A DNA stretch of 64,000 nucleotides, taken from an uncultured Bacteroidia bacterium. GTDB taxonomy: Bacteria; Bacteroidota; Bacteroidia; Bacteroidales; UBA932. Numbering within the stretch: the first letter of the stretch is position 1; each line of letters opens with the position of its first letter. The position numbers and the translations under genes were made by a program. The notes under the pieces are model-generated. The model was not told the origin of the DNA. It saw only the letters and a list, made by a program, of their open reading frames with translations, and did no database searches. Of this stretch, positions 1 through 64,000 are shown in pieces. Location of the stretch: positions 124,001 through 188,000 of the forward strand of contig CADAAA010000005.1 of NCBI GenBank assembly GCA_902785785.1. Direction: 5' to 3'.

Positions 1-555
1 CTGCCGGTGGACAATGTCGACACCGACCAGATCATCCCCGCCCGTTTCCTCAAGGCCACTACGCGTGAGGAGAAGTTCTTCGGGGACAACCTCTTCTGCG
101 ACTGGCGCTATGATCGCGAAGGCAAGCCCAAGGCCGGTTTCGTCCTGAACGATCCGCGCTTCGGCGGATGCATCCTCGTGGCGGGCGAGAATTTCGGCTC
201 GGGATCGAGCCGCGAGCACGCCGCCTGGGCGATAGCCGGTTACGGCTTCCGCGTTGTGATTGCAAAATCTTTCGCCGACATCCACAAGAACAACGAGCTC
301 AACAATTTCGTCCTGCCCGTTCAGGCTTCGGCCGCCTTCGTCGACGAACTCCAGGCCTGCATCGCAGCGGATCCTTCCGTCAAGGTTCGCGTCGACCTGC
401 CTGCCCAGACAGTGACCAATCTTGCTACCGGACGCTCCGAATCGTTCGATATCATGCCGTACAAGAAGTACTGCCTCGAGAATGCCTTGGACGATATTGA
501 CTTCATGCTCGCCAATAAGTCAAAGATAGAAAATTACGAGAAATCAAAATGTTAG
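1..555 (+). CDS. leuD: 3-isopropylmalate dehydratase small subunit, 5' end outside window
   Basis: Small subunit of isopropylmalate isomerase, which with LeuC interconverts 2- and 3-isopropylmalate in leucine synthesis. The frame is open from base 1 (LPVDNVDTDQIIPARF), so the true start lies just left of the window. The family signatures VDTDQIIPARFL near the N-terminus, GENFGSGSSREHAAWA and the later NNELNNFVLPV are intact, and about 184 codons are present of a family of roughly 200. The iron-sulfur ligands belong to LeuC, which is not in view. The last 7 bp overlap the next gene, indicating a translationally coupled leu operon. Confidence 0.95.
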   Translation: MPVDNVDTDQIIPARFLKATTREEKFFGDNLFCDWRYDREGKPKAGFVLNDPRFGGCILVAGENFGSGSSREHAAWAIAGYGFRVVIAKSFADIHKNNELNNFVLPVQASAAFVDELQACIAADPSVKVRVDLPAQTVTNLATGRSESFDIMPYKKYCLENALDDIDFMLANKSKIENYEKSKC

Positions 556-2081
556 AGATACTTGACACCACCCTTCGCGACGGTGAGCAGACTGCCGGTG
601 TATCGTTCAATGTGAACGAGAAGCTGGCCATCGCGCAGCTTCTCCTGGAGGAACTGAGGGTTGACCGCATCGAGGTCGCGTCTGCCCGTGTCTCGAAAGG
701 GGAGTCCGAGGCTTTTGCGCGCATCTGCGAGTGGGCCTCCTCAAAGGGATACCTCGACCGCGTCGAGGTCCTCGGTTTCGTGGACGGCGGCGCCTCGGTG
801 GACTGGATCGCCGCGGGTGGCGGCAAGGTCGTCAACATACTTGCAAAGGGTTCCCTCAAGCATCTGACCATGCAGCTCCGCAAGACTCCGCAGGAGCACA
901 TAGACGACATTGCCAAAGTGGTGGCTTATGCCAAGTCGAAGGGGATCTCGTGCAACATCTATCTCGAGGACTGGTCGCATGGCATCACCGAGTCTCCGGA
1001 TTATGTCTACGAGCTGATGGACGGGTTGAAAAGCCTGGACATCAAGCATTTCATGCTTCCGGACACCCTCGGTATCCTCGACCCCTGGAGCACTTCCGAG
1101 ATGTGCTGGAAGATGCTCAGGCGCTATCCCGAGCTGAATTTCGATTTCCATGCGCACAACGATTACGGCTTTGCCGTGGCCAATACCATGGCCGCGGTCC
1201 GGGCCGGGTTTACCGGAGTGCATACGACGGTGAACGGCCTGGGCGAGCGCAGCGGCAACGCGTCCGTTGCGGCCGTCGTTGCCGCGCTCAGCGACATGAT
1301 GCCCGTCAAGATGCGCATCGACGAGAGCAAGCTCACGCATGTGTGCAAATATGTGGAGAGCATCTCCGGCATCCGCATCCCGGACAATGAGCCTGTGGTC
1401 GGTGAGAATGTCTTCACGCAGACCAGCGGCGTGCATGCCGACGGAGACCGCAAGGGCTCGCTCTACGCCAACCAGCTCCTTCCGGAGCGTTTCGGGCGCG
1501 TGCGCCAGTACGCCCTCGGCAAGATGAGCGGCAAGGCCAACATTATCGAGAACCTCGACAAGCTCGGCATCAGCCTTTCGCCGGAGCAGGTAAAGCTTGT
1601 CACCCAGCGCGTCGTCGAGCTTGGCGACAAGAAGGAGATGATGACCGCCGAGGACCTGCCATTCATCGTGGCCGATGTCCTCAAGAGCGGACATTCATCC
1701 AACGACAACATCCGCATCGAGAACTATTCCCTCCAGCTCACCAAGGGCATGAAGCCTGCCGCGATGCTGAAGGTCAGCATAGACGGGACCGAATACGAGA
1801 CCAGCTCCAACGGAGACGGACAGTACAACGCCTTCATGAGGGCTTTGTGGAAGATCTATGACAGGCTGGGCAAGAAACATCCCGTCCTCGCTGACTATCA
1901 GGTGACCATCCCTCCGGGAGGAAAGACCGACGCCCTCGTCGCTACCACCATCGTTTGGAACATGGACGGGCACGAGTTCAAGACCCGGGGCATCGATTCC
2001 GACCAGACCGAAGCCGCCATCAAGGCCACGGTCAAGATGCTCAATATCATTGAAAATCTGGATTTAACTACACTCAAATAA
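549..2081 (+). CDS. 2-isopropylmalate / (R)-citramalate synthase family protein (LeuA2/CimA-like)
   Basis: A 510-residue member of the DRE-TIM metallolyase family that condenses acetyl-CoA with a 2-keto acid. The N-terminal barrel starts with DTTLRDGEQ (residues 6-14), carries the metal-binding DFHAHNDYG near residue 200 and [10 protein letters not shown] after it. Residues from about 370 on resemble the LeuA dimer/regulatory domain that senses the end product. The start ATG overlaps the leuD stop and leuB begins on its last base, so it sits inside the leu operon. Whether it makes isopropylmalate (leucine) or citramalate (isoleucine from pyruvate) cannot be decided from sequence alone; many Bacteroidales carry this second leuA-like gene next to leuB. 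Confidence 0.85.
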
Positions 2082-3151
2082 TGAAACTCAAGATTGCTGA
2101 ACTGCCGGGAGACGGCATAGGACCGGAAGTGGTGAACCAGGCCAAGAAGGCCGTGGATGCCATCTGCGCCCGTTTCGGACACGAAGTGGAATACAAGTTC
2201 GCCAAGGCAGGCGCCTGCGCGATCGACGAATACGGGTCTGCCTATCCCGAGGAGACCCACAAGATCTGTCTCGAGAGTGATGCCGTGCTTTTCGGAGCGG
2301 TCGGCGATCCGAAGTATGACAATGATCCCACCGCCAAGGTGCGGCCTGAGCAGGGCCTTCTGGCCATGCGCAAGCAGCTTGGCCTCTATGCCAACCTTCG
2401 CCCGGTGGAGACCTTCGCGCCGCTGGTCCACAAGAGCCCCCTCAAGGAGGAGCTCGTGGACAGCGCGGACTTCCTCTGTATCAGGGAGTTGACGGGTGGC
2501 ATGTATTTCGGTGAGAAAGGCCGTCTGGACGGCGGAGATACCGCATACGACACCAATATCTATCACCGTTACGAGATCGAGCGTATCCTCAAGCTTGCGT
2601 TCGAGTACGCCATGCGCCGCCGCCGTCACCTGACGGTCGTGGACAAGGCCAATGTCCTGGAGTCCTCGCGCCTGTGGCGCCAGGTGGCCCAGGAGATGGA
2701 GCCTTCCTGGCCGGAGGTCAGCGTCGACTACATGTATGTCGACAATGCCGCCATGCAGCTTATCCGCTGCCCGAAGTTCTTCGATGTCATCGTCACCGAG
2801 AATACTTTCGGAGACATCCTGACCGACGAGGCCAGCGTCATCTCCGGTTCGATGGGACTTCTGGCTTCCGCATCGATAGGGGAGCATACGGGAGTGTACG
2901 AGCCTATCCACGGCTCCTATCCGCAGGCTGCAGGCAAGAACATAGCCAATCCGCTTGCAACTATCCTTTCCGCAGCGATGATGTTCGAGTACGCTTTCGG
3001 ACTCATGGAGGAAGGCAAAGCCATCCGTGAGGCCGTCGCCGCGTCCATCGACGCGAAGTACGTCACCGAGGACCTTGCAGGCGAAGGCGTCCCTGCACGC
3101 AGCACCTCCGAAGTCGGTGACTGGGTGGCCGATTATATCAGAAACGCCTGA
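2081..3151 (+). CDS. leuB: 3-isopropylmalate dehydrogenase
   Basis: NAD-dependent oxidative decarboxylase giving 2-ketoisocaproate, the last committed leucine step. The 356 residues match the family length. Visible are the GDGIGPEV nucleotide-fold start (residues 10-17), the [10 protein letters not shown] segment, the substrate/metal region [20 protein letters not shown] and [17 protein letters not shown], and [18 protein letters not shown]. The start overlaps the previous stop by one base (TAATG). The next gene follows after 2 bp. Confidence 0.96.
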
Positions 3152-3153
3152 GC

Positions 3154-4464
3154 ATGAAGATTTTCAGCGAAGAACTCGTGGCCGAGGCCTGCCGGGCGCA
3201 GAGCGTGGCCAATCTCTCCACCGCCACCATCGGCGAAGTCCTCCTGGTGGCGCAGTATCTGGAGAACAAGACAGGAATTCCGTTCATCCGCATGGACCAG
3301 GGATCTCCCGGCCTGCCGATCAACAAGTACGGCGTCGAAGCTGAGAAGCGGGCGCTGGACAGCGGCATCGGCTCGCAGTACCCGGCTGCCGCCGGAGTCG
3401 CGGAGCTCAAGAAAGCCGCTTCACGCTTCGTGAAGGCTTTCATCGATATCGACATCAATCCGCGCGGTTGCGTGCCCACCACGGGCTCCGTAGCAGCTTC
3501 TTTCGGCTCCTTCATCGCTGTGACACAGAGGATTCCAGGCAAGGACAAGGTTTTGTTCATCGATCCGGGATTCCCTATCCAGAAGTCGCAGTTGCGCGTG
3601 CTGGGGATACAGTGGAAGGAGTTTGACATCTATCCGTACCGCGGCGCTGAGGCCCTGGCGGCCAGGCTCGAGTCCGAGCTTGCCGCAGGGGACATAGCCG
3701 CGATCGTCTACTCCAACCCCAACAACCCCGCCTGGATCTGCCTGGATGAAGGCGAACTGGAGGCAATCGGCCGTCTCGCCACCAAGTATGATGTCGTGGT
3801 AATGGAGGACCTTGCTTATTTCTGCATGGACTACCGCCGCGACCTCAGCCATCCTTTCGAGGCTCCTTACGTGCCTACGGTTGCACGCTACACGGACAAT
3901 TACATCCTGATGCTGTCCGCATCCAAGATATTCAGCTATGCCGGCCAGCGCATTGCGCTCTGCTGCATCGGCGACAAACTGTATGACAAACAGTATCCCG
4001 CCCTTGCGGAACGCTACCATGACGCCGGAGTATTCGGGGTGACGCTTACCGCTTCGATCCTGTATATGATCACGAGCGGCTGTACTGCGACTACCCAGTA
4101 CGCTTATGCTGAAATGCTTAACCTGTCTTGCGACGGTGTGATAGATTTCGTGGAAGATACCCGCGAATACGAGCGCAGGGCTGCCAGGATGAAGGAGATC
4201 TTCTGCCGCCACGGCTTCCATGTGGTGTATGACCGCGACGTGGACCAGAAGGTTGGAGACGGATTCTTCTTCACCCTCGGATATGGCGATATGACAGGGG
4301 AGGAGCTCCTTCTGGAGCTTATGTACTATGGAGTGAGCAGTATCTGTCTGTCGACTACAGGCAGTCTCAAGTATGGAATCCGCGCCTGCGTAAGCCGCAT
4401 GCGCGAAGAACTATACGACGTCCTCGACGAGCGCATGGCCGCCTTCGAGGCCGATCACCGTTAG
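3154..4464 (+). CDS. PLP-dependent class I/II aminotransferase
   Basis: Fold-type I aminotransferase of 436 residues. The Schiff-base lysine is K258 in SASKIFSYAGQRIAL; the SNPNNPAW segment (187-194) and the aspartate in VVMEDLAY (219) hold the cofactor. It begins 2 bp after leuB, so it is probably co-transcribed and may do the final transamination of a branched-chain keto acid, which is inference from context. An aromatic or other amino-acid specificity is equally compatible with the sequence. It ends 12 bp from the convergent hisIE gene. Confidence 0.88.
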   Translation: MKIFSEELVAEACRAQSVANLSTATIGEVLLVAQYLENKTGIPFIRMDQGSPGLPINKYGVEAEKRALDSGIGSQYPAAAGVAELKKAASRFVKAFIDIDINPRGCVPTTGSVAASFGSFIAVTQRIPGKDKVLFIDPGFPIQKSQLRVLGIQWKEFDIYPYRGAEALAARLESELAAGDIAAIVYSNPNNPAWICLDEGELEAIGRLATKYDVVVMEDLAYFCMDYRRDLSHPFEAPYVPTVARYTDNYILMLSASKIFSYAGQRIALCCIGDKLYDKQYPALAERYHDAGVFGVTLTASILYMITSGCTATTQYAYAEMLNLSCDGVIDFVEDTREYERRAARMKEIFCRHGFHVVYDRDVDQKVGDGFFFTLGYGDMTGEELLLELMYYGVSSICLSTTGSLKYGIRACVSRMREELYDVLDERMAAFEADHR

Positions 4465-4476
4465 CAGGCAGATTGT

Positions 4477-5076
4477 CTATCTGTGCCGGTAGGAGAGTTC
4501 CTCCTCAAGGTCTTCGATGCTGACACCCATTTCCTCCATCAGGACGAGGAAATGGTAGATGAGGTCCGAGGCCTCGTAGACGAAGCGGTCGCGCTTGCCG
4601 CTCACCGCTTCGATCACGGCCTCGGCCGACTCCTCGCCGACTTTCTTCGCAATGCCCTTCACCCCCTGGATGAAGAGTTTTGTCGTATATGAACCGTCCG
4701 GCATCTCTTCATGGCGGCCTTTGACCACCTGCATGAGCTTGCGGACGAAGCCTTCGCTTTCCGGAGTGTCGAAACAGGCTGTAGTCCCGCGATGACACGT
4801 AGGACCGGCGGGGATAGCCTTGACAAGCAGGGTATCGGAATCGCAGTCCTTGTACATCTCCTTTACTGTCAGAAAATTGCCGCTGGTCTCACCCTTGGTC
4901 CAGAGACGCTGCTTTGAACGCGAGAAGAAGGTCACGCGACCTTCGTCCCTGGTCTTTTCAAATGCCTCCCGGTTCATGTAACCGAGCATCAGGACCTTGA
5001 GGGTATTCGCATCCTGTATGATGACGGGGAGCAGTCCGTCCCCGGTCTTTTCTAAATTGAAATCACTGAACTCCAT
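4477..5076 (-). CDS. hisIE: bifunctional phosphoribosyl-AMP cyclohydrolase / phosphoribosyl-ATP pyrophosphatase
   Basis: Catalyses steps 2 and 3 of histidine synthesis. The HisI half (about residues 1-105) shows KDCDSDTLLVK and the cysteine-bearing GPTCHRGTTACF that binds zinc; the HisE half (about 110-199) shows GEESAEAVIEA and SDLIYHFLVLM. The start chosen is the ATG at 5076 (MEFSDFNLEK), which gives the usual 199-200 residues. The frame stays open upstream to 5193, but that extension is encoded by a direct-repeat element and is unlike HisI. Last gene of the his operon, separated from hisF by an unusual 228-bp gap. Confidence 0.94.
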   Translation of the reverse strand: MEFSDFNLEKTGDGLLPVIIQDANTLKVLMLGYMNREAFEKTRDEGRVTFFSRSKQRLWTKGETSGNFLTVKEMYKDCDSDTLLVKAIPAGPTCHRGTTACFDTPESEGFVRKLMQVVKGRHEEMPDGSYTTKLFIQGVKGIAKKVGEESAEAVIEAVSGKRDRFVYEASDLIYHFLVLMEEMGVSIEDLEEELSYRHR

Positions 5077-5304
5077 CTTGCGGGGCGTGTTTTGTAATTC
5101 TTTAATACTTAGTGGTTTAGATGAAAGCTCCTCCCTCAAAAAACGCAGGGAGACTTTGCGTAATTCATTAATACTGCGCCGTTTACAAATCACAGCAACC
5201 TCTCCTACCTGTATCCTTCTACATCCGGCCGAAGGTTATGGGCGTTTTCGCTGTTTTCCGCGTAACCTTCTACCGCAGGTCGGAAGTTAAACGGGGGAGG
5301 AGCG
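5077..5304. repeat. repeat-rich insertion inside the his operon (hisF-hisIE gap)
   Basis: All other his junctions overlap or lie within 3 bp, but this one is 228 bp. It holds a direct repeat of 16 bp with one mismatch (GTAATTCTTTAATACT at 5094, GTAATTCATTAATACT at 5160). It also holds two similar palindromic units of the type CCTTC...GAAGG that start 51 bp apart (ATCCTTC at 5213, AACCTTC at 5264). The 51-bp spacing matches the other palindromic arrays in the window, so this may be a small two-unit array of a fourth family. No gene is evident. Confidence 0.6.
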
Positions 5305-6066
5305 CTACAGCACGGCGCGGACGGGGACTCCGGCGGCGGTGAGGGCGCCCTTCAGCGCCGGGATGGAGATCTCGTCGTAGTGGAAGATGCTGGCGGCGAG
5401 GGCGGCGTCGGCGCGGCCGCGCGTCAGGACATCAACGATGTCCGCAACGCTGCCGGCGCCGCCGGACGCGATGACGGGGATGCTCAGCATCTCCTCGAGC
5501 ATCGCGTACTGCTCGCAGGCGTAGCCGGCCTTGGTGCCGTCGTGGTCCATCGACGTGAACAGTATCTCGCCGGCGCCGCGTTCCTGGGCCTCCTTGGCCC
5601 AGGAGAACAGCTCGCGCTCCGTCAGGCGGCTGCCGCCGTGCGTCGTGACGCGCCAGATGCCGTTAAGGCATTTGGCGTCGATGGCGCAGACAACGAACTG
5701 GCTGCCGTAGCGGTCGGCGATGTCGCTGATGAGCCGGGGGCTGGCGATCGCCGCGCTGTTGACGGAGATCTTGTCCGCTCCGCGGTCAAGCAGGCGCGCG
5801 GCGTCATCCAGCGAGGATATGCCGCCTCCGACGGTGAAGGGGATATTGATACCCAGGGCTATCCTCTCGACCAACTCGGTAAACGTACTCCTGTCCTCCT
5901 TGGAGGCGCTGATATCCAGGTAGACCAGCTCGTCGGCGCCCTCCTCACTGTAGCGGACGCCCATTTCCACGGCGTCGCCTACTTCGCGGAGACCCTCGAA
6001 GTTGATGCCTTTGACTACCTGTCCTCCCTTGACGTCGAGGCAGGGGATTATTCGTTTAGCGACCAT
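5305..6066 (-). CDS. hisF: imidazole glycerol phosphate synthase, cyclase subunit
   Basis: HisF cyclises PRFAR with ammonia delivered by HisH, giving imidazole glycerol phosphate and AICAR. The 253-residue barrel starts with the typical KRIIPCLDVKGGQVVKG and has the catalytic aspartates in IPCLDVKGG and AIDAK, plus phosphate-binding VGGGI and ASGGAGS. Its start lies 19 bp inside the end of hisA. Confidence 0.97.
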   Translation of the reverse strand: MVAKRIIPCLDVKGGQVVKGINFEGLREVGDAVEMGVRYSEEGADELVYLDISASKEDRSTFTELVERIALGINIPFTVGGGISSLDDAARLLDRGADKISVNSAAIASPRLISDIADRYGSQFVVCAIDAKCLNGIWRVTTHGGSRLTERELFSWAKEAQERGAGEILFTSMDHDGTKAGYACEQYAMLEEMLSIPVIASGGAGSVADIVDVLTRGRADAALAASIFHYDEISIPALKGALTAAGVPVRAVL

Positions 6067-6776
6067 TTGCGGATATCGTCCAGAGTGATGCGTTTCTCGT
6101 AGATAGCCTTGCCGACGATGACCTTCGGGACTCCTATCCTGTCAAGCTCCTTGATGTCGTCCATGCAACTGATGCCGCCGCTCGCGGTGAACACCACTCC
6201 CTGGAATTCATCCATCAATTTGGCATACAGTTCAAAGGAAGGTCCCTGCAGGAGTCCGTCGCGACTGATATCGGTACAGACTATATACTTAAGACCGTCC
6301 TCAAGGAACCAGCCGATCTGCTCATCCAGGGTCAGACCGGTCTGCTGCATCCAGCCCTTGACCGCCACGGCCCCGTCGCGGACGTCAGCTCCGAGGATTA
6401 TCCTCTCGGGGCCGAATATCTTCAGCCAACGGGAAAACTCCGCAGGGCGCAGGGCGGCCACGCTGCCGATGATGGCCTGGGTGGCGCCGGCATTGAAGAC
6501 TGAGGCAAGCGAATTGTCATCAGACACGCCGCCGCCCCACTCAATCTCGATGCCGGACTTGGCGGCCATCTCCTCGAGGGTGGCAAGGTTCATCGGCTTG
6601 GAACGGCGCGCGCCGTCCAGGTCCACTGCGTGGATGCGCCGCACGCCGTTGTCGGCGTACTGCAACGCCATGTCCAGGGGAGAGGCGTCATAGACTTTCT
6701 TCTCGGCGAAATCGCCTTTCGTCAGGCGGACGCAACGTCCGTCGATAATGTCGATTGCAGGAATAATCTCTATCAT
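6048..6776 (-). CDS. hisA: ProFAR isomerase
   Basis: Phosphoribosylformimino-5-aminoimidazole carboxamide ribotide isomerase, 242 residues, a paralogue of HisF. The N-terminal [22 protein letters not shown] carries the general base aspartate; the second-half catalytic aspartate is in CTDISRDG; phosphate-binding loops WGGGVS and ASGGIS are present. The start overlaps the hisH stop by 4 bp. Confidence 0.97.
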   Translation of the reverse strand: MIEIIPAIDIIDGRCVRLTKGDFAEKKVYDASPLDMALQYADNGVRRIHAVDLDGARRSKPMNLATLEEMAAKSGIEIEWGGGVSDDNSLASVFNAGATQAIIGSVAALRPAEFSRWLKIFGPERIILGADVRDGAVAVKGWMQQTGLTLDEQIGWFLEDGLKYIVCTDISRDGLLQGPSFELYAKLMDEFQGVVFTASGGISCMDDIKELDRIGVPKVIVGKAIYEKRITLDDIRKWSLNE

Positions 6777-7360
6777 AATGCAATGAAATTTTTCAGGATG
6801 GTTTCACCAATGGTACCGCTCTTTTCCGGATGGAACTGGGTGCCGTAGAAATTCTCGTATTTAAGCGCGGCACTGAACATTGTGGATCCGTGGCGGCAGG
6901 TAGCCACAGTGTCCGGGCAAAGCCCGGCATAGTAAGAGTGTACGAAGTACACGTACGGGGAGGCTGGAAGGCCTTTGAAGAGCTTCCCGGAAATGTTCCC
7001 GAGGGTGTTCCAACCCATGTGGGGGACCTTGATGCCAGGCTCCGGGGCGAAGCGTTTCACTTCGCAGTCGAAGATGTCCATGCAGGCGACCCCGCCCTCT
7101 TCGGAGCGGCGGCACATCAGCTGCATGCCGACGCAGATGCCGAGGACGGGCTGCCGCAGGCTGCGGATGACAGGCTCCAGGCCCTTGGCCCGAAGGCTGG
7201 CCATCGCCGCTGCGGCATTGCCCACGCCGGGCAGGACGACCTTGTCCGCCTTGCGGATGGCGTCCGGATCGGCCGTGAGTGTGAATTCCACGTCCAGCCG
7301 CTCCAGCGCGTTTGTCACGGATTTGATGTTACCCGCTTCGTAGTCGACGATAGCAATCAT
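6773..7360 (-). CDS. hisH: imidazole glycerol phosphate synthase, glutamine amidotransferase subunit
   Basis: Class I glutaminase of 195 residues that feeds ammonia to HisF. The nucleophile cysteine is in [12 protein letters not shown] and the His-Glu pair in [12 protein letters not shown]; the N-terminus [15 protein letters not shown] is typical. It overlaps hisB by 4 bp and hisA by 4 bp. Confidence 0.96.
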
Positions 7361-8421
7361 AGCAAACCTTTTGAAGAGGGGAGTTCGTAGTTGAACACAT
7401 CGCGGCGCACGGCCTGCTTGACGGCCCTTGCAAAGGCCTTGAAGCAGGCCTCGGCGATGTGATGATTATTCTCACCGGCGGCGTCGATCCTGAGGTTGCA
7501 GCGGGCGGCGTCGCTCAGCGACTTGAAGAAATGCTTGAACATTTCCGTAGGGACGTCTCCGACATATTCGCGGGTGAAAGTGACGTTCCAGACGAGCTCG
7601 CTGCGGCCGCCGAAGTCGAGAAGCACGAGCGCGGCGCTCTCGTCCATCGGCAGGGCGAAGCCATAGCGCTCGATGCCTCGCTTATCGCCGAGGGCGGCCT
7701 TCAGGGCCTCACCGAGGGCGATGCCGATGTCCTCCATAGTGTGATGCTCGTCGACCTCGAGATCGCCCTTGCAGCGCACCGTGAGGGCCAGGCCGCCATG
7801 GTGTACGAGCTGGGTGAACATGTGGTCGAGGAACTTGAGCCCGGTGTCAATCTCGGACGGCCCGCGGCCGTCAAGGTCCAGACGGACGTAAATGTCCGTC
7901 TCGGACGTCTTGCGGGCGATCACGGCGCAGCGCTCCGTAGAGCGGATACGCTCGACGGCCTCGCCCCAGCCGTGCTCCTTCGAGATGATGATGGGCGTGG
8001 CACCGAGATTGCGCGCCAGCTCCATGTCCGTTTCGCGGTCGCCGATAACGAAACTTGCCGACATGTCGTAGTCGTCGGAAAGATACTTGCCGAACATGCC
8101 TGTCCCGGGCTTGCGGGTGGGAAGTTTGTCCTCCGGGAAACTCCTGTCAATCAGGAAGTCGTCGAAGTATACGCCTTCCCCTTCCAGAGTCTTGAGCATC
8201 AAGTCGTGGGCCGGCCAGAAGGTGCTCTCGGGGAACGAATCGGTACCGAGTCCGTCCTGGTTGGAAGCCATGACAAGCTCGTATCCGAGGCCCATGAGGG
8301 AGCGGAGTCCGGAAATGGCTCCCGGTACGAAAGCGAGCTTCTCGAGGGAGTCAATCTGCTCATCGGCAGGCTCCGCGATGATGGTGCCGTCCCTATCGAC
8401 GAATATGGCTTTTTTCTTCAT
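7357..8421 (-). CDS. hisB: bifunctional histidinol-phosphatase / imidazoleglycerol-phosphate dehydratase
   Basis: A fusion of 354 residues. The N-terminal HAD phosphatase (about 1-165) begins FVDRDGTII and contains [12 protein letters not shown] and [10 protein letters not shown]; the C-terminal dehydratase (about 170-354) has the metal-binding [13 protein letters not shown] and [14 protein letters not shown] and, later, [13 protein letters not shown]. The cysteine cluster of the E. coli phosphatase half is absent here (the segment reads [14 protein letters not shown]). The start lies 29 bp inside hisC. Confidence 0.96.
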
Positions 8422-9448
8422 AGACTTTCAGGGATTTGAGGAGTTTGTCATTCTCTTCGGGAAGTCCGACGGTGATGCGGAGGCAGTCCTTGCAGCCGGG
8501 GACCTTGGTGCGGTTGCGGACGATGATGCCGTCGGCGATCAGATGAGCATACAAAGCGTCGGCATTGTCGACCTTGACCAGAATGAAATTGGCCTCGCTC
8601 GGGAAAACGCGACGTATGCAGGTGAATTTCATGAACTTATGGACAAGGCGTATGCGTTGGGCCACGATCTCGGCGACCTCCTTGTCTATGGGTTTCTCAA
8701 GAGCTTTGAGCGCAAGCCGCTGGGTGGATTCGTTGATGTTGTAGGGGTATTTGACCATCGACATCAACTTGATGGTATAAGGCTGCGCGAAGGCGAGGCC
8801 AAGGCGCAGGGCGGCCATGCCGCGGGCCTTGGAGAAGGTCTGCAGGACAATGAGGTTGGGATAGCGGTCGATTGCAGGCAGAAGGCTGGGGACGGTGCAG
8901 AAATCGATGTAAGCTTCGTCAACGACCACAATACCGTTGAAACGCTCGAGGATGTCGAAGACGGTCTCGTTGGGGATCGCGTTGCCGGAAGGGTTGTTGG
9001 GGGAGCAGAGGAAGATGGCCTTGGTGCGGGCGTCGCAGGCCGCGAGGAGGTCTTCGACCGGCAGGGAGAAGTCATCGCCGAGCGGCACATGGCGCACCGC
9101 GACATCGTTGATGTCAGCCGCCACTTCATACATACCGTAGCTCGGGGAAATAGCCACTACGTTGTCTACTCCCGGGTTGCAGAACACCCTGAATACCATA
9201 TCGATAGCCTCATCGGATCCGTTGCCGAGGAAGATATTCTCCGGGGCGACTCCCTTGATGGGGGCTATGCGGGCCTTGAGTTCCTTCTGTCGCGGGTCAG
9301 GATAACGGTTCCAGCCGGTAGGGTAGGGGCTCTCGTTGGCGTCGAGGAAGACGCCGAGCTTGCCCCCGAACTCGTCACGGGCCGTACTGTACGGGCAGAG
9401 CTGCCGGATGTTGGGGCGTACAAGCGCCTCGATGTCTTCTGTCTTCAT
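8393..9448 (-). CDS. hisC: histidinol-phosphate aminotransferase
   Basis: PLP enzyme of 351 residues converting imidazole acetol phosphate to histidinol phosphate. Visible are [18 protein letters not shown], the cofactor segment [21 protein letters not shown] and the Schiff-base lysine in [16 protein letters not shown]. It overlaps hisD by 4 bp and hisB by 29 bp. Confidence 0.96.
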
Positions 9449-10722
9449 CGCTTGATGCGTATTGAGGCCGCGGCGGCGTGGGCCTGCAGGCCTTCGGCCT
9501 CCGCCATCGCTACGATGGTGGGGGCGAGGCTGCGCAGGCCGTCGCGGCTGATTTCCTGAAGGGTCATTTTCCTCATGTAGCTGTCGATGTTGACTCCGCT
9601 GTGGGAGCGGGCCCAGCCGCTGGTAGGAAGCGTGTGGTTGGTGCCGGAGGCATAGTCTCCGGCGCTTTCCGGGGTATATGCCCCGACAAAGACGCTTCCC
9701 GCTGCCGTGACGCGGTCTGCAACGGCCCAGGGGTCACAGGTAGCTATGATGAGGTGCTCGGGCGCGTAGGCGTCCGCAAATGCCACGACGTCGTCGGTGC
9801 TTTTGAGCACGACGGCGTGGCTCTTGGCGAGGGCGCCCATGGCCAGGTCAGCCCGGCCGAGGGCCTTGACCTGGCGGTCGACCTCGGCGGCCACGGCCTT
9901 GGCGACAGCCTCGTCGGTGCTGACAAGCATCACCTGGCTGTCGCGGCCGTGCTCGGCCTGCGAGAGCAGGTCGGCGGCCGCAAACGCCGGGTCGGAGGAG
10001 TCATCTACGATGACCATGACCTCCGACGGTCCGGCCGGCATGTCGATAGCCACCGCGCTGCCGCCGAGCAACTGCTTGGCGGTGGTGACGTACTGGTTGC
10101 CGGGGCCGAATATCTTGTCCACCTTGGGGACGCTCTCAGTGCCGTAAGCCATGGCGGCCACCGCCTGGGCGCCGCCGATGCGGAAGATGCGCTGCACGCC
10201 GCAGAAGGCGGCCGCATAGAGCACCGCAGGTGCGACACGGCCGTCCTTGCCGGCGGGCGTGCACAGCACGACCTCCCGGCAACCGGCTATCTGCGCCGGA
10301 ATGGCCAGCATCAAGACGGTCGAGAAAAGGGGAGCGGTACCCCCGGGGATATAGAGCCCTACCGAACCGATAGGGACCGGTCTCTGGATGCAGCGTACTC
10401 CCGGAGCGGTTTCCACTTCGATTTCCCTCGGCATCTGCGCCTCGTGGAAAGCCCGGATGTTGGCCGCGGCAGCGGCAATGGCATCCTTGACGGCGGCCGG
10501 TACCAGCTCCGAGGCTTCGCGGATTTCATCCGCCGACACCTCGAAGCGCTCCGGCACGAAGCCGTCGATCTCTGCCGCGAGCGTCCTGAGGGCATCGTCG
10601 CCGCCCTTGCGGACCCGGGCGACGATCGCCTCCACGCGCTCGCGCACGACGGGATTGACATCCGCCGGCCGCCGGCACAGTTCCGGCCATTCCTCCCTCG
10701 CGGGATTGATCCTGATATCCAT
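9445..10722 (-). CDS. hisD: histidinol dehydrogenase
   Basis: Zinc- and NAD-dependent enzyme of 425 residues performing the last two oxidations to histidine. Signatures include IPGGTAPLFSTVLMLAIPA, FGPGNQYVTTAKQLL, DMPAGPSEVMVI, the zinc-site region SQAEHGRDSQVML and APEHLI, and NHTLPTSGWAR. It starts 3 bp after hisG. A long antisense frame over hisD-hisG is a GC-content shadow. Confidence 0.97.
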   Translation of the reverse strand: MDIRINPAREEWPELCRRPADVNPVVRERVEAIVARVRKGGDDALRTLAAEIDGFVPERFEVSADEIREASELVPAAVKDAIAAAAANIRAFHEAQMPREIEVETAPGVRCIQRPVPIGSVGLYIPGGTAPLFSTVLMLAIPAQIAGCREVVLCTPAGKDGRVAPAVLYAAAFCGVQRIFRIGGAQAVAAMAYGTESVPKVDKIFGPGNQYVTTAKQLLGGSAVAIDMPAGPSEVMVIVDDSSDPAFAAADLLSQAEHGRDSQVMLVSTDEAVAKAVAAEVDRQVKALGRADLAMGALAKSHAVVLKSTDDVVAFADAYAPEHLIIATCDPWAVADRVTAAGSVFVGAYTPESAGDYASGTNHTLPTSGWARSHSGVNIDSYMRKMTLQEISRDGLRSLAPTIVAMAEAEGLQAHAAAASIRIKR

Positions 10723-10725
10723 AAT

Positions 10726-11577
10726 CTACGGAATAATCTTATCGACGTTCAGCACCAGAATACCCTCTGCTCCAATCGCCTTCAGCTGTCTGATCTTGTC
10801 CCAAAGGTCAGCCTCGTCGACGACCGAGTGCATGGAGCACCAGCCCTCCGCAGCAAGCGGCATCACGGTAGGGCTTCTCATGGCCGGCAGTATCTTGACC
10901 GCCTCCTCGACCGAAGCCTGAGGGAGGTTCATCAGAAGATATTTCTTGCCCCGGCTGACCTTGACGGAATCCAGCCTGAACTGGATCTCCTCGAGGAGTT
11001 TGCGGTCCTCGTCCGTCAGCCCGGGCCCGGCAATCAACACGGCCTCGGACCAGAACACCTTCTCGACCTCCTTCAAACCATTGGACACCAGAGTGCCGCC
11101 CGAAGAAACGATATCGAAAATCGCGTCTGCGATGCCCGCAGCGGGAGCTATCTCCACCGAGCCGGTGATGATCTCTATCTTTGCATCTATCCCGTTTTCA
11201 GCCAGATACTTCCTAAGGATGTTGGGGTAGGAGGTAGCGATGCGCTTGCCGTTGAAATACTGCGGCCCGTCATACTCCTCAGCCTTCGGGATAGCCAGGC
11301 TGATGCGGCATCCGCCGAATCCCAGCCTCTCGACTATCTCCACATCGACACCCTTCTCCTCGACCTCGTTAAGGCCGACGATACCCAGGGATGCGGTGCC
11401 GGAGGCGACGACCTGCGGGATGTCATCGTCGCGCATATAAAGGACTTCCAGCGGGAAGTTTGCGGACTGCGAAAGGAATTTGCGTTTCGAATCGTCCACG
11501 GAGATACCTATCTCCTGGAACAGCGCGGTGCTCTCTTCGTTCAGCCTTCCTTTGGACTGAATGGCTACTCTAAGCAT
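10726..11577 (-). CDS. hisG: ATP phosphoribosyltransferase, long form
   Basis: First and feedback-regulated step of histidine synthesis. The 283 residues are the long HisG type: two catalytic lobes starting MLRVAIQSKGRLNEES, with the PRPP-binding region DIVSSGGTLVSNGL, then a C-terminal ACT-like regulatory domain (about 205-283) that binds histidine. First structural gene of the operon; the leader peptide and attenuator lie upstream at 11593-11757, so both allosteric and transcriptional control by histidine are expected. Confidence 0.96.
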   Translation of the reverse strand: MLRVAIQSKGRLNEESTALFQEIGISVDDSKRKFLSQSANFPLEVLYMRDDDIPQVVASGTASLGIVGLNEVEEKGVDVEIVERLGFGGCRISLAIPKAEEYDGPQYFNGKRIATSYPNILRKYLAENGIDAKIEIITGSVEIAPAAGIADAIFDIVSSGGTLVSNGLKEVEKVFWSEAVLIAGPGLTDEDRKLLEEIQFRLDSVKVSRGKKYLLMNLPQASVEEAVKILPAMRSPTVMPLAAEGWCSMHSVVDEADLWDKIRQLKAIGAEGILVLNVDKIIP

Positions 11578-11592
11578 AACTCAACAATAATC

Positions 11593-11620
11593 AAAAAAAG
11601 CCTACCACCGAATGGTAAGC
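11593..11620 (-). terminator. his attenuator: intrinsic terminator before hisG
   Basis: On the minus strand GCTTACCA and TGGTAGGC form an 8-bp stem (one G-U pair) with a 5-nt loop, followed at once by seven T residues. It stands 16 bp before the hisG start. The 5' arm can instead pair with AATGGTAGGCC just past the leader peptide (11 bp, one G-U), so terminator and antiterminator are mutually exclusive. Confidence 0.85.
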
Positions 11621-11681
11621 CGCTTATTCTACACTACTCTTCTCACGCACACCCGGGCCTACCATTACCTTTCGGAATGGT
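11621..11681 (-). promoter_or_regulatory. his leader switching segments (pause and antiterminator hairpins)
   Basis: In transcript order: segment 1 ACCATTCC (11681-11674, over the last His codon), segment 2 GGTAATGGTAGGCC (11669-11656), segment 3 GGCTTACCATT (11621-11611), segment 4 TGGTAGGC (11607-11600). 1 pairs with 2 (8 bp, one bulge), 2 with 3 (11 bp), 3 with 4 (terminator). A ribosome stalled at the His codons would cover segment 1 and favour 2-3, allowing read-through into hisG. Confidence 0.8.
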
Positions 11682-11718
11682 GATGATGTCCCAGTGTTGT
11701 ATGTGCGTTTCTACTCAT
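11665..11718 (-). CDS. hisL: histidine leader peptide
   Basis: A 17-codon frame, MSRNAHTTLGHHHHSER then TAA. Five of 17 residues are histidine, four of them consecutive (codons at 11688-11677), immediately followed by the alternative hairpins and a terminator. This is the arrangement of classical his operon attenuators. It starts about 8 nt downstream of a putative -7 element, so the leader would be translated from the very 5' end of the mRNA. It is too short for usual gene callers. Confidence 0.85.
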   Translation of the reverse strand: MSRNAHTTLGHHHHSER

Positions 11719-11726
11719 AACTTTCG

Positions 11727-11757
11727 CTAAGTTAATTAAATTTTTTTAATATCCAAA
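11727..11757 (-). promoter_or_regulatory. putative his operon promoter
   Basis: On the minus strand TTTG (11757-11754), a 19-bp spacer, then TAACTTAG (11734-11727), one mismatch from the Bacteroidetes -7 consensus TAnnTTTG. Transcription would start next to the leader ATG at 11718. Confidence 0.5.
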
Positions 11758-11856
11758 CGATTCGCCCTAAAAATCATCCCTCCCGTCCCGTTCCCCACCT
11801 CTCCCCACGACAAATCCCCCCATTTTGCTTTTCACCCGCCCTTTCAGCCTCCTCTC

Positions 11857-12087
11857 GCGCACGTTTTCGCCAAATTCGTGCGCATGCACCGCAAAAAGTG
11901 CCCTCCCGCGCACGTTTTCGCCAAATTCGTGCGCCATCTTCCCCAAAAACGCCACTTCGCGCACGTTTTCCCACTTTTCGTGCGCATGCACCGCAAAAAG
12001 TGCCCTCCCGCGCACGTTTTCGCCAAATTCGTGCGCGAACGCCATGAAAACCGCCTGTTCGCGCACGTTTTCCCACTTTTCGTGCGC
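11857..12087. repeat. palindromic array, family 1, left arm (five units, exact 51-bp period)
   Basis: Five 27-bp units, GCGCACG-N13-CGTGCGC with perfect 7-bp arms, start at 11857, 11908, 11959, 12010 and 12061, exactly 51 bp apart. The 13-nt loops are of two kinds (TTTTCGCCAAATT, TTTTCCCACTTTT). The 24-nt spacers are related, and spacers 1 and 3 are identical. The array ends 12 bp from the stop codon of the RAYT-like gene and is inverted relative to the array on the other side. The 51-bp unit leaves several frames open in multiples of 17 codons, but none looks like a protein gene. Confidence 0.92.
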
Positions 12088-12098
12088 GAGAAAGGCGA

Positions 12099-13043
12099 TC
12101 AGCGCATGTCCGGAAAAACCGAGTCGATCAAGGCACGGTCCAAACGAAGTATTCGAGCGACCTGTTTATTGTTAGCGTGGTAATCGAAATGCAACGTTTT
12201 CGCAAGTTCAATCTTCATGTCGGTCGTGAGCAGGGAAGTTGACCGCACATTATATTCAGAATGGCATTTCGAAAGTACTATCGAATACAGCTCATCATCA
12301 GTGAAACAGACACTGCTTCCCAGTTCGGAGGAAATTGTTTTCTGGCTCTCTACATCCCGCGATAGTTTATAGAAGTATTGTCGGGCATCCCGAAATAGTC
12401 GCTCAGTCGTCTCAATCTCGCAAAATCCTATCGGAGAAGCATATCCGGATACCATACTCAATCCCGCATACATGTCAAGCGATCTGGTTTTGAAAATCCG
12501 TCTGATCTCCTTGACTGTCAGCTTGATTGAAGATGAGTCGTGGAAACCTCTGAGCTCGGGGTTGAAGAAAAAGCGATTCGCGCCCCACGGGTAGCTGAAT
12601 GGAGTCACTGAGGGATTGACCAGATAGCCGTTGCGGTTGTTGTATACAATGACTGTCCGAAGATCATTAAGGTCAGCAATTTCCCTGAGTTGACACTCCC
12701 ATGATGACAGGTCGACCGGACGACCGATGCCGTGCAGATAGCCGGAGAGGTGTTTCCCATACATCCTGAAAAACGCGAGAATCCGCTCCCTTAGCCCTGT
12801 GAGTGTAGCATGAACATGGTTTGACATCAGCTCAAAGGTCAGAATCCTTACATCCGGGAATGCTTTTGAACAAATAGCCATCAAAGTCATCCCAGCCTTG
12901 AAATCATCCTCCGTGGCGAAAATGATCTCAAACTGCTCCGGTGTGTAAAGATGCCAGCATTGACCAAGTTCCCGAAACAGCAATTCGCTCCTGGTTTCCG
13001 ATTCCTTCAAGGAGCGCGTTGGTAGTTGAATGAAGTTTTTCAT
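12099..13043 (-). CDS. REP-associated (RAYT-like) HUH/Y1 transposase with C-terminal helix-turn-helix
   Basis: A 314-residue Y1-transposase-family protein (start ATG at 13043). The HUH metal motif is SNHVHATLTG with H76 and H78; the likely catalytic tyrosine is Y134 in RTVIVYNNRNGYLV, aligning with the Y..NP.+AG motif of RAYTs; YPWGANRFFF follows. The last 45 residues (LAKTLHFDYHANNKQVARILRLDR) look like a DNA-binding helix-turn-helix. It is clearly paralogous to the gene at 24480-25412. No IS ends are seen; instead both sides carry inverted arrays of the same palindrome, as for RAYTs, which are single-copy domesticated nucleases acting on REP hairpins. Activity on these arrays is inference. 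Confidence 0.85.
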   Translation of the reverse strand: MKNFIQLPTRSLKESETRSELLFRELGQCWHLYTPEQFEIIFATEDDFKAGMTLMAICSKAFPDVRILTFELMSNHVHATLTGLRERILAFFRMYGKHLSGYLHGIGRPVDLSSWECQLREIADLNDLRTVIVYNNRNGYLVNPSVTPFSYPWGANRFFFNPELRGFHDSSSIKLTVKEIRRIFKTRSLDMYAGLSMVSGYASPIGFCEIETTERLFRDARQYFYKLSRDVESQKTISSELGSSVCFTDDELYSIVLSKCHSEYNVRSTSLLTTDMKIELAKTLHFDYHANNKQVARILRLDRALIDSVFPDMR

Positions 13044-13054
13044 AATGCATATAG

Positions 13055-13080
13055 TTTTCGTCGGCAATATGCGACGAAAA
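13055..13080 (-). promoter_or_regulatory. perfect inverted repeat in the RAYT-1 leader
   Basis: TTTTCGTCG and CGACGAAAA (9-bp arms, 8-nt loop) stand 12 bp before the RAYT-1 start codon. It could be an operator or a translation-blocking mRNA hairpin. Just upstream (13081-13132) are repeated AAAGATA elements, including the 12-bp palindrome AAAGATATCTTT. Confidence 0.55.
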
Positions 13081-13132
13081 AAGATACTTTTCCTCTAAAA
13101 AGATATCTTTCTGCTTCAGGGATATCTTTTTT

Positions 13133-13414
13133 GCGCACGAATTTGACGGAATCTTGCGCGTAAGGGCGATTTCGGGAGCATCGGCGCACGAAATGGGCGA
13201 AAACGTGCGCGGGAGGGCGGTTTCGGGAGCATCGGCGCACGAAATGGGCGAAAACGTGCGCGAAAGGGTGGTTTTGGGAGCATCGGCGCACGAATTGGGC
13301 GAAAACGTGCGCGAAAGGGCGATTTCGGGAGCATCGGCGCACGAATTGGGTGAAAACGTGCGCGGAAGAGCGGTTTTGGGAGCATCGGCGCACGAAATGG
13401 GCGAAAACGTGCGC
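13133..13414. repeat. palindromic array, family 1, right arm (six units, exact 51-bp period)
   Basis: Units start at 13133 (degenerate), 13184, 13235, 13286, 13337 and 13388, each 27 bp and 51 bp apart. On the + strand they read GCGCACG-AA(A/T)TGGG(C/T)GAAAA-CGTGCGC, the reverse complement of the left arm, so the RAYT gene lies between inverted arrays. The 24-nt spacers are near identical (ending GGGAGCATCG). Confidence 0.92.
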
Positions 13415-13482
13415 GAGAGGGGTGGCGGGGGATGAGAGGGTGAAAATGGCGGGGAGGAGGGAGAGGAGTTGGGTAGGGAGGG

Positions 13483-14592
13483 TTAGCCGATGAGCCATTT
13501 GTGGCCGGGGAGGAGGGAGAGGATCTTAGCGGTGATGGCGCAGCAGAGGAAGGTCAGCAGGGCGATGAGCGGGATGGCTAGGAAGACGGGGACTGCAGGG
13601 GAGGCTGCGTCGCCGCCAATGATGAGGTTGGAGATGGGCACAAGGTAGAAGATGTGCATCAGGTACATGCCGAAGGACAGCTTGGAGAGGGAAGTGACCA
13701 GAGAGGGCGCCTTTTCCTGCCGTATGCAGGAGAAGACCAGGAAGAGACCGAACGTGGCGAGAAGGACATTGGGGGTGCAGAACTCCCAGGACCATTCGAC
13801 TATAGGCGTGGAGATGGCTTCTCCCGGGACAGCCTTCATCCAGAAGGACCAGCCCGTGAAGATGGCGCCGACGATGAAGCTGAGCCATCCTACGGTGAGT
13901 TTCTTGCTGCGGGACCAGTCGAGATGGTAGCGGATATAATGAGCCACCACGAGATACCCCAGATATCCGGAGAAATACCAAAGCGTATGGAACCTGTTCC
14001 AGAAGCATTCTCCCCACACCTCCGGCGTGATCCAATGGTGGATCCACGGGATGAAGGTCGATGCAACGAACAGCCAGATGAACACCCTTTCCTCCCGCGC
14101 CAAGGATCTCTCAAGCCAGGGCGAAACGACAGGGATGATCAGGTACAGTCCGATCAGCGGGTACATGAACCAAAGATGCCCCGCCATCGACGGGAAATTG
14201 AGCGGCAGCATCTTCAGGTCAGCTGCCGCCTGCCCCCAGTCCATCCAGCCGAAAAGGGGAGGGAGGACGATATAAAGCAGCAAGAAGATAATCGTCGGAG
14301 GAAGAACCCTCGTAAAGCGCCTGCGGTAGAAGCTACCCATGGTCTGCCCGGGCTTCAGCGGCACGAGAAGGAACGCCGACACAATCATGAAAAGCGGCAC
14401 GCAAGTCCGCGCTACCGTACCGTCATAGAATGACACCCAGAAGCGCGTAGTCTCGTCGGGCAGCAGCGAATAGTGTCCGACGAGCCCGGCGGCGCTGCCG
14501 GAATAGAAACATTCGCTGGCATGGACCAGCATCACAAGGAAACACGCGACGACGCGGATATAGTCGATGAATACGATTCGCTGCTCTTTCAT
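13483..14592 (-). CDS. acyltransferase family 3 membrane protein (OafA/YrhL type)
   Basis: Integral membrane O-acyltransferase of 369 residues with about ten hydrophobic segments. It opens with the family pattern RIVFIDYIRVVACFLVMLVHA, with the conserved histidine at the end of the first membrane helix, and has a second block RRRFTRVLPP. Such enzymes acetylate or succinylate surface glycans or lipids; the substrate is unknown. The start is the ATG at 14592, because a TATATTTG -7 box (14618-14611) lies between it and the longer ORF start. Monocistronic by context. Confidence 0.82.
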   Translation of the reverse strand: MKEQRIVFIDYIRVVACFLVMLVHASECFYSGSAAGLVGHYSLLPDETTRFWVSFYDGTVARTCVPLFMIVSAFLLVPLKPGQTMGSFYRRRFTRVLPPTIIFLLLYIVLPPLFGWMDWGQAAADLKMLPLNFPSMAGHLWFMYPLIGLYLIIPVVSPWLERSLAREERVFIWLFVASTFIPWIHHWITPEVWGECFWNRFHTLWYFSGYLGYLVVAHYIRYHLDWSRSKKLTVGWLSFIVGAIFTGWSFWMKAVPGEAISTPIVEWSWEFCTPNVLLATFGLFLVFSCIRQEKAPSLVTSLSKLSFGMYLMHIFYLVPISNLIIGGDAASPAVPVFLAIPLIALLTFLCCAITAKILSLLPGHKWLIG

Positions 14593-14610
14593 GGCGGTGA
14601 GGGTTATGTA

Positions 14611-14618
14611 CAAATATA
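14611..14618 (-). promoter_or_regulatory. -7 promoter element of the acyltransferase gene
   Basis: TATATTTG on the minus strand, about 18 bp upstream of the ATG at 14592; no convincing -33 TTG is seen. It argues against the upstream in-frame start. Confidence 0.5.
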
Positions 14619-14627
14619 ACTATTTTT

Positions 14628-15950
14628 CTAATACCCGTAGCGATGGCGGAGGCCGAGGACGAGGGCGGCGGAAAGGGCGAGGGCGAGGACCTCGGCTACA
14701 TTGACGGCAAGCCAGATGCCGTCAATCCCCAGGATCAGGGGCAGCACGAAGACGCAACCTAGCTCGAAGACCAGCGTGCGGGTGAAGGAGATGAGCGCGG
14801 AAACGGGACCATTGTTAAGGGCTGTGAACCAGGCCGATGCGAACATGTTGAATCCGCAGATGATAAAGGAGACCATGTAGATCCGCATCGCTTTGGTCGT
14901 GAGGTCGCAGAGCGCTGGGAAATAACCGACGAAGACGGAAGATATCTGATGGGCGAAGAGTTCGATCACGGCGGTGATGAGGAGGCTGGCGACGGCGATG
15001 AGCGCGCAGCTCTTGCGTAGCAGGCTGCGCAGCTCGGCCCTGTCGCCAGCCCCGTATTTGAACGCCACTACCTGCGAAATGCCCATATTGTAACCTATGA
15101 ATACCGATCCGAAGATAAACCCTACATACATCAGGACGCCATAGGCGGAGACGCCGTTTTCGCCTATGTACTTCATCAGCTGGAGATTGTAGCAGATGCC
15201 GACGATGTTGAAGGAGATATTGCCGACGAATTCGGACAGGCCGTTCGACAGTGACTGGCCGATAGCCGGCCAGTCCTCCGGGCTGTCTTTCACGAACCGA
15301 AGGGGAGTGGTATTGCGACGGGAGGCGAAGTAGACCGTCGGGATGGCGCCGCCGACGAGGAACGAGGCGGCGGTGGCGACGGCTGCGCCGATCAGGCCCC
15401 AGCCGAAGCCTGCGACGAACAACGCGTCAAGCGCTATGTTCGTCAGGCCGCAGGCGATGCTGGTGGCCGTGCCCAGCTCCGGCCGCCCTGCTGTCATGCA
15501 GAAAGGCTGCAGCGCCAGCTGCAGCATGTACACCGGCAGGGCGGCCGTGAGGATGCGACCGTAGGTCACCGCGAGGCGGACCATTTCGCCTTCGGCGCCC
15601 AGCGCCACCGCCACCGGCCGCATCACCGCGAAGAATACCGCCGAGATCACCACCCCCGCGATGAACGTCAGGCGGATGAGCATCGTGAACGTATGGTTGC
15701 CGCGCTCGGTGTCGCCTTCTCCGAAGGTCTTGGACACCAGCGCGCTGCCGCCGGCGCCGACCATCAGCCCGAGGGCTGAGATGATCGCCACCGCCGGCCA
15801 GATGATGTTCATCGACGCGAAAGCCGTACTCCCGGCGTAATTCGAGATGAACCACCCGTCCACGATGCTGTACACCGATGTCACGATGATCATCAGCACC
15901 ATCGGCCACGTCTCGCGAATTATGCGCCTGTATCCGTAATGTCCTTCCAT
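14628..15950 (-). CDS. MATE family multidrug/metabolite exporter
   Basis: Twelve-helix MATE transporter of 440 residues, normal family length. It begins GHYGYRRIIRETWPMVLMIIVTSVYSIVDGWFISNYAG, the usual helix 1-2 region, and shows the internal duplication of the family (second half from about residue 225). It probably exports cations or drugs in exchange for Na+ or H+. A TATCTTTG -7 box (15966-15959) ends only 8 bp from the ATG. Confidence 0.92.
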   Translation of the reverse strand: MEGHYGYRRIIRETWPMVLMIIVTSVYSIVDGWFISNYAGSTAFASMNIIWPAVAIISALGLMVGAGGSALVSKTFGEGDTERGNHTFTMLIRLTFIAGVVISAVFFAVMRPVAVALGAEGEMVRLAVTYGRILTAALPVYMLQLALQPFCMTAGRPELGTATSIACGLTNIALDALFVAGFGWGLIGAAVATAASFLVGGAIPTVYFASRRNTTPLRFVKDSPEDWPAIGQSLSNGLSEFVGNISFNIVGICYNLQLMKYIGENGVSAYGVLMYVGFIFGSVFIGYNMGISQVVAFKYGAGDRAELRSLLRKSCALIAVASLLITAVIELFAHQISSVFVGYFPALCDLTTKAMRIYMVSFIICGFNMFASAWFTALNNGPVSALISFTRTLVFELGCVFVLPLILGIDGIWLAVNVAEVLALALSAALVLGLRHRYGY

Positions 15951-16013
15951 TGCGGCTGCAAAGATAGTCTATTTCCAGAAAAATCGCCCCAAAGACAGCA
16001 TTTCCCGACACCG

Positions 16014-16142
16014 ATGAACAATTCCCGCCTTTCTGTTCATCCGCCGCAGTATTCTCCACGAATCTGAACAAATAACCCCCGATTTGTTCAGATTCCGCCC
16101 CTTTTCCTCCAAATCTGAAGGATTCGGCTCCCTTTGTTCAAA
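16014..16142. repeat. family 2 palindromic repeats, three dispersed units
   Basis: Unit 1 is ATGAACA-N13-TGTTCAT (16014-16040). Unit 2 has 13-bp perfect arms AATCTGAACAAAT / ATTTGTTCAGATT (16061-16094). Unit 3 is degenerate (about 16112-16142, TCTGAAGG...TTTGTTCA). Their TGAA cores are 49-51 bp apart, matching the array beside RAYT-2. Region 15951-16013 holds only the MATE promoter. Confidence 0.75.
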
Positions 16143-16155
16143 AACAACATTTAGG

Positions 16156-16187
16156 TTTGCAAATCAGTAACGAAATCGTTACTTTTG
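16156..16187 (+). promoter_or_regulatory. promoter of the HicB-like gene
   Basis: TTTG (16156-16159), 20-bp spacer, TACTTTTG (16180-16187): a full match to the Bacteroidetes -33/-7 pattern, 26 bp upstream of the ATG at 16214. Confidence 0.7.
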
Positions 16188-16213
16188 TAAAAACAAAGGG
16201 GGAATGTAAATAT

Positions 16214-16657
16214 ATGACAATATTAGCTATAGTTGAAAAAGGTCCAGACGGGCTATATTCAGTCTGGTCTGACCAATGCTTCGGTCATCATTTCTTTGGT
16301 GGCTACGGAGAGTCTGTCGAGGAGGCCAAGAAAGACTTCCTTGACAGTGTAAATGAAGCATTGACCGAATGTCGTCAGGAAGATGACAGATTCTGTGGCC
16401 CAGAATATGACGAAATTCATATTTCATATCGATTCGACATTCCTTCATTCTTCAATTTCTTTGAGTGGATTAACGTCTCAGAGTTTGCCCGGCATGCTGG
16501 GATCAATGAAAGCAAGATGCGCCAATACAAGAATGGCTTGGCATACCCTGGCGAGAGGACAACACGAAAGATAATGGCTACTGTAAAGAGAATGCAAACT
16601 GACTTCGCCTCCATTTCACAAGAGGCCTCTGTCTTCACGCCGAATCTGAACAAATAA
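16214..16657 (+). CDS. HicB-like antitoxin-type protein with C-terminal helix-turn-helix
   Basis: A 147-residue protein (start MTILAIVEKGPDG; the longer ORF start is upstream of the promoter's start site). Residues 1-60 follow the HicB fold pattern (VEKGPDGLYSVWSDQ, then GYGESVEEAKKDFLDSVNEAL); the C-terminus VSEFARHAGINESKMRQYKNG resembles an Xre-like DNA-binding helix pair. No hicA toxin gene lies on either side, so it is an orphan antitoxin or regulator. The gene is AT-richer than its surroundings. Its last codons (NLNK stop) come from a 17-bp repeat also present 582 bp upstream. Confidence 0.72.
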   Translation: MTILAIVEKGPDGLYSVWSDQCFGHHFFGGYGESVEEAKKDFLDSVNEALTECRQEDDRFCGPEYDEIHISYRFDIPSFFNFFEWINVSEFARHAGINESKMRQYKNGLAYPGERTTRKIMATVKRMQTDFASISQEASVFTPNLNK

Positions 16658-16724
16658 AGCCAACTTGTTAAGACCCCATGGACAAATGCGCACATCGTTA
16701 TAGAGGTTTAACCATAGAAACTAC

Positions 16725-16755
16725 TTGACATTTAAGTAAAGTATTTATATATTTG
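16725..16755 (+). promoter_or_regulatory. promoter of the toxin-antitoxin operon
   Basis: TTG (16725-16727), 20-bp spacer, TATATTTG (16748-16755), ending 8 bp before the toxin ATG at 16764. Confidence 0.7.
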
Positions 16756-16763
16756 CATAAACT

Positions 16764-17243
16764 ATGAAAAAGAAGACAACATTGGAACTTGTGGAACAAT
16801 CAGCGAAGGTCAGTTTATATTCAATCAGCTTTTTGATGGATCGCATGACCGAGTTTGAGTTGTTTCTAAGGAAATTCGAAGAAGAGGCCTATTACAATGA
16901 GGACTATCAGAGAATACTGTATGCTCTTTCAATAATCCTCGAGAGGGGAGCATTGGAAAGATACTTTCGTCCTGAAGGGAAGATAAATGATGATTTATGT
17001 GCTTTACCTATCGAATCGGGCCGGATTAGGTTATTCTGTCTCCGCATCTCGGATGAGGTACTCATCCTTGGAAACGGAGATATAAAACGAACTGCAGCAT
17101 ATGAAGATGACCCTAGATTATTGGGGTATTCTCTGGATTTACAGCGATTCGATAAATTACTGCGAAAGGATATTGAGGATGGAATTGTGATTATAGAGGA
17201 AAAAGAACTGACCAATATAGAAGACAGAGAGTATTTGATATGA
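16764..17243 (+). CDS. HigB/RelE-like toxin of a type II toxin-antitoxin pair (putative)
   Basis: A 159-residue protein whose second half has the RelE/HigB-like strand pattern with basic residues, RIRLFCLRISDEVLILGNGDIKRT followed by a helical tail. The first half is helical and longer than in the smallest HigB proteins. The assignment depends largely on context: toxin first, antitoxin second, 4-bp overlap (ATGA), own promoter, AT-rich composition. Probably a ribosome-dependent mRNA interferase; catalytic residues cannot be named with confidence. Confidence 0.62.
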   Translation: MKKKTTLELVEQSAKVSLYSISFLMDRMTEFELFLRKFEEEAYYNEDYQRILYALSIILERGALERYFRPEGKINDDLCALPIESGRIRLFCLRISDEVLILGNGDIKRTAAYEDDPRLLGYSLDLQRFDKLLRKDIEDGIVIIEEKELTNIEDREYLI

Positions 17244-17503
17244 AACAGAATGCTTTGCTTCACAAGCAGCTTGGACAAGTGTCCCCGGCTATTAAGCAGG
17301 AGATGGATTGGTCATGTGCAATCATAGATAAAATCTATTCTATCCTCGAACATAAAGGCATATCGCAGAGAGAACTAGCCAAAAGGATAGGTTGCAACGA
17401 GACACAAATCACACGTTGGACAAGAGGATTTCCTAACTTCACCTTATCCTCTTTGGCCAAACTCTCAGAAGCATTGGGGGAACCTCTTATAAAGATCTCC
17501 TAA
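17240..17503 (+). CDS. Xre-family antitoxin (HigA-like)
   Basis: An 87-residue protein with a classic lambda-repressor-type helix-turn-helix at about residues 33-85 (ILEHKGISQRELAKRIGCNETQITRWTRG). It starts in the stop codon of the upstream toxin gene. It is expected to neutralise the toxin and repress the operon. Its end overlaps the convergent exonuclease gene by 4 bp. Confidence 0.8.
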   Translation: MKQNALLHKQLGQVSPAIKQEMDWSCAIIDKIYSILEHKGISQRELAKRIGCNETQITRWTRGFPNFTLSSLAKLSEALGEPLIKIS

Positions 17504-17994
17504 AGAATTCGAAGTGCAATCGCCGCGCAGGCCTCGGCGTCGGCGAGGGCGTGATGGTGGCGGGTGAGGTCAAACCCGCACGCGGCGGCCACGGTCTGCA
17601 GCTGATGGTTCGGCAGCAGCCTGCCGAAGTGCCGCCGCGACGCCGCCAGCGTATCCAGGAACACATATTTGGGATAATCCATCTGGTACACCCGGAACAC
17701 CGCCCGCAGGCAGCCTTCGTCGAAGCGCGCATTGTGCGCCACCAGCGGCAGCCCGGCGACGGCCGGCGCGATGCGTTCCCACACGCGTGGGAACACCGGC
17801 GCGGCCTCAGTGTCCTCCGGCCCCAGGCCGTGCACCCTCCTGCAGAACCACGAATAGTACTCCGGCTCCGGATGTATCAAGCTGTACAGCCGGTCCACCA
17901 CGCACCCTCCCCGCACAACGACCACCCCGACGCTGCACACGCTCGACGGCCACTCATTCGCCGTCTCGAAATCAATTGCCGCAAAGTCCCTCAT
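17500..17994 (-). CDS. DEDDh 3'-5' exonuclease, DnaQ-like
   Basis: A 164-residue stand-alone exonuclease domain. Exo I is FAAIDFETAN (Asp and Glu ligands), Exo II VAHNARFDEG, Exo III HHALADAEACAA with the catalytic histidine. It resembles the epsilon-like nucleases found as single genes in Bacteroidales; a role in DNA repair or RNA turnover cannot be told apart. A TATCTTTG -7 box (18009-18002) ends 7 bp before the ATG, suggesting a leaderless transcript. Confidence 0.85.
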   Translation of the reverse strand: MRDFAAIDFETANEWPSSVCSVGVVVVRGGCVVDRLYSLIHPEPEYYSWFCRRVHGLGPEDTEAAPVFPRVWERIAPAVAGLPLVAHNARFDEGCLRAVFRVYQMDYPKYVFLDTLAASRRHFGRLLPNHQLQTVAAACGFDLTRHHHALADAEACAAIALRIL

Positions 17995-18027
17995 GCCTCC
18001 GCAAAGATACGAATTCCATAAAACAAT

Positions 18028-18055
18028 CGGAGCAGCCCGGTAGGGGACTGCTCCG
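18028..18055 (-). terminator. terminator of the endonuclease/lipoprotein gene
   Basis: CGGAGCAG and CTGCTCCG form a perfect 8-bp stem, extendable through CCC/GGG, followed on the minus strand by ATTGTTTT. It lies 6 bp past the stop at 18062. The + strand side carries six A residues, so it may act in both directions. Confidence 0.65.
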
Positions 18056-18061
18056 AAAAAA

Positions 18062-19228
18062 TCATAGTATCAAAACGCTTGTTTTACCATCTTCGGCATT
18101 CTCCTGCATTGTCTTGGGGACTCTCGGGAAGAAATCGAATCCGGACCTTGATTCTATATTGTCAATACTCGTAATGCCTACAGAATAATCGCTGCTACTA
18201 TGTTTCTTGTTTTCAAACACATAGGCGCATCCTTTAGCGGCAGACACTACTCCAGGAGACGAGAAGGTACACTTCATCAGACACTTATAGAAATGACTCG
18301 GAATCTGTATCCCGTCAGAATATTTAGGCGTTCCTTCATAAAGCACGCCTGTAACCACATAAAGGGTATCCGACCCAGTGGGAGAACTCGCCTTGACAGC
18401 CTGCTCAAGCTCATTCCATACAGAACCGTTAAAACCATTCTGCAATTGAGGAGCTTGATTTGAATGATAAAACGTCTGCTTGTTTTGCGCAACTGTCGTC
18501 TGGCGATAATTCGATGCCACAAGATGACCTTTGCTATATCCGCTTACACCACTCTGTTGCCAATCACCAAGACCTGTAAATGCGGGATCATCTGTCCACC
18601 CGTCATTACGACCGACACCATTATCTGCCCACATGGAAGCATGCATTGCATGAGCAGTCCAGACCGGGGCCTTCTTGCTCCCATCAAGCATGACGGTATA
18701 GTTCCTGACCACGGCCCCGTTATACATGTATGTATGAGTGGCAACTGCACGATTGGAATCTGTGGTCAAATAACGATACCACATGTATCCTCTTCCAGTA
18801 GCTTCGTTCCCACTAACCATGGAACCAGTTGTAGAAACTGTAGGCACCTCGAAACAAGTAAGGTATCCGAGATCATCAGTAATAGTCGCTGATCGAGTCG
18901 TGAAACTCCGGACATCACTTACAATTTCCTCATATTCAGTTCCGTTCCATACGCTCATGAAGGCCTGATAATAGTAGGTCGTACCCTCACTAAGTCCTAT
19001 TAGGTCAGATGAATAACTACCGGTTGAAGCGTTTATCTCGTTGTTATAGTAAACCTTGTTTGTCAAAGAACTCGCATTAGTACCATACCTGAAACCTATT
19101 TCTGTAGGCTTAGGATTGGTACAGACTCCTTTGAAGTTAGCGGTCAGGGTTGCCCCTGACGCGCTAACATTGGAGTGCGAAACGGCTGTGTAGTTTCCTA
19201 CCCCGGAGGTTCCGCCTCCGGATCCTCC
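18062..19228 (-). CDS. DNA/RNA non-specific endonuclease module, in frame behind a TGA (likely 3' half of a split gene)
   Basis: This 388-residue stretch continues the frame of the upstream lipoprotein gene directly after its TGA at 19231-19229. It begins with a Gly/Ser linker (GGSGGGTSG), then a fibronectin-III-like domain (about 15-125), then a NUC-type nuclease with the SKGHLVAS motif (catalytic His) and NQAPQLQNGFNGSVWNELE. There is no signal peptide and no good start codon of its own; the first usable codon (TTG at 19066) would cut the Fn3 domain. It is therefore either the detached end of a nonsense-mutated gene or made by TGA read-through. Confidence 0.75.
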   Translation of the reverse strand, partial: GGSGGGTSGVGNYTAVSHSNVSASGATLTANFKGVCTNPKPTEIGFRYGTNASSLTNKVYYNNEINASTGSYSSDLIGLSEGTTYYYQAFMSVWNGTEYEEIVSDVRSFTTRSATITDDLGYLTCFEVPTVSTTGSMVSGNEATGRGYMWYRYLTTDSNRAVATHTYMYNGAVVRNYTVMLDGSKKAPVWTAHAMHASMWADNGVGRNDGWTDDPAFTGLGDWQQSGVSGYSKGHLVASNYRQTTVAQNKQTFYHSNQAPQLQNGFNGSVWNELEQAVKASSPTGSDTLYVVTGVLYEGTPKYSDGIQIPSHFYKCLMKCTFSSPGVVSAAKGCAYVFENKKHSSSDYSVGITSIDNIESRSGFDFFPRVPKTMQENAEDGKTSVLIL

Positions 19229-21973
19229 TCATTCGTACGTAACTTCAATCTTAGAAATAACTATGCCAGCCGCAGCTGTAGAATTAATCTCAAAAACTAA
19301 AGCATCATTCGACCCAAGGGTAATGTTATTGATCGTAGTTGAGTAAGTAGTCGAGGTTGTTTTAACCAAATCGGTTGCACTCAACATTGCTATTGAACCA
19401 GCTGTAATTGTCAAAACAGGGCCTGTATTGGAAGTACAATAACCCGTAAGAGAAACCGATTTGATAGTCTTTCCAGCGAATCCAGTCGTTGAAATTTTAA
19501 CCTGAGTCGCAGGATTTGACTTGGATCCAATCTTACAATCGTTGTTTGAACCTTGGAAAGCCGGTTCCCCCTCAACCGTAGTGGACCACGTAATACCATT
19601 ATGTGTAACAGATGTGGTCTCTGCATTCTTCCACGTAACATCACAAGTCCCATTGGAACCCGCAGCGGAGTCAATAGTCATTGTATAGGTTGTTGGGCCA
19701 CCTGTTTGAATAGGCTTAAAGGTGGCAGTAACGACAACATTAGCAGCGGGCATCGTAAACTTATTGTTGTTTACAGTAATTGAATTATTATCTGCGTCCA
19801 CAACAGTTAACTGCTCCAATTCATAGTTCGTATCAGGAGTAACCGTCAAAGTTATTTCAGTTCCCTGTGTTGCAGAAGTAGGATTCGCTGTAACACTACC
19901 ATAGGAGGCTTCGCTAATAGAAACTGAATATTCAGTCACAACAACCGTAGTACCGCCCGTATAGTATACCTTTACAGCGGTAAAACCACATGTTCCACCA
20001 ACAGAAGCTGATACTACATTTGTTCCATCAAACGGGGTAACTGTCACGGTGGTTCCGTTCACTGTAGCACTTGCATTAGTCCAAGTGGATCCCTTTAAAG
20101 TGTTAGCATAGCTCTCAGATGTAGCAGTAAACTCAATCTTTGTAATCTCGCAAGTACCATTCGGAGTAATGGTCAGAACATTTCCGCTATAGAATCTAGA
20201 AGAAGTCCTTGTGGAAGGAATATAATTATTTGGAGCTGTACCTGTACCCTTTGCATTTTGCATCGTGACATTATCATTAGACCAAACAACGGCATTCTCA
20301 GAAGCGGAGGCATAGGTAGCTTTAGAAAGATCCCACGTAAAATCTTTCTCCGTCGCAGCAGGGATAACAGTAACGGCATATTGTGATTCTGCAGCAGGAT
20401 AATTATTGAATGCAGGGACACGCACACTAATAGTGGTTTCACCTTCGGCAATACCGGTAACATTGCCCTCTTCATCCACTGTGGCTATAGTCTCGTCATT
20501 AGAAACAAATGAGATGTCTGCTCCTGAATTGACTGATACCACGTTTTTCTTTGTTTTACCTACCTGGACAGAAAGAGTTTCCATTGCTATTGTGAACTCT
20601 GTAGTATAAACAATTTCTTCTACTTTGAAGTTCTTAATCTCCCAAGTACCAGCAGCTTCGGATGTTGAAACATATTTGAAAGCGAAAACGACCTTCTTTC
20701 CAACGTAATCGGAAAGATCAAAAGTGAAAGGCTCGAAACTAGACCAAGTTCCACTAAGTGCGGGATAGGTATTAGGAATCTGGGTGAATTCATCGTCACC
20801 TACAACCTTAATCCAAAGAGACCCATCTCCGTCAGCCATAAATTTGTTGACGCACTGATCAAAGGAAAGCTCAGCCGCCTTGACATCAGTTAGGTCAATC
20901 TGCGGAGAAACCAGCCAAGACTCGGAAGCATAATTGACTTTGTTTATGTAAGAAGTCACCTTAGCTCCATAAGATGAGTCAAAGCTCCAAATAGAAGTCT
21001 GTCCTTCAGGAAGCGTAACGTTCTCGATAGAGAAGTCGCCTTGGTTCACCGTGAAAGCCTCCTCGTAAGGAAGGGTTTTAACAACCTCAACAACACCGCT
21101 GCGGTTTGCATTTTTGAGGTCCATATTGAAGGTTTTGAGACCATTACGGTTAAACGTCATTTCAGGCAGAGTCCAAGTGTAAGTGGCAGCATCTGTCCCA
21201 ACTGTAATAGTTCCTCCAAACTGTCCGGGAGCTAATACCATATAAATCGAAGATGCATCGGTCTTGGCACTAGCAACAGTGGCCTCTTGATTGACCTTGA
21301 CAGTGTTAGATCCGTTCTCAGTAATATCAAATGCAAGAGTTGAAGCATCAGCTGCATTTACTTTAGTAAGATCAATAGACGCAGTTCCTGCAATTGAAGC
21401 ATCACTAGCTTCAAGAGAAATGTATTGAATCGTCTCTGAGAGATAATCCGCTTTTGAAGAATAAACCTTAAAACAGATAATCGAACCCAAATTAAGGAAA
21501 TTAATAGTTCCATTAGGGCGAGATTTGGCTTCAGCTTCTTCCAAAACCTTGAAAGGGACACCCACCATAGGCATAGCAGCATCAACTCCTCCCTGCTGAA
21601 CATTGCTCAGGGCAATCTTAACAGCTGTCTTATCCGAATTACTGGCATTAGGATAATAAGCATATGCATATGAATTAGCAGGAATAATCTCGGGGCTATA
21701 GAGAATTACAGTTCTAGGAGTGTTTTCCAGATTGATTTCTGCATATCCAGTATATCCATCAAGGAACATTCCAACTCTGTCACCAGCTACCCATGTAACG
21801 CCACTATTGTCAAGCGTAGCTTTAGTCATATCTTCAGCTAAAGCAGACTCTTCATTGACTGCAAATTCATATCGGTAGCCTTCAGCAGGAGCCTGAGAAC
21901 CAATTTCGCTCTTGTTACAAGAGACAAATGTTGCCAATACGGCAAGAATAGTAAATACAAATGTTCTTTTCAT
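19229..21973 (-). CDS. large multidomain surface lipoprotein (N-terminal part of a split nuclease gene)
   Basis: A 914-residue protein with a lipoprotein signal ending LATFVSC (Cys19). In order: fimbrillin-like N-terminal region (about 30-280, DMTKATLDNSGVTWVAGDRVG), a choice-of-anchor-like beta domain (about 300-455), a Big_2-like domain (about 460-535, VSFNDET-type pattern FVSNDETIATVDEEGNVTG), a beta domain (545-680), an InlB-B-like repeat (690-755, YGSVTANPTSATQGTEITLTV) and a last beta domain ending KIEVTYE. It ends in TGA, but the same frame runs on for 388 codons into a nuclease. Likely exported and surface anchored. AT-richer than its neighbours, suggesting acquired DNA. Starts 23 bp after the 45-residue peptide gene. 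Confidence 0.85.
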   Translation of the reverse strand: MKRTFVFTILAVLATFVSCNKSEIGSQAPAEGYRYEFAVNEESALAEDMTKATLDNSGVTWVAGDRVGMFLDGYTGYAEINLENTPRTVILYSPEIIPANSYAYAYYPNASNSDKTAVKIALSNVQQGGVDAAMPMVGVPFKVLEEAEAKSRPNGTINFLNLGSIICFKVYSSKADYLSETIQYISLEASDASIAGTASIDLTKVNAADASTLAFDITENGSNTVKVNQEATVASAKTDASSIYMVLAPGQFGGTITVGTDAATYTWTLPEMTFNRNGLKTFNMDLKNANRSGVVEVVKTLPYEEAFTVNQGDFSIENVTLPEGQTSIWSFDSSYGAKVTSYINKVNYASESWLVSPQIDLTDVKAAELSFDQCVNKFMADGDGSLWIKVVGDDEFTQIPNTYPALSGTWSSFEPFTFDLSDYVGKKVVFAFKYVSTSEAAGTWEIKNFKVEEIVYTTEFTIAMETLSVQVGKTKKNVVSVNSGADISFVSNDETIATVDEEGNVTGIAEGETTISVRVPAFNNYPAAESQYAVTVIPAATEKDFTWDLSKATYASASENAVVWSNDNVTMQNAKGTGTAPNNYIPSTRTSSRFYSGNVLTITPNGTCEITKIEFTATSESYANTLKGSTWTNASATVNGTTVTVTPFDGTNVVSASVGGTCGFTAVKVYYTGGTTVVVTEYSVSISEASYGSVTANPTSATQGTEITLTVTPDTNYELEQLTVVDADNNSITVNNNKFTMPAANVVVTATFKPIQTGGPTTYTMTIDSAAGSNGTCDVTWKNAETTSVTHNGITWSTTVEGEPAFQGSNNDCKIGSKSNPATQVKISTTGFAGKTIKSVSLTGYCTSNTGPVLTITAGSIAMLSATDLVKTTSTTYSTTINNITLGSNDALVFEINSTAAAGIVISKIEVTYE

Positions 21974-21996
21974 AATACTACTTGATTTCTCACCAA

Positions 21997-22134
21997 TTAA
22001 AAATCAACTTCTCCCTCATCATTAGGGGTCTGCGTTCCATCTAGGCTACCACAGATGATGCCTTGCACCTTAACAGAAATCACCATGCACTCAGGTGCGG
22101 AGTACACTTCTTCGTTGTTTTTGATTGTTAACAT
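21997..22134 (-). CDS. 45-residue peptide encoded ahead of the lipoprotein
   Basis: Short frame starting MLTIKNNEEVYSAPECMVI and continuing with VQGIICGS and an acidic tail GEVDF. It has its own promoter-like sequence and no signal peptide. Peptides with this pattern (apolar-charged alternation, Gly, Cys-Gly-Ser) are often found just before lipoprotein or protease genes in Bacteroidales; their role is not known to me. Its position, 23 bp before the lipoprotein start, indicates one transcript. Confidence 0.6.
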   Translation of the reverse strand: MLTIKNNEEVYSAPECMVISVKVQGIICGSLDGTQTPNDEGEVDF

Positions 22135-22186
22135 AACGCGTTTAGTTATTGATTAATTGTTTATATAGTTTCAGTCTTACAAACTG

Positions 22187-22194
22187 CAAAGTTA
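22187..22194 (-). promoter_or_regulatory. -7 element for the peptide-lipoprotein operon
   Basis: TAACTTTG on the minus strand, about 52 bp upstream of the peptide ATG at 22134; no clear -33 TTG at the right distance. The rest of 22195-22353 shows one 8-bp inverted repeat (GCAGCGGC / GCCGCTGC, near 22290-22320), with no gene identified. Confidence 0.5.
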
Positions 22195-22353
22195 CGAAAA
22201 GAATACCTATTATAAAAAGGATTTAGGTGGTTTTTATCAACATTTTACGGAGGGGTTTTGAACAGGGGGAGGGCATGATGCGGGAGCAGCGGCGCGCTGT
22301 AAAGCATGCCGCTGCCCGTATCTGCGTCCCAGACGGTTTCACCGTTATAACTG

Positions 22354-22668
22354 TTAAAAGCCTATGCCATTCTTAGTCAAATGCACCTGCATTCCCAATG
22401 CAGATACTATTCGATAAAAAGAAGCGACTGTGGGCACGGTTTTTCCGTGTTCTATTTTGGAAATATAAGACTTATCCGAGCCTATCCTCTCAGCAAGCTC
22501 AGCCTGCGTAATCCCTGCCTGTCTGCGGGCATTCCTAAGGATCTCTGCATTGTATTCTTCCCAGGCGCGGGATTCCTCTGCCTTCCATGTTTCGGACCCC
22601 ACTGGACCGAAGCGCTCAATGAGATGAGCGATTACGTCATAATACTCTGGATTGCCTTTTTGCTTCAT
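22354..22668 (-). CDS. Xre-family transcriptional regulator, orphan antitoxin-like
   Basis: A 104-residue protein (start MKQKGNPEYYD) with a C-terminal helix-turn-helix at about 45-100 (ARRQAGITQAELAERIGSDKSYISKIEHG). The N-terminal part (AHLIERFGPVGSETWKAEESRAWEEYNAEI) resembles HigA-type antitoxins whose toxin is usually encoded directly upstream. No toxin gene is found in the 217 bp upstream (22669-22885), so it seems to be a solitary remnant or stand-alone regulator. Confidence 0.75.
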   Translation of the reverse strand: MKQKGNPEYYDVIAHLIERFGPVGSETWKAEESRAWEEYNAEILRNARRQAGITQAELAERIGSDKSYISKIEHGKTVPTVASFYRIVSALGMQVHLTKNGIGF

Positions 22669-22885
22669 AATAGATGGCTTCTCGCAAAGGTCTGATAGCT
22701 CCCTTATACGCAATAATCCTTCTCACTGCACAAAGATAACAAAAGTTGTCAAACTATACAACAAATTAAAAACAGGTATTCGGCTTTATGATAAAAGCCG
22801 CCACAAGAACGCGAAAAGATTCGTGTTTTTCCCACAAAAAGATACGTCCGGAGGGGTTGGACGAAGAAATGTATGAATCTGTATG

Positions 22886-23884
22886 TCAGTCGGAGAGGAG
22901 AGCGGTGGCGAAGAAGGTCGCCATGCGGTCGCGGATCTCGGTGAAGCGGGGAGTGAGGACACCGTCGTTGTCGAGGTGGAGGCGGTGGGCCTTCTCGGGG
23001 CAGGGGACATGCTCGCAGGGGATGCCAAGCTCCTGGGCGGCGTCGAAGACGGCTTTGGTGCCGTAGACCCTGCCGGCTTGGCGGATCCTAAGCGGGAAAC
23101 CTCTGCGGTAGGGGACAACGGGATCCTTTTCCGACTGGAAGGAGAGAATGGGGACAGAGGCGTTCCGGAGAACAGAGAGGTCGCGGACGTAGCCCCAGAG
23201 GTTGGCGACGGCGCGGATGCGGAAAGGCGGGGCGGGAGCGAAGCCGGAGGCTGAGCTCCCGCCCGGGTCGGGCTCGGCGGCTGGCGCAGGCTCCGCAGGA
23301 GCCGCCGCGCCGCCCGCTAGGCCGTAGGCGAGGCCAAGGGCCATCGCCGCGCCGGCGCTCGTCCCTGCCGCAAAGACCCGTTCCGGGTCGATCCGCAGGT
23401 CCTCGCGCCCGAGCAGATACCCCAGTGCGGTGCGAGCGTCCTCCAGGGCGTCAGCCTCTGCTTTCAGCAGCCCTTTCCGCCCCAGCGGAAAGCCCATCCG
23501 GTAATTGATCGATGCCGCGACATATCCCAGCGAAGCGAAATACTTGCACCACTCCGTCTGCCCCTTTTCGTCCTTACTGCCAATGAGATAAGCTCCTCCA
23601 TGCATCATCAGCAGCAACGGCCTGCCGGCATCTCCATCCCCCTCCGGGGAATAAATATCCATCTTCAGATCCAGCTGCTTCGGCGGCCGCAGCGTACTCG
23701 CCAGCTCAATGGCATCCGGCATCCCATGATCCGGTCCTTCGTCCCAATACCCCTCAACAACGCTGTAGACCACATCCTCCTCCACCGTCACCCCATACAC
23801 GGGCTCGGTATACTGTAGCGAGTCGCCCACTGACCCCGTGGCGACCCCCAACATCGCTGAAGCTATTAAACTGGCCATACCCAT
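22886..23884 (-). CDS. secreted alpha/beta-hydrolase, esterase/lipase type
   Basis: A 332-residue hydrolase with a probable signal peptide (MGMASLIASAMLGVATG). The oxyanion motif is LLLMMHGGAYLIG, the nucleophile serine sits in FAAGTSAGAAMA, and the likely acid and histidine are in SEKDPVVPY and EKAHRLH. It resembles BD-FAE/acetyl-esterase-like enzymes acting on short acyl esters. Odd is an Ala/Pro/Gly-rich insertion (AAAPAEPAPAAEPDPG) right after the nucleophile helix. The start at 23884 is used because a TATTTTTG -7 box lies at 23913-23906. Confidence 0.8.
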   Translation of the reverse strand: MGMASLIASAMLGVATGSVGDSLQYTEPVYGVTVEEDVVYSVVEGYWDEGPDHGMPDAIELASTLRPPKQLDLKMDIYSPEGDGDAGRPLLLMMHGGAYLIGSKDEKGQTEWCKYFASLGYVAASINYRMGFPLGRKGLLKAEADALEDARTALGYLLGREDLRIDPERVFAAGTSAGAAMALGLAYGLAGGAAAPAEPAPAAEPDPGGSSASGFAPAPPFRIRAVANLWGYVRDLSVLRNASVPILSFQSEKDPVVPYRRGFPLRIRQAGRVYGTKAVFDAAQELGIPCEHVPCPEKAHRLHLDNDGVLTPRFTEIRDRMATFFATALLSD

Positions 23885-23908
23885 CTCACCGATAGTGTTG
23901 CATTGCAA

Positions 23909-24057
23909 AAATACTCATTTATTCTCTCCGCTCCAACACTTTCTCCCACCTTCCCCTTCTCTCCTTATCCCCACCCCCACAACCTTCGACCTTTGTCATA
24001 AGGTTTACACCCCCTAACAGTTATACCACCCATAACCTTCACCCGCCAACTACACAA
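23909..24057. other. pyrimidine-rich intergenic stretch
   Basis: No gene seen. The + strand is C/T-rich and contains AACCTT...AAGGTT (23991-24006) and AACCTTC (24034), the same kind of dyad as in the hisF-hisIE gap. The hydrolase promoter overlaps its left end. Confidence 0.4.
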
Positions 24058-24435
24058 TCTGAACAAATAACGCCAAATCGTTCAGATTAGCAGAAAAAAG
24101 TCCGCCTTCTGAACAAATCACGTCATTATATTCAGATTCGCGCAGAAATGTCCGCTTTCTGAACAAACCGCGCCTTAAAATTCAGATTCAAACAGAAATG
24201 CTCACTTTCTGAACATATCACGCGCAAATATTCAGATTCAAGCAGGAAAACCGCTTTCTGAACATATTACGTCATTATATTCAGATTCGCGCAGAAATGC
24301 CCACTTTCTGAACAAACCGCGCCAAATAATTCAGATTCAAGCAGAAATGCTCACTTTCTGAACATATCACGCGCAAATATTCAGATTCAAGCAGGAAAGC
24401 CCGCCTTCTGAACAAATCACGTCGAATTATTCAGA
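24058..24435. repeat. palindromic array, family 2 (eight units, 49-50-bp period)
   Basis: Eight 29-bp units bounded by TCTGAA and TTCAGA start at 24058, 24108, 24158, 24208, 24257, 24307, 24357 and 24407. The inner 16-17 nt vary between units (for example ATCACGTCATTATA, ACCGCGCCTTAAAA, ATCACGCGCAAATA), while the 20-21-nt spacers are similar (for example GCAGAAATGCTCACTT). Units 2-4 reappear as 5-7, a 149-bp higher-order duplication. The array ends 45 bp from the stop codon of RAYT-2. Not a CRISPR, because spacers are not unique. Confidence 0.9.
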
Positions 24436-24479
24436 AAAAGGCGAGCTAGCACGCTAAACGGCTAGCAGGAAACATCGTT

Positions 24480-25412
24480 TTAACGGCCAGAAAGAAACAT
24501 CGCCCTAAGTATATCACGGTCAACGCGAAGGATGCGCGCTATCTGTTTGTCCGTGGCGTTGTATTCAAAGTGCATTCTTCGCGCCAGCGCCAGTTTAGCG
24601 TCGCTCGGCAGGGCAGACGGTTTGCCGATGCCATAATCCTTTCGGCAAATCGAGACGATTGCGGCAAACAATTCGTTATCCGTGTAGTAGACCAATTCAC
24701 CCAATTCAGCAGCAATCTTCCGTTGTCCTTCGACATCGCGTGAAATCAAGTGGAAATAATGATGTCCGTCCCGGTAAAGCGCCATCGCAGCAGTGATATC
24801 ACAGAATACGATTGGAGAGATATATCCATCTACCACATTCAATAAAGCCATGTGGTCGAAAGCCCCGCTGTGAATGACGTTCCTGATCTGCCTGACAGTC
24901 AGCTTTTCCTTGCTGTGGCTGTGCCACGAAACCGCATCCTGATTGAAGAAAAAACGGTTGGTTCCCCATCGATAGGTGAACGGCGTTTCATCGGGATCGA
25001 CAAGGAAACCATTCCTGTTCGTATAGGCAATCACAGTGCGCAGATAATCAAGGTCTTCTATAGCATTGAGCTTCTCCTCCCATCTACTCAGATCTACCGT
25101 CCTGCCGATACCCTTCAAATACATTTGCAAGCGATGCCTGAACATATGAAAGAAAGCGCAGCAGTCATCCTTCTTTCCGGATAGCGTAATATGTAAATGG
25201 TTGTTCATCAGCTGAAAAGCCAGAATCTTGATTCCCGGAAAAGACATGGCACACAAAGCTATCAAGAGCATTCCCACCCTGAAGTCATCGTCCGTCACGA
25301 ATATAATTTCAAAGTTCTCAGCCGTATAGAGATGCCAGCATGGCGAAAGTTCTCTGAACAAGGTCTCGCATCTCGCCTCTTTTTCCGCGAATGTGTAACG
25401 AAGTGTAGTCAT
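24480..25412 (-). CDS. second REP-associated (RAYT-like) HUH/Y1 transposase
   Basis: A 310-residue paralogue of the gene at 12099-13043, collinear throughout. The HUH motif is MNNHLHITLSG (H72, H74); the probable catalytic tyrosine is Y130 in RTVIAYTNRNGFLV; TYRWGTNRFFF and the C-terminal helix-turn-helix region (RRMHFEYNATDKQIARILRVDR) are conserved. A TACATTTG -7 box lies at 25431-25424, 12 bp before the ATG. It is flanked on both sides by palindromes of family 2, which differ in sequence from the palindromes around RAYT-1. The matched enzyme-repeat pairing suggests specificity, which is inference. Confidence 0.85.
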   Translation of the reverse strand: MTTLRYTFAEKEARCETLFRELSPCWHLYTAENFEIIFVTDDDFRVGMLLIALCAMSFPGIKILAFQLMNNHLHITLSGKKDDCCAFFHMFRHRLQMYLKGIGRTVDLSRWEEKLNAIEDLDYLRTVIAYTNRNGFLVDPDETPFTYRWGTNRFFFNQDAVSWHSHSKEKLTVRQIRNVIHSGAFDHMALLNVVDGYISPIVFCDITAAMALYRDGHHYFHLISRDVEGQRKIAAELGELVYYTDNELFAAIVSICRKDYGIGKPSALPSDAKLALARRMHFEYNATDKQIARILRVDRDILRAMFLSGR

Positions 25413-25525
25413 AGTTTTTTTCTCAAATGTAATAAAAGCGACTTCAGACGACCGATAAAAAGATGATTATCTGCAACTAAAAGTATCTTTTTATCTGAAA
25501 TGAGATGTATTTGACCAGAATGGCG

Positions 25526-25689
25526 CAGAATGTTCAGATCATAAGCCGATAACCATTCTTCTGAACAAAACGCGCTGAAATGTTCATTCTAAGAGGAATG
25601 AGCCGAGAAAATGAACAAAAGCATATCGTTTTGTTCAGAATTCAAGAATAAAACCGCGATTCTGAACAGAAAGGGCGTCTACGTTCAGA
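25526..25689. repeat. family 2 palindromes upstream of RAYT-2 (degenerate)
   Basis: Units at about 25560 (TCTGAAC...GTTCAT), 25610-25639 (ATGAACAAAA...TTTTGTTCAGA) and 25661-25689 (TCTGAAC...GTTCAGA), spaced 50-51 bp, plus a half unit ending TGTTCAGA near 25538. They are more diverged than the array on the other side. Region 25440-25500 carries AAAAAGAT/TATCTTTTT elements like those upstream of RAYT-1. Confidence 0.7.
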
Positions 25690-25745
25690 TTGGGTAGAGG
25701 AAGACAGGTGAGATGAGGGAGATAAGGGGAGATAAGGGGGATAGA

Positions 25746-26009
25746 GGGCGCAGAAAGGGGTCACCGGGGCACGGTGGCAGCGGAACACGGCTACGGTGAT
25801 GGCGGCGACGACGGAAAACTCAGCGACCAGGCAGGCGACGGCGGGAAATAAGGGCGCCGAAAGGGGTCACCGGGGCACGGTGGCAGCGGAACGCGGCTAC
25901 GGTGATGGCGGTGGCGACGGCGGGAAAAAAGGGTGCAGAAAGGGGTCAACGGGGCAAACGCCGGCGGAACTCGGCGACGGTGATGGCGGTGGCGACGGCG
26001 GCGTTGAGG
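25746..26009. repeat. tandem duplication of the 3' end of the TrmH-family gene
   Basis: Three related GC-rich units start at 25746, 25852 and 25931 (spacing 106 and 79 bp). Each contains AGAAAGGGGTCA(A/C)CGGGGCA and GACGGTGATGGCGG-like blocks. The third unit is the last codons plus stop of the methyltransferase gene, so the first two are decayed extra copies of its 3' end. No other gene is seen in 25690-25945. Confidence 0.7.
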
Positions 26010-26686
26010 GACTCGGAGCCGGGGTCGTCGGCCGGGTAGGGAGGGATGAAGAGGCGGTCGGAGACCAGGGTCTCCATACCGGCGGAGATGCCGTTGGCTT
26101 CGTTGCCGATGATGATAGCGACGGGCTTGGAGAGGCCCGGATCCAGCTCGCGGGAGTACATGTCCACGCCGTCCAGGAAGGTGCCGTAGACCTTGCCGTC
26201 CTGCTTCAAGACAGCCGAGGCAAACGCCTTAATATCAACATAGTGGAAATCCACTCTGAAGATAGCTCCCATGGTGGCCTGGACGACCTTGGGATTGAAG
26301 GACTCGACGGTGTCGCGGCTGGCCAGGACCGACCGGATGCCGAACCAGTCGGCGATGCGGAGGATGGTCCCGAGGTTGCCGGGGTCACGGATGGAGTCCA
26401 GCGCGAGATAGAGTCCCGGACCGACGGTGAACGAGCCGTCGTCGATGTCCGCAGGCTTGCGGACGACGGCGAGGACAGGGGAGGGACTCGAGAGCTGGCT
26501 GATGCGCGACATGGCCTCCTCGCCGATCTCGTCGCGGCGGTACACCGCCGTAACCTCGAAGCGCGAGTCCAGCGCCTCCTGCACCATCTTTTCACCTTCC
26601 ACGACGAACAGACCGGTCTCGTCGCGGAATTTCTTGGAGGCAAGCGCCTTGATGGACTTGATGTCCCTGTTGGAAAGCTGGGCCAT
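25946..26686 (-). CDS. TrmH/SpoU-family RNA 2'-O-methyltransferase
   Basis: A 246-residue SPOUT methyltransferase with the three family motifs: LALDSIRDPGNLGTILR, then IIIGNEANGIS, then LNAAVATAITVAEFRR, which form the knotted SAM site. An N-terminal substrate-binding part (about 1-85) is present. It probably methylates rRNA or tRNA ribose; the target is not deducible. The start MAQLSNRDIK (26686) is chosen because a TATCTTTG -7 box occupies 26720-26713; MPQHMAQ at 26698 is also possible. Confidence 0.88.
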   Translation of the reverse strand: MAQLSNRDIKSIKALASKKFRDETGLFVVEGEKMVQEALDSRFEVTAVYRRDEIGEEAMSRISQLSSPSPVLAVVRKPADIDDGSFTVGPGLYLALDSIRDPGNLGTILRIADWFGIRSVLASRDTVESFNPKVVQATMGAIFRVDFHYVDIKAFASAVLKQDGKVYGTFLDGVDMYSRELDPGLSKPVAIIIGNEANGISAGMETLVSDRLFIPPYPADDPGSESLNAAVATAITVAEFRRRLPR

Positions 26687-26712
26687 GTGCTGCGGCATAC
26701 AATGTAACCATG

Positions 26713-26720
26713 CAAAGATA
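26713..26720 (-). promoter_or_regulatory. -7 element of the TrmH-family gene
   Basis: TATCTTTG on the minus strand, 26 bp before the ATG at 26686; it rules out the ORF start at 26725. Confidence 0.5.
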
Positions 26721-26765
26721 GCCAAGTTTATTCAGATTAATTACCGCTTTAAAAAAGAATTGTGC

Positions 26766-26773
26766 TAAATTTG
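26766..26773 (+). promoter_or_regulatory. -7 element of tamL
   Basis: TAAATTTG on the + strand. Because it overlaps the first possible start (26775), the ATG at 26790 is the likelier start of tamL. Confidence 0.5.
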
Positions 26774-26789
26774 TATGATTGGTGAAAAG

Positions 26790-28970
26790 ATGAGAATGCA
26801 TCCCTACAGACTGCTCCCGGCCCTCCTGGCCGTACTGATGCTCGCGGTGTCCTGCAGCACCACGCGGGTCATCCCCGAAGGGGAGTACCGCCTGGCCAAG
26901 AACGCCATCGAGATCACCAACTCCAAGAAATTCGACCCGAGCAGTCTCAACCAGTACATCAAGCAGCAGCCCAATTCCACCCTTTTCGGCTGGAATCCCT
27001 TCATGAGCATCTACAACTGGGCTGACCCTGACAAGGAGACCGGCATGGCCAAATTCCTCAGAAAGATCGGCACGGCGCCGGTCGTTTACAGTCCTTTCGC
27101 AGTCGAGTCCACCATTGAGAACATCGAGAACCACCTCGAATACATCGGCTACTACAACTCCAAGGTCGCCAGCGACATACGTGTCAAGGGACGCAAGGTC
27201 GCCGTCAACTACCTGGTCCATCTCGGCAAGCAGTATCCCATTGACAGTCTGAGCTATACGCTCCCCGAGCGGGGTACATTCGCGGAAGATTTCAGGGCGG
27301 ATCTGCCCAATGTCGGTGTGAAGGTAGGGGATTACCTCTCCGAGTTCGCGCTCGAGGATGAGACCGTGCGCGGAGCCGCGCACTTCCGCGACCTCGGCTA
27401 TTACGACTTCTCCAAGAACAACTACGTCTTCGAGGCCGACACCATCTCCGTGCCCGGAAAGCTCTTCCTGGACATGAAGGTGAACGAGCACTCGCGCAAC
27501 GACTCCGAGGAGAACGCGCAGCCGCTCAGGAAGTTCTACATTGACAGCGTCACTATCTCCCATTCTAAAGACCTGATTTTCAAGGATAAGATCCTGAAGG
27601 ACCTGAACACCATCCACCCTGGGATGAAGTACAGCGAGAGCGACATCCGCACCACATACACCCGCCTCTCCGCCTTGAAGCTGTTCAGCAGCGTGGGCAT
27701 CGAGGTGACCCCTACGGACTCCAATCTCGTCAACTGCGCGATCAATCTCACGCAGTCCAAGCTTCAGGGCTTCAAGGCCAATCTCGAGGCGTCGACAAAC
27801 TCCTCCGGCCTGATGGGTATCTCGCCGCAACTGAGCTTCTACCACAAGAACATCTTCCACGGGGGAGAATGGCTGAACCTGAGCTTCATGGGCAATTTCC
27901 AGTTCATGCTCCACGACCCCATCCGCTCGAACGAGTTCGGTGTCTCGGCAGGACTGAGCTTCCCGAAATTCCTCGGGCTTCCGTATTCGTTCTTCAGCGG
28001 CCCCAACATCCCCCGCACGGAGATCAACCTATCCTACAACTATCAGGATCGTCCTGAGTACACCAGGAACATATTCTCCACATCCTTCGGCTACTCGGGT
28101 ATCCTCCGCAAGCTGAGCTACCAGTTCTACCCCCTGCAGCTCAACGTCGTGCAGCTCAGCCACATGGATGAGATTTTCTACGAGACGCTGTCGCGCAATC
28201 CTTTCATGCGCTACGCCTATCAGGACCACTTCGATGCGGGCGTGGGAGGGACATTCTACCTGTCATCAAGTTCTGAGGCAATCCCTTCAGAATCATACCG
28301 TTACCTGCGTCTCACAACCGACCTTTCCGGCAATGTCATCGGGCTTTTCAAGCCCATGATGAAGACCGACGACGAAGGAAGGGGACTTATCTTCGGCATC
28401 CCTTATTCGCAGTATGTCAGGGCTGAACTCACCCTCGGCAGGACATGGATGTTCGGCAGGGGAGACAGGCAGGCCATAGCTACGCGCCTGCTCGCCGGCG
28501 CAGGCCACTCCTACGGCAACTCATCCGTGCTACCCTTCGAGAAGCAGTTCTACGCCGGCGGCGCCAACAGCATGCGCGGCTGGCAGGCGCGCGCCCTCGG
28601 ACCCGGCATGTCCCCGATGAACGAGTCCTTCATCATCCCCAGCCAGACCGGCGACATGAAGCTGGAGGCCAATGTCGAATACCGTTTCCCTATGTTCTGG
28701 AAAGTGGAAGGCGCCCTCTTCGTGGATGCCGGAAACGTCTGGACTTTCAAACAGGACGACCCGAAGTCGAAATTCGACCTGGACACGCTGGGGGACAGCA
28801 TCGCCATGGACTGGGGCCTCGGGCTCCGGGTCAATCTAAGCTTCCTCGTGCTGCGTCTGGACGCAGCAAAGAAACTCCACGATCCTGCCGTGCAGAAGTG
28901 GCTCGGGCCTGACGACTGGCAAAAGAAGGGATCGGGAGCGATCCACTTCGGCGTCGGCTATCCTTTCTGA
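26790..28970 (+). CDS. tamL: TamA-like outer membrane lipoprotein of the BamA/Omp85 superfamily
   Basis: A 726-residue Omp85-family protein with a lipoprotein signal (MLAVSC, Cys22 from this start), the hallmark of Bacteroidetes TamL. N-terminal POTRA-like repeats (about 25-340; RKFYIDSVTISHSK and SALKLFSSVGIEV fit the POTRA pattern) precede a C-terminal 16-strand barrel ending in GSGAIHFGVGYPF. RGWQARALGPG corresponds to the conserved VRGY/F-type L6 loop. It should work with an inner-membrane TamB in outer membrane biogenesis. Its 3' end overlaps the convergent rarA by 13 bp. Confidence 0.85.
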   Translation: MRMHPYRLLPALLAVLMLAVSCSTTRVIPEGEYRLAKNAIEITNSKKFDPSSLNQYIKQQPNSTLFGWNPFMSIYNWADPDKETGMAKFLRKIGTAPVVYSPFAVESTIENIENHLEYIGYYNSKVASDIRVKGRKVAVNYLVHLGKQYPIDSLSYTLPERGTFAEDFRADLPNVGVKVGDYLSEFALEDETVRGAAHFRDLGYYDFSKNNYVFEADTISVPGKLFLDMKVNEHSRNDSEENAQPLRKFYIDSVTISHSKDLIFKDKILKDLNTIHPGMKYSESDIRTTYTRLSALKLFSSVGIEVTPTDSNLVNCAINLTQSKLQGFKANLEASTNSSGLMGISPQLSFYHKNIFHGGEWLNLSFMGNFQFMLHDPIRSNEFGVSAGLSFPKFLGLPYSFFSGPNIPRTEINLSYNYQDRPEYTRNIFSTSFGYSGILRKLSYQFYPLQLNVVQLSHMDEIFYETLSRNPFMRYAYQDHFDAGVGGTFYLSSSSEAIPSESYRYLRLTTDLSGNVIGLFKPMMKTDDEGRGLIFGIPYSQYVRAELTLGRTWMFGRGDRQAIATRLLAGAGHSYGNSSVLPFEKQFYAGGANSMRGWQARALGPGMSPMNESFIIPSQTGDMKLEANVEYRFPMFWKVEGALFVDAGNVWTFKQDDPKSKFDLDTLGDSIAMDWGLGLRVNLSFLVLRLDAAKKLHDPAVQKWLGPDDWQKKGSGAIHFGVGYPF

Positions 28971-30289
28971 TCTTTCTTGGAATAATACTTTGGCCAGCAG
29001 CGCTCGAGGTAAGCCTTGAGCACGTCTTCGTGCTTGTTGTGCTGCGGCTCGTAGAAGACGGTTCCCTCGAGTCCCTTGGGCATGAACTCCTGGTCCACGA
29101 AGTTGCCAGGGTAATCGTGAGCGTACTTGTAACCATCCGAATAACCAAGCTCTTCCATAAGCTTGGTTGGAGCATTCCTTAAATGCAGCGGAACGGCTGT
29201 TGTCTTGTCATTCGCAGCCGCCGCCAAGGCCTTTTCCACCGCCATATAGGAGGCGTTGCTCTTGGGGGACGAGGCGAGATAGACGGTCGTCTCCGCCAGC
29301 GGAATGCGCGCCTCCGGCATACCTATACTGTTCACCACCTGGAAGCAGGCATTGGCCAGCAGCAGGGCATTGGGGTTGGCGAGGCCGACGTCCTCGGACG
29401 CCGACAGGCAGAGCCGGCGGGCGATGAACAGCGGGTCCTCGCCGCCGTCCAGCATGCGGGCGAGGTAATACACGGCGGCATTGGGATCGGAGCCGCGTAT
29501 ACTCTTGATAAAGGCGGAAATGATGTCGTAATGCATCTCGCCGTCCTTGTCGTAAATGGCGACATTCTCCTGCAGACAGGACGTGACGGTATGGTTGTCA
29601 ATGACCGCCTCCGGCTGGCCGGCAAACGAATCAACGACGATCTCGAGGATATTGAGCAGTTTGCGCGCGTCTCCGCCGCTCTGGCGGAACAGCGCGTCGG
29701 TCTCGACGACGCGGATATTCCTCTCTTTAAGTATGGTGTCAGTCTTCAGGGCCCGGTCCAAGAGAACCTGCAAGTCAGCAGCTTCAAGCGACTTAAGAAC
29801 AAAGACTTGGCAACGCGACAAAAGGGGAGTGATAACCTCGAAAGAAGGGTTCTCGGTGGTGGCGCCGATGAGCACTATCGTGCCATCCTCGACCGCCCCG
29901 AGCAGAGCGTCCTGCTGGGCTTTGTTGAATCGATGGATCTCGTCGATGAAGAGGATGGGAGAGAGGGCATGGGAAAAGAGGGAACGGCTGCGGGCGCGAT
30001 CGATGACGTCGCGCACGTCCTTCACGCCAGCGCTTACAGCGGACAGCGTGAAGAACTCGCGGTCGAGAGTCTCCGCGATGATGTGGGCGAGAGTGGTCTT
30101 GCCGACACCGGGAGGACCCCAGAGGATGAACGAGGACAAAGCTCCGTTCTCGATCATGTTCCGGAGGATGCAACCGGGGCCGACGAGGTGCCTCTGGCCG
30201 ACATAATCGTCCAGGGAACGGGGCCTCATACGCTCCGGAAGGGGAGGGAGCATGGCACTCCGGCCGATTTTATCCTCTTTTTCTATCAT
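28958..30289 (-). CDS. rarA: replication-associated recombination protein, AAA+ ATPase
   Basis: RarA/MgsA of 443 residues, a clamp-loader-like ATPase acting at stalled forks. Walker A is GPPGVGKTT (58-66), Walker B ILFIDEIHRF, sensor 1 LIGATTENPSFEV, and the C-terminal tetramerisation region contains the typical DPNAAVYYLARMLDGGEDPLFIARRL. Two 14-bp dyads (30319-30353) lie just upstream. Confidence 0.95.
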   Translation of the reverse strand: MIEKEDKIGRSAMLPPLPERMRPRSLDDYVGQRHLVGPGCILRNMIENGALSSFILWGPPGVGKTTLAHIIAETLDREFFTLSAVSAGVKDVRDVIDRARSRSLFSHALSPILFIDEIHRFNKAQQDALLGAVEDGTIVLIGATTENPSFEVITPLLSRCQVFVLKSLEAADLQVLLDRALKTDTILKERNIRVVETDALFRQSGGDARKLLNILEIVVDSFAGQPEAVIDNHTVTSCLQENVAIYDKDGEMHYDIISAFIKSIRGSDPNAAVYYLARMLDGGEDPLFIARRLCLSASEDVGLANPNALLLANACFQVVNSIGMPEARIPLAETTVYLASSPKSNASYMAVEKALAAAANDKTTAVPLHLRNAPTKLMEELGYSDGYKYAHDYPGNFVDQEFMPKGLEGTVFYEPQHNKHEDVLKAYLERCWPKYYSKKDQKG

Positions 30290-30318
30290 ATTACTTTATT
30301 CACTATCAATCAACGCTT

Positions 30319-30353
30319 TAACAAAAGTGTTAAAAAGTATAACATTTTTGTTA
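30319..30353. promoter_or_regulatory. two TAACA-N4-TGTTA dyads upstream of rarA
   Basis: TAACAAAAGTGTTA (30319-30332) and TAACATTTTTGTTA (30340-30353) have start points 21 bp apart, two helical turns. The same dyad occurs at 42397-42410 and 47402-47415. A cooperative repressor or activator site is a possibility; the regulator is unknown. Confidence 0.45.
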
Positions 30354-30368
30354 ACCACTATTTTCCAT

Positions 30369-31502
30369 TCAATTGACCGCTTTTTTGTATACTCTGCGGC
30401 GCTTGCACTCCTTGACTTCGAGGTCGCCCCACTGGGAACGGATATCGAGGTTGGATTCGAGCTCTGCATTGGACTCTCCGTACACGAAACCGCCCTTGAG
30501 GAGCTCCTTCATGAGGTCCACGAAGACGATGGAATTGACGCCTTTCTTCTGGTACTCCGGCTTGACTCCGATGAGGAGCATCTCGAAATTCTCCTCGTAC
30601 TTCCAGTACATCGCGCGGAGGATGTGGAACCAGCCGAAGGGGAAGAGCTTGCCGTTGCATTTTTTGAGGGCGCGGGTGATGGAAGGCATCACGACGCCGA
30701 AGCCGACGATATTGTGGTCCTTGTCCTCGACGAGAGAGACGAACTTCAGATCCAGCACGCCAAGGTAGAAGCCCACGTACTTGTCGACCATCTTCTTGGG
30801 CAGTACCGTAAAATTGTACAGCGACGAATAAGTCTCGTTGATCAGGTCGAAGAGCTTGTAGCCGACGTCCGTCTTCCTGACCTCACGTTTGGTTATCTTC
30901 CTCAGTTTCAATCCGTAGCGCTCCTCGACAACCTTAGCCACGCGGATGTATTTGTCAGGGATTGTGTCACCTATATATATGCGGTACTCAAGCCAGTCGA
31001 CATCCTTGGCGTAACCGAGGGCCTCCATGTGGTCCTTGTAATAAGGCCAGTTGTGATGCAACGCCATGCTGCTGAGGTATTCGAAACCCTCGACGAGCAT
31101 ACCTTCCGGGTCGAAATCGGTAAAACCAAGGGGACCGAGGATCGTAGTCATGCCGCGCTCCCTGCCGAAGGCCTCTACGGCCTCCAGAAGCGCCTTGGAA
31201 ACCTCCCGGTCGTCGATGAAGTCGAACCACCCGAAGCGGACCTCGTCATGGTTCCAGGCGGCGTTGGCCTTGCGGTTCACGATGGCGGCCACACGGCCTG
31301 CCAACTTCCCGTCCTTGTACGCAAGGTACATGGCGGCATCGCAAAACTCGTATGCGGGATTCTTCTTTGGATCAAGGGTGTCCGCATCATCCATGAGAAG
31401 GGGAGGGACGAATGCAGGCATATCCTTGTAAAGTGTCAGAGGGAAATGCAGGAATTCCTTGAAAGCACGCTTATTCTGTACACGCGTGACGGTTACGGAC
31501 AT
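30369..31502 (-). CDS. GNAT-like N-acetyltransferase family protein (YghO-like)
   Basis: A 377-residue protein of the double-GNAT-like family seen across Bacteroidetes. The N-terminal half has RAFKEFLHFPLTLYKDMPAFVPPL and ILGPLGFTDFDPEGML, both typical; the C-terminal GNAT core carries MLLIGVKPEYQKKGVNSIVFVDL, with the acetyl-CoA loop region, and ESNAELESNLDI. Substrate unknown. Confidence 0.75.
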   Translation of the reverse strand: MSVTVTRVQNKRAFKEFLHFPLTLYKDMPAFVPPLLMDDADTLDPKKNPAYEFCDAAMYLAYKDGKLAGRVAAIVNRKANAAWNHDEVRFGWFDFIDDREVSKALLEAVEAFGRERGMTTILGPLGFTDFDPEGMLVEGFEYLSSMALHHNWPYYKDHMEALGYAKDVDWLEYRIYIGDTIPDKYIRVAKVVEERYGLKLRKITKREVRKTDVGYKLFDLINETYSSLYNFTVLPKKMVDKYVGFYLGVLDLKFVSLVEDKDHNIVGFGVVMPSITRALKKCNGKLFPFGWFHILRAMYWKYEENFEMLLIGVKPEYQKKGVNSIVFVDLMKELLKGGFVYGESNAELESNLDIRSQWGDLEVKECKRRRVYKKAVN

Positions 31503-31585
31503 AACTGTTGGTTTATGGTTTTTCAGTGCTAAGATAAGGATAATTTGCGGTTTTATTGAAAGAAAATTCCTAACTTCGTAATGAT

Positions 31586-32143
31586 ATGACAGGCAGGACG
31601 CCCGCTGTTTCGCTGCTCATCGCGGCATTCCTCCTGCCGGCGCTTGCTTGGAAAGCACCGGCACAGGACGCCAAATCCCTAAGTATAGGTACGTTCCATT
31701 CGCCCAAGGGGCTCGGACTATGCATGGAAGTGTGGCAGGAGAATACTTCCTTCGATACTTTCGATATCATCGCGGATATGTTCGGTGTCCTGAACGGAAG
31801 CCATATCAAACCTGGCATCAAGGCCACTTACTGCCGGGACATCATCCTGAAGCATATCGAACACGACGAGTATGACCTCGACCTGTATGCCGGGCCGGGG
31901 GTCACGGCGGGCTATGTCCGTGACATAAACGAGCCTTTGAGCCTGGTGGCCGGCATGACCGGATCGGCCGGATGCCGGCTGTATTTTGACAGCAGGCGAG
32001 TGGTCGTATGCCTCGAGCTGGGCATGGACCTCGCGGCTGAAGTCAACAGGAACAACCGTTTCAGAAATGTAGACCTAAATATCTATAAATCAGGCATTTT
32101 GCACACATTTTACCCGCAGGTGAGACTGCTTTGGAAGCTATGA
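31586..32143 (+). CDS. secreted, probably outer membrane beta-strand protein, unknown function
   Basis: A 185-residue protein with a signal peptide (VSLLIAAFLLPALAWKAPAQ). The remainder alternates polar and apolar residues with glycines and ends in an aromatic-rich HTFYPQVRLLWKL, fitting a small beta-barrel. It overlaps the next gene by 4 bp (ATGA), and the two gene products look like a functional pair. A TAACTTCG box (31571-31578) sits just upstream of the ATG. I do not recognise the family. Confidence 0.6.
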   Translation: MTGRTPAVSLLIAAFLLPALAWKAPAQDAKSLSIGTFHSPKGLGLCMEVWQENTSFDTFDIIADMFGVLNGSHIKPGIKATYCRDIILKHIEHDEYDLDLYAGPGVTAGYVRDINEPLSLVAGMTGSAGCRLYFDSRRVVVCLELGMDLAAEVNRNNRFRNVDLNIYKSGILHTFYPQVRLLWKL

Positions 32144-32778
32144 TGAGAAGGCATGTCCCGGCTATACTGGCAGCGCTCGCGCTGCTGCTGAGCTTCGCTC
32201 CGTTACGGGCCGTCAATCCGGCCCGCCGGGACGGCGGTTTCCGCGTCCTGTACGGGGTCGAATGGGGATATGACATGCAGCTGCTGAATGCCTACCATCA
32301 CAATTATACGGATGAAAGCGACGGCTTCAGGGTCGACGAGAAGAAGGTAAAGCCGACGCTTTATTCGAACGGGCATGCAGCCGCACATGTGACAGCCGAG
32401 TTCGCAGACAAGTTCGCATTAGGCTTCCATGCCGGATACGCAGGTATCCAGCAGCGGACGAGGTTTTTTCCGATGTCGCTGAGATTCGCGTATTTCATGG
32501 ATTCCTATACGGCTGACGGGAATTTCGTATTCCTGGAAGGAGGAGCGGGGATACACGAACAGCGCAGAACGGTTTCGCCGTTCGCCCGTACGGGATACGG
32601 ACACAGGATCAGGCTGACAAGACGGGCAAGCATGGATTTCTCAGCGTCGCTGAGATGCACGGGAGATCATCCGCCGATCTACGATGCATCCATACCTGAA
32701 TACGTCGATGAAGAAAACGTCAGACGGAGCGACGCGTTGTACGGAGCGCTCATTTTTTCGATTTCACTCAATTTCTGA
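32140..32778 (+). CDS. outer membrane beta-barrel-like protein, unknown function
   Basis: A 212-residue protein with a signal peptide (AILAALALLLSFAPLRA) and a C-terminus ending IFSISLNF, a terminal aromatic residue as in barrel proteins. The start is the ATG at 32140 inside the previous stop; the TTG at 32131 is unlikely. Aromatic and glycine-rich strands (GFHAGYAGIQQRTRFFPMSL) suggest an eight-strand porin-like fold. Function unknown. Confidence 0.6.
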   Translation: MMRRHVPAILAALALLLSFAPLRAVNPARRDGGFRVLYGVEWGYDMQLLNAYHHNYTDESDGFRVDEKKVKPTLYSNGHAAAHVTAEFADKFALGFHAGYAGIQQRTRFFPMSLRFAYFMDSYTADGNFVFLEGGAGIHEQRRTVSPFARTGYGHRIRLTRRASMDFSASLRCTGDHPPIYDASIPEYVDEENVRRSDALYGALIFSISLNF

Positions 32779-32873
32779 AAAATGACATAAAAACAGCCAC
32801 GGAGCACTGAAAGGGGACACATTACTTAACATAATATAAATTGTGTAACAAAAGTCCTTCCATAAAAACGAGG

Positions 32874-32904
32874 TTGTAATTTAGGCCCAAGATTGGTATA
32901 TTTG
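32874..32904 (+). promoter_or_regulatory. promoter of rlmD
   Basis: TTG (32874-32876), 20-bp spacer, TATATTTG (32897-32904), 27 bp upstream of the ATG at 32932; consensus Bacteroidetes spacing. Confidence 0.7.
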
Positions 32905-32931
32905 TAAGTTCGAATGTATTTGTAAGTAAAT

Positions 32932-34353
32932 ATGGCCAGAAAGAAACTCGATCTTGTCCTCGAGGACATCACGATTGAATCCGTCGCCGCCGAAGGCAAG
33001 GCGCTCGCGCATTATGACGGAGCCGTGGTATTCGTCGAATCAGCCGTTCCCGGAGATGTCGTCGACATCCGTATCATCAAGAAGAAACCCAACTACATGG
33101 AGGGTTTCGTCGTCAAGATGAAAAAGCCCTCAGAGCATCGTCTGAAGCCGTTTTGCGAGCATTTCGGCTTCTGCGGAGGCTGCAAATGGCAGCCGCTCCC
33201 GTACGAAATGCAGCTTCAGGCCAAGCAGCAGCAGGTCTGGGACCAGCTCGTCCGCCTGGGGCATCTCGATATTCCCCCGATCTCCCCTATCCTGGGCTCG
33301 GAAAACACCCGTTTCTACCGCAACAAACTCGAATTCACGTTCTCCTCGCGCAGGTGGTTCATGAAGGACGAGGATCCTTCCACGCTAAGTCCCGAGGAAT
33401 GCTGCGGACTCGGCTTCCACGTCGGTAAATTCTTTGATAAAGTGCTGGATATCAAGCGTTGCTGGCTTCAGCGCGACCCTTCCAACGACATCCGCAACTT
33501 CATTCGCGAGTATACTTTGAAGCATGGTTTCGAGTATTTCGACATCAGGGCGAATACCGGCTTTATCCGCAATATGTTCATCCGCACCACCGAAGCCGGA
33601 GACGTCATGCTGATAGTATGTTTCTTCCATGACGATCCTTCCAGGCGCGAAGGCCTCTTCGATGCTGTCCTGGAGGCATTCCCCCAGATCAAGTCGCTCT
33701 ACTATGTGATCAATCACAAACTGAACGACTCCATCAGCGACCAGGAATGCATCCTTTACAAGGGCGAAGACGCCATTTATGAGCAGATGGAGGGGCTTAA
33801 GTTCAAGATCGGTCCGAAATCCTTTTACCAGACCAACAGTCCGCAGGCTTACCGCCTGTATTCGGTGGCTCGCGAGCTCGCCTGCCTGACCGGCAGCGAG
33901 GTCGTGTACGACCTCTATACAGGCATTGGCACCATTGCCCAGTTCGTCTCCGGACGGGCTTCCAAAGTCATTGGTATAGAGTATGTTCCTGAGGCCATTG
34001 AAGACGCTGTGGCCAACGCGGCAGCCAACGGCATCACCAACTGCGAGTTCTTTGCCGGCGACATGAAGGACATCCTGACGCCTGATTTCGTTGCGGAGCA
34101 CGGCCGGCCGGATGTCATCATCCTGGACCCGCCCCGCGCCGGCATACACCCGGACGTGGCCGAGGTCATACTCGGCGCGGAGCCGGACCGGATCGTTTAT
34201 GTAAGCTGCAATCCAGCCTCGCAGGCCCGCGACCTTGCCATCCTCGGAAGGAAATATACGATAACCGCCGTGCAACCCGTAGACATGTTCCCGCACACTC
34301 AACATGTCGAAAATGTCTGTGCGCTGAAACTTAAAAACGAATCTTTTAATTAA
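32932..34353 (+). CDS. rlmD: 23S rRNA (uracil-5-)-methyltransferase RlmD-like
   Basis: A 473-residue RumA-type m5U methyltransferase. An N-terminal TRAM domain (about 10-65) is followed by the iron-sulfur cysteines CEHFGFCGGCKWQ, and a SAM-binding domain with YDLYTGIGTIAQF, ILDPPRAGIHP and the catalytic cysteine in YVSCNPASQARD. Assignment to rRNA position 1939 rather than 747 or tRNA is by family likeness only. Confidence 0.9.
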   Translation: MARKKLDLVLEDITIESVAAEGKALAHYDGAVVFVESAVPGDVVDIRIIKKKPNYMEGFVVKMKKPSEHRLKPFCEHFGFCGGCKWQPLPYEMQLQAKQQQVWDQLVRLGHLDIPPISPILGSENTRFYRNKLEFTFSSRRWFMKDEDPSTLSPEECCGLGFHVGKFFDKVLDIKRCWLQRDPSNDIRNFIREYTLKHGFEYFDIRANTGFIRNMFIRTTEAGDVMLIVCFFHDDPSRREGLFDAVLEAFPQIKSLYYVINHKLNDSISDQECILYKGEDAIYEQMEGLKFKIGPKSFYQTNSPQAYRLYSVARELACLTGSEVVYDLYTGIGTIAQFVSGRASKVIGIEYVPEAIEDAVANAAANGITNCEFFAGDMKDILTPDFVAEHGRPDVIILDPPRAGIHPDVAEVILGAEPDRIVYVSCNPASQARDLAILGRKYTITAVQPVDMFPHTQHVENVCALKLKNESFN

Positions 34354-34362
34354 ATTTGCAGT

Positions 34363-35322
34363 ATGGCCGTCCAATTGCTGATACTCGTAGTCGGACTTGC
34401 GCTGATCGTTTTCGGCGCTGACTGGCTTGTCGACGGAGCTTCCGGAATAGCCCGCAAGGCCGGTATCAGTGAATTCGTCATCGGGCTGACCATCGTCGGC
34501 TTCGGCACTTCGTGTCCCGAACTCGTCGTCAGTCTCACCGGAGCCATCGCCGGCAAATCCGACATCTCAGCTGGCAATGTCATCGGCTCCAATATCTTCA
34601 ATACCTTGCTCATCCTCGGACTTACAGCCGTCATCTCCCCTATCGCCATCACACATGAGAACAAGCGGAGAGACATCCCGATGACCATAGCAGTAACGCT
34701 CCTTTTCATCCTCTGCGGCATGAGCGTATCGCTTTTCGGGCTGGGAGACCACGATGGCATCAGCCGTATCGAAGGTGCTCTGTTCCTGATACTTTTCGCA
34801 TTTTATATTTACCGTTGCTTCAAGACGGGTTCCGCTTCCGGGACTAATGAAGTAGAGGAAAAGCAGCTGCGTCTCGCCGCAGCTATAGCACTCGTGGCAG
34901 CCGGACTTGCAGGGCTGATAATCGGGGGAAAACTCTTCGTCAACTCCGCTACTGAGATCGCCCGCATGGCGGGCGTTTCCGACAAATTCATCGCCGTCAC
35001 CATCCTTGCCGGCGGCACTTCCCTGCCGGAGCTGGCCACCTGCGTGGTGGCCGCCGCCAAGAAGAAAGGGCAGTTGGCCCTCGGCAACATCCTCGGATCT
35101 AACGTATTTAACATACTTCTGGTCCTCGGATGCTCCGCCGCAGTGCATCCCCTCCATTTCGGGCACATCAACCTAGTGGACGCAGGTGTGCTCATGCTGA
35201 GCGCCCTACTTGTGTTCACAAGCGCCTATACAGGCAAGAAGAACATGATAGACCGCCTGGACGGCAGCATCATGCTGCTGTGCGAGGCCGCATACATTAC
35301 CTGGCTCATAATCAATCTCTGA
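34363..35322 (+). CDS. calcium/sodium antiporter (YrbG-like CaCA family)
   Basis: A 319-residue inner membrane exchanger with ten helices in two inverted halves. Both alpha repeats are visible: GFGTSCPELVVSLTGAIAG ... GNVIGSNIFNTLLILG and AGGTSLPELATCVVAAAKK ... GNILGSNVFNILLVLG. A TAAATTTG box (34351-34358) ends 4 bp before the ATG, overlapping the rlmD stop, so the mRNA may be leaderless. Confidence 0.92.
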   Translation: MAVQLLILVVGLALIVFGADWLVDGASGIARKAGISEFVIGLTIVGFGTSCPELVVSLTGAIAGKSDISAGNVIGSNIFNTLLILGLTAVISPIAITHENKRRDIPMTIAVTLLFILCGMSVSLFGLGDHDGISRIEGALFLILFAFYIYRCFKTGSASGTNEVEEKQLRLAAAIALVAAGLAGLIIGGKLFVNSATEIARMAGVSDKFIAVTILAGGTSLPELATCVVAAAKKKGQLALGNILGSNVFNILLVLGCSAAVHPLHFGHINLVDAGVLMLSALLVFTSAYTGKKNMIDRLDGSIMLLCEAAYITWLIINL

Positions 35323-35341
35323 CAACTAAAACCATCCGGAT

Positions 35342-36637
35342 ATGAAATTTGAACCGACCCGCTACCAACTGATGAACGTTGGAACCGGCAGAATCTTCGA
35401 AGACGGCGAATGGACCCTCGCCGATCCGCAGGCCCCCTCCCCTTCCCTCGTGAGGGCCGTTTACGAGAACAAGCAGTTCACCCCGAGGAAGGATCTCGAC
35501 GGACTGTACAGGTACGCTGAATGGCTGCCTATCAAGAGGACTCTGAAGAACTCTTGCGCTCCCGTCACTTACAAGAGCCGCGGACTTGCCAGAGAGCTGG
35601 GTCTCAAGCACTTGTATATCACTTTCTCCGGCTATCACCCCAAGATCGGGGCCAAGATGACCACCTGCTCCTTCAAGGAGACCGAGGCCTTCTCGGTATG
35701 CGCTCGCATCCCCAAGGGAGAAAAGAGGATCCTGGTCGTCCAGTCCGCAGGCAACACCGCCCGCGCCTTCGCCAAGGTCTGTTCTGACAACAATATCCCC
35801 ATCGTCATCTGCATCCCCGTGGACAACGTTCACGACATGTGGTTCCCGAAGAAGTTGAAGGACTGCGTCAAGGTCGTCGCCGCTCCCCGCGGCTCCGACT
35901 ATTTCGACGCCATAGCCCTCGGCGAGAAGATCTGCACCGATCCCGTTTTCTTCGCAGAAGGAGGCGCCAAGAACGTCGCCAGGCGCGACGGCATGGGCAC
36001 CACGGTGCTGAGTGCCGTCGAGGCCATCGGCCGCATCCCTGATGCATATTTCCAGGCAGTGGGCAGCGGCACCGGAGCCATCGCAGCATGGGAGAACAAC
36101 CTCCGCCTCATCGAAGACGGCCGCTTCGGCACCAACAAGATGAAGATATTCGTATCGCAGAACTCCCCGTTTACGCTCATGCACGACACTTGGAAGGCAG
36201 GCTCGCGTGCCCTGCTGGACATCACTCCCGAGCAGTCCCGCCATGCCTCCGAGGTTATCCTTGCCAAGGTGCTCTCCAACCGCAAGCCGCCGTTCAGCCT
36301 CGCCGGAGGCTTGTTCGACGCGCTCAGCGACACCGGCGGCGATATGTTCACCGTCACCAACGATGAGATCGTCCAGTGGATCGTGCGATTCATGAAGGCG
36401 GAAGGTTACGACATCCTGCCTGCCGCGGCCACTGCCGTCTGCAGTGTCTCCAAGGCTCTCGAGGAGGGCAAGATCACCAAAGACGACTATGTCATGCTGA
36501 ACGTCACCGGAGGCGGCCTGATCGAAGCCAAGAAAGGCGGTTACGTCGAGAAGGAACCCGACCTGGTTCTCGATCCCGATCTCCCTGCCGAGGAGATCAC
36601 GAAGCAGGTCAAGAAACTGTTCAAGAAGCTTCGTTAA
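35342..36637 (+). CDS. cysteate synthase (threonine synthase-like PLP enzyme)
   Basis: A 431-residue fold-type II PLP enzyme. The Schiff-base lysine is K112 in MTTCSFKETEAF, the variant seen in cysteate synthase instead of the SFKDR of threonine synthase; the phosphate loop is probably VGSGTGAIAAWENN. Cysteate synthase makes L-cysteate from O-phosphoserine and sulfite. In Bacteroidetes this feeds capnine and sulfonolipid (sulfobacin-type) synthesis. The other sulfonolipid genes are not in view; a lipid acyltransferase gene lies convergently next to it. Threonine synthase is the main alternative. Confidence 0.78.
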   Translation: MKFEPTRYQLMNVGTGRIFEDGEWTLADPQAPSPSLVRAVYENKQFTPRKDLDGLYRYAEWLPIKRTLKNSCAPVTYKSRGLARELGLKHLYITFSGYHPKIGAKMTTCSFKETEAFSVCARIPKGEKRILVVQSAGNTARAFAKVCSDNNIPIVICIPVDNVHDMWFPKKLKDCVKVVAAPRGSDYFDAIALGEKICTDPVFFAEGGAKNVARRDGMGTTVLSAVEAIGRIPDAYFQAVGSGTGAIAAWENNLRLIEDGRFGTNKMKIFVSQNSPFTLMHDTWKAGSRALLDITPEQSRHASEVILAKVLSNRKPPFSLAGGLFDALSDTGGDMFTVTNDEIVQWIVRFMKAEGYDILPAAATAVCSVSKALEEGKITKDDYVMLNVTGGGLIEAKKGGYVEKEPDLVLDPDLPAEEITKQVKKLFKKLR

Positions 36638-36641
36638 AGAA

Positions 36642-36669
36642 AAAGCGGGACCCGTCAGGGTTCCGCTTT
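36642..36669. terminator. bidirectional terminator between convergent genes
   Basis: AAAGCGGGACCC and GGGTTCCGCTTT form a 12-bp stem (one G-U) with a GTCA loop, preceded by A residues and ended by T residues, so it can serve both strands. It overlaps the stop codon of the minus-strand acyltransferase gene. Confidence 0.75.
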
Positions 36670-37809
36670 GAATTTCTCCTTGGTTATCACAGGGTTGGCA
36701 TATATCCTCAGGAATATGTCCTTCAGAGCCTCACGGTCGAGGCCCCTCTCCGCCCGGCGCAGTTTGTGCGCCGTGTAATCCTTGAAAGCCTCGACATCCT
36801 CGGGGCTGTAGAAATCCGAGTACTTCGTCGTACCTTCGACCAGGTCGTAAGCTATGTAGTTGGTCTTCCAAAGATGATAGCCTTCGACGACCCTGATGTC
36901 GACTGCATGGCGTATCGACTGGTAACGGTCGTTCTTGTCGCAATGCGACGCCGCCTCGATCTCCTCCGGAGTCAGCGGAACGCCGATGTTGAGATGGACG
37001 TTGCCCTTCTGCTGGCGGATGCCGGTCATGATGCTGTGCATGTCCTCGGTAGGCCCCTTGACGTACTTCTGCGTACGGGAAATGAGCATCTCACGCGCCT
37101 TGCGGAAGTCGCAGGGCTCATATTCGTAAGAGATGCTGAGGGGGACGATGTTCAGCTCCTGGAAATTCTCCTGGAAAGTGCCGGTGCCGCTCATGTCGAA
37201 CATCTTGAGCAGGCCCTGCTCGGTGATGTCTACGCCATCCTTGGTGCGGCCCTGCCGCTGGGCGATCCACACCGAGCTCTTGCCGGAGGTGATGGTTTGC
37301 CTGATATATTTGGAAAGGAGTTGCGAAGAAAGGTAGAGTTCGCGCGCTGAGATGCCGCGGATGACCTTGATCATGCGGTTGGAACGCAGGAGTTTCTCAA
37401 CAACCTTCTCGGAAAGGAGATTGTCGCCCACGCAGATCTCGGACATCGGAATGCCGTTCTTCAAAAGGACATACTGCGTGATGGCGGGGTCGAGGATGAT
37501 GTCCCTGTGATTGGACATCATGAGGAACTTGCCGTCGATGGCCTTGAGGTTGCTGACGCCGTCGTATGAGAAATTGTGTACGGTATGGTCGAGGCACCAG
37601 TCGACGGCCTTGCTCATGATGATGGTCTGGAACTCGTCGATACTGTTGATGCTGCGGAGGGCGTCAGCCAGGAAACTGGCTTTTTCTTCCGGAAAAAGGG
37701 CTTTGGAAATGACCGGAACGGCCGGATGGCGGGAAATCTCCGCCAACGCCTTGGCGGCTTCCTCATCACTGTATGGGCAGATGGCTTCGAACTGTGAAAC
37801 GTCTTCCAT
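36655..37809 (-). CDS. glycerophospholipid-type acyltransferase (PlsB/PlsC superfamily)
   Basis: A 384-residue protein with the acyltransferase HX4D motif in MMSNHRDIILDPA, and later IAQRQGRTKDGVD and NIVPLSISYEYEPCD, which fit motifs III and IV. It likely acylates glycerol-phosphate, lysophosphatidate or an amino-lipid. No membrane helix is obvious. Position beside cysteate synthase invites a sulfonolipid role, but the genes are convergent and not in one operon. Confidence 0.78.
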   Translation of the reverse strand: MEDVSQFEAICPYSDEEAAKALAEISRHPAVPVISKALFPEEKASFLADALRSINSIDEFQTIIMSKAVDWCLDHTVHNFSYDGVSNLKAIDGKFLMMSNHRDIILDPAITQYVLLKNGIPMSEICVGDNLLSEKVVEKLLRSNRMIKVIRGISARELYLSSQLLSKYIRQTITSGKSSVWIAQRQGRTKDGVDITEQGLLKMFDMSGTGTFQENFQELNIVPLSISYEYEPCDFRKAREMLISRTQKYVKGPTEDMHSIMTGIRQQKGNVHLNIGVPLTPEEIEAASHCDKNDRYQSIRHAVDIRVVEGYHLWKTNYIAYDLVEGTTKYSDFYSPEDVEAFKDYTAHKLRRAERGLDREALKDIFLRIYANPVITKEKFKAEP

Positions 37810-37834
37810 ATAATATACTCAAAGTATTCAATTA

Positions 37835-37865
37835 CAAATCTATACAAAAAATACTGAATCTACAA
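37835..37865 (-). promoter_or_regulatory. promoter of the acyltransferase gene
   Basis: On the minus strand TTG (37865-37863), 20-bp spacer, TAGATTTG (37842-37835), 25 bp before the ATG at 37809. It overlaps the 3' end of queA. Confidence 0.6.
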
Positions 37866-39074
37866 GCCTGCACGGCAGAGAAGCGAACTGTCGCCGTAGC
37901 TCAGGAAACGGAAACCGTGACCGAGCGCATAGTCGTAGATCGTCCTCCAGTCCCCGTCGACAAATGCAGAGACCAGGAGGATCAGCGTACTCTCCGGCTG
38001 ATGGAAATTGGTCACGAGCATGTCAACGATACGGAAACGGAAACCGGGGACTATGATGATGCGCGTATCGGCTTTCAACTCATCGAGGCCGTTTTCATCA
38101 AGGTACTTCACGATGGCTTCAAGGGATTCGTCAAGTGTATAGCCGTAGTCGCGCGTATACGGGCACCACTGCTCGACAGTCGAAGGATGTCCGGTCTCGA
38201 TGCAAGACACACCGAGGTAATAAAGCGACTCCAAAGTACGGACGGAAGTGGTTCCGACAGCTATAACAGTTTTGTTTCCCCCAATGATTGACTGGATGAA
38301 AGACTTCCTGACGATGAAAGGCTCGCTATGCATGGGATGCTCGGCGACATTGTCGCTTTTGACAGGCAGGAAAGTGCCTGCACCCACGTGAAGGCAGACA
38401 GTTTCCATGTCAATGCCCTTGGCGCGGATACGGTCAAGGACGTTTTCCGTGAAGTGAAGGCCGGCCGTAGGGGCGGCCACGGAACCGCGGAAACGCGCGT
38501 AGAGCGTCTGGTAACGCTCGAGGTCCACAGCTTCGGTCTCGCGGTTCAGATACGGCGGAATGGGGACGGTACCGCAAGCTTCCAGGACAGAGGAGAAAGG
38601 CAGGTCGCCCTCCCAGGTGAATTCCACTATGCCGGTCTCACCCTCACGGGCGAGAAGACGCGCCTTCAGATCCATGCTGACAAGGGCAGGATTGCCATCC
38701 CGGCCGTACAGGCGCAGGATATCATCTTTCCAACGCTTGGAATTGCCTATGACGCAGCGCCATACGCAGTGTCCTGTGGCAGTAAATACGGTACTGTATT
38801 CCGCCGGCTCTACCGGCTGAAGGCAGAAAATCTCAATATGAGCCCCGCTCGCCCTCTGGAAATGCATACGCGCAGGAACGACCTTGGTGTCGTTAAATAC
38901 CATGACGGAAGAAGCTGGAAGAAGCTCCGGGAGATTCCTGAACAGATATTCGTCGACCTGCCCGTCCTTGTAATGCAGAAGCTTCGAGCTGTCACGCTCC
39001 GGCAGGGGATACTTCGCGATCCTGTCATCAGTGAGCGGATAATTGTAATCTTTGATGTGTATGTCGGGTATCAT
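37860..39074 (-). CDS. queA: S-adenosylmethionine:tRNA ribosyltransferase-isomerase
   Basis: QueA transfers and isomerises the ribosyl group of SAM onto preQ1-tRNA, giving epoxyqueuosine. At 404 residues it is slightly longer than the E. coli protein. Signatures: DDRIAKYPLPERDSSKLL, MVFNDTKVVPAR, GSVAAPTAGLHFT and VGTTSVRTLES. A TAACTTTG box at 39104-39097 lies 22 bp upstream. Confidence 0.95.
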   Translation of the reverse strand: MIPDIHIKDYNYPLTDDRIAKYPLPERDSSKLLHYKDGQVDEYLFRNLPELLPASSVMVFNDTKVVPARMHFQRASGAHIEIFCLQPVEPAEYSTVFTATGHCVWRCVIGNSKRWKDDILRLYGRDGNPALVSMDLKARLLAREGETGIVEFTWEGDLPFSSVLEACGTVPIPPYLNRETEAVDLERYQTLYARFRGSVAAPTAGLHFTENVLDRIRAKGIDMETVCLHVGAGTFLPVKSDNVAEHPMHSEPFIVRKSFIQSIIGGNKTVIAVGTTSVRTLESLYYLGVSCIETGHPSTVEQWCPYTRDYGYTLDESLEAIVKYLDENGLDELKADTRIIIVPGFRFRIVDMLVTNFHQPESTLILLVSAFVDGDWRTIYDYALGHGFRFLSYGDSSLLCRAGL

Positions 39075-39096
39075 CGTGAGATTTCAAAATTCGCGG

Positions 39097-39104
39097 CAAA
39101 GTTA
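39097..39104 (-). promoter_or_regulatory. -7 element of queA
   Basis: TAACTTTG on the minus strand, 22 bp before the ATG at 39074. No clear -33 TTG. Confidence 0.5.
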
Positions 39105-39526
39105 AGCAATATGGAGGAGATTCGGAAAACTCACGGAGGCTTTTCAGAAGCGTTCTGATTCGGTTTTGAAAACTGAATCGCATGATTACATTTCAAAATT
39201 CCCAAAAATGTCGATTCAATTTTGTACACCAATGTTAACGAGTTACTTTTGTAAAATAAGAATATTTTATCCAGTATATACTATTCTAATAAATTCAATA
39301 TAATCAGATAATTATATCCATTTAATTAAACCAATGGCTAAGGAAAATATGTAACGGTCAATGCAATTCTTGCCATAAGGATAATTAATGTGCAGTTATT
39401 GCAAATTTATTCTATGGATAATCAGTATTTTAGTATTATTAGTTTAAGCTATTACTTTATATTTGCCCTCGGCCTTAACCTACTCTCCCCTATTGCTTAT
39501 TAACTTCTGTGAATTGCATTTGGTAC
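39105..39526. other. AT-rich intergenic region with an unassigned promoter
   Basis: No protein gene is recognised. A good promoter, TTTG (39221-39224), 19-bp spacer, TACTTTTG (39244-39251), points right into 200 bp of AT-rich DNA whose only frame is MAKENM and stop near 39334. It could give a small RNA or a long leader for the regulator at 39577. A second box, TATATTTG, is at 39458-39465. Confidence 0.45.
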
Positions 39527-39557
39527 TTGCTTTTTTCCATTATGCTTGCTACATTTG
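39527..39557 (+). promoter_or_regulatory. promoter of the Xre regulator gene
   Basis: TTG (39527-39529), 20-bp spacer, TACATTTG (39550-39557); the predicted start site fixes translation at the ATG at 39577 rather than further upstream. Confidence 0.65.
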
Positions 39558-39576
39558 TGAAAACACCGTTCATAAT

Positions 39577-40035
39577 ATGAATCAGAGACTGCAGCAATTT
39601 CTCTCGGCCGAAAACATTTCCCAGGCGCAGTTTGCCGACTCCATTGACGTTGCTCGCGCGAGCGTGTCGCACGTACTTGCCGGCAGGAACCGGCCGGGCT
39701 ACGATTTTATCCGCAGCATAGCGGAGCATTATCCGAAGCTCAACCTCGAATGGCTCATAACCGGCAAGGGAAAAATGTACAAGCAAGATTCCCCTGCTGC
39801 TGTTCCTGCTCCTGCAGCAGTTCCTGTCGCTGTTGAGCATGCAGCCGCAGATTCACTGTTCGGAGACTCTTCCTTCGCCAACGAGGAAAAAGAGGAAGAT
39901 ATTCCCGCTTCTCCGGTAAAAGCGGCTCCTGGAGCCCCTGAGACGGCTCCAGCCGAGGATTTGCCTGCTGCGGGCCGCTCCATTTCGAGGATCATAGTCT
40001 TTTACGACGACAATACTTATCAAGAATTGAAGTAG
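39577..40035 (+). CDS. Xre-family DNA-binding protein with disordered linker
   Basis: A 152-residue protein. Residues 1-62 are a helix-turn-helix domain (QRLQQFLSAENISQAQFADSIDVARASVSHVLAGRNRPG), 66-125 an Ala/Pro-rich linker, and the C-terminus ISRIIVFYDDNTYQELK is a short conserved strand motif seen in Bacteroidetes regulators of this layout. Targets unknown. It is followed by pyrD, which has its own -7 box. Confidence 0.8.
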   Translation: MNQRLQQFLSAENISQAQFADSIDVARASVSHVLAGRNRPGYDFIRSIAEHYPKLNLEWLITGKGKMYKQDSPAAVPAPAAVPVAVEHAAADSLFGDSSFANEEKEEDIPASPVKAAPGAPETAPAEDLPAAGRSISRIIVFYDDNTYQELK

Positions 40036-40041
40036 TTTTGC

Positions 40042-40049
40042 TATATTTG
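40042..40049 (+). promoter_or_regulatory. -7 element of pyrD
   Basis: TATATTTG, 22 bp before the ATG at 40072; it excludes the TTG start at 40051. Confidence 0.5.
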
Positions 40050-40071
40050 TTTGTTCATCCGCATCCATGCC

Positions 40072-41094
40072 ATGTACAAACAGATCATACGACCTTACCT
40101 GTTCTGCTTCAAGCCTGAGACTGCGCACAGAATGTATCTCAATCTCGTGCGTTTCTCCGGTCATTTCCCGCAGCGGTATCTCGTACGCCTGACACATGGC
40201 TACGACCAACCCTTACTGAAACGACAGCTTTTCGGGCTCGATTTCCGCAATCCCGTAGGCCTTGCCGGTGGATTCGACCCCAACGGCGACCGTATCAACG
40301 AAATGTCCAATTTCGGCTTCGGATTCGTTGAGATTGGGTCTCTCTCTACAGAGCCGCAGGATGGCGGCCAAAAGCCGCGTCTACTGCGCTTCAAAAAGCA
40401 AAGGGCACTGGTCAACCGCTTGGAAGCGAAGAACAAAGGCATACGTTATGCCATCGACAGGATCCAAGCCAGACGCCCGCATATCCCCCTTTGTGCGAAC
40501 ATCACGTACAACGCTTCGAGCCACAAGGACGATGATATCATAAACGACTATCAGAAAGCGTTTTCACTCCTTTATGACTTCGTGGACATGTTTACGGTCA
40601 ATGTTTCGCGCCCAAATGCTGACGGACTGCTCGAAGTCCAGGACCGCAACGCCCTGGCGGATATTATCGACCCGTTGCTCGAGCTGCGCCTGTGCTACGA
40701 ACAGTACAAGCCTATCCTCATAAAAGTCTCGCCGGACACTCCTTACGACCAGCTCGACGAGATGATCGACTACTGCATGCTGTCCGGAGTGGACGGCGTC
40801 GTAGCCGGGGATACAACGCGCCATATCGAGCTTCTGAACAGCCCCAAGGCCACTTTCGGGTATCTGTCCGGCGATCCCCTCTTCGAACGCAGCATAGCTG
40901 TCGTAAAGCATATCCATGAGCACACCAAGGGACGTTTCCCCATCATCGGCTGCGGCGGCATCATGTCGCCGGCTCAGGCTTCCGAGATGCTTTCCGCAGG
41001 TGCATCGCTCATCCAGCTGCATACCGGACTCATGTTCGAAGGTCCAAAACTCGTTAAAAAGATTCTCAAATACCTGGTAAACCACCCGTCATGA
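40072..41094 (+). CDS. pyrD: dihydroorotate dehydrogenase (quinone), class 2
   Basis: FMN enzyme of 340 residues that oxidises dihydroorotate to orotate in pyrimidine synthesis, passing electrons to quinone at the membrane. The N-terminal extension (MYKQIIRPYLFCFKPETAHRM) is the membrane-contact helix pair of class 2; the core shows NPVGLAGGFDPNG, TVNVSRPNADGL and IIGCGGIMSPAQASEML. Overlaps cinA by 4 bp. Confidence 0.94.
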   Translation: MYKQIIRPYLFCFKPETAHRMYLNLVRFSGHFPQRYLVRLTHGYDQPLLKRQLFGLDFRNPVGLAGGFDPNGDRINEMSNFGFGFVEIGSLSTEPQDGGQKPRLLRFKKQRALVNRLEAKNKGIRYAIDRIQARRPHIPLCANITYNASSHKDDDIINDYQKAFSLLYDFVDMFTVNVSRPNADGLLEVQDRNALADIIDPLLELRLCYEQYKPILIKVSPDTPYDQLDEMIDYCMLSGVDGVVAGDTTRHIELLNSPKATFGYLSGDPLFERSIAVVKHIHEHTKGRFPIIGCGGIMSPAQASEMLSAGASLIQLHTGLMFEGPKLVKKILKYLVNHPS

Positions 41095-42362
41095 CCACAG
41101 CGTCCATCTGTACCATCGGAGACGAGATCCTTATCGGCCAGATCGTCGATACCAATTCCTCCTATATCTCACGTGAACTCAATGCCATAGGCATACGCAT
41201 CAGCGGCATGGTCTCGATAGGAGACAATCACGACAGGATAATCGACACCCTGCGCAACGAGCTGAAAAACAATGACATAGTCATTACTACCGGAGGCCTT
41301 GGCCCCACCAAGGACGATATTACCAAGGCTGCTCTCGCAGAGTTGTCCGGCAGTTCTCGCTACGTCGTCCACGAGGGGCAGAAAGAGGTCGTATACCGCA
41401 TTCTCCATTCCCGTGGCCTGGAAGTGCTCGACATCAATGAGCAACAGGCGCTCGTCCCTGAGAAATGCGAAGTGATCGTCAACAAGCTTGGGACCGCTCC
41501 GGTCATGGTGTTCCGTTTCGAAGCTGAAGAGTTCGGCCATCCAGCCACTCTATACTCCCTCCCCGGTGTACCTTTCGAAGCTTTAGGTGCTGTTCCAGAC
41601 GTGTTGGCAGATATCAAGTCGCACTACAAGTTATCCAGCATAACGCACAGGAACATAATGGTATACGGAATGGCAGAATCGGCTCTTTCAAAGCTCATTG
41701 AGCCCTGGGAAGATGCACTGCCATCCGACATGCATCTGGCATACCTGCCCAACCAACTCACAGGCATACGCCTGAGACTCTCGGTCTATGGGGGCGAAGA
41801 GAAGGACAACATTTCTCGCATTGAAGACCGCTTTGCCGAGCTAAAGAGCATTCTGGGTGACATGGTATATTCGGACGCTGACGACACCCTCCAGGGCACT
41901 ATAGGCCGGCTTTTGAGGGGCAGCGGCAAAACTTTGAGCGCTGCAGAATCCTGTACCGGTGGTGAGATCGCCCATCTGATCACCACTGTACCCGGAGCAT
42001 CCGAGTATTTCCTCGGATCCGTCACCTCCTATGCCCCGTCGGTCAAGAACCGAGTGCTGGGAGTGCCGATGGAGACCATCGACAGCTGCGGAATAGTCAG
42101 CAGCGAGGTGGCTGCAGCGATGGCCGAAGGAGTCCGGAAGCTGACTGGCAGCACGTATGCTGTCGCCACTACCGGATGGGCCGATGCATACGGCGACGAG
42201 CACGAACCGGCGGGCACCGTATGGGTCGGAATCGCCGGTCCGGAGGGTACGAAAACCGCCAGATTCAACTATCGCAACGACCGCAAGCGCAATATCGAGC
42301 GTTTTTCGGCTTCGGCACTCAACGAATTGAGAAAAATGATAGTGTCAGACTTAAAAGCCTGA
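41091..42362 (+). CDS. cinA: CinA family protein: molybdopterin-binding domain plus nicotinamide-nucleotide amidase
   Basis: A 423-residue two-domain protein. The N-terminal COG1058 domain (about 1-170) has ICTIGDEILIGQIVDTNSSYI and VITTGGLGPTKDDITK; the C-terminal amidase (about 265-420) has LSAAESCTGGEIAHLITTVPGAS with the catalytic serine, and YAVATTGWADAYG. It is thought to recycle damaged pyridine nucleotides (ADP-ribose pyrophosphatase and NMN deamidase). The start overlaps pyrD (ATGA). Confidence 0.93.
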   Translation: MTTASICTIGDEILIGQIVDTNSSYISRELNAIGIRISGMVSIGDNHDRIIDTLRNELKNNDIVITTGGLGPTKDDITKAALAELSGSSRYVVHEGQKEVVYRILHSRGLEVLDINEQQALVPEKCEVIVNKLGTAPVMVFRFEAEEFGHPATLYSLPGVPFEALGAVPDVLADIKSHYKLSSITHRNIMVYGMAESALSKLIEPWEDALPSDMHLAYLPNQLTGIRLRLSVYGGEEKDNISRIEDRFAELKSILGDMVYSDADDTLQGTIGRLLRGSGKTLSAAESCTGGEIAHLITTVPGASEYFLGSVTSYAPSVKNRVLGVPMETIDSCGIVSSEVAAAMAEGVRKLTGSTYAVATTGWADAYGDEHEPAGTVWVGIAGPEGTKTARFNYRNDRKRNIERFSASALNELRKMIVSDLKA

Positions 42363-42396
42363 CACTCAATAAAGGAAACAAAAAAGTTTAATCTTA

Positions 42397-42410
42397 TAAC
42401 ATTTTTGTTA
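42397..42410. promoter_or_regulatory. TAACA-N4-TGTTA dyad
   Basis: TAACATTTTTGTTA between convergent cinA and the dipeptidase gene, covering the dipeptidase stop codon. Same motif as at 30340 and 47402. Confidence 0.35.
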
Positions 42411-43499
42411 ACACCCTGTGGCGAGCTTTTCGACCGTCTCCAGGACCCTCAGGAAGTTCTTTCCTGCCACTTTTTCGATATCGTTTTGTGAATAACCGCG
42501 ACGGCTCATTTCTTCCCAAAGGACCGGCAGTTTGGATACGTTCTCAAGCCCCATCGGAGCGACCGTTATACCGTCGTAATCCGTACCGACACCGACATGG
42601 TCGATGCCCATGACCTTGACGGCATGGTCGATGTGATCTACGACATCTTTATACGAAGGACGAACCATCGCTTCCATCTCATGCTGGACATCTACCCACG
42701 CTGCGACCTTTTCCGGATTGCGAGGATCGGCTATGAATGCGGCTTCCAGGCGGTCGGCGCGTTCGCCGAGGCCTGACTCTGCCATTGCCTTGTCAAAGTC
42801 GTCCCGGAGGAACGAAGGACAGAAGTTGATCTGCACTACCCCGCCCTTGTCCGCAATGGCTTTCAGCAGTTCATCGGTGAGGTTGCGCCTATGCGATGCG
42901 AGCGCCTTGCAGCAAGAATGAGTGGATACTATCGGAGCGCTTGAGAGCGCCAGACAGTCGCGTACGGTATCGTCAGAGCAATGCGCAATGTCAACGAGCA
43001 TGCCCAATCGGTTCATCTCCTTCACCACTTCCCTGCCGAAAGGACTCAGTCCGCCCCACCTGTGCTGGCCGGCACAGGAGTCGCAGATCTCATTGTCGGC
43101 ATTGTGGGCAAGAGTCATGCATGTCACGCCCATCCTGTAGAACATTCGCAACATCGGAAGCGAGCGCTGTATAGGCGCTCCATTCTCCATGCTTATCAAT
43201 ATGGAAGTCAGGCCTTTGGCCTTGTTCTCACGAACCTCTGCAGCGCTGAAAGCGAACTCGACTTCGCCTTCGGCGCCGTCCAGCTGGTCATACAGATGGG
43301 ACAGCATGTCCAGCGTGTAGCGCGTCGCCTCGTCCGGAGCAAACTCCGGCGGGCAATACAAGGCGAATACGGAAGCGTCGACTTTCCCGGCCTTTAGCTT
43401 CGGAAAGTCGACGTGTCCCCAGGAATTGTCCTTGGAAAAATCGCGCGCGCGCATCATCTGCGAAGGCGCGTCGCAGTGTGAATCAAGTACCAGCATCAA
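42408..43499 (-). CDS. membrane dipeptidase family M19, cytoplasmic
   Basis: A 363-residue zinc metallopeptidase of the renal dipeptidase family. The first metal site is VLDSHCDAPS, where His and Asp are ligands; further ligands are in LVDIAHCSDDT, VSTHSCCKAL and VGVGTDYDG. There is no signal peptide. It is the last gene of a minus-strand group tatA-tatC-ABC-F-GIN-dipeptidase with gaps of 2-12 bp or overlaps. Confidence 0.92.
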   Translation of the reverse strand: MMLVLDSHCDAPSQMMRARDFSKDNSWGHVDFPKLKAGKVDASVFALYCPPEFAPDEATRYTLDMLSHLYDQLDGAEGEVEFAFSAAEVRENKAKGLTSILISMENGAPIQRSLPMLRMFYRMGVTCMTLAHNADNEICDSCAGQHRWGGLSPFGREVVKEMNRLGMLVDIAHCSDDTVRDCLALSSAPIVSTHSCCKALASHRRNLTDELLKAIADKGGVVQINFCPSFLRDDFDKAMAESGLGERADRLEAAFIADPRNPEKVAAWVDVQHEMEAMVRPSYKDVVDHIDHAVKVMGIDHVGVGTDYDGITVAPMGLENVSKLPVLWEEMSRRGYSQNDIEKVAGKNFLRVLETVEKLATGC

Positions 43500-43501
43500 T
43501 A

Positions 43502-44425
43502 TTAACGCTTTACGTTGGAATAACGCTGGATGGTAGAAGACTTGACATTGATGATGTCGATGACCGGATCACCGTCAAAAACGAGGGTGGAATTGCCGGC
43601 CAGATCGACATGGACGGTCTCAGTAGCAGCCTCATACACCTTGGAACTGTTGGAGAGCTTGACGGAGCACTCCGAAGTTTTGAGATTGATCGCATCGACG
43701 GAGGACGATCCGGAACCGGTAACATTGAGGTCGGACGTCTTTCCCTTCAGGGTGACGCGCGAAGATCCGGAAGAAGTAACACTGGCATTGAGGGTTTCGC
43801 CTTCCATGCTGACCTCAGCGCTGCCTCCGCTCACGATCTCGAGACTTTCGGAATCCTGCTCGAACTCGACTAGCGAATTGCCTGCTACATTGATCTTTAT
43901 CTCGTCCGCATAAAGCACAAGGTCAGCATAGGATTTACCTGCTGCAGAGACGGTTACGCTGCCAGCATCCACGGTCAGCTGCTTGACGCGGGCACTCTCC
44001 GCAAGGTCAAGGCGGAAGGTCTTGCACTCAAGGTCGTAATTGACCGAGAGCGTAGACGATCCGGACATCTTGACGGATGCAAGCGGCTCCGGCATATATA
44101 CGGTGGCCTCGAGGACCGGACCCTCGGACTTGCGTCCCCTGAACATCTTGCGCACGTCAGAGGGGACGGACTTCTCGTCCAGGGTGATATAGAGGGTGTG
44201 ATTCTTGACGTATGCCTTCACGTAATCCTTCAGCACATCTTCGACGTTCAGGGTGATCGAATAATCCCGCGAATTCACCACGCGGACATTGAAGTCATAG
44301 TCGATGTCCAGGGCGTCAAATGCGGAGAAATCATGCGAAACCTGCTTGGTCTGGGCAGGCGCGATTAAGCATGACGCGACTAAAGCAAATGTACAAATGA
44401 CAAAAGTCAATGCTCTATTGTTCAT
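43502..44425 (-). CDS. head GIN domain (DUF2807) secreted protein
   Basis: A 307-residue protein with a signal peptide (ALTFVICTFALVASCLIAPAQ; a Cys is present but lacks a typical lipobox). The mature part is a right-handed beta-helix of the DUF2807 type, with regularly spaced V/L-polar-S strands such as VKMSGSSTLSVNY and VTGSGSSSVDAINL. Common in Bacteroidetes; proposed adhesin head, role unproven. 12 bp after the ABC-F gene. Confidence 0.88.
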   Translation of the reverse strand: MNNRALTFVICTFALVASCLIAPAQTKQVSHDFSAFDALDIDYDFNVRVVNSRDYSITLNVEDVLKDYVKAYVKNHTLYITLDEKSVPSDVRKMFRGRKSEGPVLEATVYMPEPLASVKMSGSSTLSVNYDLECKTFRLDLAESARVKQLTVDAGSVTVSAAGKSYADLVLYADEIKINVAGNSLVEFEQDSESLEIVSGGSAEVSMEGETLNASVTSSGSSRVTLKGKTSDLNVTGSGSSSVDAINLKTSECSVKLSNSSKVYEAATETVHVDLAGNSTLVFDGDPVIDIINVKSSTIQRYSNVKR

Positions 44426-44437
44426 ATTATTATATTT

Positions 44438-46378
44438 TTAACAATCTTCCATTAATGTGGCCCACTCGTCAGTCTTGGCATCGAGGTCACGTTTCAACTC
44501 AAGGTACTCACGGGTGAGCTCCATGATGTCGTCCGTAGGACCCGGCGCCGCCAGTACCGACTCTATCTTTTTCATCCGGGCCTCGTCCTTGCCGATCTCG
44601 GCCTCCAGGAAGGATATGCGGTTGCGTACTTTCCTGGCCTCCTTCGAAACGGCCTTACGCGAAGCGAAGTCCTCCCTCGCCCCGGCCTTCTTCGCCTCAG
44701 GCTGAGGCAGCTCGGCCGGAGCCGCCTGCGAAACCTGGCCGAAACGGCGTTCAAGCTCACTTAGAGTCTCGATGCGGCGTTTCTCGAGGAAATCCGAGAC
44801 ACTGCCCAGATGCTCTTTCACATGTCCGTCGCGGAACTCATACATCTTGTCCACCAGGCCGTCCAGGAAATCCCTGTCGTGTGACACAACAATCAACGTG
44901 CCGTCGAATGCTTTAAGGGCGGATTTGAGTATATCTTTCGACCTGATATCCATGTGGTTCGTCGGCTCGTCAAGGGCCAGGACATTGTGGCTCTGGAGCA
45001 TGAGCTTCGCCATGCCCAGCCTGGCACGCTCGCCACCGCTGAGCACGGAAACGCGCTTGTCTATATCTTCCCCCTTGAATAGGAAGGCGCCGAGGATGTC
45101 ACGCAGTTTCGTGCGCACATCCCCTACCGCTACCCTGTCAAGAGTGTCGAAGACCGTCAGGCTATTATCCAATACATCCTCCTGATTCTGAGCGAAATAG
45201 CCGATGTTGACATTGTGCCCGACCTTGGACTCTCCGGAGAACGGCTCCAATTCGCCCATTATCACGCGCATGAGCGTAGTCTTGCCCTCGCCGTTACGGC
45301 CGATGAGTGCGACCTTCTCTCCGCGCTTGATCTCAATGTCCGCATCGCGGAACACCACCTTCTGCGGATATCCGACCGTCATGGCCGTCGCCTTGTAGAC
45401 TACGTCTCCTGCGCGGGCCGCAGGCGGGAACCGCAGATGCATCGCGGAACGGTCCTCTACATCTATCTCAATACGGTCAAGCTTCTCAAGTGCCTTGATG
45501 CGCGACTGTACCTGGTTGGACTTGGTGGGCTTGTAACGGAAGCGGTTGATGAATTCCTCCGTCTTCTCTATCATCCTCTGCTGGTTCTCGTAGGCCGCCG
45601 TCTGCTGCGCCATGCGTTCCTTGCGAAGCTCAACATACTGGCTATAAGGGACTTTATAGTCATACACATGGCCCAGCATAATCTCGACGGTGCGGTTGGT
45701 CACATTGTCGAGGAACTTGCGGTCGTGCGATACCAACAGTATGGAACCGCGGAAATCCTTCAGATATCCTTCGAGCCATTCGATGGACTCGATGTCGAGG
45801 TGGTTGGTAGGCTCGTCAAGCAGCAGCACATCCGGAGCGCCGAGGAGGATCTTGGCAAGCTCGATGCGCATGTTCCAGCCCTGACTGAAAGTCTCCGTCT
45901 TGCGCGAGAGCTCGTCATCCTTGAAACCGAGACCCATCAGTATGCGTGTCGCCTGTACCTCCGGAGGCTCTGAATGACTGATGGCCAGATGGTCGTTCAA
46001 GTCATTTAACCTTGTAATCAAGTCGGCATATTCAGCAGACTCGTAATCAGTCCTTTCCGAAAGCTGGACAGTGATATCTTCGATCTCTTTCTCCATGCTC
46101 TTGAAGACATCGAAGACGGTCATGGCCTCCTCCAGGACACTGCGGCCCCGGTTGTGTTCCATGATCTGCGGAAGATATCCGATATTGACGTGGGCGGGCT
46201 TGTCGATGGTACCGGAAGTGGGATTCTGCTCGCCGCAAATGAGTTTCATGACGGTGGACTTCCCCGCCCCGTTCTTCCCCACCAGACCGATCTTGTCGCT
46301 CTCGCTGATATGGAAACTGATATGGTCCAGGAGTGTCCAGCTGCCGTATGAAACGGTGAGGTCGCTAATCGATATCAT
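44438..46378 (-). CDS. ABC-F family ATP-binding protein
   Basis: A 646-residue protein with two ABC domains and no membrane part. First Walker A is GLVGKNGAGKST, signature FSQGWNMRIELAKIL, Walker B VLLLDEPTNHLD; second Walker A GRNGEGKTT, signature LSGGERARLGMAKL, Walker B VLALDEPTNHMD. A charged linker and a C-terminal coiled coil (about 550-645) are present, as in Uup/YdiF-like translation factors. The first signature is degenerate (SQGWNMR for SGG). Overlaps the 3' end of tatC by 14 bp. Confidence 0.9.
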   Translation of the reverse strand: MISISDLTVSYGSWTLLDHISFHISESDKIGLVGKNGAGKSTVMKLICGEQNPTSGTIDKPAHVNIGYLPQIMEHNRGRSVLEEAMTVFDVFKSMEKEIEDITVQLSERTDYESAEYADLITRLNDLNDHLAISHSEPPEVQATRILMGLGFKDDELSRKTETFSQGWNMRIELAKILLGAPDVLLLDEPTNHLDIESIEWLEGYLKDFRGSILLVSHDRKFLDNVTNRTVEIMLGHVYDYKVPYSQYVELRKERMAQQTAAYENQQRMIEKTEEFINRFRYKPTKSNQVQSRIKALEKLDRIEIDVEDRSAMHLRFPPAARAGDVVYKATAMTVGYPQKVVFRDADIEIKRGEKVALIGRNGEGKTTLMRVIMGELEPFSGESKVGHNVNIGYFAQNQEDVLDNSLTVFDTLDRVAVGDVRTKLRDILGAFLFKGEDIDKRVSVLSGGERARLGMAKLMLQSHNVLALDEPTNHMDIRSKDILKSALKAFDGTLIVVSHDRDFLDGLVDKMYEFRDGHVKEHLGSVSDFLEKRRIETLSELERRFGQVSQAAPAELPQPEAKKAGAREDFASRKAVSKEARKVRNRISFLEAEIGKDEARMKKIESVLAAPGPTDDIMELTREYLELKRDLDAKTDEWATLMEDC

Positions 46379-47153
46379 CGGCCACCTCCTCCGGAACCCC
46401 GGGCTTGCAGATCAGGATGCTGAACTCATAGAGCAGATACAAGGGAACGGCTACCACAAGCATGGTGAAAGGATCTCCCGTCGGAGTCAGGACCGCGGAA
46501 AGTATGAGTATCACAACGACTGCGTAGCGGCGGGATTTCTTCATGGTATCGCGCGTGATGACGCCGAAATGCGAAAGGACGGCCAGCACAGACGGGAACT
46601 CGAAGAGGATTCCCATCACGAACACCATGGCCAGGAAAATAGAGACATATGAAGTCAGTGCGAAGGTATTCTCGATGCTGCCGCTGACCTGGTAACCGTT
46701 GAAGAACACCAGCAGTACCGGCATGACTATGAAATACCCTACGGCAATGCCGAGATAAAACAGCCCAGCACCTAGCCCGAAGGCCTTGCGCATGACTTTC
46801 TTTTCCTTTTCATAGAGCCCTGGAGCGATGAACTTCCAGATCTCGTAACAGATAAGGGGAAAACTGACTACGACAGCGCAGATGAATGTAACCTTGATGT
46901 GGGTGAAGAACTGCGCGGCGATGTCAATGTTGATTAGGTTGATGGACAGGTCGACCCCCAGAAGGCGGTACAGCCAGAAGTCAGGCCTCGTCGGCCGGAG
47001 GATAACTCCGTCGAAAAGGGTCTCCTTGAGAAAGAACCCGACAGTGAAAAAGGCCAATACGATAAGGACCGAGCGGATCAGCGTTCCCCTCAGCTCTTCG
47101 AGATGGTCCCAGAAGGACATCTCCTTAAGGCCTTTTCCGGAATCGGATGCCAC
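46365..47153 (-). CDS. tatC: twin-arginine translocase subunit TatC
   Basis: Six-helix inner membrane receptor for twin-arginine signal peptides, 262 residues. N-terminal MSFWDHLEELRGTLIRS matches the conserved F-x-H-L-x-E-L-R motif; PLICYEIWKFIAPGLYEKEK is the typical first periplasmic/cytoplasmic block. Follows tatA by 3 bp. Confidence 0.95.
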   Translation of the reverse strand: MASDSGKGLKEMSFWDHLEELRGTLIRSVLIVLAFFTVGFFLKETLFDGVILRPTRPDFWLYRLLGVDLSINLINIDIAAQFFTHIKVTFICAVVVSFPLICYEIWKFIAPGLYEKEKKVMRKAFGLGAGLFYLGIAVGYFIVMPVLLVFFNGYQVSGSIENTFALTSYVSIFLAMVFVMGILFEFPSVLAVLSHFGVITRDTMKKSRRYAVVVILILSAVLTPTGDPFTMLVVAVPLYLLYEFSILICKPGVPEEVADDID

Positions 47154-47156
47154 GTC

Positions 47157-47381
47157 TTATGCGTCAGCCTTCTTGTCGGACTCCTTGTCCAAATCCTTGG
47201 TGACCTCCTTGAGTTCGTCCTCGACTTCGTTCATTCCCTGACGGAAACTCTTCACTCCCTTTCCGACTCCACGCATGAGCTCGGGAATTTTCTTGCCGCC
47301 GAAGAGAAGGACAATGACCAGGACGATCAGGAAGATCTCCCAGAAACCAAGACTGCCGAGAAACAGAGGATAAATCAGCAT
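47157..47381 (-). CDS. tatA: twin-arginine translocase TatA/TatE
   Basis: A 74-residue protein with one N-terminal helix (FWEIFLIVLVIVLLFGGKKIPELMRGVG), the FGGKKIPEL hinge and an amphipathic helix, then an acidic/basic tail. No tatB is visible, which is common in this phylum, where TatA serves both roles. First gene of the tat operon; a TAACA-N4-TGTTA dyad lies 21 bp upstream. Confidence 0.94.
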   Translation of the reverse strand: MLIYPLFLGSLGFWEIFLIVLVIVLLFGGKKIPELMRGVGKGVKSFRQGMNEVEDELKEVTKDLDKESDKKADA

Positions 47382-47401
47382 TTTTTTAAGTTTTATTAGG
47401 T

Positions 47402-47415
47402 TAACAAAAATGTTA
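47402..47415. promoter_or_regulatory. TAACA-N4-TGTTA dyad upstream of tatA
   Basis: TAACAAAAATGTTA, 21 bp before the tatA start; the same palindrome as upstream of rarA and at the dipeptidase stop. Confidence 0.4.
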
Positions 47416-47435
47416 CTATTCTAAACTATTTTGTT

Positions 47436-50093
47436 TTATTTATTGTTTCTCAGTGAATTGAGCTGAGACTCCAGACTTTCGATCCTCGAGAGGGCATCAG
47501 CCTCTTTTTTGCGCTCGACAGCGACGATTTTCTCAGGAGCATGTGCTACGAACGACTCGTTCGAGAGCTTTTTGCGCACTCCTTCGAGGAATTTTCTCTG
47601 GTATTCGAGGTCGGCCTCAACCTTGGCGATCTCCTCTTCGACGTTGACAAGTCCTGTGAGAGGGACGAACAGTTCGACGGTGCCGATGATGAACGGCACG
47701 CCGGCCGCGGTGTCTCCGAAGTCATCTGTCAACTCGACGGAAGAGATGCTCGCAAGTTTCTCGACGACAGGTGCAGCCTCCATCGGGAAGCCACCCTTGA
47801 CCTTGAGGGCGAGGGGCTCCTTCGGGGAGATGTTCTTCTGCTTCCTGATGGACCGCACAGAGACGACAGTCTCGCGCGCGATATCGAACTCACGGATGAA
47901 TGCCTCATCGTACTTCCCTGCCTTGGGAGTGGGAGCGAACATGATGGTGGCACCTTCGGGACGCTCTTCGATGGCCTGCCAGAGCTCTTCAGTAATGAAA
48001 GGCATTATCGGATGGATCATCTTGATCAGCGCTTCAAAGAACTTGAGCGTAGTATCATAGGTAGCCTTGTCTATAGCAGTACCATAAGCAGGCTTCACAA
48101 TCTCCAGATACCAGCTGCAATAGTCGTCCCAGAAGAGCTTGTAGATGGTCATCAGGGCATCGTTAATCCTAAACTTACTATAGTGATCCTCAACGATTTC
48201 AATAGTCTGACTTAATTTGTTTTCGAACCACTTGGCAGCGATGGCGCAAGCAGCGGGAGTGGCAGCCGAGGCATCGACATTCCAGCCCTTTACCAAACGG
48301 AAGGAGTTCCAGATCTTGCCGCAGAAATTGCGGCCCTGCTCGATCATCGCCTCGTCATAGAGGATGTCGTTGCCGGCCGAGGAGCATAGAAGCATTCCGA
48401 GACGGACGGCATCGGCGCCATACTTGTCGATCAGCTCGAGCGGATCCGGAGAGTTGCCGAGGGTCTTGCTCATCTTGCGTCCGAGCTTGTCACGGACGAT
48501 GCCGGTGAAATACACGTTGTGGAACGGCACGTCATTCATGAACTCGTTACCCGCCATGATCATCCTCGCGACCCAGAAGAAAATGATATCCGGACCGGTC
48601 ACAAGGTCGTTGGTCGGATAATAGTATGCCAGGTCGGCATTGGGCTTGTGTTCGGGATTGCCTGGCATATCGGGATCGAAGACGGAGATAGGCCACAGCC
48701 AGCTGGAGAACCAGGTATCGAGCACGTCCTCATCCTGCTTGAGATCCTCGGGCTTGATGGAAGGATCAAGAGCCTGTGCGGCCTTGAAGGCTTTCTCGAA
48801 GCTATTTTCAACAACTATCTGTCCATCAGGAAGATAGTATGCAGGGATGCGCTGTCCCCACCAAAGCTGGCGGCTGATACACCAGTCGTGTGCATTCTCC
48901 ATCCAGTGACGGTAGGTATTGCGGTATTTATCCGGGATGAACTTGATGAAGCCATCTTCGACGGAAGCAAGCGCGCGCGGTGCGAGCTCTTCCATCTTGA
49001 GGAACCACTGGGCACTGAGGCGAGGCTCGATGACGGCGTTGGTACGCTCGCTGTATCCGACCGGAGAGGTATAGTCTTCGATCTTCTCGATATTCCCGGC
49101 TTCCTCCAGCATCTTCACGATCTTCTTGCGGGCCTCGAAACGGTCTTCTCCGATGAGGATCTGAGCCTGCTCGTTCAGGCGGCCGCGGTCGTCGATGATG
49201 TCGAGGATGGGGAGATTATGCCGCATGCCGATCTCATAGTCGTGGGCGTCATGCGCAGGCGTGACCTTGAGGCAGCCCGTACCGAAATCCATCTCGACAT
49301 AGTCGTCCTCGATGATTGGTATCTCCTTGTTGATGAGCGGGATAAGGACTTTCTTGCCCTTCATCCAGAAGTGGCGCTCGTCATTGGGATTGACGCAGAT
49401 GGCGGCATCGGCCATGATGGTCTCGGGACGCGTGGTGGCCACTACGATGTACTTGTCGGTAGGGTTGCCGTGTCCGTCGGAGATGAAGTAGCGCATGTGG
49501 TAGAAATGACTCTGGGTATCCTTGTGGATCACCTCGTCATCACTGACGGCTGTGTGTCCCTCGGGGTCCCAGTTGACCATGCGCACTCCCCTGTAGATCC
49601 AGCCTTTCTTATAAAAATATACGAAGGTATTGATGACGGCCTCGGAGAGGGCGGGCTCCATGGTGAAGCGGGTGCGGTCCCAGTCGCAGGAAGCGCCGAG
49701 CTTGCGGAGCTGCTTGAGGATGATGCCTCCGTGCTCCTCCTTCCATTCCCAAGCATACTTCAGGAACTCCTCGCGGGTGATGTCCTCCTTGGTGATGCCC
49801 ATGCCCTTGAGCTTCGCAACCACTTTGCTCTCAGTGGCTATGGAAGCGTGGTCGGTGCCGGGGACCCAGCAGGCGTTCCGGCCGTCCATGCGTGCCTTGC
49901 GGATCAGCACGTCGTTCAAAGTATTGTTCAGCACATGTCCCATGTGCAGGATGCCCGTCACGTTCGGCGGCGGGATCACGATGGTATAGGGTTCCCTTCC
50001 GTCGGGTTCGGAGTGGAAGAACTTGTTTTCAAGCCAATAGGCATACCACTTGTCCTCCACTTCGGAGGCGTTGTATTTTGCCGATAATTCCAT
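47436..50093 (-). CDS. valS: valine--tRNA ligase
   Basis: Class I aminoacyl-tRNA synthetase of 885 residues, typical length. HIGH motif HMGH at 50-53, KMSKT at 540-544, editing domain around 215-350 (VATTRPETIMADAAICVNP), WWGQRIPAYY in the catalytic core, and a C-terminal coiled coil (about 815-885). A TATATTTG box at 50138-50131 lies 37 bp upstream. Confidence 0.97.
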   Translation of the reverse strand: MELSAKYNASEVEDKWYAYWLENKFFHSEPDGREPYTIVIPPPNVTGILHMGHVLNNTLNDVLIRKARMDGRNACWVPGTDHASIATESKVVAKLKGMGITKEDITREEFLKYAWEWKEEHGGIILKQLRKLGASCDWDRTRFTMEPALSEAVINTFVYFYKKGWIYRGVRMVNWDPEGHTAVSDDEVIHKDTQSHFYHMRYFISDGHGNPTDKYIVVATTRPETIMADAAICVNPNDERHFWMKGKKVLIPLINKEIPIIEDDYVEMDFGTGCLKVTPAHDAHDYEIGMRHNLPILDIIDDRGRLNEQAQILIGEDRFEARKKIVKMLEEAGNIEKIEDYTSPVGYSERTNAVIEPRLSAQWFLKMEELAPRALASVEDGFIKFIPDKYRNTYRHWMENAHDWCISRQLWWGQRIPAYYLPDGQIVVENSFEKAFKAAQALDPSIKPEDLKQDEDVLDTWFSSWLWPISVFDPDMPGNPEHKPNADLAYYYPTNDLVTGPDIIFFWVARMIMAGNEFMNDVPFHNVYFTGIVRDKLGRKMSKTLGNSPDPLELIDKYGADAVRLGMLLCSSAGNDILYDEAMIEQGRNFCGKIWNSFRLVKGWNVDASAATPAACAIAAKWFENKLSQTIEIVEDHYSKFRINDALMTIYKLFWDDYCSWYLEIVKPAYGTAIDKATYDTTLKFFEALIKMIHPIMPFITEELWQAIEERPEGATIMFAPTPKAGKYDEAFIREFDIARETVVSVRSIRKQKNISPKEPLALKVKGGFPMEAAPVVEKLASISSVELTDDFGDTAAGVPFIIGTVELFVPLTGLVNVEEEIAKVEADLEYQRKFLEGVRKKLSNESFVAHAPEKIVAVERKKEADALSRIESLESQLNSLRNNK

Positions 50094-50130
50094 TTTGTAT
50101 TTTTAGTGTTGTTATAATCGCATTATCGTA

Positions 50131-50159
50131 CAAATATACTCTTTTTTTCAGTATTTTTG
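50131..50159. promoter_or_regulatory. divergent promoter region valS / DUF3467
   Basis: Minus strand TATATTTG (50138-50131) for valS and + strand TATTTTTG (50152-50159) for the DUF3467 gene lie back to back. Confidence 0.5.
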
Positions 50160-50178
50160 CAGAAAACGATACCGTATC

Positions 50179-50502
50179 ATGGACAACAACGAAAAGAAAC
50201 AGCTCAGCCTGGACCTCAAGCCTGAGGTCGCCAAGGGCTCATACTCCAACCTCGCCATCATCTCGCACTCTCCCAGCGAGTTCATCATCGACTTCGCCAC
50301 CATGCTCCCCGGCCTCCAGAAGCCCGAGATCTCGAACCGCATCGTGATGAACCCCGAGCACGCGAAACGCCTGCTCAATGCGCTCGCGGACAATATCAAC
50401 AAGTACGAGTCGCAGTTCGGCCCCATCACTTTCAAGGAGCAGCAGCCCAAGGGTACCTTCAACCTCGGCGACTTCATGAACAACAACGGAGCAAAGTCCT
50501 AG
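50179..50502 (+). CDS. DUF3467 family protein
   Basis: A 107-residue protein of a small conserved family. Residues about 20-90 carry the typical YSNLAIISHSPSEFIIDFATMLPG and RIVMNPEHAKRLLNAL. Function is unknown; the family is widespread in Bacteroidetes next to housekeeping genes. Followed after 7 bp by kdsC. Confidence 0.85.
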   Translation: MDNNEKKQLSLDLKPEVAKGSYSNLAIISHSPSEFIIDFATMLPGLQKPEISNRIVMNPEHAKRLLNALADNINKYESQFGPITFKEQQPKGTFNLGDFMNNNGAKS

Positions 50503-50509
50503 TCATATC

Positions 50510-51046
50510 ATGGTTCTTACAGAACAAAGACTCCTGCAGATCAAGGCAATAGCCTTCGATATAGACGGTGTCATGACAGACGGAGGTATCCTGGCCATGC
50601 CCGATGGTGACCTCCTGCGTGTCTTTGATGCCAAAGACTCCTTCGGAGTACGCATGGCCAAGATGAACGGCTTGCATACCGCGATCATTACCGGCGGAAG
50701 CTCCGACAGCATAGTACGGCGATTCAGCGTATGCGGAGTGGATCCCGACGATATCTATCTTCATTCAAGGATCAAGATCGACGACTTCAACGCTTTCTGT
50801 CAGAAGCACTCGCTCAAGCCGGAAGAAGTGATGTTCTTCGGCGACGACCTTCCCGACATCCCGGTCATAAAGGCCTGCGGCATAGGCGTTGCGCCCGCCG
50901 ACGCCGTGGAGGAAGTCCGCCAGGCGGCGGACTACGTCTCCGAATACGGCGGAGGTCACGGCTGCGTCCGCAACGCAGTCGAAATGGTGCTCAAGGCCCA
51001 GGGGCGCTGGAAGCTTGACGACGCGCTTTACAAGAAGATGTTCTGA
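50510..51046 (+). CDS. kdsC: KDO-8-phosphate phosphatase, HAD type
   Basis: A 178-residue C0-type HAD phosphatase that frees KDO for lipid A core synthesis. Motif I AFDIDGVMTDG, motif II ITGGSSDSIVRR, motif III with FFGDDLPDIPVI. A lone HAD of this length matches KdsC (YrbI); other cytoplasmic sugar-phosphate targets are possible. 1 bp before maf. Confidence 0.88.
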   Translation: MVLTEQRLLQIKAIAFDIDGVMTDGGILAMPDGDLLRVFDAKDSFGVRMAKMNGLHTAIITGGSSDSIVRRFSVCGVDPDDIYLHSRIKIDDFNAFCQKHSLKPEEVMFFGDDLPDIPVIKACGIGVAPADAVEEVRQAADYVSEYGGGHGCVRNAVEMVLKAQGRWKLDDALYKKMF

Positions 51047-51047
51047 G

Positions 51048-51644
51048 ATGGATCTTAACGGAAAAAGGATCATCCTGGGAAGCGGGTCACCGCGCAGGCG
51101 CGAGCTTCTCACCGCAATGAACGTGGAATTCACCGTTGACACCGGAAATACCTTCGAAGAGTCGTACGATCCTTCTACGCCGCACGAGGCGGTGCCGGCG
51201 TTGATGTCCGAGGGAAAATCCCTCGGATTCCACAGGCCGCTCGAGCAGGATGAGATCCTGATCACTTCGGACACGATGGTTCTGTGCCACGCCAATGATC
51301 CGGAGCATTCCCCTATCCTGGGCAAGCCCCATTCGCGCGAAGACGCGGTCCGGATGCTCCGGCTGCTTTCCGGCCGCGAGCACGAAGTGATCACGGCCGT
51401 CACGCTGCGGAGCCACGACCGCATGGAGACTCGCTGCGACTCTACGGCAGTTGTATTCAAAGAATTGACCAACAGCGAGATAGACTATTACATTGACAAT
51501 TGCAAGCCGTTCGACAAGGCCGGAGCATACGGCATCCAGGAATGGATAGGACTCATCGGCATCACCGCCATCCGCGGCTCATATTTCAATGTCGTGGGCT
51601 TCCCCACCCATTTGGTATATGAGATGCTGATGTCTTTTTGTTGA
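51048..51644 (+). CDS. maf: Maf-like nucleotide pyrophosphatase
   Basis: A 198-residue Maf/HAM1-type house-cleaning enzyme hydrolysing non-canonical or m7-NTPs. The start at 51048 (MDLNGKRIILGSGSPRRREL) gives the canonical SGSPRR motif at the N-terminus; SDTMVLCHAN and LGKPHSREDAVRML follow, and FDKAGAYGIQEW near the end. Confidence 0.93.
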   Translation: MDLNGKRIILGSGSPRRRELLTAMNVEFTVDTGNTFEESYDPSTPHEAVPALMSEGKSLGFHRPLEQDEILITSDTMVLCHANDPEHSPILGKPHSREDAVRMLRLLSGREHEVITAVTLRSHDRMETRCDSTAVVFKELTNSEIDYYIDNCKPFDKAGAYGIQEWIGLIGITAIRGSYFNVVGFPTHLVYEMLMSFC

Positions 51645-51651
51645 TGTTTTT

Positions 51652-51682
51652 TTTGCAGATTAGCAAAAACTGCTTATCTTTG
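51652..51682 (+). promoter_or_regulatory. promoter of tRNA-Val
   Basis: TTTG (51652-51655), 19-bp spacer, TATCTTTG (51675-51682), 15 bp before the mature 5' end. Confidence 0.65.
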
Positions 51683-51697
51683 CATCCCACTAATGAC

Positions 51698-51772
51698 GAA
51701 GCTTTAGCTCAGCTGGTTTAGAGCGCTTGCTTGACAGGCAAGAGGTCAGCAGTTCAAATCTGCTAAGCTTCA
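51698..51772 (+). tRNA. tRNA-Val (anticodon GAC)
   Basis: 75-nt cloverleaf. Acceptor GAAGCTT / AAGCTTC with discriminator A, anticodon arm CTTGC-TTGACAG-GCAAG giving anticodon GAC, T arm with TTCAAAT. CCA is not encoded. It lies 2.4 kb from valS, which is probably chance. Confidence 0.95.
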
Positions 51773-51827
51773 CTCCAAACAATCAGACGCTTACAGAGAT
51801 GCAAGCGTCTTTTCTTTTATACCTGAG

Positions 51828-52910
51828 CTATTCCGTTTCAATGTGCAGGACGAGATACTCCGACCTGGTGCCGATGCGGATCTTCGGGCCCCAGATCCCG
51901 AGGCCTGAACTCACATAATAGCGGGTACTCCCCCGTCGGTGATGGCCCCAGGACTTCTCATACATGGCATCCGTCACCCAGGAAAGCGGCCAGACCTGTC
52001 CCCTGTGGGTATGCCCGCTGAACTGAAAATCCATGCCCGCCAGCTCCGCATCTTCCAGATGATAAGGCTGGTGGTCGAGAAGGATGGTAAAGCCCGGCAG
52101 GGCACTTGCAAGCTCGGAGAGCAGTTTCCTGTGCGGATTACTCCTGTCATCCCGGCCGACAACAGTAATCCCTTGGAAATATGCGACAGAGTCGCGCAGC
52201 AGGGTGATTCCCGCATCGGCGAAAAACTTCTCCGAATCTTGTTCACTGCCAATGTATTCGTGATTGCCGAGGACGGTAAAAAGCGGAGCCTTGATGCGCG
52301 CGAACTCCTCTGCATAATTTCCCTCAAGCAGAGGCCGCAGCTGAATATCTACGATATCCCCGCCGAAGAGCACCAGATCGGGATCCTCGGCATTGATCAT
52401 ATCAACCCAGCGGGAAAGCTCCGGTTTGCGGTTGCTGTATCCAAGGTGAAGGTCGCTTGCCAGTACAATGGTCATGGGCTTTTCAAGGGGTTTTACGGTC
52501 TTGACAGTCAATTCTTCGCGATACTTATGCTTATAGTGGATGCCTCCGGCAATCAGCACAAGGGCGATACAGCCAAGGATACAGGCAAGCGAAACACCGT
52601 TGCAGTTCAGCCAGTCCTTCGGGATAAGCCTCAACAATACACCTAAATCGGCAATGATAAAAGCTATCAGTAGATACAGGTACGCTATCATCCATGGATG
52701 GCCTATCTCATACAAGGCAGTAATCATAGGAATGGACGCTTTGCTGCGCAAACCCATGCTCGCGAAAGCCGCCACCATCCACAGCAGGAAAAGGGTGGCG
52801 GCCACGAGTTTGGGCGCCCACCCTCCGGGAGTGATCCGCCACAGGTGCCACACGACGTAGGCCACCGTGACGAAAAAGACAATCAGTATGGTTATGAATC
52901 CCGCTCTCAT
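51828..52910 (-). CDS. membrane-anchored metallophosphoesterase
   Basis: A 360-residue calcineurin-like phosphoesterase. Residues 1-140 hold four or five membrane helices; the catalytic part follows with LASDLHLGYSN, VLFGGDIVDI, LGNHEYIGS and FSGHTHRGQVWPLS, the metal ligands of the family. Similar to YaeI/YkuE-like enzymes, some of which act on lipid A precursors. The start MRAGFITILIV at 52910 is preferred over the ORF start at 52976. Confidence 0.88.
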   Translation of the reverse strand: MRAGFITILIVFFVTVAYVVWHLWRITPGGWAPKLVAATLFLLWMVAAFASMGLRSKASIPMITALYEIGHPWMIAYLYLLIAFIIADLGVLLRLIPKDWLNCNGVSLACILGCIALVLIAGGIHYKHKYREELTVKTVKPLEKPMTIVLASDLHLGYSNRKPELSRWVDMINAEDPDLVLFGGDIVDIQLRPLLEGNYAEEFARIKAPLFTVLGNHEYIGSEQDSEKFFADAGITLLRDSVAYFQGITVVGRDDRSNPHRKLLSELASALPGFTILLDHQPYHLEDAELAGMDFQFSGHTHRGQVWPLSWVTDAMYEKSWGHHRRGSTRYYVSSGLGIWGPKIRIGTRSEYLVLHIETE

Positions 52911-52975
52911 GGATGCTCCGGCTTTTTCTTCAAAGGTAAAGAAATCATGTCTGAACGCCAAACGAATCGTTATCA

Positions 52976-53007
52976 TTTGGAAGTCCAGCGTTTATTGCGT
53001 AACTTGG
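52976..53007 (+). promoter_or_regulatory. promoter of the ElaA-like gene
   Basis: TTTG (52976-52979), 20-bp spacer, TAACTTGG (53000-53007, one mismatch), ending 4 bp before the ATG at 53012: a candidate leaderless mRNA. Confidence 0.5.
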
Positions 53008-53011
53008 TGCT

Positions 53012-53455
53012 ATGGATCTCGTCCTTCACAAGAAACTTTTCCGGGAACTGACCGTCGACGAACTGTACGAGCTTCTTCGTGTCCGTGCAGAAGTCTTTGT
53101 AGTGGAACAGGACTGCGTATATCAGGACTTGGACGGAGATGACCAGGTTTCTGTCCATCTGTGGCTTACGGACGGAGGCAAGGTTGTAGCACTATGTCGC
53201 GTCTGTCCGGCCGGCACGCACATGGAAGAAGTTTCGATCGGACGTGTCATCACGACCGAGCGAGGCAAAGGTTACGGCAAGCGGATCATGCTCGAAGGCA
53301 TCAAGGTGGCACAGGAGCATTTCAACGCAAAGCGGATCGATATCGAAGCCCAGGAGTATGCACGCGGTTTTTATGAGCAGGTTGGGTTCCGGCAGTCATC
53401 CGAGCCGTTCATGCTCGACGGGATTCCTCATATTAGAATGACCTGGACCGATTAA
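53012..53455 (+). CDS. GNAT acetyltransferase, ElaA-like
   Basis: A 147-residue single-domain acetyltransferase. RVRAEVFVVEQDCVYQDLDG is the ElaA hallmark; the acetyl-CoA loop is IGRVITTERGKGYGKRIM; YARGFYEQVGFRQ is the C-terminal GNAT pattern. Substrate unknown. 2 bp before the next gene. Confidence 0.87.
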   Translation: MDLVLHKKLFRELTVDELYELLRVRAEVFVVEQDCVYQDLDGDDQVSVHLWLTDGGKVVALCRVCPAGTHMEEVSIGRVITTERGKGYGKRIMLEGIKVAQEHFNAKRIDIEAQEYARGFYEQVGFRQSSEPFMLDGIPHIRMTWTD

Positions 53456-53457
53456 TC

Positions 53458-53796
53458 ATGGTAACTAACGTCTACTCACAGTATTTCCAAGCTAATGCGA
53501 CCTTCTCCGGCGTGGAGCGCCGGGGAGCCCTGGTCCTTCTGGTCTCTGACTCTGAAGCCGGGATGATCTCCTACAAGGTTGCCGTATCTTTCTTTCCTCA
53601 CAAGGATCCGGAAGACTTCGCGGTCTCGTATGATGCGTTTTTCGAAAAGGAGGTATTCAATGCTCCTGGCCGTCGCTCAAAGAAGCGTGAAGCAGCCTTC
53701 ATGGAGTCCCTGCGCAACGAGATCGATGCCATTTCCGCCGAGCACGATGCAACGGTCGACTGGGATCATCCTCTGAATGAAGCACGTTTAGGATAA
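53458..53796 (+). CDS. hypothetical protein, small cytoplasmic
   Basis: A 112-residue protein with no signal peptide or membrane segment, directly behind the acetyltransferase and likely co-transcribed. It begins with beta-like alternation (GALVLLVSDSEAGMISYKVAVSFFPH), then an acidic-aromatic block and a helical tail. I do not recognise the family. Confidence 0.6.
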   Translation: MVTNVYSQYFQANATFSGVERRGALVLLVSDSEAGMISYKVAVSFFPHKDPEDFAVSYDAFFEKEVFNAPGRRSKKREAAFMESLRNEIDAISAEHDATVDWDHPLNEARLG

Positions 53797-53841
53797 GCTC
53801 TCCGTGCGGATCTTCGCACGGTTTTTGAGGAGTGATGGGTC

Positions 53842-54300
53842 ATGCGAATAATACATTTCTTTTCCTTTGTCCTTTGCCTGTTTGCTGGCTTGATTTCAGC
53901 CAGCGGGCAGTCAAAGTTGGTTACTGTCGAGGATCACGATAGCCTGACGGTCTATTATCCTCATTTCAAGAGGATTGACTTCGTCACGGAGCGTATGCCC
54001 GGAAAAAGCGAAAAGGATGTGATTTTCGTTTGCGCGGCTTCATTCACGGGAGAAAGGTTGGATGAGTTCAAGCATTCGAACATTGCCGGCCACCATGTTT
54101 CCTCAGGCGATTTCTACCAGGGTTACAAGTGCGGTCCATACAACGGTGTCTTCACCTGGAGTGCCAAGAGCGGATGGCATTTCTTCAATTACTCCCACAA
54201 GAACTCCGAACCGCCACTGAGAAAGGTCGCCGGTGAAGGCGGAATGGGATTCTGCCAGAGTCTCCCTTCCATAACGGAAAGAGGTTCAAAGGTTGCATGA
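53842..54300 (+). CDS. secreted protein, N-terminal part of a probably frameshifted gene
   Basis: A 152-residue frame with a signal peptide (FFSFVLCLFAGLISASGQ) and a mature part HFKRIDFVTERMPGKSEKDVIFVCAASFTGE... ending abruptly in TERGSKVA. The next frame begins inside the stop (ATGA at 54297) and reads naturally as its continuation; reading in the other frame just before the stop gives RFKGCMKPERVNRY. The whole may be a phosphodiester-glycosidase-like (NAGPA-type) protein, a weak resemblance. Confidence 0.55.
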   Translation: MRIIHFFSFVLCLFAGLISASGQSKLVTVEDHDSLTVYYPHFKRIDFVTERMPGKSEKDVIFVCAASFTGERLDEFKHSNIAGHHVSSGDFYQGYKCGPYNGVFTWSAKSGWHFFNYSHKNSEPPLRKVAGEGGMGFCQSLPSITERGSKVA

Positions 54301-54554
54301 AGCCCGAACGCGTCAACCGCTACAGGGCGCTATGTGAATTAGACGGACGCCTATGCATAGTAGACTGCGCCAGGAACCTCCCTTTCGGGCATTTCATGGA
54401 CGGCCTCGAGAAGCTGGGAGTCAAGAATGCCGTCTATTGCGATATGGGACGCGGGTGGAACTACTCCTGGTACCGGAAAGATGACGGTACCGTGAAGGAG
54501 CTTTTCACCACCCCCGGGCAATACACCACGAACTGGATTGCTTTTTACGATTGA
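54297..54554 (+). CDS. C-terminal part of the probably frameshifted secreted protein
   Basis: An 85-residue frame without signal peptide: RALCELDGRLCIVDCARNLPFGHFMDGLEKLGVKNAVYCDMG, then WYRKDDG and TTNWIAFYD. It looks like the end of a secreted beta-rich enzyme domain rather than a free-standing protein. One indel near 54280-54296 would join it to the upstream frame. Confidence 0.5.
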   Translation: MKPERVNRYRALCELDGRLCIVDCARNLPFGHFMDGLEKLGVKNAVYCDMGRGWNYSWYRKDDGTVKELFTTPGQYTTNWIAFYD

Positions 54555-54614
54555 GTAACACGTCCTGAATTGAGGTCGTTTTTTACTCTATTTGACTCCG
54601 AGTACGCCACTCTC

Positions 54615-54740
54615 GAGCACAAATTGCCTTGTTTTGTGCTTCCTGTGCTACGAAATACCTTCTCCGAGCACAAATGACCCCATTTTGTGCTTCCTGTGCT
54701 CCAAAATGCCTTCTCCGAGCACAAATAGCACATTTTTGTC
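54615..54740. repeat. palindromic array, family 3, left (three units, exact 51-bp period)
   Basis: AGCACAAA...TTTGTGCT units start at 54616, 54667 and 54718, 51 bp apart (25-bp core, 8-bp arms in the first two; the third is decayed). Spacers contain CTTCCTGTGCT and CCTTCTCCG, related between units. The rest of 54555-54782 shows nothing else. Confidence 0.85.
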
Positions 54741-54782
54741 GCTTTTTTTGTAAATTAGCTATCCAGAACCTGTCCACGGCAT

Positions 54783-55265
54783 ATGACGTTCCTGATTGAA
54801 TCCCTTATCGCCTGCGCGGTCTTTACGCTGTTCGTGTTCCTGATGTCAAGGGACCCGGTGAAGACCGTGTTCAACTATCCTCCGGCCATCATCGAGCGCT
54901 GTAAACAGCTCGGGCTGGTGGATGAGAGCAACCGTCCGGGCGGAGCGGGTTTCTATGCGAAGAAGGTCGCTGCCCTGCTCGTCTTCGGCGTATTGCTGGG
55001 CCTGCTGGTGCGGTACGTGAACGGCTGCACAACCTTCTGGTGCGGAACTCTGACAGCCTATGCTCTTTGGTGCGTGGTAAACTGGTTTGATGCTATAGTT
55101 TTGGACTGTATCTGGTTCTGCCATGACCCCCATTTCGTGATCAAGGGCACGGAGGATATGACGAGGGACTACCATGACTACTGGTTCCACATAAAAGGGG
55201 CGTTGATCGGGATGGTCCTTGCAGTACCCGCAGCTTTGATCGCCGGACTTATAGTGATACTTTGA
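54783..55265 (+). CDS. integral membrane protein of unknown function
   Basis: A 160-residue protein with about four membrane helices (residues 4-20, 60-80, 85-110, 135-158) and a central loop FNYPPAIIERCKQLGL. The HDPHFVIKGTEDMTRDYHDYWFHIKG segment is a conserved-looking His/Asp-rich loop. Family not recognised. Next gene starts 2 bp after its stop. Confidence 0.62.
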   Translation: MTFLIESLIACAVFTLFVFLMSRDPVKTVFNYPPAIIERCKQLGLVDESNRPGGAGFYAKKVAALLVFGVLLGLLVRYVNGCTTFWCGTLTAYALWCVVNWFDAIVLDCIWFCHDPHFVIKGTEDMTRDYHDYWFHIKGALIGMVLAVPAALIAGLIVIL

Positions 55266-55267
55266 TT

Positions 55268-55744
55268 ATGGAAGAACCTATTCTCAACGCCCACAACAAG
55301 GAGGAATATCCTCCGATGCACACTGCCGAACACATCCTGAACGCGACAATGGTCAGGATGTTCGGCTGCTCGCGTTCGCGTAACGCCCATATCGAACGCA
55401 AGAAATCCAAGTGCGACTACGAGCTCGCCACCTGCCCTGACGATGCGCAGGTGGCAGCCATCGAGGCCGCAGTCAACGAGGTCATAGCGCGTAATCTTGA
55501 TGTTACGGTCGAGTATCTCCCCAAGGCAGAAGCGGCAGACATTGTTGACCTGAGCAAGTTGCCGGAGGATGTCTCCGAGACTCTCCGGATAGTCCGCGTG
55601 GGTGATTACGACGCCTGCGCCTGCGCGGGAGCCCATGTGAAAAACACCTCTGAGATCGGATCATTCAAGGTCCTGAGCCACGACTTCGAGAATGGCCGGT
55701 GGCGTGTTAGATGGAAGGTCATCCCTCCGCAGGAACAGCCATGA
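55268..55744 (+). CDS. AlaX-like alanyl/threonyl-tRNA editing domain protein
   Basis: A 158-residue stand-alone editing domain as found in the second additional domain of threonyl- and alanyl-tRNA synthetases. Zinc ligands are in MHTAEHILN (two His) and DACACAGAHVKNTSEIG (Cys, His). Probably clears mischarged tRNA. The start is the ATG at 55268, after the previous stop; it overlaps the next gene by 4 bp. Confidence 0.85.
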   Translation: MEEPILNAHNKEEYPPMHTAEHILNATMVRMFGCSRSRNAHIERKKSKCDYELATCPDDAQVAAIEAAVNEVIARNLDVTVEYLPKAEAADIVDLSKLPEDVSETLRIVRVGDYDACACAGAHVKNTSEIGSFKVLSHDFENGRWRVRWKVIPPQEQP

Positions 55745-55935
55745 AGCCCAAAAAGAGAATGAAGAAGCTGCGCATCACCGAGGCGGACCACATGCTCGCC
55801 CAGCGCAGGGCGGCCAGGCTCGAAGAGATTGCCGCGCACGGAAAGCCGGTCTCGATGAGATCGACTATCCACAAGTCCAAGAAGATCTACGACCGTAAAC
55901 GTCTGAAAAAGACAGGCATCACCACCGACGACTAG
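55741..55935 (+). CDS. small basic protein, unknown function
   Basis: A 64-residue Lys/Arg-rich protein (MKPKKRMKKLRITEADHMLAQRRAARLEEI, then KSKKIYDRKRLKKTG), starting in the stop of the AlaX-like gene (ATGA). Likely nucleic-acid binding given its charge and coupling to a tRNA-editing gene. Its last 4 bp overlap the convergent hydrolase gene. Confidence 0.65.
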   Translation: MKPKKRMKKLRITEADHMLAQRRAARLEEIAAHGKPVSMRSTIHKSKKIYDRKRLKKTGITTDD

Positions 55936-56549
55936 CCTTCGGGACTACGAATGAAGCTTTGTTCCCATTCCCTCAGGAACGAGAGCTGTTCCGGAGTGTG
56001 AAACCAATGCTCCCCTTCCTTCATCAGCGTGACATGGCAGTTGTGCTGCCGGATGAAATCGTGCACGGATTCTTCGCTCACGACAGAATCGACCTCCGGC
56101 CGAAGGATAAATGTGGGAGCATTCCATCGAGTAACTGAATGCTCCAGAACCCAACTGTAATAATCTTCCTCCCGGGTCGGCTGCTCCTCTATGAACTTCC
56201 GCATGTCAAGGAGCGGAGATACGAAGAGCGCCTGTTCCACCTTTCGTTCCTGAAAAGAAAGCAGCGAGAACCATGCACCGATGCTGTTCGCCCGGATGAA
56301 AACATTCCTCCAGTTCCCGTAAAGGTAATCACGGACTTCGCACAGCAGCGGCAGCACCTCCCAGGGCTTCCGTTCAAGGGGAAGGTCGATTCCGAGCACC
56401 TGATATCCCAAAGGAACTGCCACTTCGGCGAACGGAACGGACTCCTCCTTGTTCCCGTGAAGCCCGTGGACGAACAGGAATACGGACTCGCTTTCAGGAC
56501 CTGAAAGCAACGCCGGCGTGGATCCTATCTCAAAGCTCTCCATCATCAC
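55932..56549 (-). CDS. alpha/beta-hydrolase, unknown substrate
   Basis: A 205-residue hydrolase fold protein: oxyanion loop LFVHGLHGNKEES, nucleophile elbow FIRANSIGAWFS (A-N-S-I-G, so the first glycine of GxSxG is Ala), acid in RPEVDSVVSEES, and histidine in GEHWFHTPEQ. No signal peptide. Close to small cytoplasmic esterase-like proteins; function not known. Confidence 0.8.
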   Translation of the reverse strand: MMMESFEIGSTPALLSGPESESVFLFVHGLHGNKEESVPFAEVAVPLGYQVLGIDLPLERKPWEVLPLLCEVRDYLYGNWRNVFIRANSIGAWFSLLSFQERKVEQALFVSPLLDMRKFIEEQPTREEDYYSWVLEHSVTRWNAPTFILRPEVDSVVSEESVHDFIRQHNCHVTLMKEGEHWFHTPEQLSFLREWEQSFIRSPEG

Positions 56550-56655
56550 TCATCACGGATCCTCCGATTGCACCTATGGCGATGAAAATGGTAAGTATTT
56601 TCAGGAGTGTTTTCATATCACAAAGATAGAAGAAATAACTCGCAATCTATCTTCC

Positions 56656-56895
56656 GAGCACAAAACCTCCCACTTTGTTCTTTCCGTGCTCCGAGAAAAC
56701 GTTCTTGAGCACAAAAGAGGCTGTTTTGTGCTTCCTGTGCTCAAAATAGTCATCTCCGAGCACAAAACCTCCCATTTTGTTCTTACCGTGCTCCGAAATA
56801 CCGTCTCCGAGCACGAGAGAGGCCGTTTTGTGCTTTCTGTGCCCCAAATAGTCGCTTCCGAGCACAAAACCTCCCATTTTGTTCTTCCCGTGCCC
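56656..56895. repeat. palindromic array, family 3, right (five units, exact 51-bp period)
   Basis: GAGCAC units with AGCAC starting at 56657, 56708, 56759, 56810 and 56861, 51 bp apart. Two unit types alternate: odd units AGCACAAAACCTCCCA...TTGTTCTT..CCGTGC, even units AGCAC(A/G)A(A/G)AGAGGC.GTTTTGTGCTT.CTGTGC, a 102-bp higher-order period. Same orientation as the array at 54615. Long 17-codon-repeat frames through it are not convincing genes. Confidence 0.88.
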
Positions 56896-56924
56896 TATAT
56901 TTCCGCAAAAGATCGTCGTCCTGA

Positions 56925-57536
56925 CTAGAATCCCAGCTGCGTCAGGAAGTGGTGTAGAATGTCCGGGCGGAAGAACAGCGGAAAGGCAAGGCCGTACACG
57001 GCTCCCCAGAAATGGGCGGTGTGGCCGATGTTGTCAATGTTCTTCCTTGCCATGTACCAGCAGTAAAGAAGGTATAGTGGAGCGAAGATATACCCCGGGA
57101 CGGGGATGGGTATCAGGTAAATATAGATGCCCATCTTAGGTTCGAAAAGGATGGAGGCGAAGAGCACTGCAGACACGGCTCCCGATGCGCCGACAGCGCT
57201 GTAGCCGGGTGTATCCCTGTATTTTACCAAGTCACCGATGGTAGATACCACAATGGCGCTCACATACAGGATCACATATAGGGTGATCCCGTTCGAGTGC
57301 CCGAATGCCGCCTGGAAATATCGCTCCACCACCGTACCGAAAAAGTACAGGGTGAGCATATTGAAGAACAGATGTCCCCAACTGCCGTGTACCAGGCCGT
57401 AGCTCAGCATCCGGTACCACTGGTTCCTGTGCAAAGTATCATAGGCATTGAACTTCAGGGCATTGATGTTTAGCATCCCCCTGAAACAGAGGATGCTGAC
57501 CGCAGATGTGATGATGATAATGATCAGCGTTATCAT
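56925..57536 (-). CDS. rhomboid family intramembrane serine protease
   Basis: A 203-residue, six-helix rhomboid protease. The catalytic serine is in YSAVGASGAVSAVLFAS and the histidine in IGHTAHFWGAVYG; HGSWGHLFFNMLTLYFFG is the HxxxN motif region. Substrates unknown. A TATATTTG box lies at 57566-57559. Confidence 0.93.
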   Translation of the reverse strand: MITLIIIIITSAVSILCFRGMLNINALKFNAYDTLHRNQWYRMLSYGLVHGSWGHLFFNMLTLYFFGTVVERYFQAAFGHSNGITLYVILYVSAIVVSTIGDLVKYRDTPGYSAVGASGAVSAVLFASILFEPKMGIYIYLIPIPVPGYIFAPLYLLYCWYMARKNIDNIGHTAHFWGAVYGLAFPLFFRPDILHHFLTQLGF

Positions 57537-57558
57537 ATCCGGAAAACTTCCTTTTATG

Positions 57559-57566
57559 CAAATATA
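57559..57566 (-). promoter_or_regulatory. -7 element of the rhomboid gene
   Basis: TATATTTG on the minus strand, 22 bp before the ATG at 57536. A near-match TATCTTTA on the + strand (57578-57585) may serve the divergent flavin reductase. Confidence 0.5.
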
Positions 57567-57635
57567 AGTCTTTTTGCTATCTTTACATTGAATCGGACAG
57601 ACGTTGGATTGTCATGGACAAAATCATTAAAAGAT

Positions 57636-58226
57636 ATGAGCACAAACGTAACATTCAATGAAGTGGCGGGGCGCAAGAATTTCGGTCCCGACCATGCCCT
57701 CGTGACCACGCCTCAACCATGCGTGATGATCGCTACCTGGAACAAGGACCATACTCCCGACGTGATGATGGCCGCATGGGCGGGACAGTATGACTACAAG
57801 CAGATCGTAGTCAGCATGTCCAAGCACAAGACTACTGAGAACCTTGAACAGACCGGCGCGTTCACCGTGAGTTTCGCGGACATACGCACCATAGCCGAGT
57901 CGGATTTCTTCGGCCTCGTAAGCGGCAACAAGTTCCCCGACAAGGTTGCGAAGGTCGGTTTCACCTTCACTCCCAGCCCGAATGTGGACGCTCCCGTCAT
58001 CAACGAGTATCCGCTCACGCTGGAATGCAAGGTTGTGAGCTGGTCCGGTGGCATACTCATCGGCGAGGTCGTGAACATGAGTGCGGATGAGAGCATACTC
58101 ACCAACGGCAAGGTCGACCTGGACAAGCTTCAGCCCGTCGTTTTCGATGCAGCATCCATGACCTACCGGGCGATCGGAAAGGTCGTCGGAAAGGCGTGGG
58201 GTGAAGGGAAGAAGTTTACAGAATAG
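57636..58226 (+). CDS. flavin reductase-like domain protein
   Basis: A 196-residue FMN-binding split-barrel protein of the flavin reductase/DIM6 family. CVMIATWNKDHTPDVMMAAWAGQYD and VSMSKHKTTENLEQTGAFTVSFAD are the FMN-binding blocks. Probably an NAD(P)H-linked FMN reductase or flavoprotein of unknown partner. The start MSTNVTFNEVAG at 57636 is preferred over 57588. Confidence 0.87.
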   Translation: MSTNVTFNEVAGRKNFGPDHALVTTPQPCVMIATWNKDHTPDVMMAAWAGQYDYKQIVVSMSKHKTTENLEQTGAFTVSFADIRTIAESDFFGLVSGNKFPDKVAKVGFTFTPSPNVDAPVINEYPLTLECKVVSWSGGILIGEVVNMSADESILTNGKVDLDKLQPVVFDAASMTYRAIGKVVGKAWGEGKKFTE

Positions 58227-58236
58227 CCGACTCCTG

Positions 58237-58875
58237 CTAGATAAGAAGTTCCGAAACGGCGATCTTCGGAACGTGGTGGGTGCCGTCCGCGTCGCGGTAA
58301 TAGCGAAGGTCGGAACCGGTATGGACCTCGTCCAGAACGATCCTTTCCGTACCCTTGCCAATGGCGAGGACGGCGAGAGGATCGAGCGGAAGGCCTAGGG
58401 CTTCCTTGATCTCCTGACGATTGAAAGCTTTGACAATGAGGGCGTTGAGACCTATCTCGACGGCCTTGAGAGCCATGCTCTGCAGCGAGATCCCCAGGTC
58501 TATATTCACAATGGGTGATTCGGCTTCGGTACTGCAAACGATGATGAAGGCCTTCGGCTCGGTGCCCGGGACAGGAAGGTGAAGCTCGGGAAGATAGCCG
58601 CCAAGATGAAGGGAACGGCAGAAGTCCTCTCCCCCGCCCGGCGCGTCAAGAAGTCTGAAACGGAGCGTCTGGGCGTTGCGGCCCGAAGGGAGCTTGTCAT
58701 TGACTGAGACAATGGCCTCCAGCTGACGCATGGCCACAGTATAGGAAGTGTCGAAAGCCCTGTGGCTGCGATTCTTGCGGAGCAGGGTATCCAACGAAGG
58801 GGTATTTCTGCGCAATACAGTGCGTCCTCCGGAACGGAGAGCGTCCTCACGTCTCTCTAGATAATTGTCAGCCAT
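58237..58875 (-). CDS. nitroreductase family protein
   Basis: A 212-residue FMN-dependent nitroreductase-fold protein. RKNRSHRAFD and VNDKLPSGRNAQTLRFRLL are the FMN-phosphate and N-terminal motifs, and NIDLGISLQSMALKAVEIGLNALIV the dimer helix. Convergent with the flavin reductase gene. Its most likely promoter is at 59065-59094, beyond a terminator-like hairpin, suggesting attenuation or a separate small RNA. Confidence 0.88.
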   Translation of the reverse strand: MADNYLERREDALRSGGRTVLRRNTPSLDTLLRKNRSHRAFDTSYTVAMRQLEAIVSVNDKLPSGRNAQTLRFRLLDAPGGGEDFCRSLHLGGYLPELHLPVPGTEPKAFIIVCSTEAESPIVNIDLGISLQSMALKAVEIGLNALIVKAFNRQEIKEALGLPLDPLAVLAIGKGTERIVLDEVHTGSDLRYYRDADGTHHVPKIAVSELLI

Positions 58876-58939
58876 TTTATGTCTTTTTTATAACTTTGCA
58901 ACAATGAAAACACGATATCAAATGCGCCAGGATGGGTTT

Positions 58940-59058
58940 AAAAAAATAAGTAGTCGACGCTCACGCGTGGACCACTCATACTAACCACATAATTAATAAC
59001 ACTAAAACTAATAACCAATAAGCTGAGTAAGCAGAACTGCTTAATAAGAGCCTCAACT
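58940..59058 (-). ncRNA. candidate small RNA or attenuated leader upstream of the nitroreductase gene
   Basis: From the predicted start near 59058 the minus strand gives a roughly 118-nt transcript. It contains the hairpin AAGCAG-TT-CTGCTT and ends in a strong terminator: AGTGGTCCACGC / GCGTCGACTACT with a GTGA tetraloop (58976-58949) followed by TA and seven T (58946-58940). The nitroreductase ATG is 65 bp further on. No protein gene fits. Confidence 0.5.
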
Positions 59059-59064
59059 CGAATG

Positions 59065-59094
59065 CAAAGGTACAACTTATTTTTGAATCTGCAA
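59065..59094 (-). promoter_or_regulatory. promoter of the candidate small RNA / nitroreductase leader
   Basis: On the minus strand TTG (59094-59092), 19-bp spacer, TACCTTTG (59072-59065): full consensus. The remaining 59095-59295 is AT-rich and shows no gene. Confidence 0.6.
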
Positions 59095-59295
59095 ATTTTT
59101 TTGAAAAAATTTTGAAAAAAATTTAATATCTATATCATGACATTGATTTTCAATGATATAAATCGTTATTAAAATCGTATATCCTCAAAGACTGCATAAG
59201 TCAGAAAACGCCCTCTCAACGCACTGGAAGGCTTATTTAAATAACTTAAAAACGTTTAATGCTCTTTTTTGTGACAATTTGAAAGCAAAAAACGA

Positions 59296-60639
59296 ATGTT
59301 TGAGAAAAGATTCACATATCCCTTTTGCTATACCCCTGACGACGAAATAATTAGGGCTTCGGAGCGATTGATTGCACATATCGTGACAAGCACGGAATTG
59401 CACGGAATCTTTGCCGAAGGGAAAATGATGGGGGTGCTGATGGTCAGGGACGCGGAAGGCAACGAATCTTTTCTATATGGATTCTCGGGACTTGCAGGTG
59501 GCAAGAGTATCGTCGATGGTTTCGTACCTCCGATCTTCGACCTGACCGAGCCTGACGGCTACTTCAAGCGCGAGGAGGCGGCGATCTCCGCGCTTAATAG
59601 CCGGATCCGGCATCTCGAAGAGACGGATCCGGCCGCGGCCGCAGCTTTGAAAGCAGAGCGTAAGACCCGTTCCACAGCCCTCCAGGAGTGGCTGTTCAAG
59701 CAATATGTCGTGCTGAATGCACTTGGAGAGAGGAAGAGCATACTGGAAATCTTTGCCGAGCGCGGCCTCGTCCCTCCCGGAGGGACTGGGGACTGCGCCG
59801 CGCCCAAGCTCCTGCAATACGCCTATCTCCATGGCCTCAAACCGCTGGCAATGGGCGAATTCTGGTACGGCGCCTCACCAGAGAAGGAAGTCAGGCATCA
59901 AGGATGCTTCTATCCTTCCTGTACGGGCAAATGCGGCCCGTTGCTCGCCTTCATGCTGCAGGGACTCGATGTTGAGCCAAATCCGCTGGAGCAGGACTCC
60001 CCTGCCGGTGAACAGAACTACAGTATTCTATATGAGGACGACAGCATCATAGTGGCCGACAAGCCATCGGGGATGCTCGCAGTGCCGGGGCGTACGCTGA
60101 AGGTCTCCCTTCAGGAGCGCCTTCAGCGCCGCAGCCCCGGCACGGACATCCGTGCCTGCCACCGACTGGACATGGACACTTCCGGCATCATAGTCTTTGC
60201 AAAAGGGACTGACAACCTGGCCATCCTGCAACAGCAGTTCGAGAAGCACGAAGTAGACAAGAGCTACATCGCGAAACTCATCCCCGGACCGCATCTGGAT
60301 GCCAAGGGACGCATCTCGCTGCCGCTGCTCCTTGACTTTGACGACAGGCCCAGGCAGATGGTCGATTTCGAGGACGGCAAACAGGCAGTCACCGACTGGG
60401 AGCTGCTGGAGGAACTGCCCGACGGCTCGGCGCTGGTGCGCTTCACTCCCCTGACGGGGCGCACGCACCAACTGCGGGTACATGCGGCGCATCCGCTCGG
60501 CCTCGGAAGGCCGATCGCTGGCGACCGCCTGTACGGGGGCGGCTCCGGCAGGCTCTGCCTGCACGCCGCCACCCTCACATTCACGCATCCCCGCACCGGG
60601 GAGCGCATGTCTTTTACCTCTGAAATACCCTGGAACTGA
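59296..60639 (+). CDS. RluA-family pseudouridine synthase with N-terminal extension
   Basis: A 447-residue protein. The C-terminal half (about 235-447) is an RluA catalytic domain with the signature CHRLDMDTSGIIVFAK (catalytic Asp), LTGRTHQLRVHAAHPLG and AGDRLYGG. The N-terminal 220 residues are a Bacteroidetes-type extension with a helical region and a cysteine-bearing GCFYPSCTGKCGPLL, perhaps for RNA or metal binding. It isomerises uridines in rRNA or tRNA; target unknown. Confidence 0.9.
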   Translation: MFEKRFTYPFCYTPDDEIIRASERLIAHIVTSTELHGIFAEGKMMGVLMVRDAEGNESFLYGFSGLAGGKSIVDGFVPPIFDLTEPDGYFKREEAAISALNSRIRHLEETDPAAAAALKAERKTRSTALQEWLFKQYVVLNALGERKSILEIFAERGLVPPGGTGDCAAPKLLQYAYLHGLKPLAMGEFWYGASPEKEVRHQGCFYPSCTGKCGPLLAFMLQGLDVEPNPLEQDSPAGEQNYSILYEDDSIIVADKPSGMLAVPGRTLKVSLQERLQRRSPGTDIRACHRLDMDTSGIIVFAKGTDNLAILQQQFEKHEVDKSYIAKLIPGPHLDAKGRISLPLLLDFDDRPRQMVDFEDGKQAVTDWELLEELPDGSALVRFTPLTGRTHQLRVHAAHPLGLGRPIAGDRLYGGGSGRLCLHAATLTFTHPRTGERMSFTSEIPWN

Positions 60640-60644
60640 ACTTT

Positions 60645-62558
60645 ATGACACTGCTACGAAAGCATTATATGACTGCCTGCCTGCTGGCGATAATACCCGC
60701 CATGGCGGCAAATGCACAGAATCAAACAGAAACCATTGACAGCGTGAGGGTTACGGCCACACGCATCCCCATAGCGCTGCAAAGCACAGCCCGCATCGTC
60801 ACGCTGCTGGACAGCGTCACGATAGCATCGACACCCGCCGAGACCGTCAACGACCTGCTCAAGTATGCGCTTGGCGTCGACGTGCGTCAGCGTGGAGCCA
60901 TGGGCATGCAAACAGACATCAGCATACGCGGCGGCACCTACAACCAGGTTGCCGTCCTTCTCGACGGGATCAACATCACCGATCCGCAGACGGGGCACAA
61001 TTCTTTCGATTTCCCCGTAAACATCTGTGATATAGAGCGCATCGAGGTCCTCGAAGGCCCCGCCTCCAGGGTTTACGGCACATCCTCCCTGTTGGGTGCC
61101 GTCAATATCGTTACGCGCAAGGTCAGCGGAAACGAGGCTACCGCCAGCGTGGAGGGCGGATCATTCCGCTCACTGGGCACGACCGCTTCCGTATGCATGG
61201 TGCACCGGGGCGGCTTCAACAGCGTCTCTGCCGGCTATCAGCGCAGCGACGGCTTCAGCCGCAATGCCGCCGGCGGCCTGAACGGCGATTTCGGAGCCTT
61301 CAAGGCATTCTGGCACGGCGGCCATGACTTCGGACGGAGGAACCTCAGCTGGCAGGCTGGCGTCAGCAACAAGGACTTCGGCTCCAGCACTTTCTACAGC
61401 GCCGCATACGACGACCAGTTCGAGCATACCCTGAAGGCCTTCGCCTCCGTCAAGTCGGAGGGAAAGGGCAAACTGCACTTCTCCCCCGCCCTTTATTGGA
61501 ATCACGGAGAAGACCGTTTCGAACTGTTCCGCAATGCTCCGGAGAAGTACCCGTTCAATTATCACAAGACCGATGTCGCAGGAGCCAATCTCAACTTCCG
61601 TGTCGATACCCGCCTGGGAGAGAGCGCGTTCGGTGCCGAGGCAAGACACGAACGGATCATAAGCACCAATCTCGGAGACCGGCTGGAGGATCCCCGCGGC
61701 GTCTATGTTTGCGGGCTTTCACGGACTGCATTCAACCTGTTTCTCGAGCATCATGTCACAGTGGGTCGCTTGTCTGCTTCTGCGGGCCTCACGACCGTAT
61801 ATAATACGGGAAACAAGGAAGGAATGAAGGTATTCCCGGGAATCGACGCCAATTTCAGGGTTTCCGATGCCATCCGTATCTATGCTTCCTACAACACATC
61901 CTACCGTATGCCGACCTTTACGGAGCTCTACTATTCAGTGGGCGGGCACCTTGCGGATCCCAACCTGAAAGCCGAGAAACTGCGTGCCCTGGAGGGCGGT
62001 GTGAAATACCTGAGCCGGGGTATCCGTGCCGTCGCCTCTGTATACAGCAACCGCGGCTATGACCTGATCGACTGGATCAAAGACACTTCAGCAGGCGACG
62101 AAGCCCCGTGGACCTCCATCAATCATACCCGGCTGAACACGCTCGGGCAGGAGGTATCGATACGGCTTGCTTTGCCGGAATTGTTTGGCAAAAACATACC
62201 CCTTCGCTCTCTCAGTATTGGATATAGCCACCAGTCGCAGGACAAGCAGCTGGAAGCGCATCTGAGGTCACTCTACTCCCTGGAATACATCCGCCACAAG
62301 GTCGTCGCCCAAGCTGATTTCAGGTTCTGGGACAAGCTCGCTATCGACCTGTCATGGCGCTATGTAGACCGCAATACAGGCTCGGACCTCCTGACGCCTT
62401 ATTCCTTGCTGGACACCAAGTTAAGCTATGATTTCCCGCACCTGAACATGTATCTGCGGGCGAACAATCTGCTGAACCGGACCTGGTATGACTTCGGCGA
62501 CATACCACAGCCCGGACTCTGGATCATGGCAGGAATATCCTGCAAACTACCCTACTGA
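60645..62558 (+). CDS. TonB-dependent outer membrane receptor
   Basis: A 637-residue receptor: signal peptide (ACLLAIIPAMAANAQ), TonB box region (ETIDSVRVTATR), plug domain (about 40-165; VDVRQRGAMGMQTDISIRGGTYNQVAVLLDG, ERIEVLEGPASRVYGTSSLLGAVNIVT) and a 22-strand barrel ending ISCKLPY. The small size and lack of an N-terminal carboxypeptidase-regulatory domain make it BtuB/siderophore-like rather than SusC-like. Ligand unknown. It starts 5 bp after the pseudouridine synthase gene. Confidence 0.9.
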   Translation: MTLLRKHYMTACLLAIIPAMAANAQNQTETIDSVRVTATRIPIALQSTARIVTLLDSVTIASTPAETVNDLLKYALGVDVRQRGAMGMQTDISIRGGTYNQVAVLLDGINITDPQTGHNSFDFPVNICDIERIEVLEGPASRVYGTSSLLGAVNIVTRKVSGNEATASVEGGSFRSLGTTASVCMVHRGGFNSVSAGYQRSDGFSRNAAGGLNGDFGAFKAFWHGGHDFGRRNLSWQAGVSNKDFGSSTFYSAAYDDQFEHTLKAFASVKSEGKGKLHFSPALYWNHGEDRFELFRNAPEKYPFNYHKTDVAGANLNFRVDTRLGESAFGAEARHERIISTNLGDRLEDPRGVYVCGLSRTAFNLFLEHHVTVGRLSASAGLTTVYNTGNKEGMKVFPGIDANFRVSDAIRIYASYNTSYRMPTFTELYYSVGGHLADPNLKAEKLRALEGGVKYLSRGIRAVASVYSNRGYDLIDWIKDTSAGDEAPWTSINHTRLNTLGQEVSIRLALPELFGKNIPLRSLSIGYSHQSQDKQLEAHLRSLYSLEYIRHKVVAQADFRFWDKLAIDLSWRYVDRNTGSDLLTPYSLLDTKLSYDFPHLNMYLRANNLLNRTWYDFGDIPQPGLWIMAGISCKLPY

Positions 62559-62570
62559 TCAAGGGGGGCT

Positions 62571-63791
62571 TTACCGGCGGATACTCCGGTTGGCGAGGTT
62601 GATGCGGTTCTTGAAGGTGGTCTTGCCCTTATAATAGAACAGCGCCAGGGAGGCATCATCCTCGAAATAGATGTTGTTCAGGAGCTTATCCCTGTTCTTG
62701 TTCTTGCAGACAGGTTCGCACCAGACCAGGATGTAGTTCTTGTAAGTCTTTGAGTATGCGACTATCACAGTGTAGTCACGGATGTCGAACATGGCAGCCG
62801 TGAAACTCCTCGAACTGTCCTTGTCGCGTGAACGGGCTGTCTTGAAGCCAGCGACGAGCGAACTCTCCTCGTCAAGTGCACCGAAATTCAGTCTCGAAGC
62901 CCTGGTCTCTGCATCGGGATTCTTCTCCAGCCACCATGCGATTGAGTCGTCGGTAAGGGCGTTCGCCTTGGAAATAGGCTCGAGACGCGGGTCGGAATTG
63001 ATGCGGTTTAGAAGCCATGCATTCTCCGGCAGCACCAGGGCGGACAGGGCCTCGGGACACTGGCCTTCGATCTTGAGTCCGTCTTTCCCGGACATGTCGC
63101 GACCGTAGAACATGGTATGCGCCACGGAGTCGTCCTCGGGATTGAACAAAGACGCGACATACTCTATGCCCTTGCCATTCTCACTGGAGTTTATATAGTT
63201 GAATGACAAGAATTTCTTATCATTGATCTCAACCAATTCCACAGGTCCGTCAAGCTTGCAGTCAGTCAGCTTGGAATCGAGGTTGTAGCGCTCAAGGGCA
63301 CGCGTATCCGCAAGCGTCCAGGCGCCGTCGGCGCCGAGAGCGCAGCGGTACAGCGTCAGCACGCCTCCTTCGGCCGAGAGGCCGAGCGCAAAGTCGCGGT
63401 TGGCGCGCCTATAGCCGACTGCGTCGGCAGCCGAAGGCGCAAGCGCGCGCACTGCCGCCAGCGCCTCATCCTTGGAGAAAGGACTGGTATTGTGCCGTGC
63501 TATGATCTCCCCTATCTGCCCGGCAATCGGAGAGGAAGGATGCTCCGCGGCGAATGCCTCGACGGCCGCAGCGTCCTCCTTGTCCACGGCTGCGAACAGG
63601 GTTGAATCCCTGAGCGTCAATATTTCAAGGCTATATACGGACTGGGGGTATTTGTTCAAGTACTTGTCATAAGCCTTCACCGAAGGCTTCTTGAGGGTCT
63701 TGTTGTAAAGCTTGGTCTCGGCCGGGGTCTGTGCGGACAGGACACCCATGGAAAGCACGATCAGTGCAAATGCAGAAAAAAGTCGTTTCAT
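62571..63791 (-). CDS. secreted hypothetical protein
   Basis: A 406-residue protein with a signal peptide (MKRLFSAFALIVLSMGVLSAQ). An N-terminal helical repeat part (KPSVKAYDKYLNKYPQSVYSLEIL, TPR-like) precedes a beta-rich domain. The start at 63791 is preferred; the longer ORF is not. It lies 10 bp behind a MATE transporter gene. Family unknown to me. Confidence 0.68.
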   Translation of the reverse strand: MKRLFSAFALIVLSMGVLSAQTPAETKLYNKTLKKPSVKAYDKYLNKYPQSVYSLEILTLRDSTLFAAVDKEDAAAVEAFAAEHPSSPIAGQIGEIIARHNTSPFSKDEALAAVRALAPSAADAVGYRRANRDFALGLSAEGGVLTLYRCALGADGAWTLADTRALERYNLDSKLTDCKLDGPVELVEINDKKFLSFNYINSSENGKGIEYVASLFNPEDDSVAHTMFYGRDMSGKDGLKIEGQCPEALSALVLPENAWLLNRINSDPRLEPISKANALTDDSIAWWLEKNPDAETRASRLNFGALDEESSLVAGFKTARSRDKDSSRSFTAAMFDIRDYTVIVAYSKTYKNYILVWCEPVCKNKNRDKLLNNIYFEDDASLALFYYKGKTTFKNRINLANRSIRR

Positions 63792-63801
63792 GGCTTCTAA
63801 A

Positions 63802-64000
63802 TTACACACTATGCCCGACAACTCCAAAAGTGGTGCCGCGGGCAACCTTCCTGTACACATGGATGAATGCCGGCACAAGGAAAAGGTTGGCCGCGATCCA
63901 TGCTATACCGTCGCCGAGGCAGATGGCCGTAAACCCCAGCGGAGCCACCAACAGAAGGCTGACGAGTACCCGCGCGATCATCTCCATCACACCAGACCAC
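63802..64000 (-). CDS. MATE family transporter, C-terminal fragment (gene continues past window)
   Basis: The frame is open from the window edge (WSGVMEMIARVLVSLLLVAPLG) to TAA at 63802, about 65 residues. The sequence matches the last two helices of MATE exporters, ending IAANLFLVPAFIHVYRKV. The start and most of the gene lie right of the window. Confidence 0.75.
   Translation of the reverse strand, partial: WSGVMEMIARVLVSLLLVAPLGFTAICLGDGIAWIAANLFLVPAFIHVYRKVARGTTFGVVGHSV

Follow-up and report, generated by a model that had tools for sequence, protein, structure and literature searches.

The question raised by this locus is why a single gene should stand between two inverted arrays of one evenly spaced palindrome, and whether enzyme and repeats belong together. 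The host is a gut bacterium, and 'the window' means the whole stretch of 64,000 nucleotides that was analysed. A preliminary description had seen here an expanded, phased REP array with its cognate RAYT-like HUH enzyme, possibly a system other than a transposon. The locus has three parts:

11857-12087, forward strand: left array of five exact 27-bp palindromes at a 51-bp pitch
12099-13043, reverse strand: gene for a 314-aa Y1/HUH-like enzyme, with its ATG at 13043
13133-13414, reverse strand: right array of one degraded and five exact units, inverted relative to the left array

The placing of the gene between inverted arrays on a 51-bp grid is confirmed by the exact occurrences of the motif GCGCACG-N13-CGTGCGC, which starts at 11857, 11908, 11959, 12010 and 12061 in the left array and at 13184, 13235, 13286, 13337 and 13388 in the right, the step from start to start being 51 bp inside both. 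Six units had been counted on the right; five hold as exact copies and the sixth, at 13133, is degraded (GCGCACG...CTTGCGC). Eleven bases (12088-12098) lie between the left array and the stop codon of the gene, and the right array starts about 90 bp upstream of the ATG; the frame also has an alternative TTG start at 13067. Over a length of 237 nt the right array matches the reverse complement of the left at 75%, the best 70-bp match between the two scoring 0.54 in direct and 0.81 in inverted orientation. Chance is excluded as the origin of the arrays because 10 of the 15 exact sites in the whole 2.36-Mb genome lie at this locus and the reversed control of the motif has none in that genome. Higher-order repeats of 102 bp are present in some arrays, and open frames run through those at the locus. 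The 51-bp pitch fits the suggestion that the palindromes recur at close to five helical turns. Rfam matched nothing in 11400-13900 at E <= 1, and a terminator scan returned two terminator-like sites, neither on the window's palindromes, a count no higher than in shuffled sequences. A CRISPR reading of the arrays was rejected by inspection, since the sequences between the palindromes themselves repeat inside the arrays.

Pfam and NCBIfam gave no match for the window protein, which for want of a curated profile match is described here as looking like a divergent Y1/HUH enzyme, RAYT-like by fold and motif. Among 12 aligned family members, Pfam Y1_Tnp matches four (best 9.8e-5) and NCBIfam REP_Tyr_transpos (NF047646) five (best 1.6e-9), the highest NF047646 score among relatives being 37.8 bits against a curated cut-off of 80, a shortfall that reflects a limit of the profile and is not a biochemical criterion. 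H76, H78 and Y134, which give the HUH motif and single tyrosine in the order of the TnpA-Y1/RAYT superfamily, are invariant in all 12 and are presumed to be catalytic. The structure model of the protein (pLDDT 88.8) has a Y1 transposase fold according to Foldseek, in which the best match was 4er8, TnpA-REP on a REP hairpin (probability 1.00, E 2e-3, TMt 0.58, with 12% sequence identity in the structural match), followed by the TnpA proteins of ISDra2 and IS608; no match was found at E <= 0.001. The invariant HxH/Tyr residues, the fold match to 4er8 and the NCBIfam matches of relatives bear out the original identification of a RAYT-like HUH enzyme. Complete aligned members measure 286-321 aa and have a long C-terminal extension. 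A helical bundle modelled with confidence closes the C-terminal part; when this part is modelled alone, its first half is of low confidence, and a fold search with it gave nothing significant (best E 1.2; an HTH-like DeoR match at probability 0.54, E 2.2). A search of PDB sequences with profile A1 gave five matches (best E 0.24) with no nuclease or transposase among them, and plasmid records gave no tblastn match to the enzyme at E <= 1e-3.

The pitch is shared by related loci. Palindromes at a pitch of 49.4-53.1 bp were found in 93 of 125 distinct loci, three or more of them in 70, the loci being the top of similarity lists, mostly from one genus and often one to three per genome; the count was 0-3 loci in each of nine control windows and zero in five rounds in which the flanks were mononucleotide-shuffled. 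No gridded pair was called in 32 of the 125, and in 13 of 127 loci the flank on one side was shorter than 300 bp owing to a contig end. Spacing windows other than 50-53 bp are nearly empty, pitches of 39-43 and 59-63 bp (two loci each) not being enriched, and in a later set of 25 loci, one of them a duplicate (L125), 51 bp was found in 18. Two loci duplicated others in protein and flanks (L125 = L026, L032 = L027) and were dropped from the 125-locus counts; L032 is still counted in the sets for flank counts, orientation and arm sharing, and both are in the Mantel test. Exactly two palindromes are present in 66 of 111 gridded flanks, and the left and right flanks of 69 loci are direct in 39, inverted in 5 and ambiguous in 25. 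As two-palindrome flanks and direct orientation are commoner, a doublet on each side is the usual form and the window is an expanded, inverted minority variant.

Both sides share a palindrome arm in 43 of 90 loci, whereas swapping the flanks gave 2.1 on average, and palindrome similarity tracks enzyme similarity (Mantel r 0.278; largest permuted value 0.057 in 999 permutations). Palindromes differ between enzymes, most of which are less than 60% alike, with the pitch unchanged; the enzymes of the related genomes G462 and G004, 91% alike, have CGAACA in common. Clustering of pitch along the enzyme tree is only modest, with 20 changes where shuffling gives 27.5. Judged by sequence comparison the association of enzyme and palindrome is cognate, and the arm sharing and the enzyme-tracking palindromes support the earlier proposal of a phased, expanded REP-like array with an enzyme of its own.

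The genome of the window holds nine or more family enzymes (nine matches in a first search and 11 in a profile search, the query included in both). Palindromes were looked at for all members other than that at C1:216621 and the two found by the profile alone, and six members were shown to have their own. Among eight members compared pairwise, a set without the ninth member and the two profile-only ones, identity reaches no more than 60% in any pair, which makes none of the eight a recent copy of another. One further enzyme and several further palindromes lie in the window itself:

16064-16091, unstranded: single orphan palindrome of the CTGAAC type
24059-24434, unstranded: array of the second enzyme, eight palindromes (CTGAAC..RTTCAG) at a 50-bp pitch with one gap of 49
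24483-25412, reverse strand: second family enzyme, 51% amino-acid identity
25561-25688, unstranded: other flank of the second enzyme, three CTGAAC-type palindromes, the outermost (25662) exact and the other two with one mismatch each
54611-54740, unstranded: orphan array, compound, with AAGCAC-like palindromes set between those of the GTGCTC type, limits judged by eye
56651-56905, unstranded: orphan compound array, GTGCTC type (at 56686, 56737 and 56788, 51 bp apart) with interleaved AAGCAC/AAGAAC-like palindromes, extent by eye

Palindrome doublets also occur without an enzyme gene. Most orphan doublets are intergenic by inspection, and one orphan array lies in frame within a 510-aa reading frame. 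Across the genome, the spacing between scattered neighbours away from enzymes is 50 in 10 of 10 cases (CTGAAY) and 51 in 5 of 5 (AAGCAC), and the five palindrome types counted have 7-35 exact copies, lower bounds from exact arm patterns that may include chance matches. Linker identity among scattered doublets is 0.48-0.51 against 0.31-0.32 when shuffled; as the linkers are related, the exact spacing is partly due to descent. The fixed spacing of a REPIN is found in the flank doublets and in the scattered ones, at 50 or 51 bp, and the doublets may be dispersing as a unit.

Comparison with close relatives bears on the mobility of the locus, of which one block is variable:

11763-13480, unstranded: block missing at the same place in genomes G427 and G288, borders by eye to about 10-20 bp

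At this empty site the HisG gene is followed directly by an acyltransferase gene (names from Pfam). Because the site is empty in two relatives the cassette comes and goes, and the suggestion that it is something other than a transposon was not borne out. In G462 and G004 the HisG site carries another enzyme together with another palindrome. The motif GCGCACG-N13-CGTGCGC occurs in 5 of 101 genomes of the genus, the other four having one or two isolated matches with unrelated loops. This survey is the check that the preliminary description had put forward; a partial counter-example is G462, which has kept one orphan array, no close copy of the gene having been found in its 85% complete assembly. 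At the purA site of two close species, changes affect 1 of 42 arm positions, 7 of 37 in loops and 4 of 50 in linkers, the loop and linker rates being based on two orthologous sites. Palindromes of the AAGCAC type are present there in three species and of the GGGAAT type in a fourth, and in G427 one gap is 42 bp instead of 52. Two orphan sites compared between G000 and G462 showed no movement.

The best reading of these data is a REPtron/REPIN-like system without the GTAG foot, in which one pitch is common to unrelated palindromes. We consider it probable that the locus is a REPtron-like cassette, in which a divergent tyrosine enzyme of the REP-associated (Y1/HUH) kind is accompanied by palindromes private to it. 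As in REPtrons generally, the gene is flanked by palindromic repeats of its own that have copies elsewhere. The foot of canonical GTAG REPtrons (subclasses 2.2, 2.4, 2.5, 2.7 and 2.8) was not found, GT[AG]G being present at 39 of 424 palindromes where shuffled windows have 54. Each enzyme lineage would read its own arm sequence, often set in a shared scaffold of arm, A-tract and GC-rich centre, and the unit recognised and copied would most likely be the doublet, with palindrome centres 50-53 bp apart. The enzyme may place doublets, or copies of them, between genes, the probable mechanism being the cleavage and joining of single-stranded hairpins known from E. coli TnpA-REP, and doublets next to the gene could then grow into 51/102-bp arrays through slippage or unequal exchange. 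Counting against this explanation are the lack of GT[AG]G enrichment, of mismatch strand bias and of a Pfam or NCBIfam match for the window protein, together with the 32 of 125 loci without a gridded pair, the linker descent, the unmoved orphan sites and the 42-bp purA gap.

Several known systems invite comparison. In the parts of the account of P. fluorescens SBW25 drawn on here (Bertels and Rainey, 2011, PMC3116915), REPINs are fixed-spacing palindrome doublets in which the spacer is less conserved; every type has a RAYT of its own, and they form clusters or tandem arrays beside the RAYT and doublets scattered intergenically, with a type-dependent spacing (71 and 110 bp) and REPs in hundreds. 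The present family resembles these in its fixed-spacing doublets, private enzyme, arrays beside the gene and intergenic scatter; it differs in that many unrelated palindromes share 50-53 bp, in having 7-35 exact copies of each of the five types counted in the window's genome and in the nine or more enzymes of that genome. Subclass 2.6 of TnpA-REP (RAYT group 5), from Bacteroidetes, is described by Quentin et al. (2018, PMC6006769) as a Y1 enzyme of median length 179 aa, flanked by 'atypical secondary structures' without GT[AG]G that have copies elsewhere; no palindrome pitch is given for it in the passages concerned. Host group, Y1-type enzyme, flanking structures and copies elsewhere are all matched here, whereas the length of 286-321 aa and the long C-terminal extension are not, and the subclass 2.6 set was built, according to that paper, with Pfam Y1_Tnp, a profile that misses the window protein. 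The E. coli REPtron, in the portion of PMC8266576 that concerns it, is a single enzyme bracketed by REPs for which the GTAG foot is essential. Its TnpA-REP (4er8) is the best fold match and likewise one enzyme bracketed by palindromes, but the foot is not enriched here, identity is 12% and the 4er8 chain is shorter (165 residues). One pitch common to unrelated palindromes was not found in print among open-licence PubMed Central papers, and such a near-constant pitch would be a geometric constraint absent from the REP systems compared in that literature. This matters for how RAYT enzymes recognise repeats and why repeats persist.

A more far-reaching version, which we regard as doubtful, takes the RAYT-like clade as a multi-address system of private palindromes on a common rigid geometry, with half-sites about 22 bp apart and palindromes 50-53 bp apart on nearly one helical face. 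Recognition would be of the whole doublet, possibly in duplex form. Chromosomal sites would be rewritten between addresses with the geometry kept, and the change of palindrome type at purA and the joint difference of enzyme and palindrome at the HisG site are read as such rewriting. A G at 11 bases from the dyad, near-invariant at first sight (91% in 81 members of span 27), was discarded as a feature, its share falling to 40% when each locus of the 50-51-bp class contributed a single count.

An unlikely alternative, in our estimate, is that the enzyme has turned into a protein binding double-stranded DNA, or doubles as one; it would recognise paired half-sites and link two palindromes lying close to one helical face. 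Doublets would then regulate genes or organise the chromosome, and through the upstream pair the enzyme gene would regulate itself. Such an operator system would agree with the pairing profile, which peaks at 0.87-0.93 at 9-12 bp from the dyad and is 0.27-0.39 within 4 bp, leaving half-sites about 22 bp apart, and with the confinement of the pitch to 50-53 bp. It would also accommodate the outcome of a mismatch test meant to tell which strand folds: no excess of G.T over A.C (41 loci against 32, with 20 tied, p 0.35) pointed to one strand, although recognition of a hairpin on one strand might leave such a bias. The confident C-terminal helical bundle suits it too, as does the median distance of the nearest called palindrome, 101 bp on the upstream side of the start in 65 loci and 21 bp beyond the stop in 80. 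The single strands nevertheless fold well (6 of 6, z -2.9 to -7.9), the C-terminal fold search has no significant match, the pitches of 39-43 and 59-63 bp that phase alone would allow are not enriched, and the presumed catalytic residues are conserved. The palindromes are nearly symmetric; when folded, the doublet of L022 gives a single long hairpin, those of L183 and L195 two separate ones.

IS200/IS605 transposons have hairpins at both ends, and with IS608 and ISDra2 the locus shares the Y1/HUH fold and hairpins on both sides. That the whole 1.7-kb cassette is an autonomous mobile element of this kind, with the hairpin doublets as its left and right ends, seems decidedly improbable. The empty site in two relatives would suit it, although loss would equally leave an empty site. 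Flanks are more often direct, and their best 70 bp are 97-100% identical in seven loci, which is compatible with single-strand transposition; in the window, however, the arrays are inverted. The Y1-like fold also favours such an element. Counting the other way are the absence of near-identical or recent copies among the eight members compared, the private palindrome of each enzyme lineage and the orphan, gene-less doublets.

Neutral tandem repeats, derived from one ancestral array, homogenised, functionless and unlinked to the enzyme, are already disfavoured and to our mind very improbable: the 102-bp higher-order repeats and the above-shuffled linker similarity do show slippage and descent, but the pitch is constant while arms change across enzymes mostly less than 60% alike, the purA arms changed less than loops and linkers, and the palindrome tracks the enzyme. 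That the arrays encode 17-residue protein repeats (51 = 3 x 17) can practically be dismissed, for although open frames cross arrays and one orphan array is in frame, the family also has pitches of 50, 52 and 53 bp, and most orphan doublets lie between genes.

Returning to the REPtron-like cassette, the clade is rich in natural pairs of enzyme and palindrome that combine one geometry with arms of their own, several of them within a single cell. Comparing and swapping them could reveal which residues set specificity and what doublet spacing does; if the enzymes are active, the pairs might serve as orthogonal single-strand DNA joining enzymes. At the level of coding sequence the family is under purifying selection, dN/dS being 0.07-0.18 in five of six close enzyme pairs and the sixth pair saturated. 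The family is large and, in the genomes sampled, confined to one family of Bacteroidales.

The window covers positions 124001-188000 of contig C5 of genome G000. The locus lies between two neighbouring genes, and a second cassette, that is an enzyme gene with its own palindrome arrays, is present further along the window:

10726-11577: HisG gene, neighbour
11857-12087: left array, five exact copies of GCGCACG-N13-CGTGCGC, 51 bp start to start
12099-13043, minus strand: gene for the 314-aa RAYT-like enzyme, between both arrays
13133-13414: right array, six copies of which five are exact and one is degraded, in opposite orientation to the left array, 51 bp start to start
13483-14613: acyltransferase gene, neighbour
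24059-25688: second cassette of the window-enzyme family, a 310-aa enzyme gene with CTGAAC-type palindromes on both sides at a pitch of about 50 bp

The five left units placed on a 51-bp grid by the preliminary description are all exact, and the six right units do keep the grid and are inverted relative to the left array, although one of them is degraded. The enzyme stop codon is separated from the left array by 11 bases and its ATG is situated about 90 bp downstream of the start of the right array. Across the whole genome (G000; 2.36 Mb in 12 contigs) there are 15 exact sites, ten of them at the window locus, three at C3:172734-172964 and two at C12:34828-34905, and a reversed control pattern gave none. 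With degraded units counted by eye, the C3 place is an array of seven units and the C12 place one of four, on the same grid, and the surrounding stretches that were read revealed no enzyme of the window family. Compound arrays were also seen at 54611-54740 and 56651-56905 of the window, with AAGCAC/AAGAAC-like palindromes in the linkers between GTGCTC ones on a 51-bp grid. The suggestion that the palindrome follows its enzyme was upheld in part by a search of 101 genomes of the genus (a sample that did not include the relative G462). As an array it is private to G000, but one or two isolated copies with unrelated loops and no array occur in each of four others, making five genomes in all. The reversed control was present in 10 of the 101, with 13 copies in one; these may represent another palindrome type, since a palindrome reversed is still a palindrome.

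The window protein itself has no match in Pfam or NCBIfam at E <= 1. Among 12 aligned family members, Pfam Y1_Tnp matches four (best 9.8e-5) and NCBIfam REP_Tyr_transpos five (best 1.6e-9), the latter scoring at most 37.8 bits, in the members for which bits were seen, against a cut-off of 80. H76 and H78, in an NHVH-type motif, and Y134, inside a predicted helix, are invariant across this alignment and by analogy would form the HUH/Y1 active site. The best fold match of the enzyme model (pLDDT 88.8, pTM 0.78) is E. coli TnpA-REP on a REP hairpin (4er8; probability 1.00, TMt 0.58, E 2e-3), followed among lesser matches by the ISDra2 and IS608 transposases; none reached E 0.001 or better. The C-terminal part ends in confidently modelled helices and gave no significant match in a fold search of its own. 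In five of six close enzyme pairs, none including the window enzyme, dN/dS was 0.07-0.18, the sixth being saturated at synonymous sites; such enzymes are maintained by selection.

The family has nine members in G000 at E <= 0.01, counting the window enzyme, and 11 at E <= 1e-5 in a profile search; eight of them share at most 60% pairwise identity. It was found in 88 of the 101 genus genomes (E <= 1e-5, at most 14 matches per genome). In a family-level sample, 184 of the 248 genomes carry it, and so do 10 of the 20 genera (E <= 1e-20). An order-level sample (119 genomes, 112 genera) yielded two matches only, both in the genus of the window and one of them G000 itself. A private palindrome on a nearly common grid accompanies six of the eight G000 members read, the types being GCGCAC (window), GTGCTC..GAGCAC, CTGAAC..GTTCAG (50 bp), AAGCAC..GTGCTT, GTGCGG..CCGCAC and TAGACGGTCCA..TGGACCGTCTA. 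The flanks of the paralogues L024 and L025 have no such grid of about 51 bp. By eye, L024 shows longer similar sequences in direct orientation at 1150-1510 and 2340-2700, perhaps another type of end, and the distant L025 has CTTGTACA/TGTACAAG motifs at 1406-1506 and 2496-2621 with a different spacing.

The pitch is also seen when palindromes are disregarded. A tally of the distances between exact 8-mer direct repeats within 450 bp to either side of 101 loci (one duplicate) gave 51 in 33 flanks upstream and 45 downstream and 52 in 19 of each; inside the enzyme genes 51 was never seen. In regions 800-1300 bp away distance 51 still occurred in 13 loci, below the flank counts. Among 25 loci collected later (one duplicate), 18 had distance 51. 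An automatic palindrome caller run on 125 distinct loci reported a pair spaced 49.4-53.1 bp in 93 and at least three gridded members in 70. Each of nine other spacing windows of the same width gave 0-3 loci (0-2 with at least three members), and none was called in five rounds with mononucleotide-shuffled flanks. The pair spacings called were 51 (174), 52 (60), 50 (27) and 53 (6). No gridded pair was called in the other 32 loci, of which a contig end accounts for a few and two, L027 and L029, show a spacing of about 51 by eye. Exactly two palindromes are present in 66 of 111 gridded flanks, making the doublet the usual unit. Left and right flanks are direct in 39 of 69 loci, ambiguous in 25 and inverted in five, the window locus belonging with the last. 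The median distance to the closest called palindrome is 101 bp upstream of the start codon (65 loci) and 21 bp downstream of the stop codon (80 loci), with both sides represented in 52 loci. At a helical repeat of 10.5 bp, 51 bp is 4.9 turns.

The cognate relation between enzyme and repeat that had been proposed is borne out by the flanks: in 43 of 90 loci, palindromes on the two sides of the gene have a six-base arm in common, whereas swapping flanks between loci gave 2.1 on average and at most 8. Enzyme and palindrome similarity are correlated (Mantel r 0.278, compared with 0.057 for the highest of 999 permutations; up to 94 loci, including one duplicate pair). Nine of 12 enzyme pairs at >= 70% identity, one being a duplicate, reach the arm-similarity threshold; L047/L148 falls below it, and L090/L096 and L090/L081 miss it yet have sequence in common in another register. 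Below 60% identity the arms are mostly unrelated (at most 14% of pairs at threshold). Over 67 loci of the 50-51-bp class, mean base pairing reaches 0.87-0.93 at a distance of 9-12 bases from the dyad; it is 0.27-0.39 closer in (within 4 bases) and 0.24-0.30 further out (beyond 18). Many consensus half-sites run in the order arm, A-tract, GC-rich centre. There is no enrichment of the canonical GT[AG]G foot (39 of 424 palindromes versus 54 shuffled).

Doublets are dispersed through G000. Scans with patterns that fixed one palindrome each, with no spacing assumed, gave 7 GTGCGG, 33 GTGCTC, 35 CTGAAY and 14 AAGCAC sites, against 1, 0, 0 and 0 for the reversed controls. Away from the cognate enzyme, neighbours up to 400 bp apart were spaced at 50 bp in 10/10 cases for CTGAAY, at 51 bp in 5/5 for AAGCAC, at 51 bp in 14/15 (nine from one array) and 102 in 1/15 for GTGCTC, and at 51 bp in 2/3 and 153 in 1/3 for GCGCAC; no neighbours within this distance were present for GTGCGG. 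Linker identity was 0.48 versus 0.32 shuffled for CTGAAY (7 distinct sites) and 0.51 versus 0.31 for AAGCAC (4 distinct sites); after removal of 6 bases at both ends it was 0.455 versus 0.365 and 0.375 versus 0.328, the last not significant. The spacing has thus been retained, whereas the linkers have diverged to a large extent but not completely. Most doublets are intergenic, in convergent, tandem and divergent settings (19 stretches, reading frames by inspection, short overlapping frames discounted). Eleven exact GTGCTC palindromes (G000:C10:39608-40195) lie in frame within a 510-aa reading frame (L186 1452-2984), which stays open across the array because of the 51-bp pitch. This frame has 17-residue repeats and a weak outer-membrane beta-barrel match, and an ECF sigma gene adjoins it. 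At L184 2200-2307 (G000:C3:149699-149806) GTGCGG, GTGCTC and AAGCAC types occur together, and the 51 bp between the first two indicates that the grid can join different types. At L183 1882-3176 (G000:C6:35381-36675) an SBF-family transporter gene is present between two similar CTGAAC doublets with related linkers.

The window site was compared in four relatives. In G427 and G288 HisG adjoins the acyltransferase gene without the 1.7-kb block, and in G545 (56% complete) the HisG gene alone was recovered. In G462 the gene next to HisG encodes another enzyme, which has 57% identity to the window enzyme and 91% to L031 of G004 and is accompanied by CGAACA palindromes at a 51-bp pitch; the acyltransferase gene has no match at this site. 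L031 likewise adjoins HisG, and the enzyme tree places the window enzyme as sister to a group made up of L031, the G462 enzyme and the G000 paralogue L019 (support 100/93). On these sequences the simplest reading is that the GCGCAC cassette replaced an older CGAACA cassette in G000, enzyme and arrays together, although independent insertion at a favoured site may have occurred instead. A four-unit GCGCAC array in G462 is orthologous (96% over 2.8 kb) to the C12 orphan array, although a DNA search of the G462 assembly (85% complete) turned up nothing close to the window gene. Repeats can persist after their enzyme is gone, or be located away from it.

The best supported reading of the window system is that it is REPtron/REPIN-like, as such systems are described in PMC6006769, PMC3116915, PMC8266576 and PMC8049555. 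The doublet is probably what is recognised and dispersed, and the window arrays are tandem expansions, with 102-bp higher-order repeats pointing to growth by doublet steps. The enzyme may read either folded single strands or duplex half-sites. Six of six palindromes or doublets gave good folds when treated as single-stranded DNA (z -2.9 to -7.9), but the mismatches favour neither strand (41 loci versus 32, p 0.35), and half-sites about 22 bp apart in palindromes spaced 50-53 bp would also suit a protein that binds duplex DNA. RAYTs with private REPs, type-specific doublet spacing and arrays beside RAYTs were known before (PMC3116915), as were atypical Bacteroidetes structures without GTAG (PMC6006769). 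In contrast to known RAYT/REP systems, a 50-53-bp pitch is here common to dozens of unrelated palindromes, G000 carries nine or more enzyme members, the proteins of about 300 aa fall outside current profiles, and close relatives have different enzyme-palindrome pairs at one site. No description of such a shared-pitch, multi-member system was seen in the passages of open-licence papers that were searched.

Downstream of purA (adenylosuccinate synthetase), three palindromes are common to G000 and G462 in the same places (stretch 96% identical), with changes at 1/42 arm, 7/37 loop and 4/50 linker positions. At the C12 orphan array the differences are 1/54, 3/52 and 2/72 respectively, numbers too small to tell. 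In G427 (82%; L204 versus L195) the gap between the second and third purA palindromes is again 51 bp, and the first has AGGCAC..GTGCTT arms (one mismatch) versus GGAACA..TGTTCC in G000. The first gap there is 42 bp versus 52, about one helical turn less. No purA-adjacent doublet was seen by eye in eight other relatives and G008, where the neighbouring gene may differ, and several of those other relatives have one longer hairpin beside purA. G288 has, in the same intergenic place, two GGGAAT..ATTCCC palindromes 50 bp apart, the first with one mismatch.
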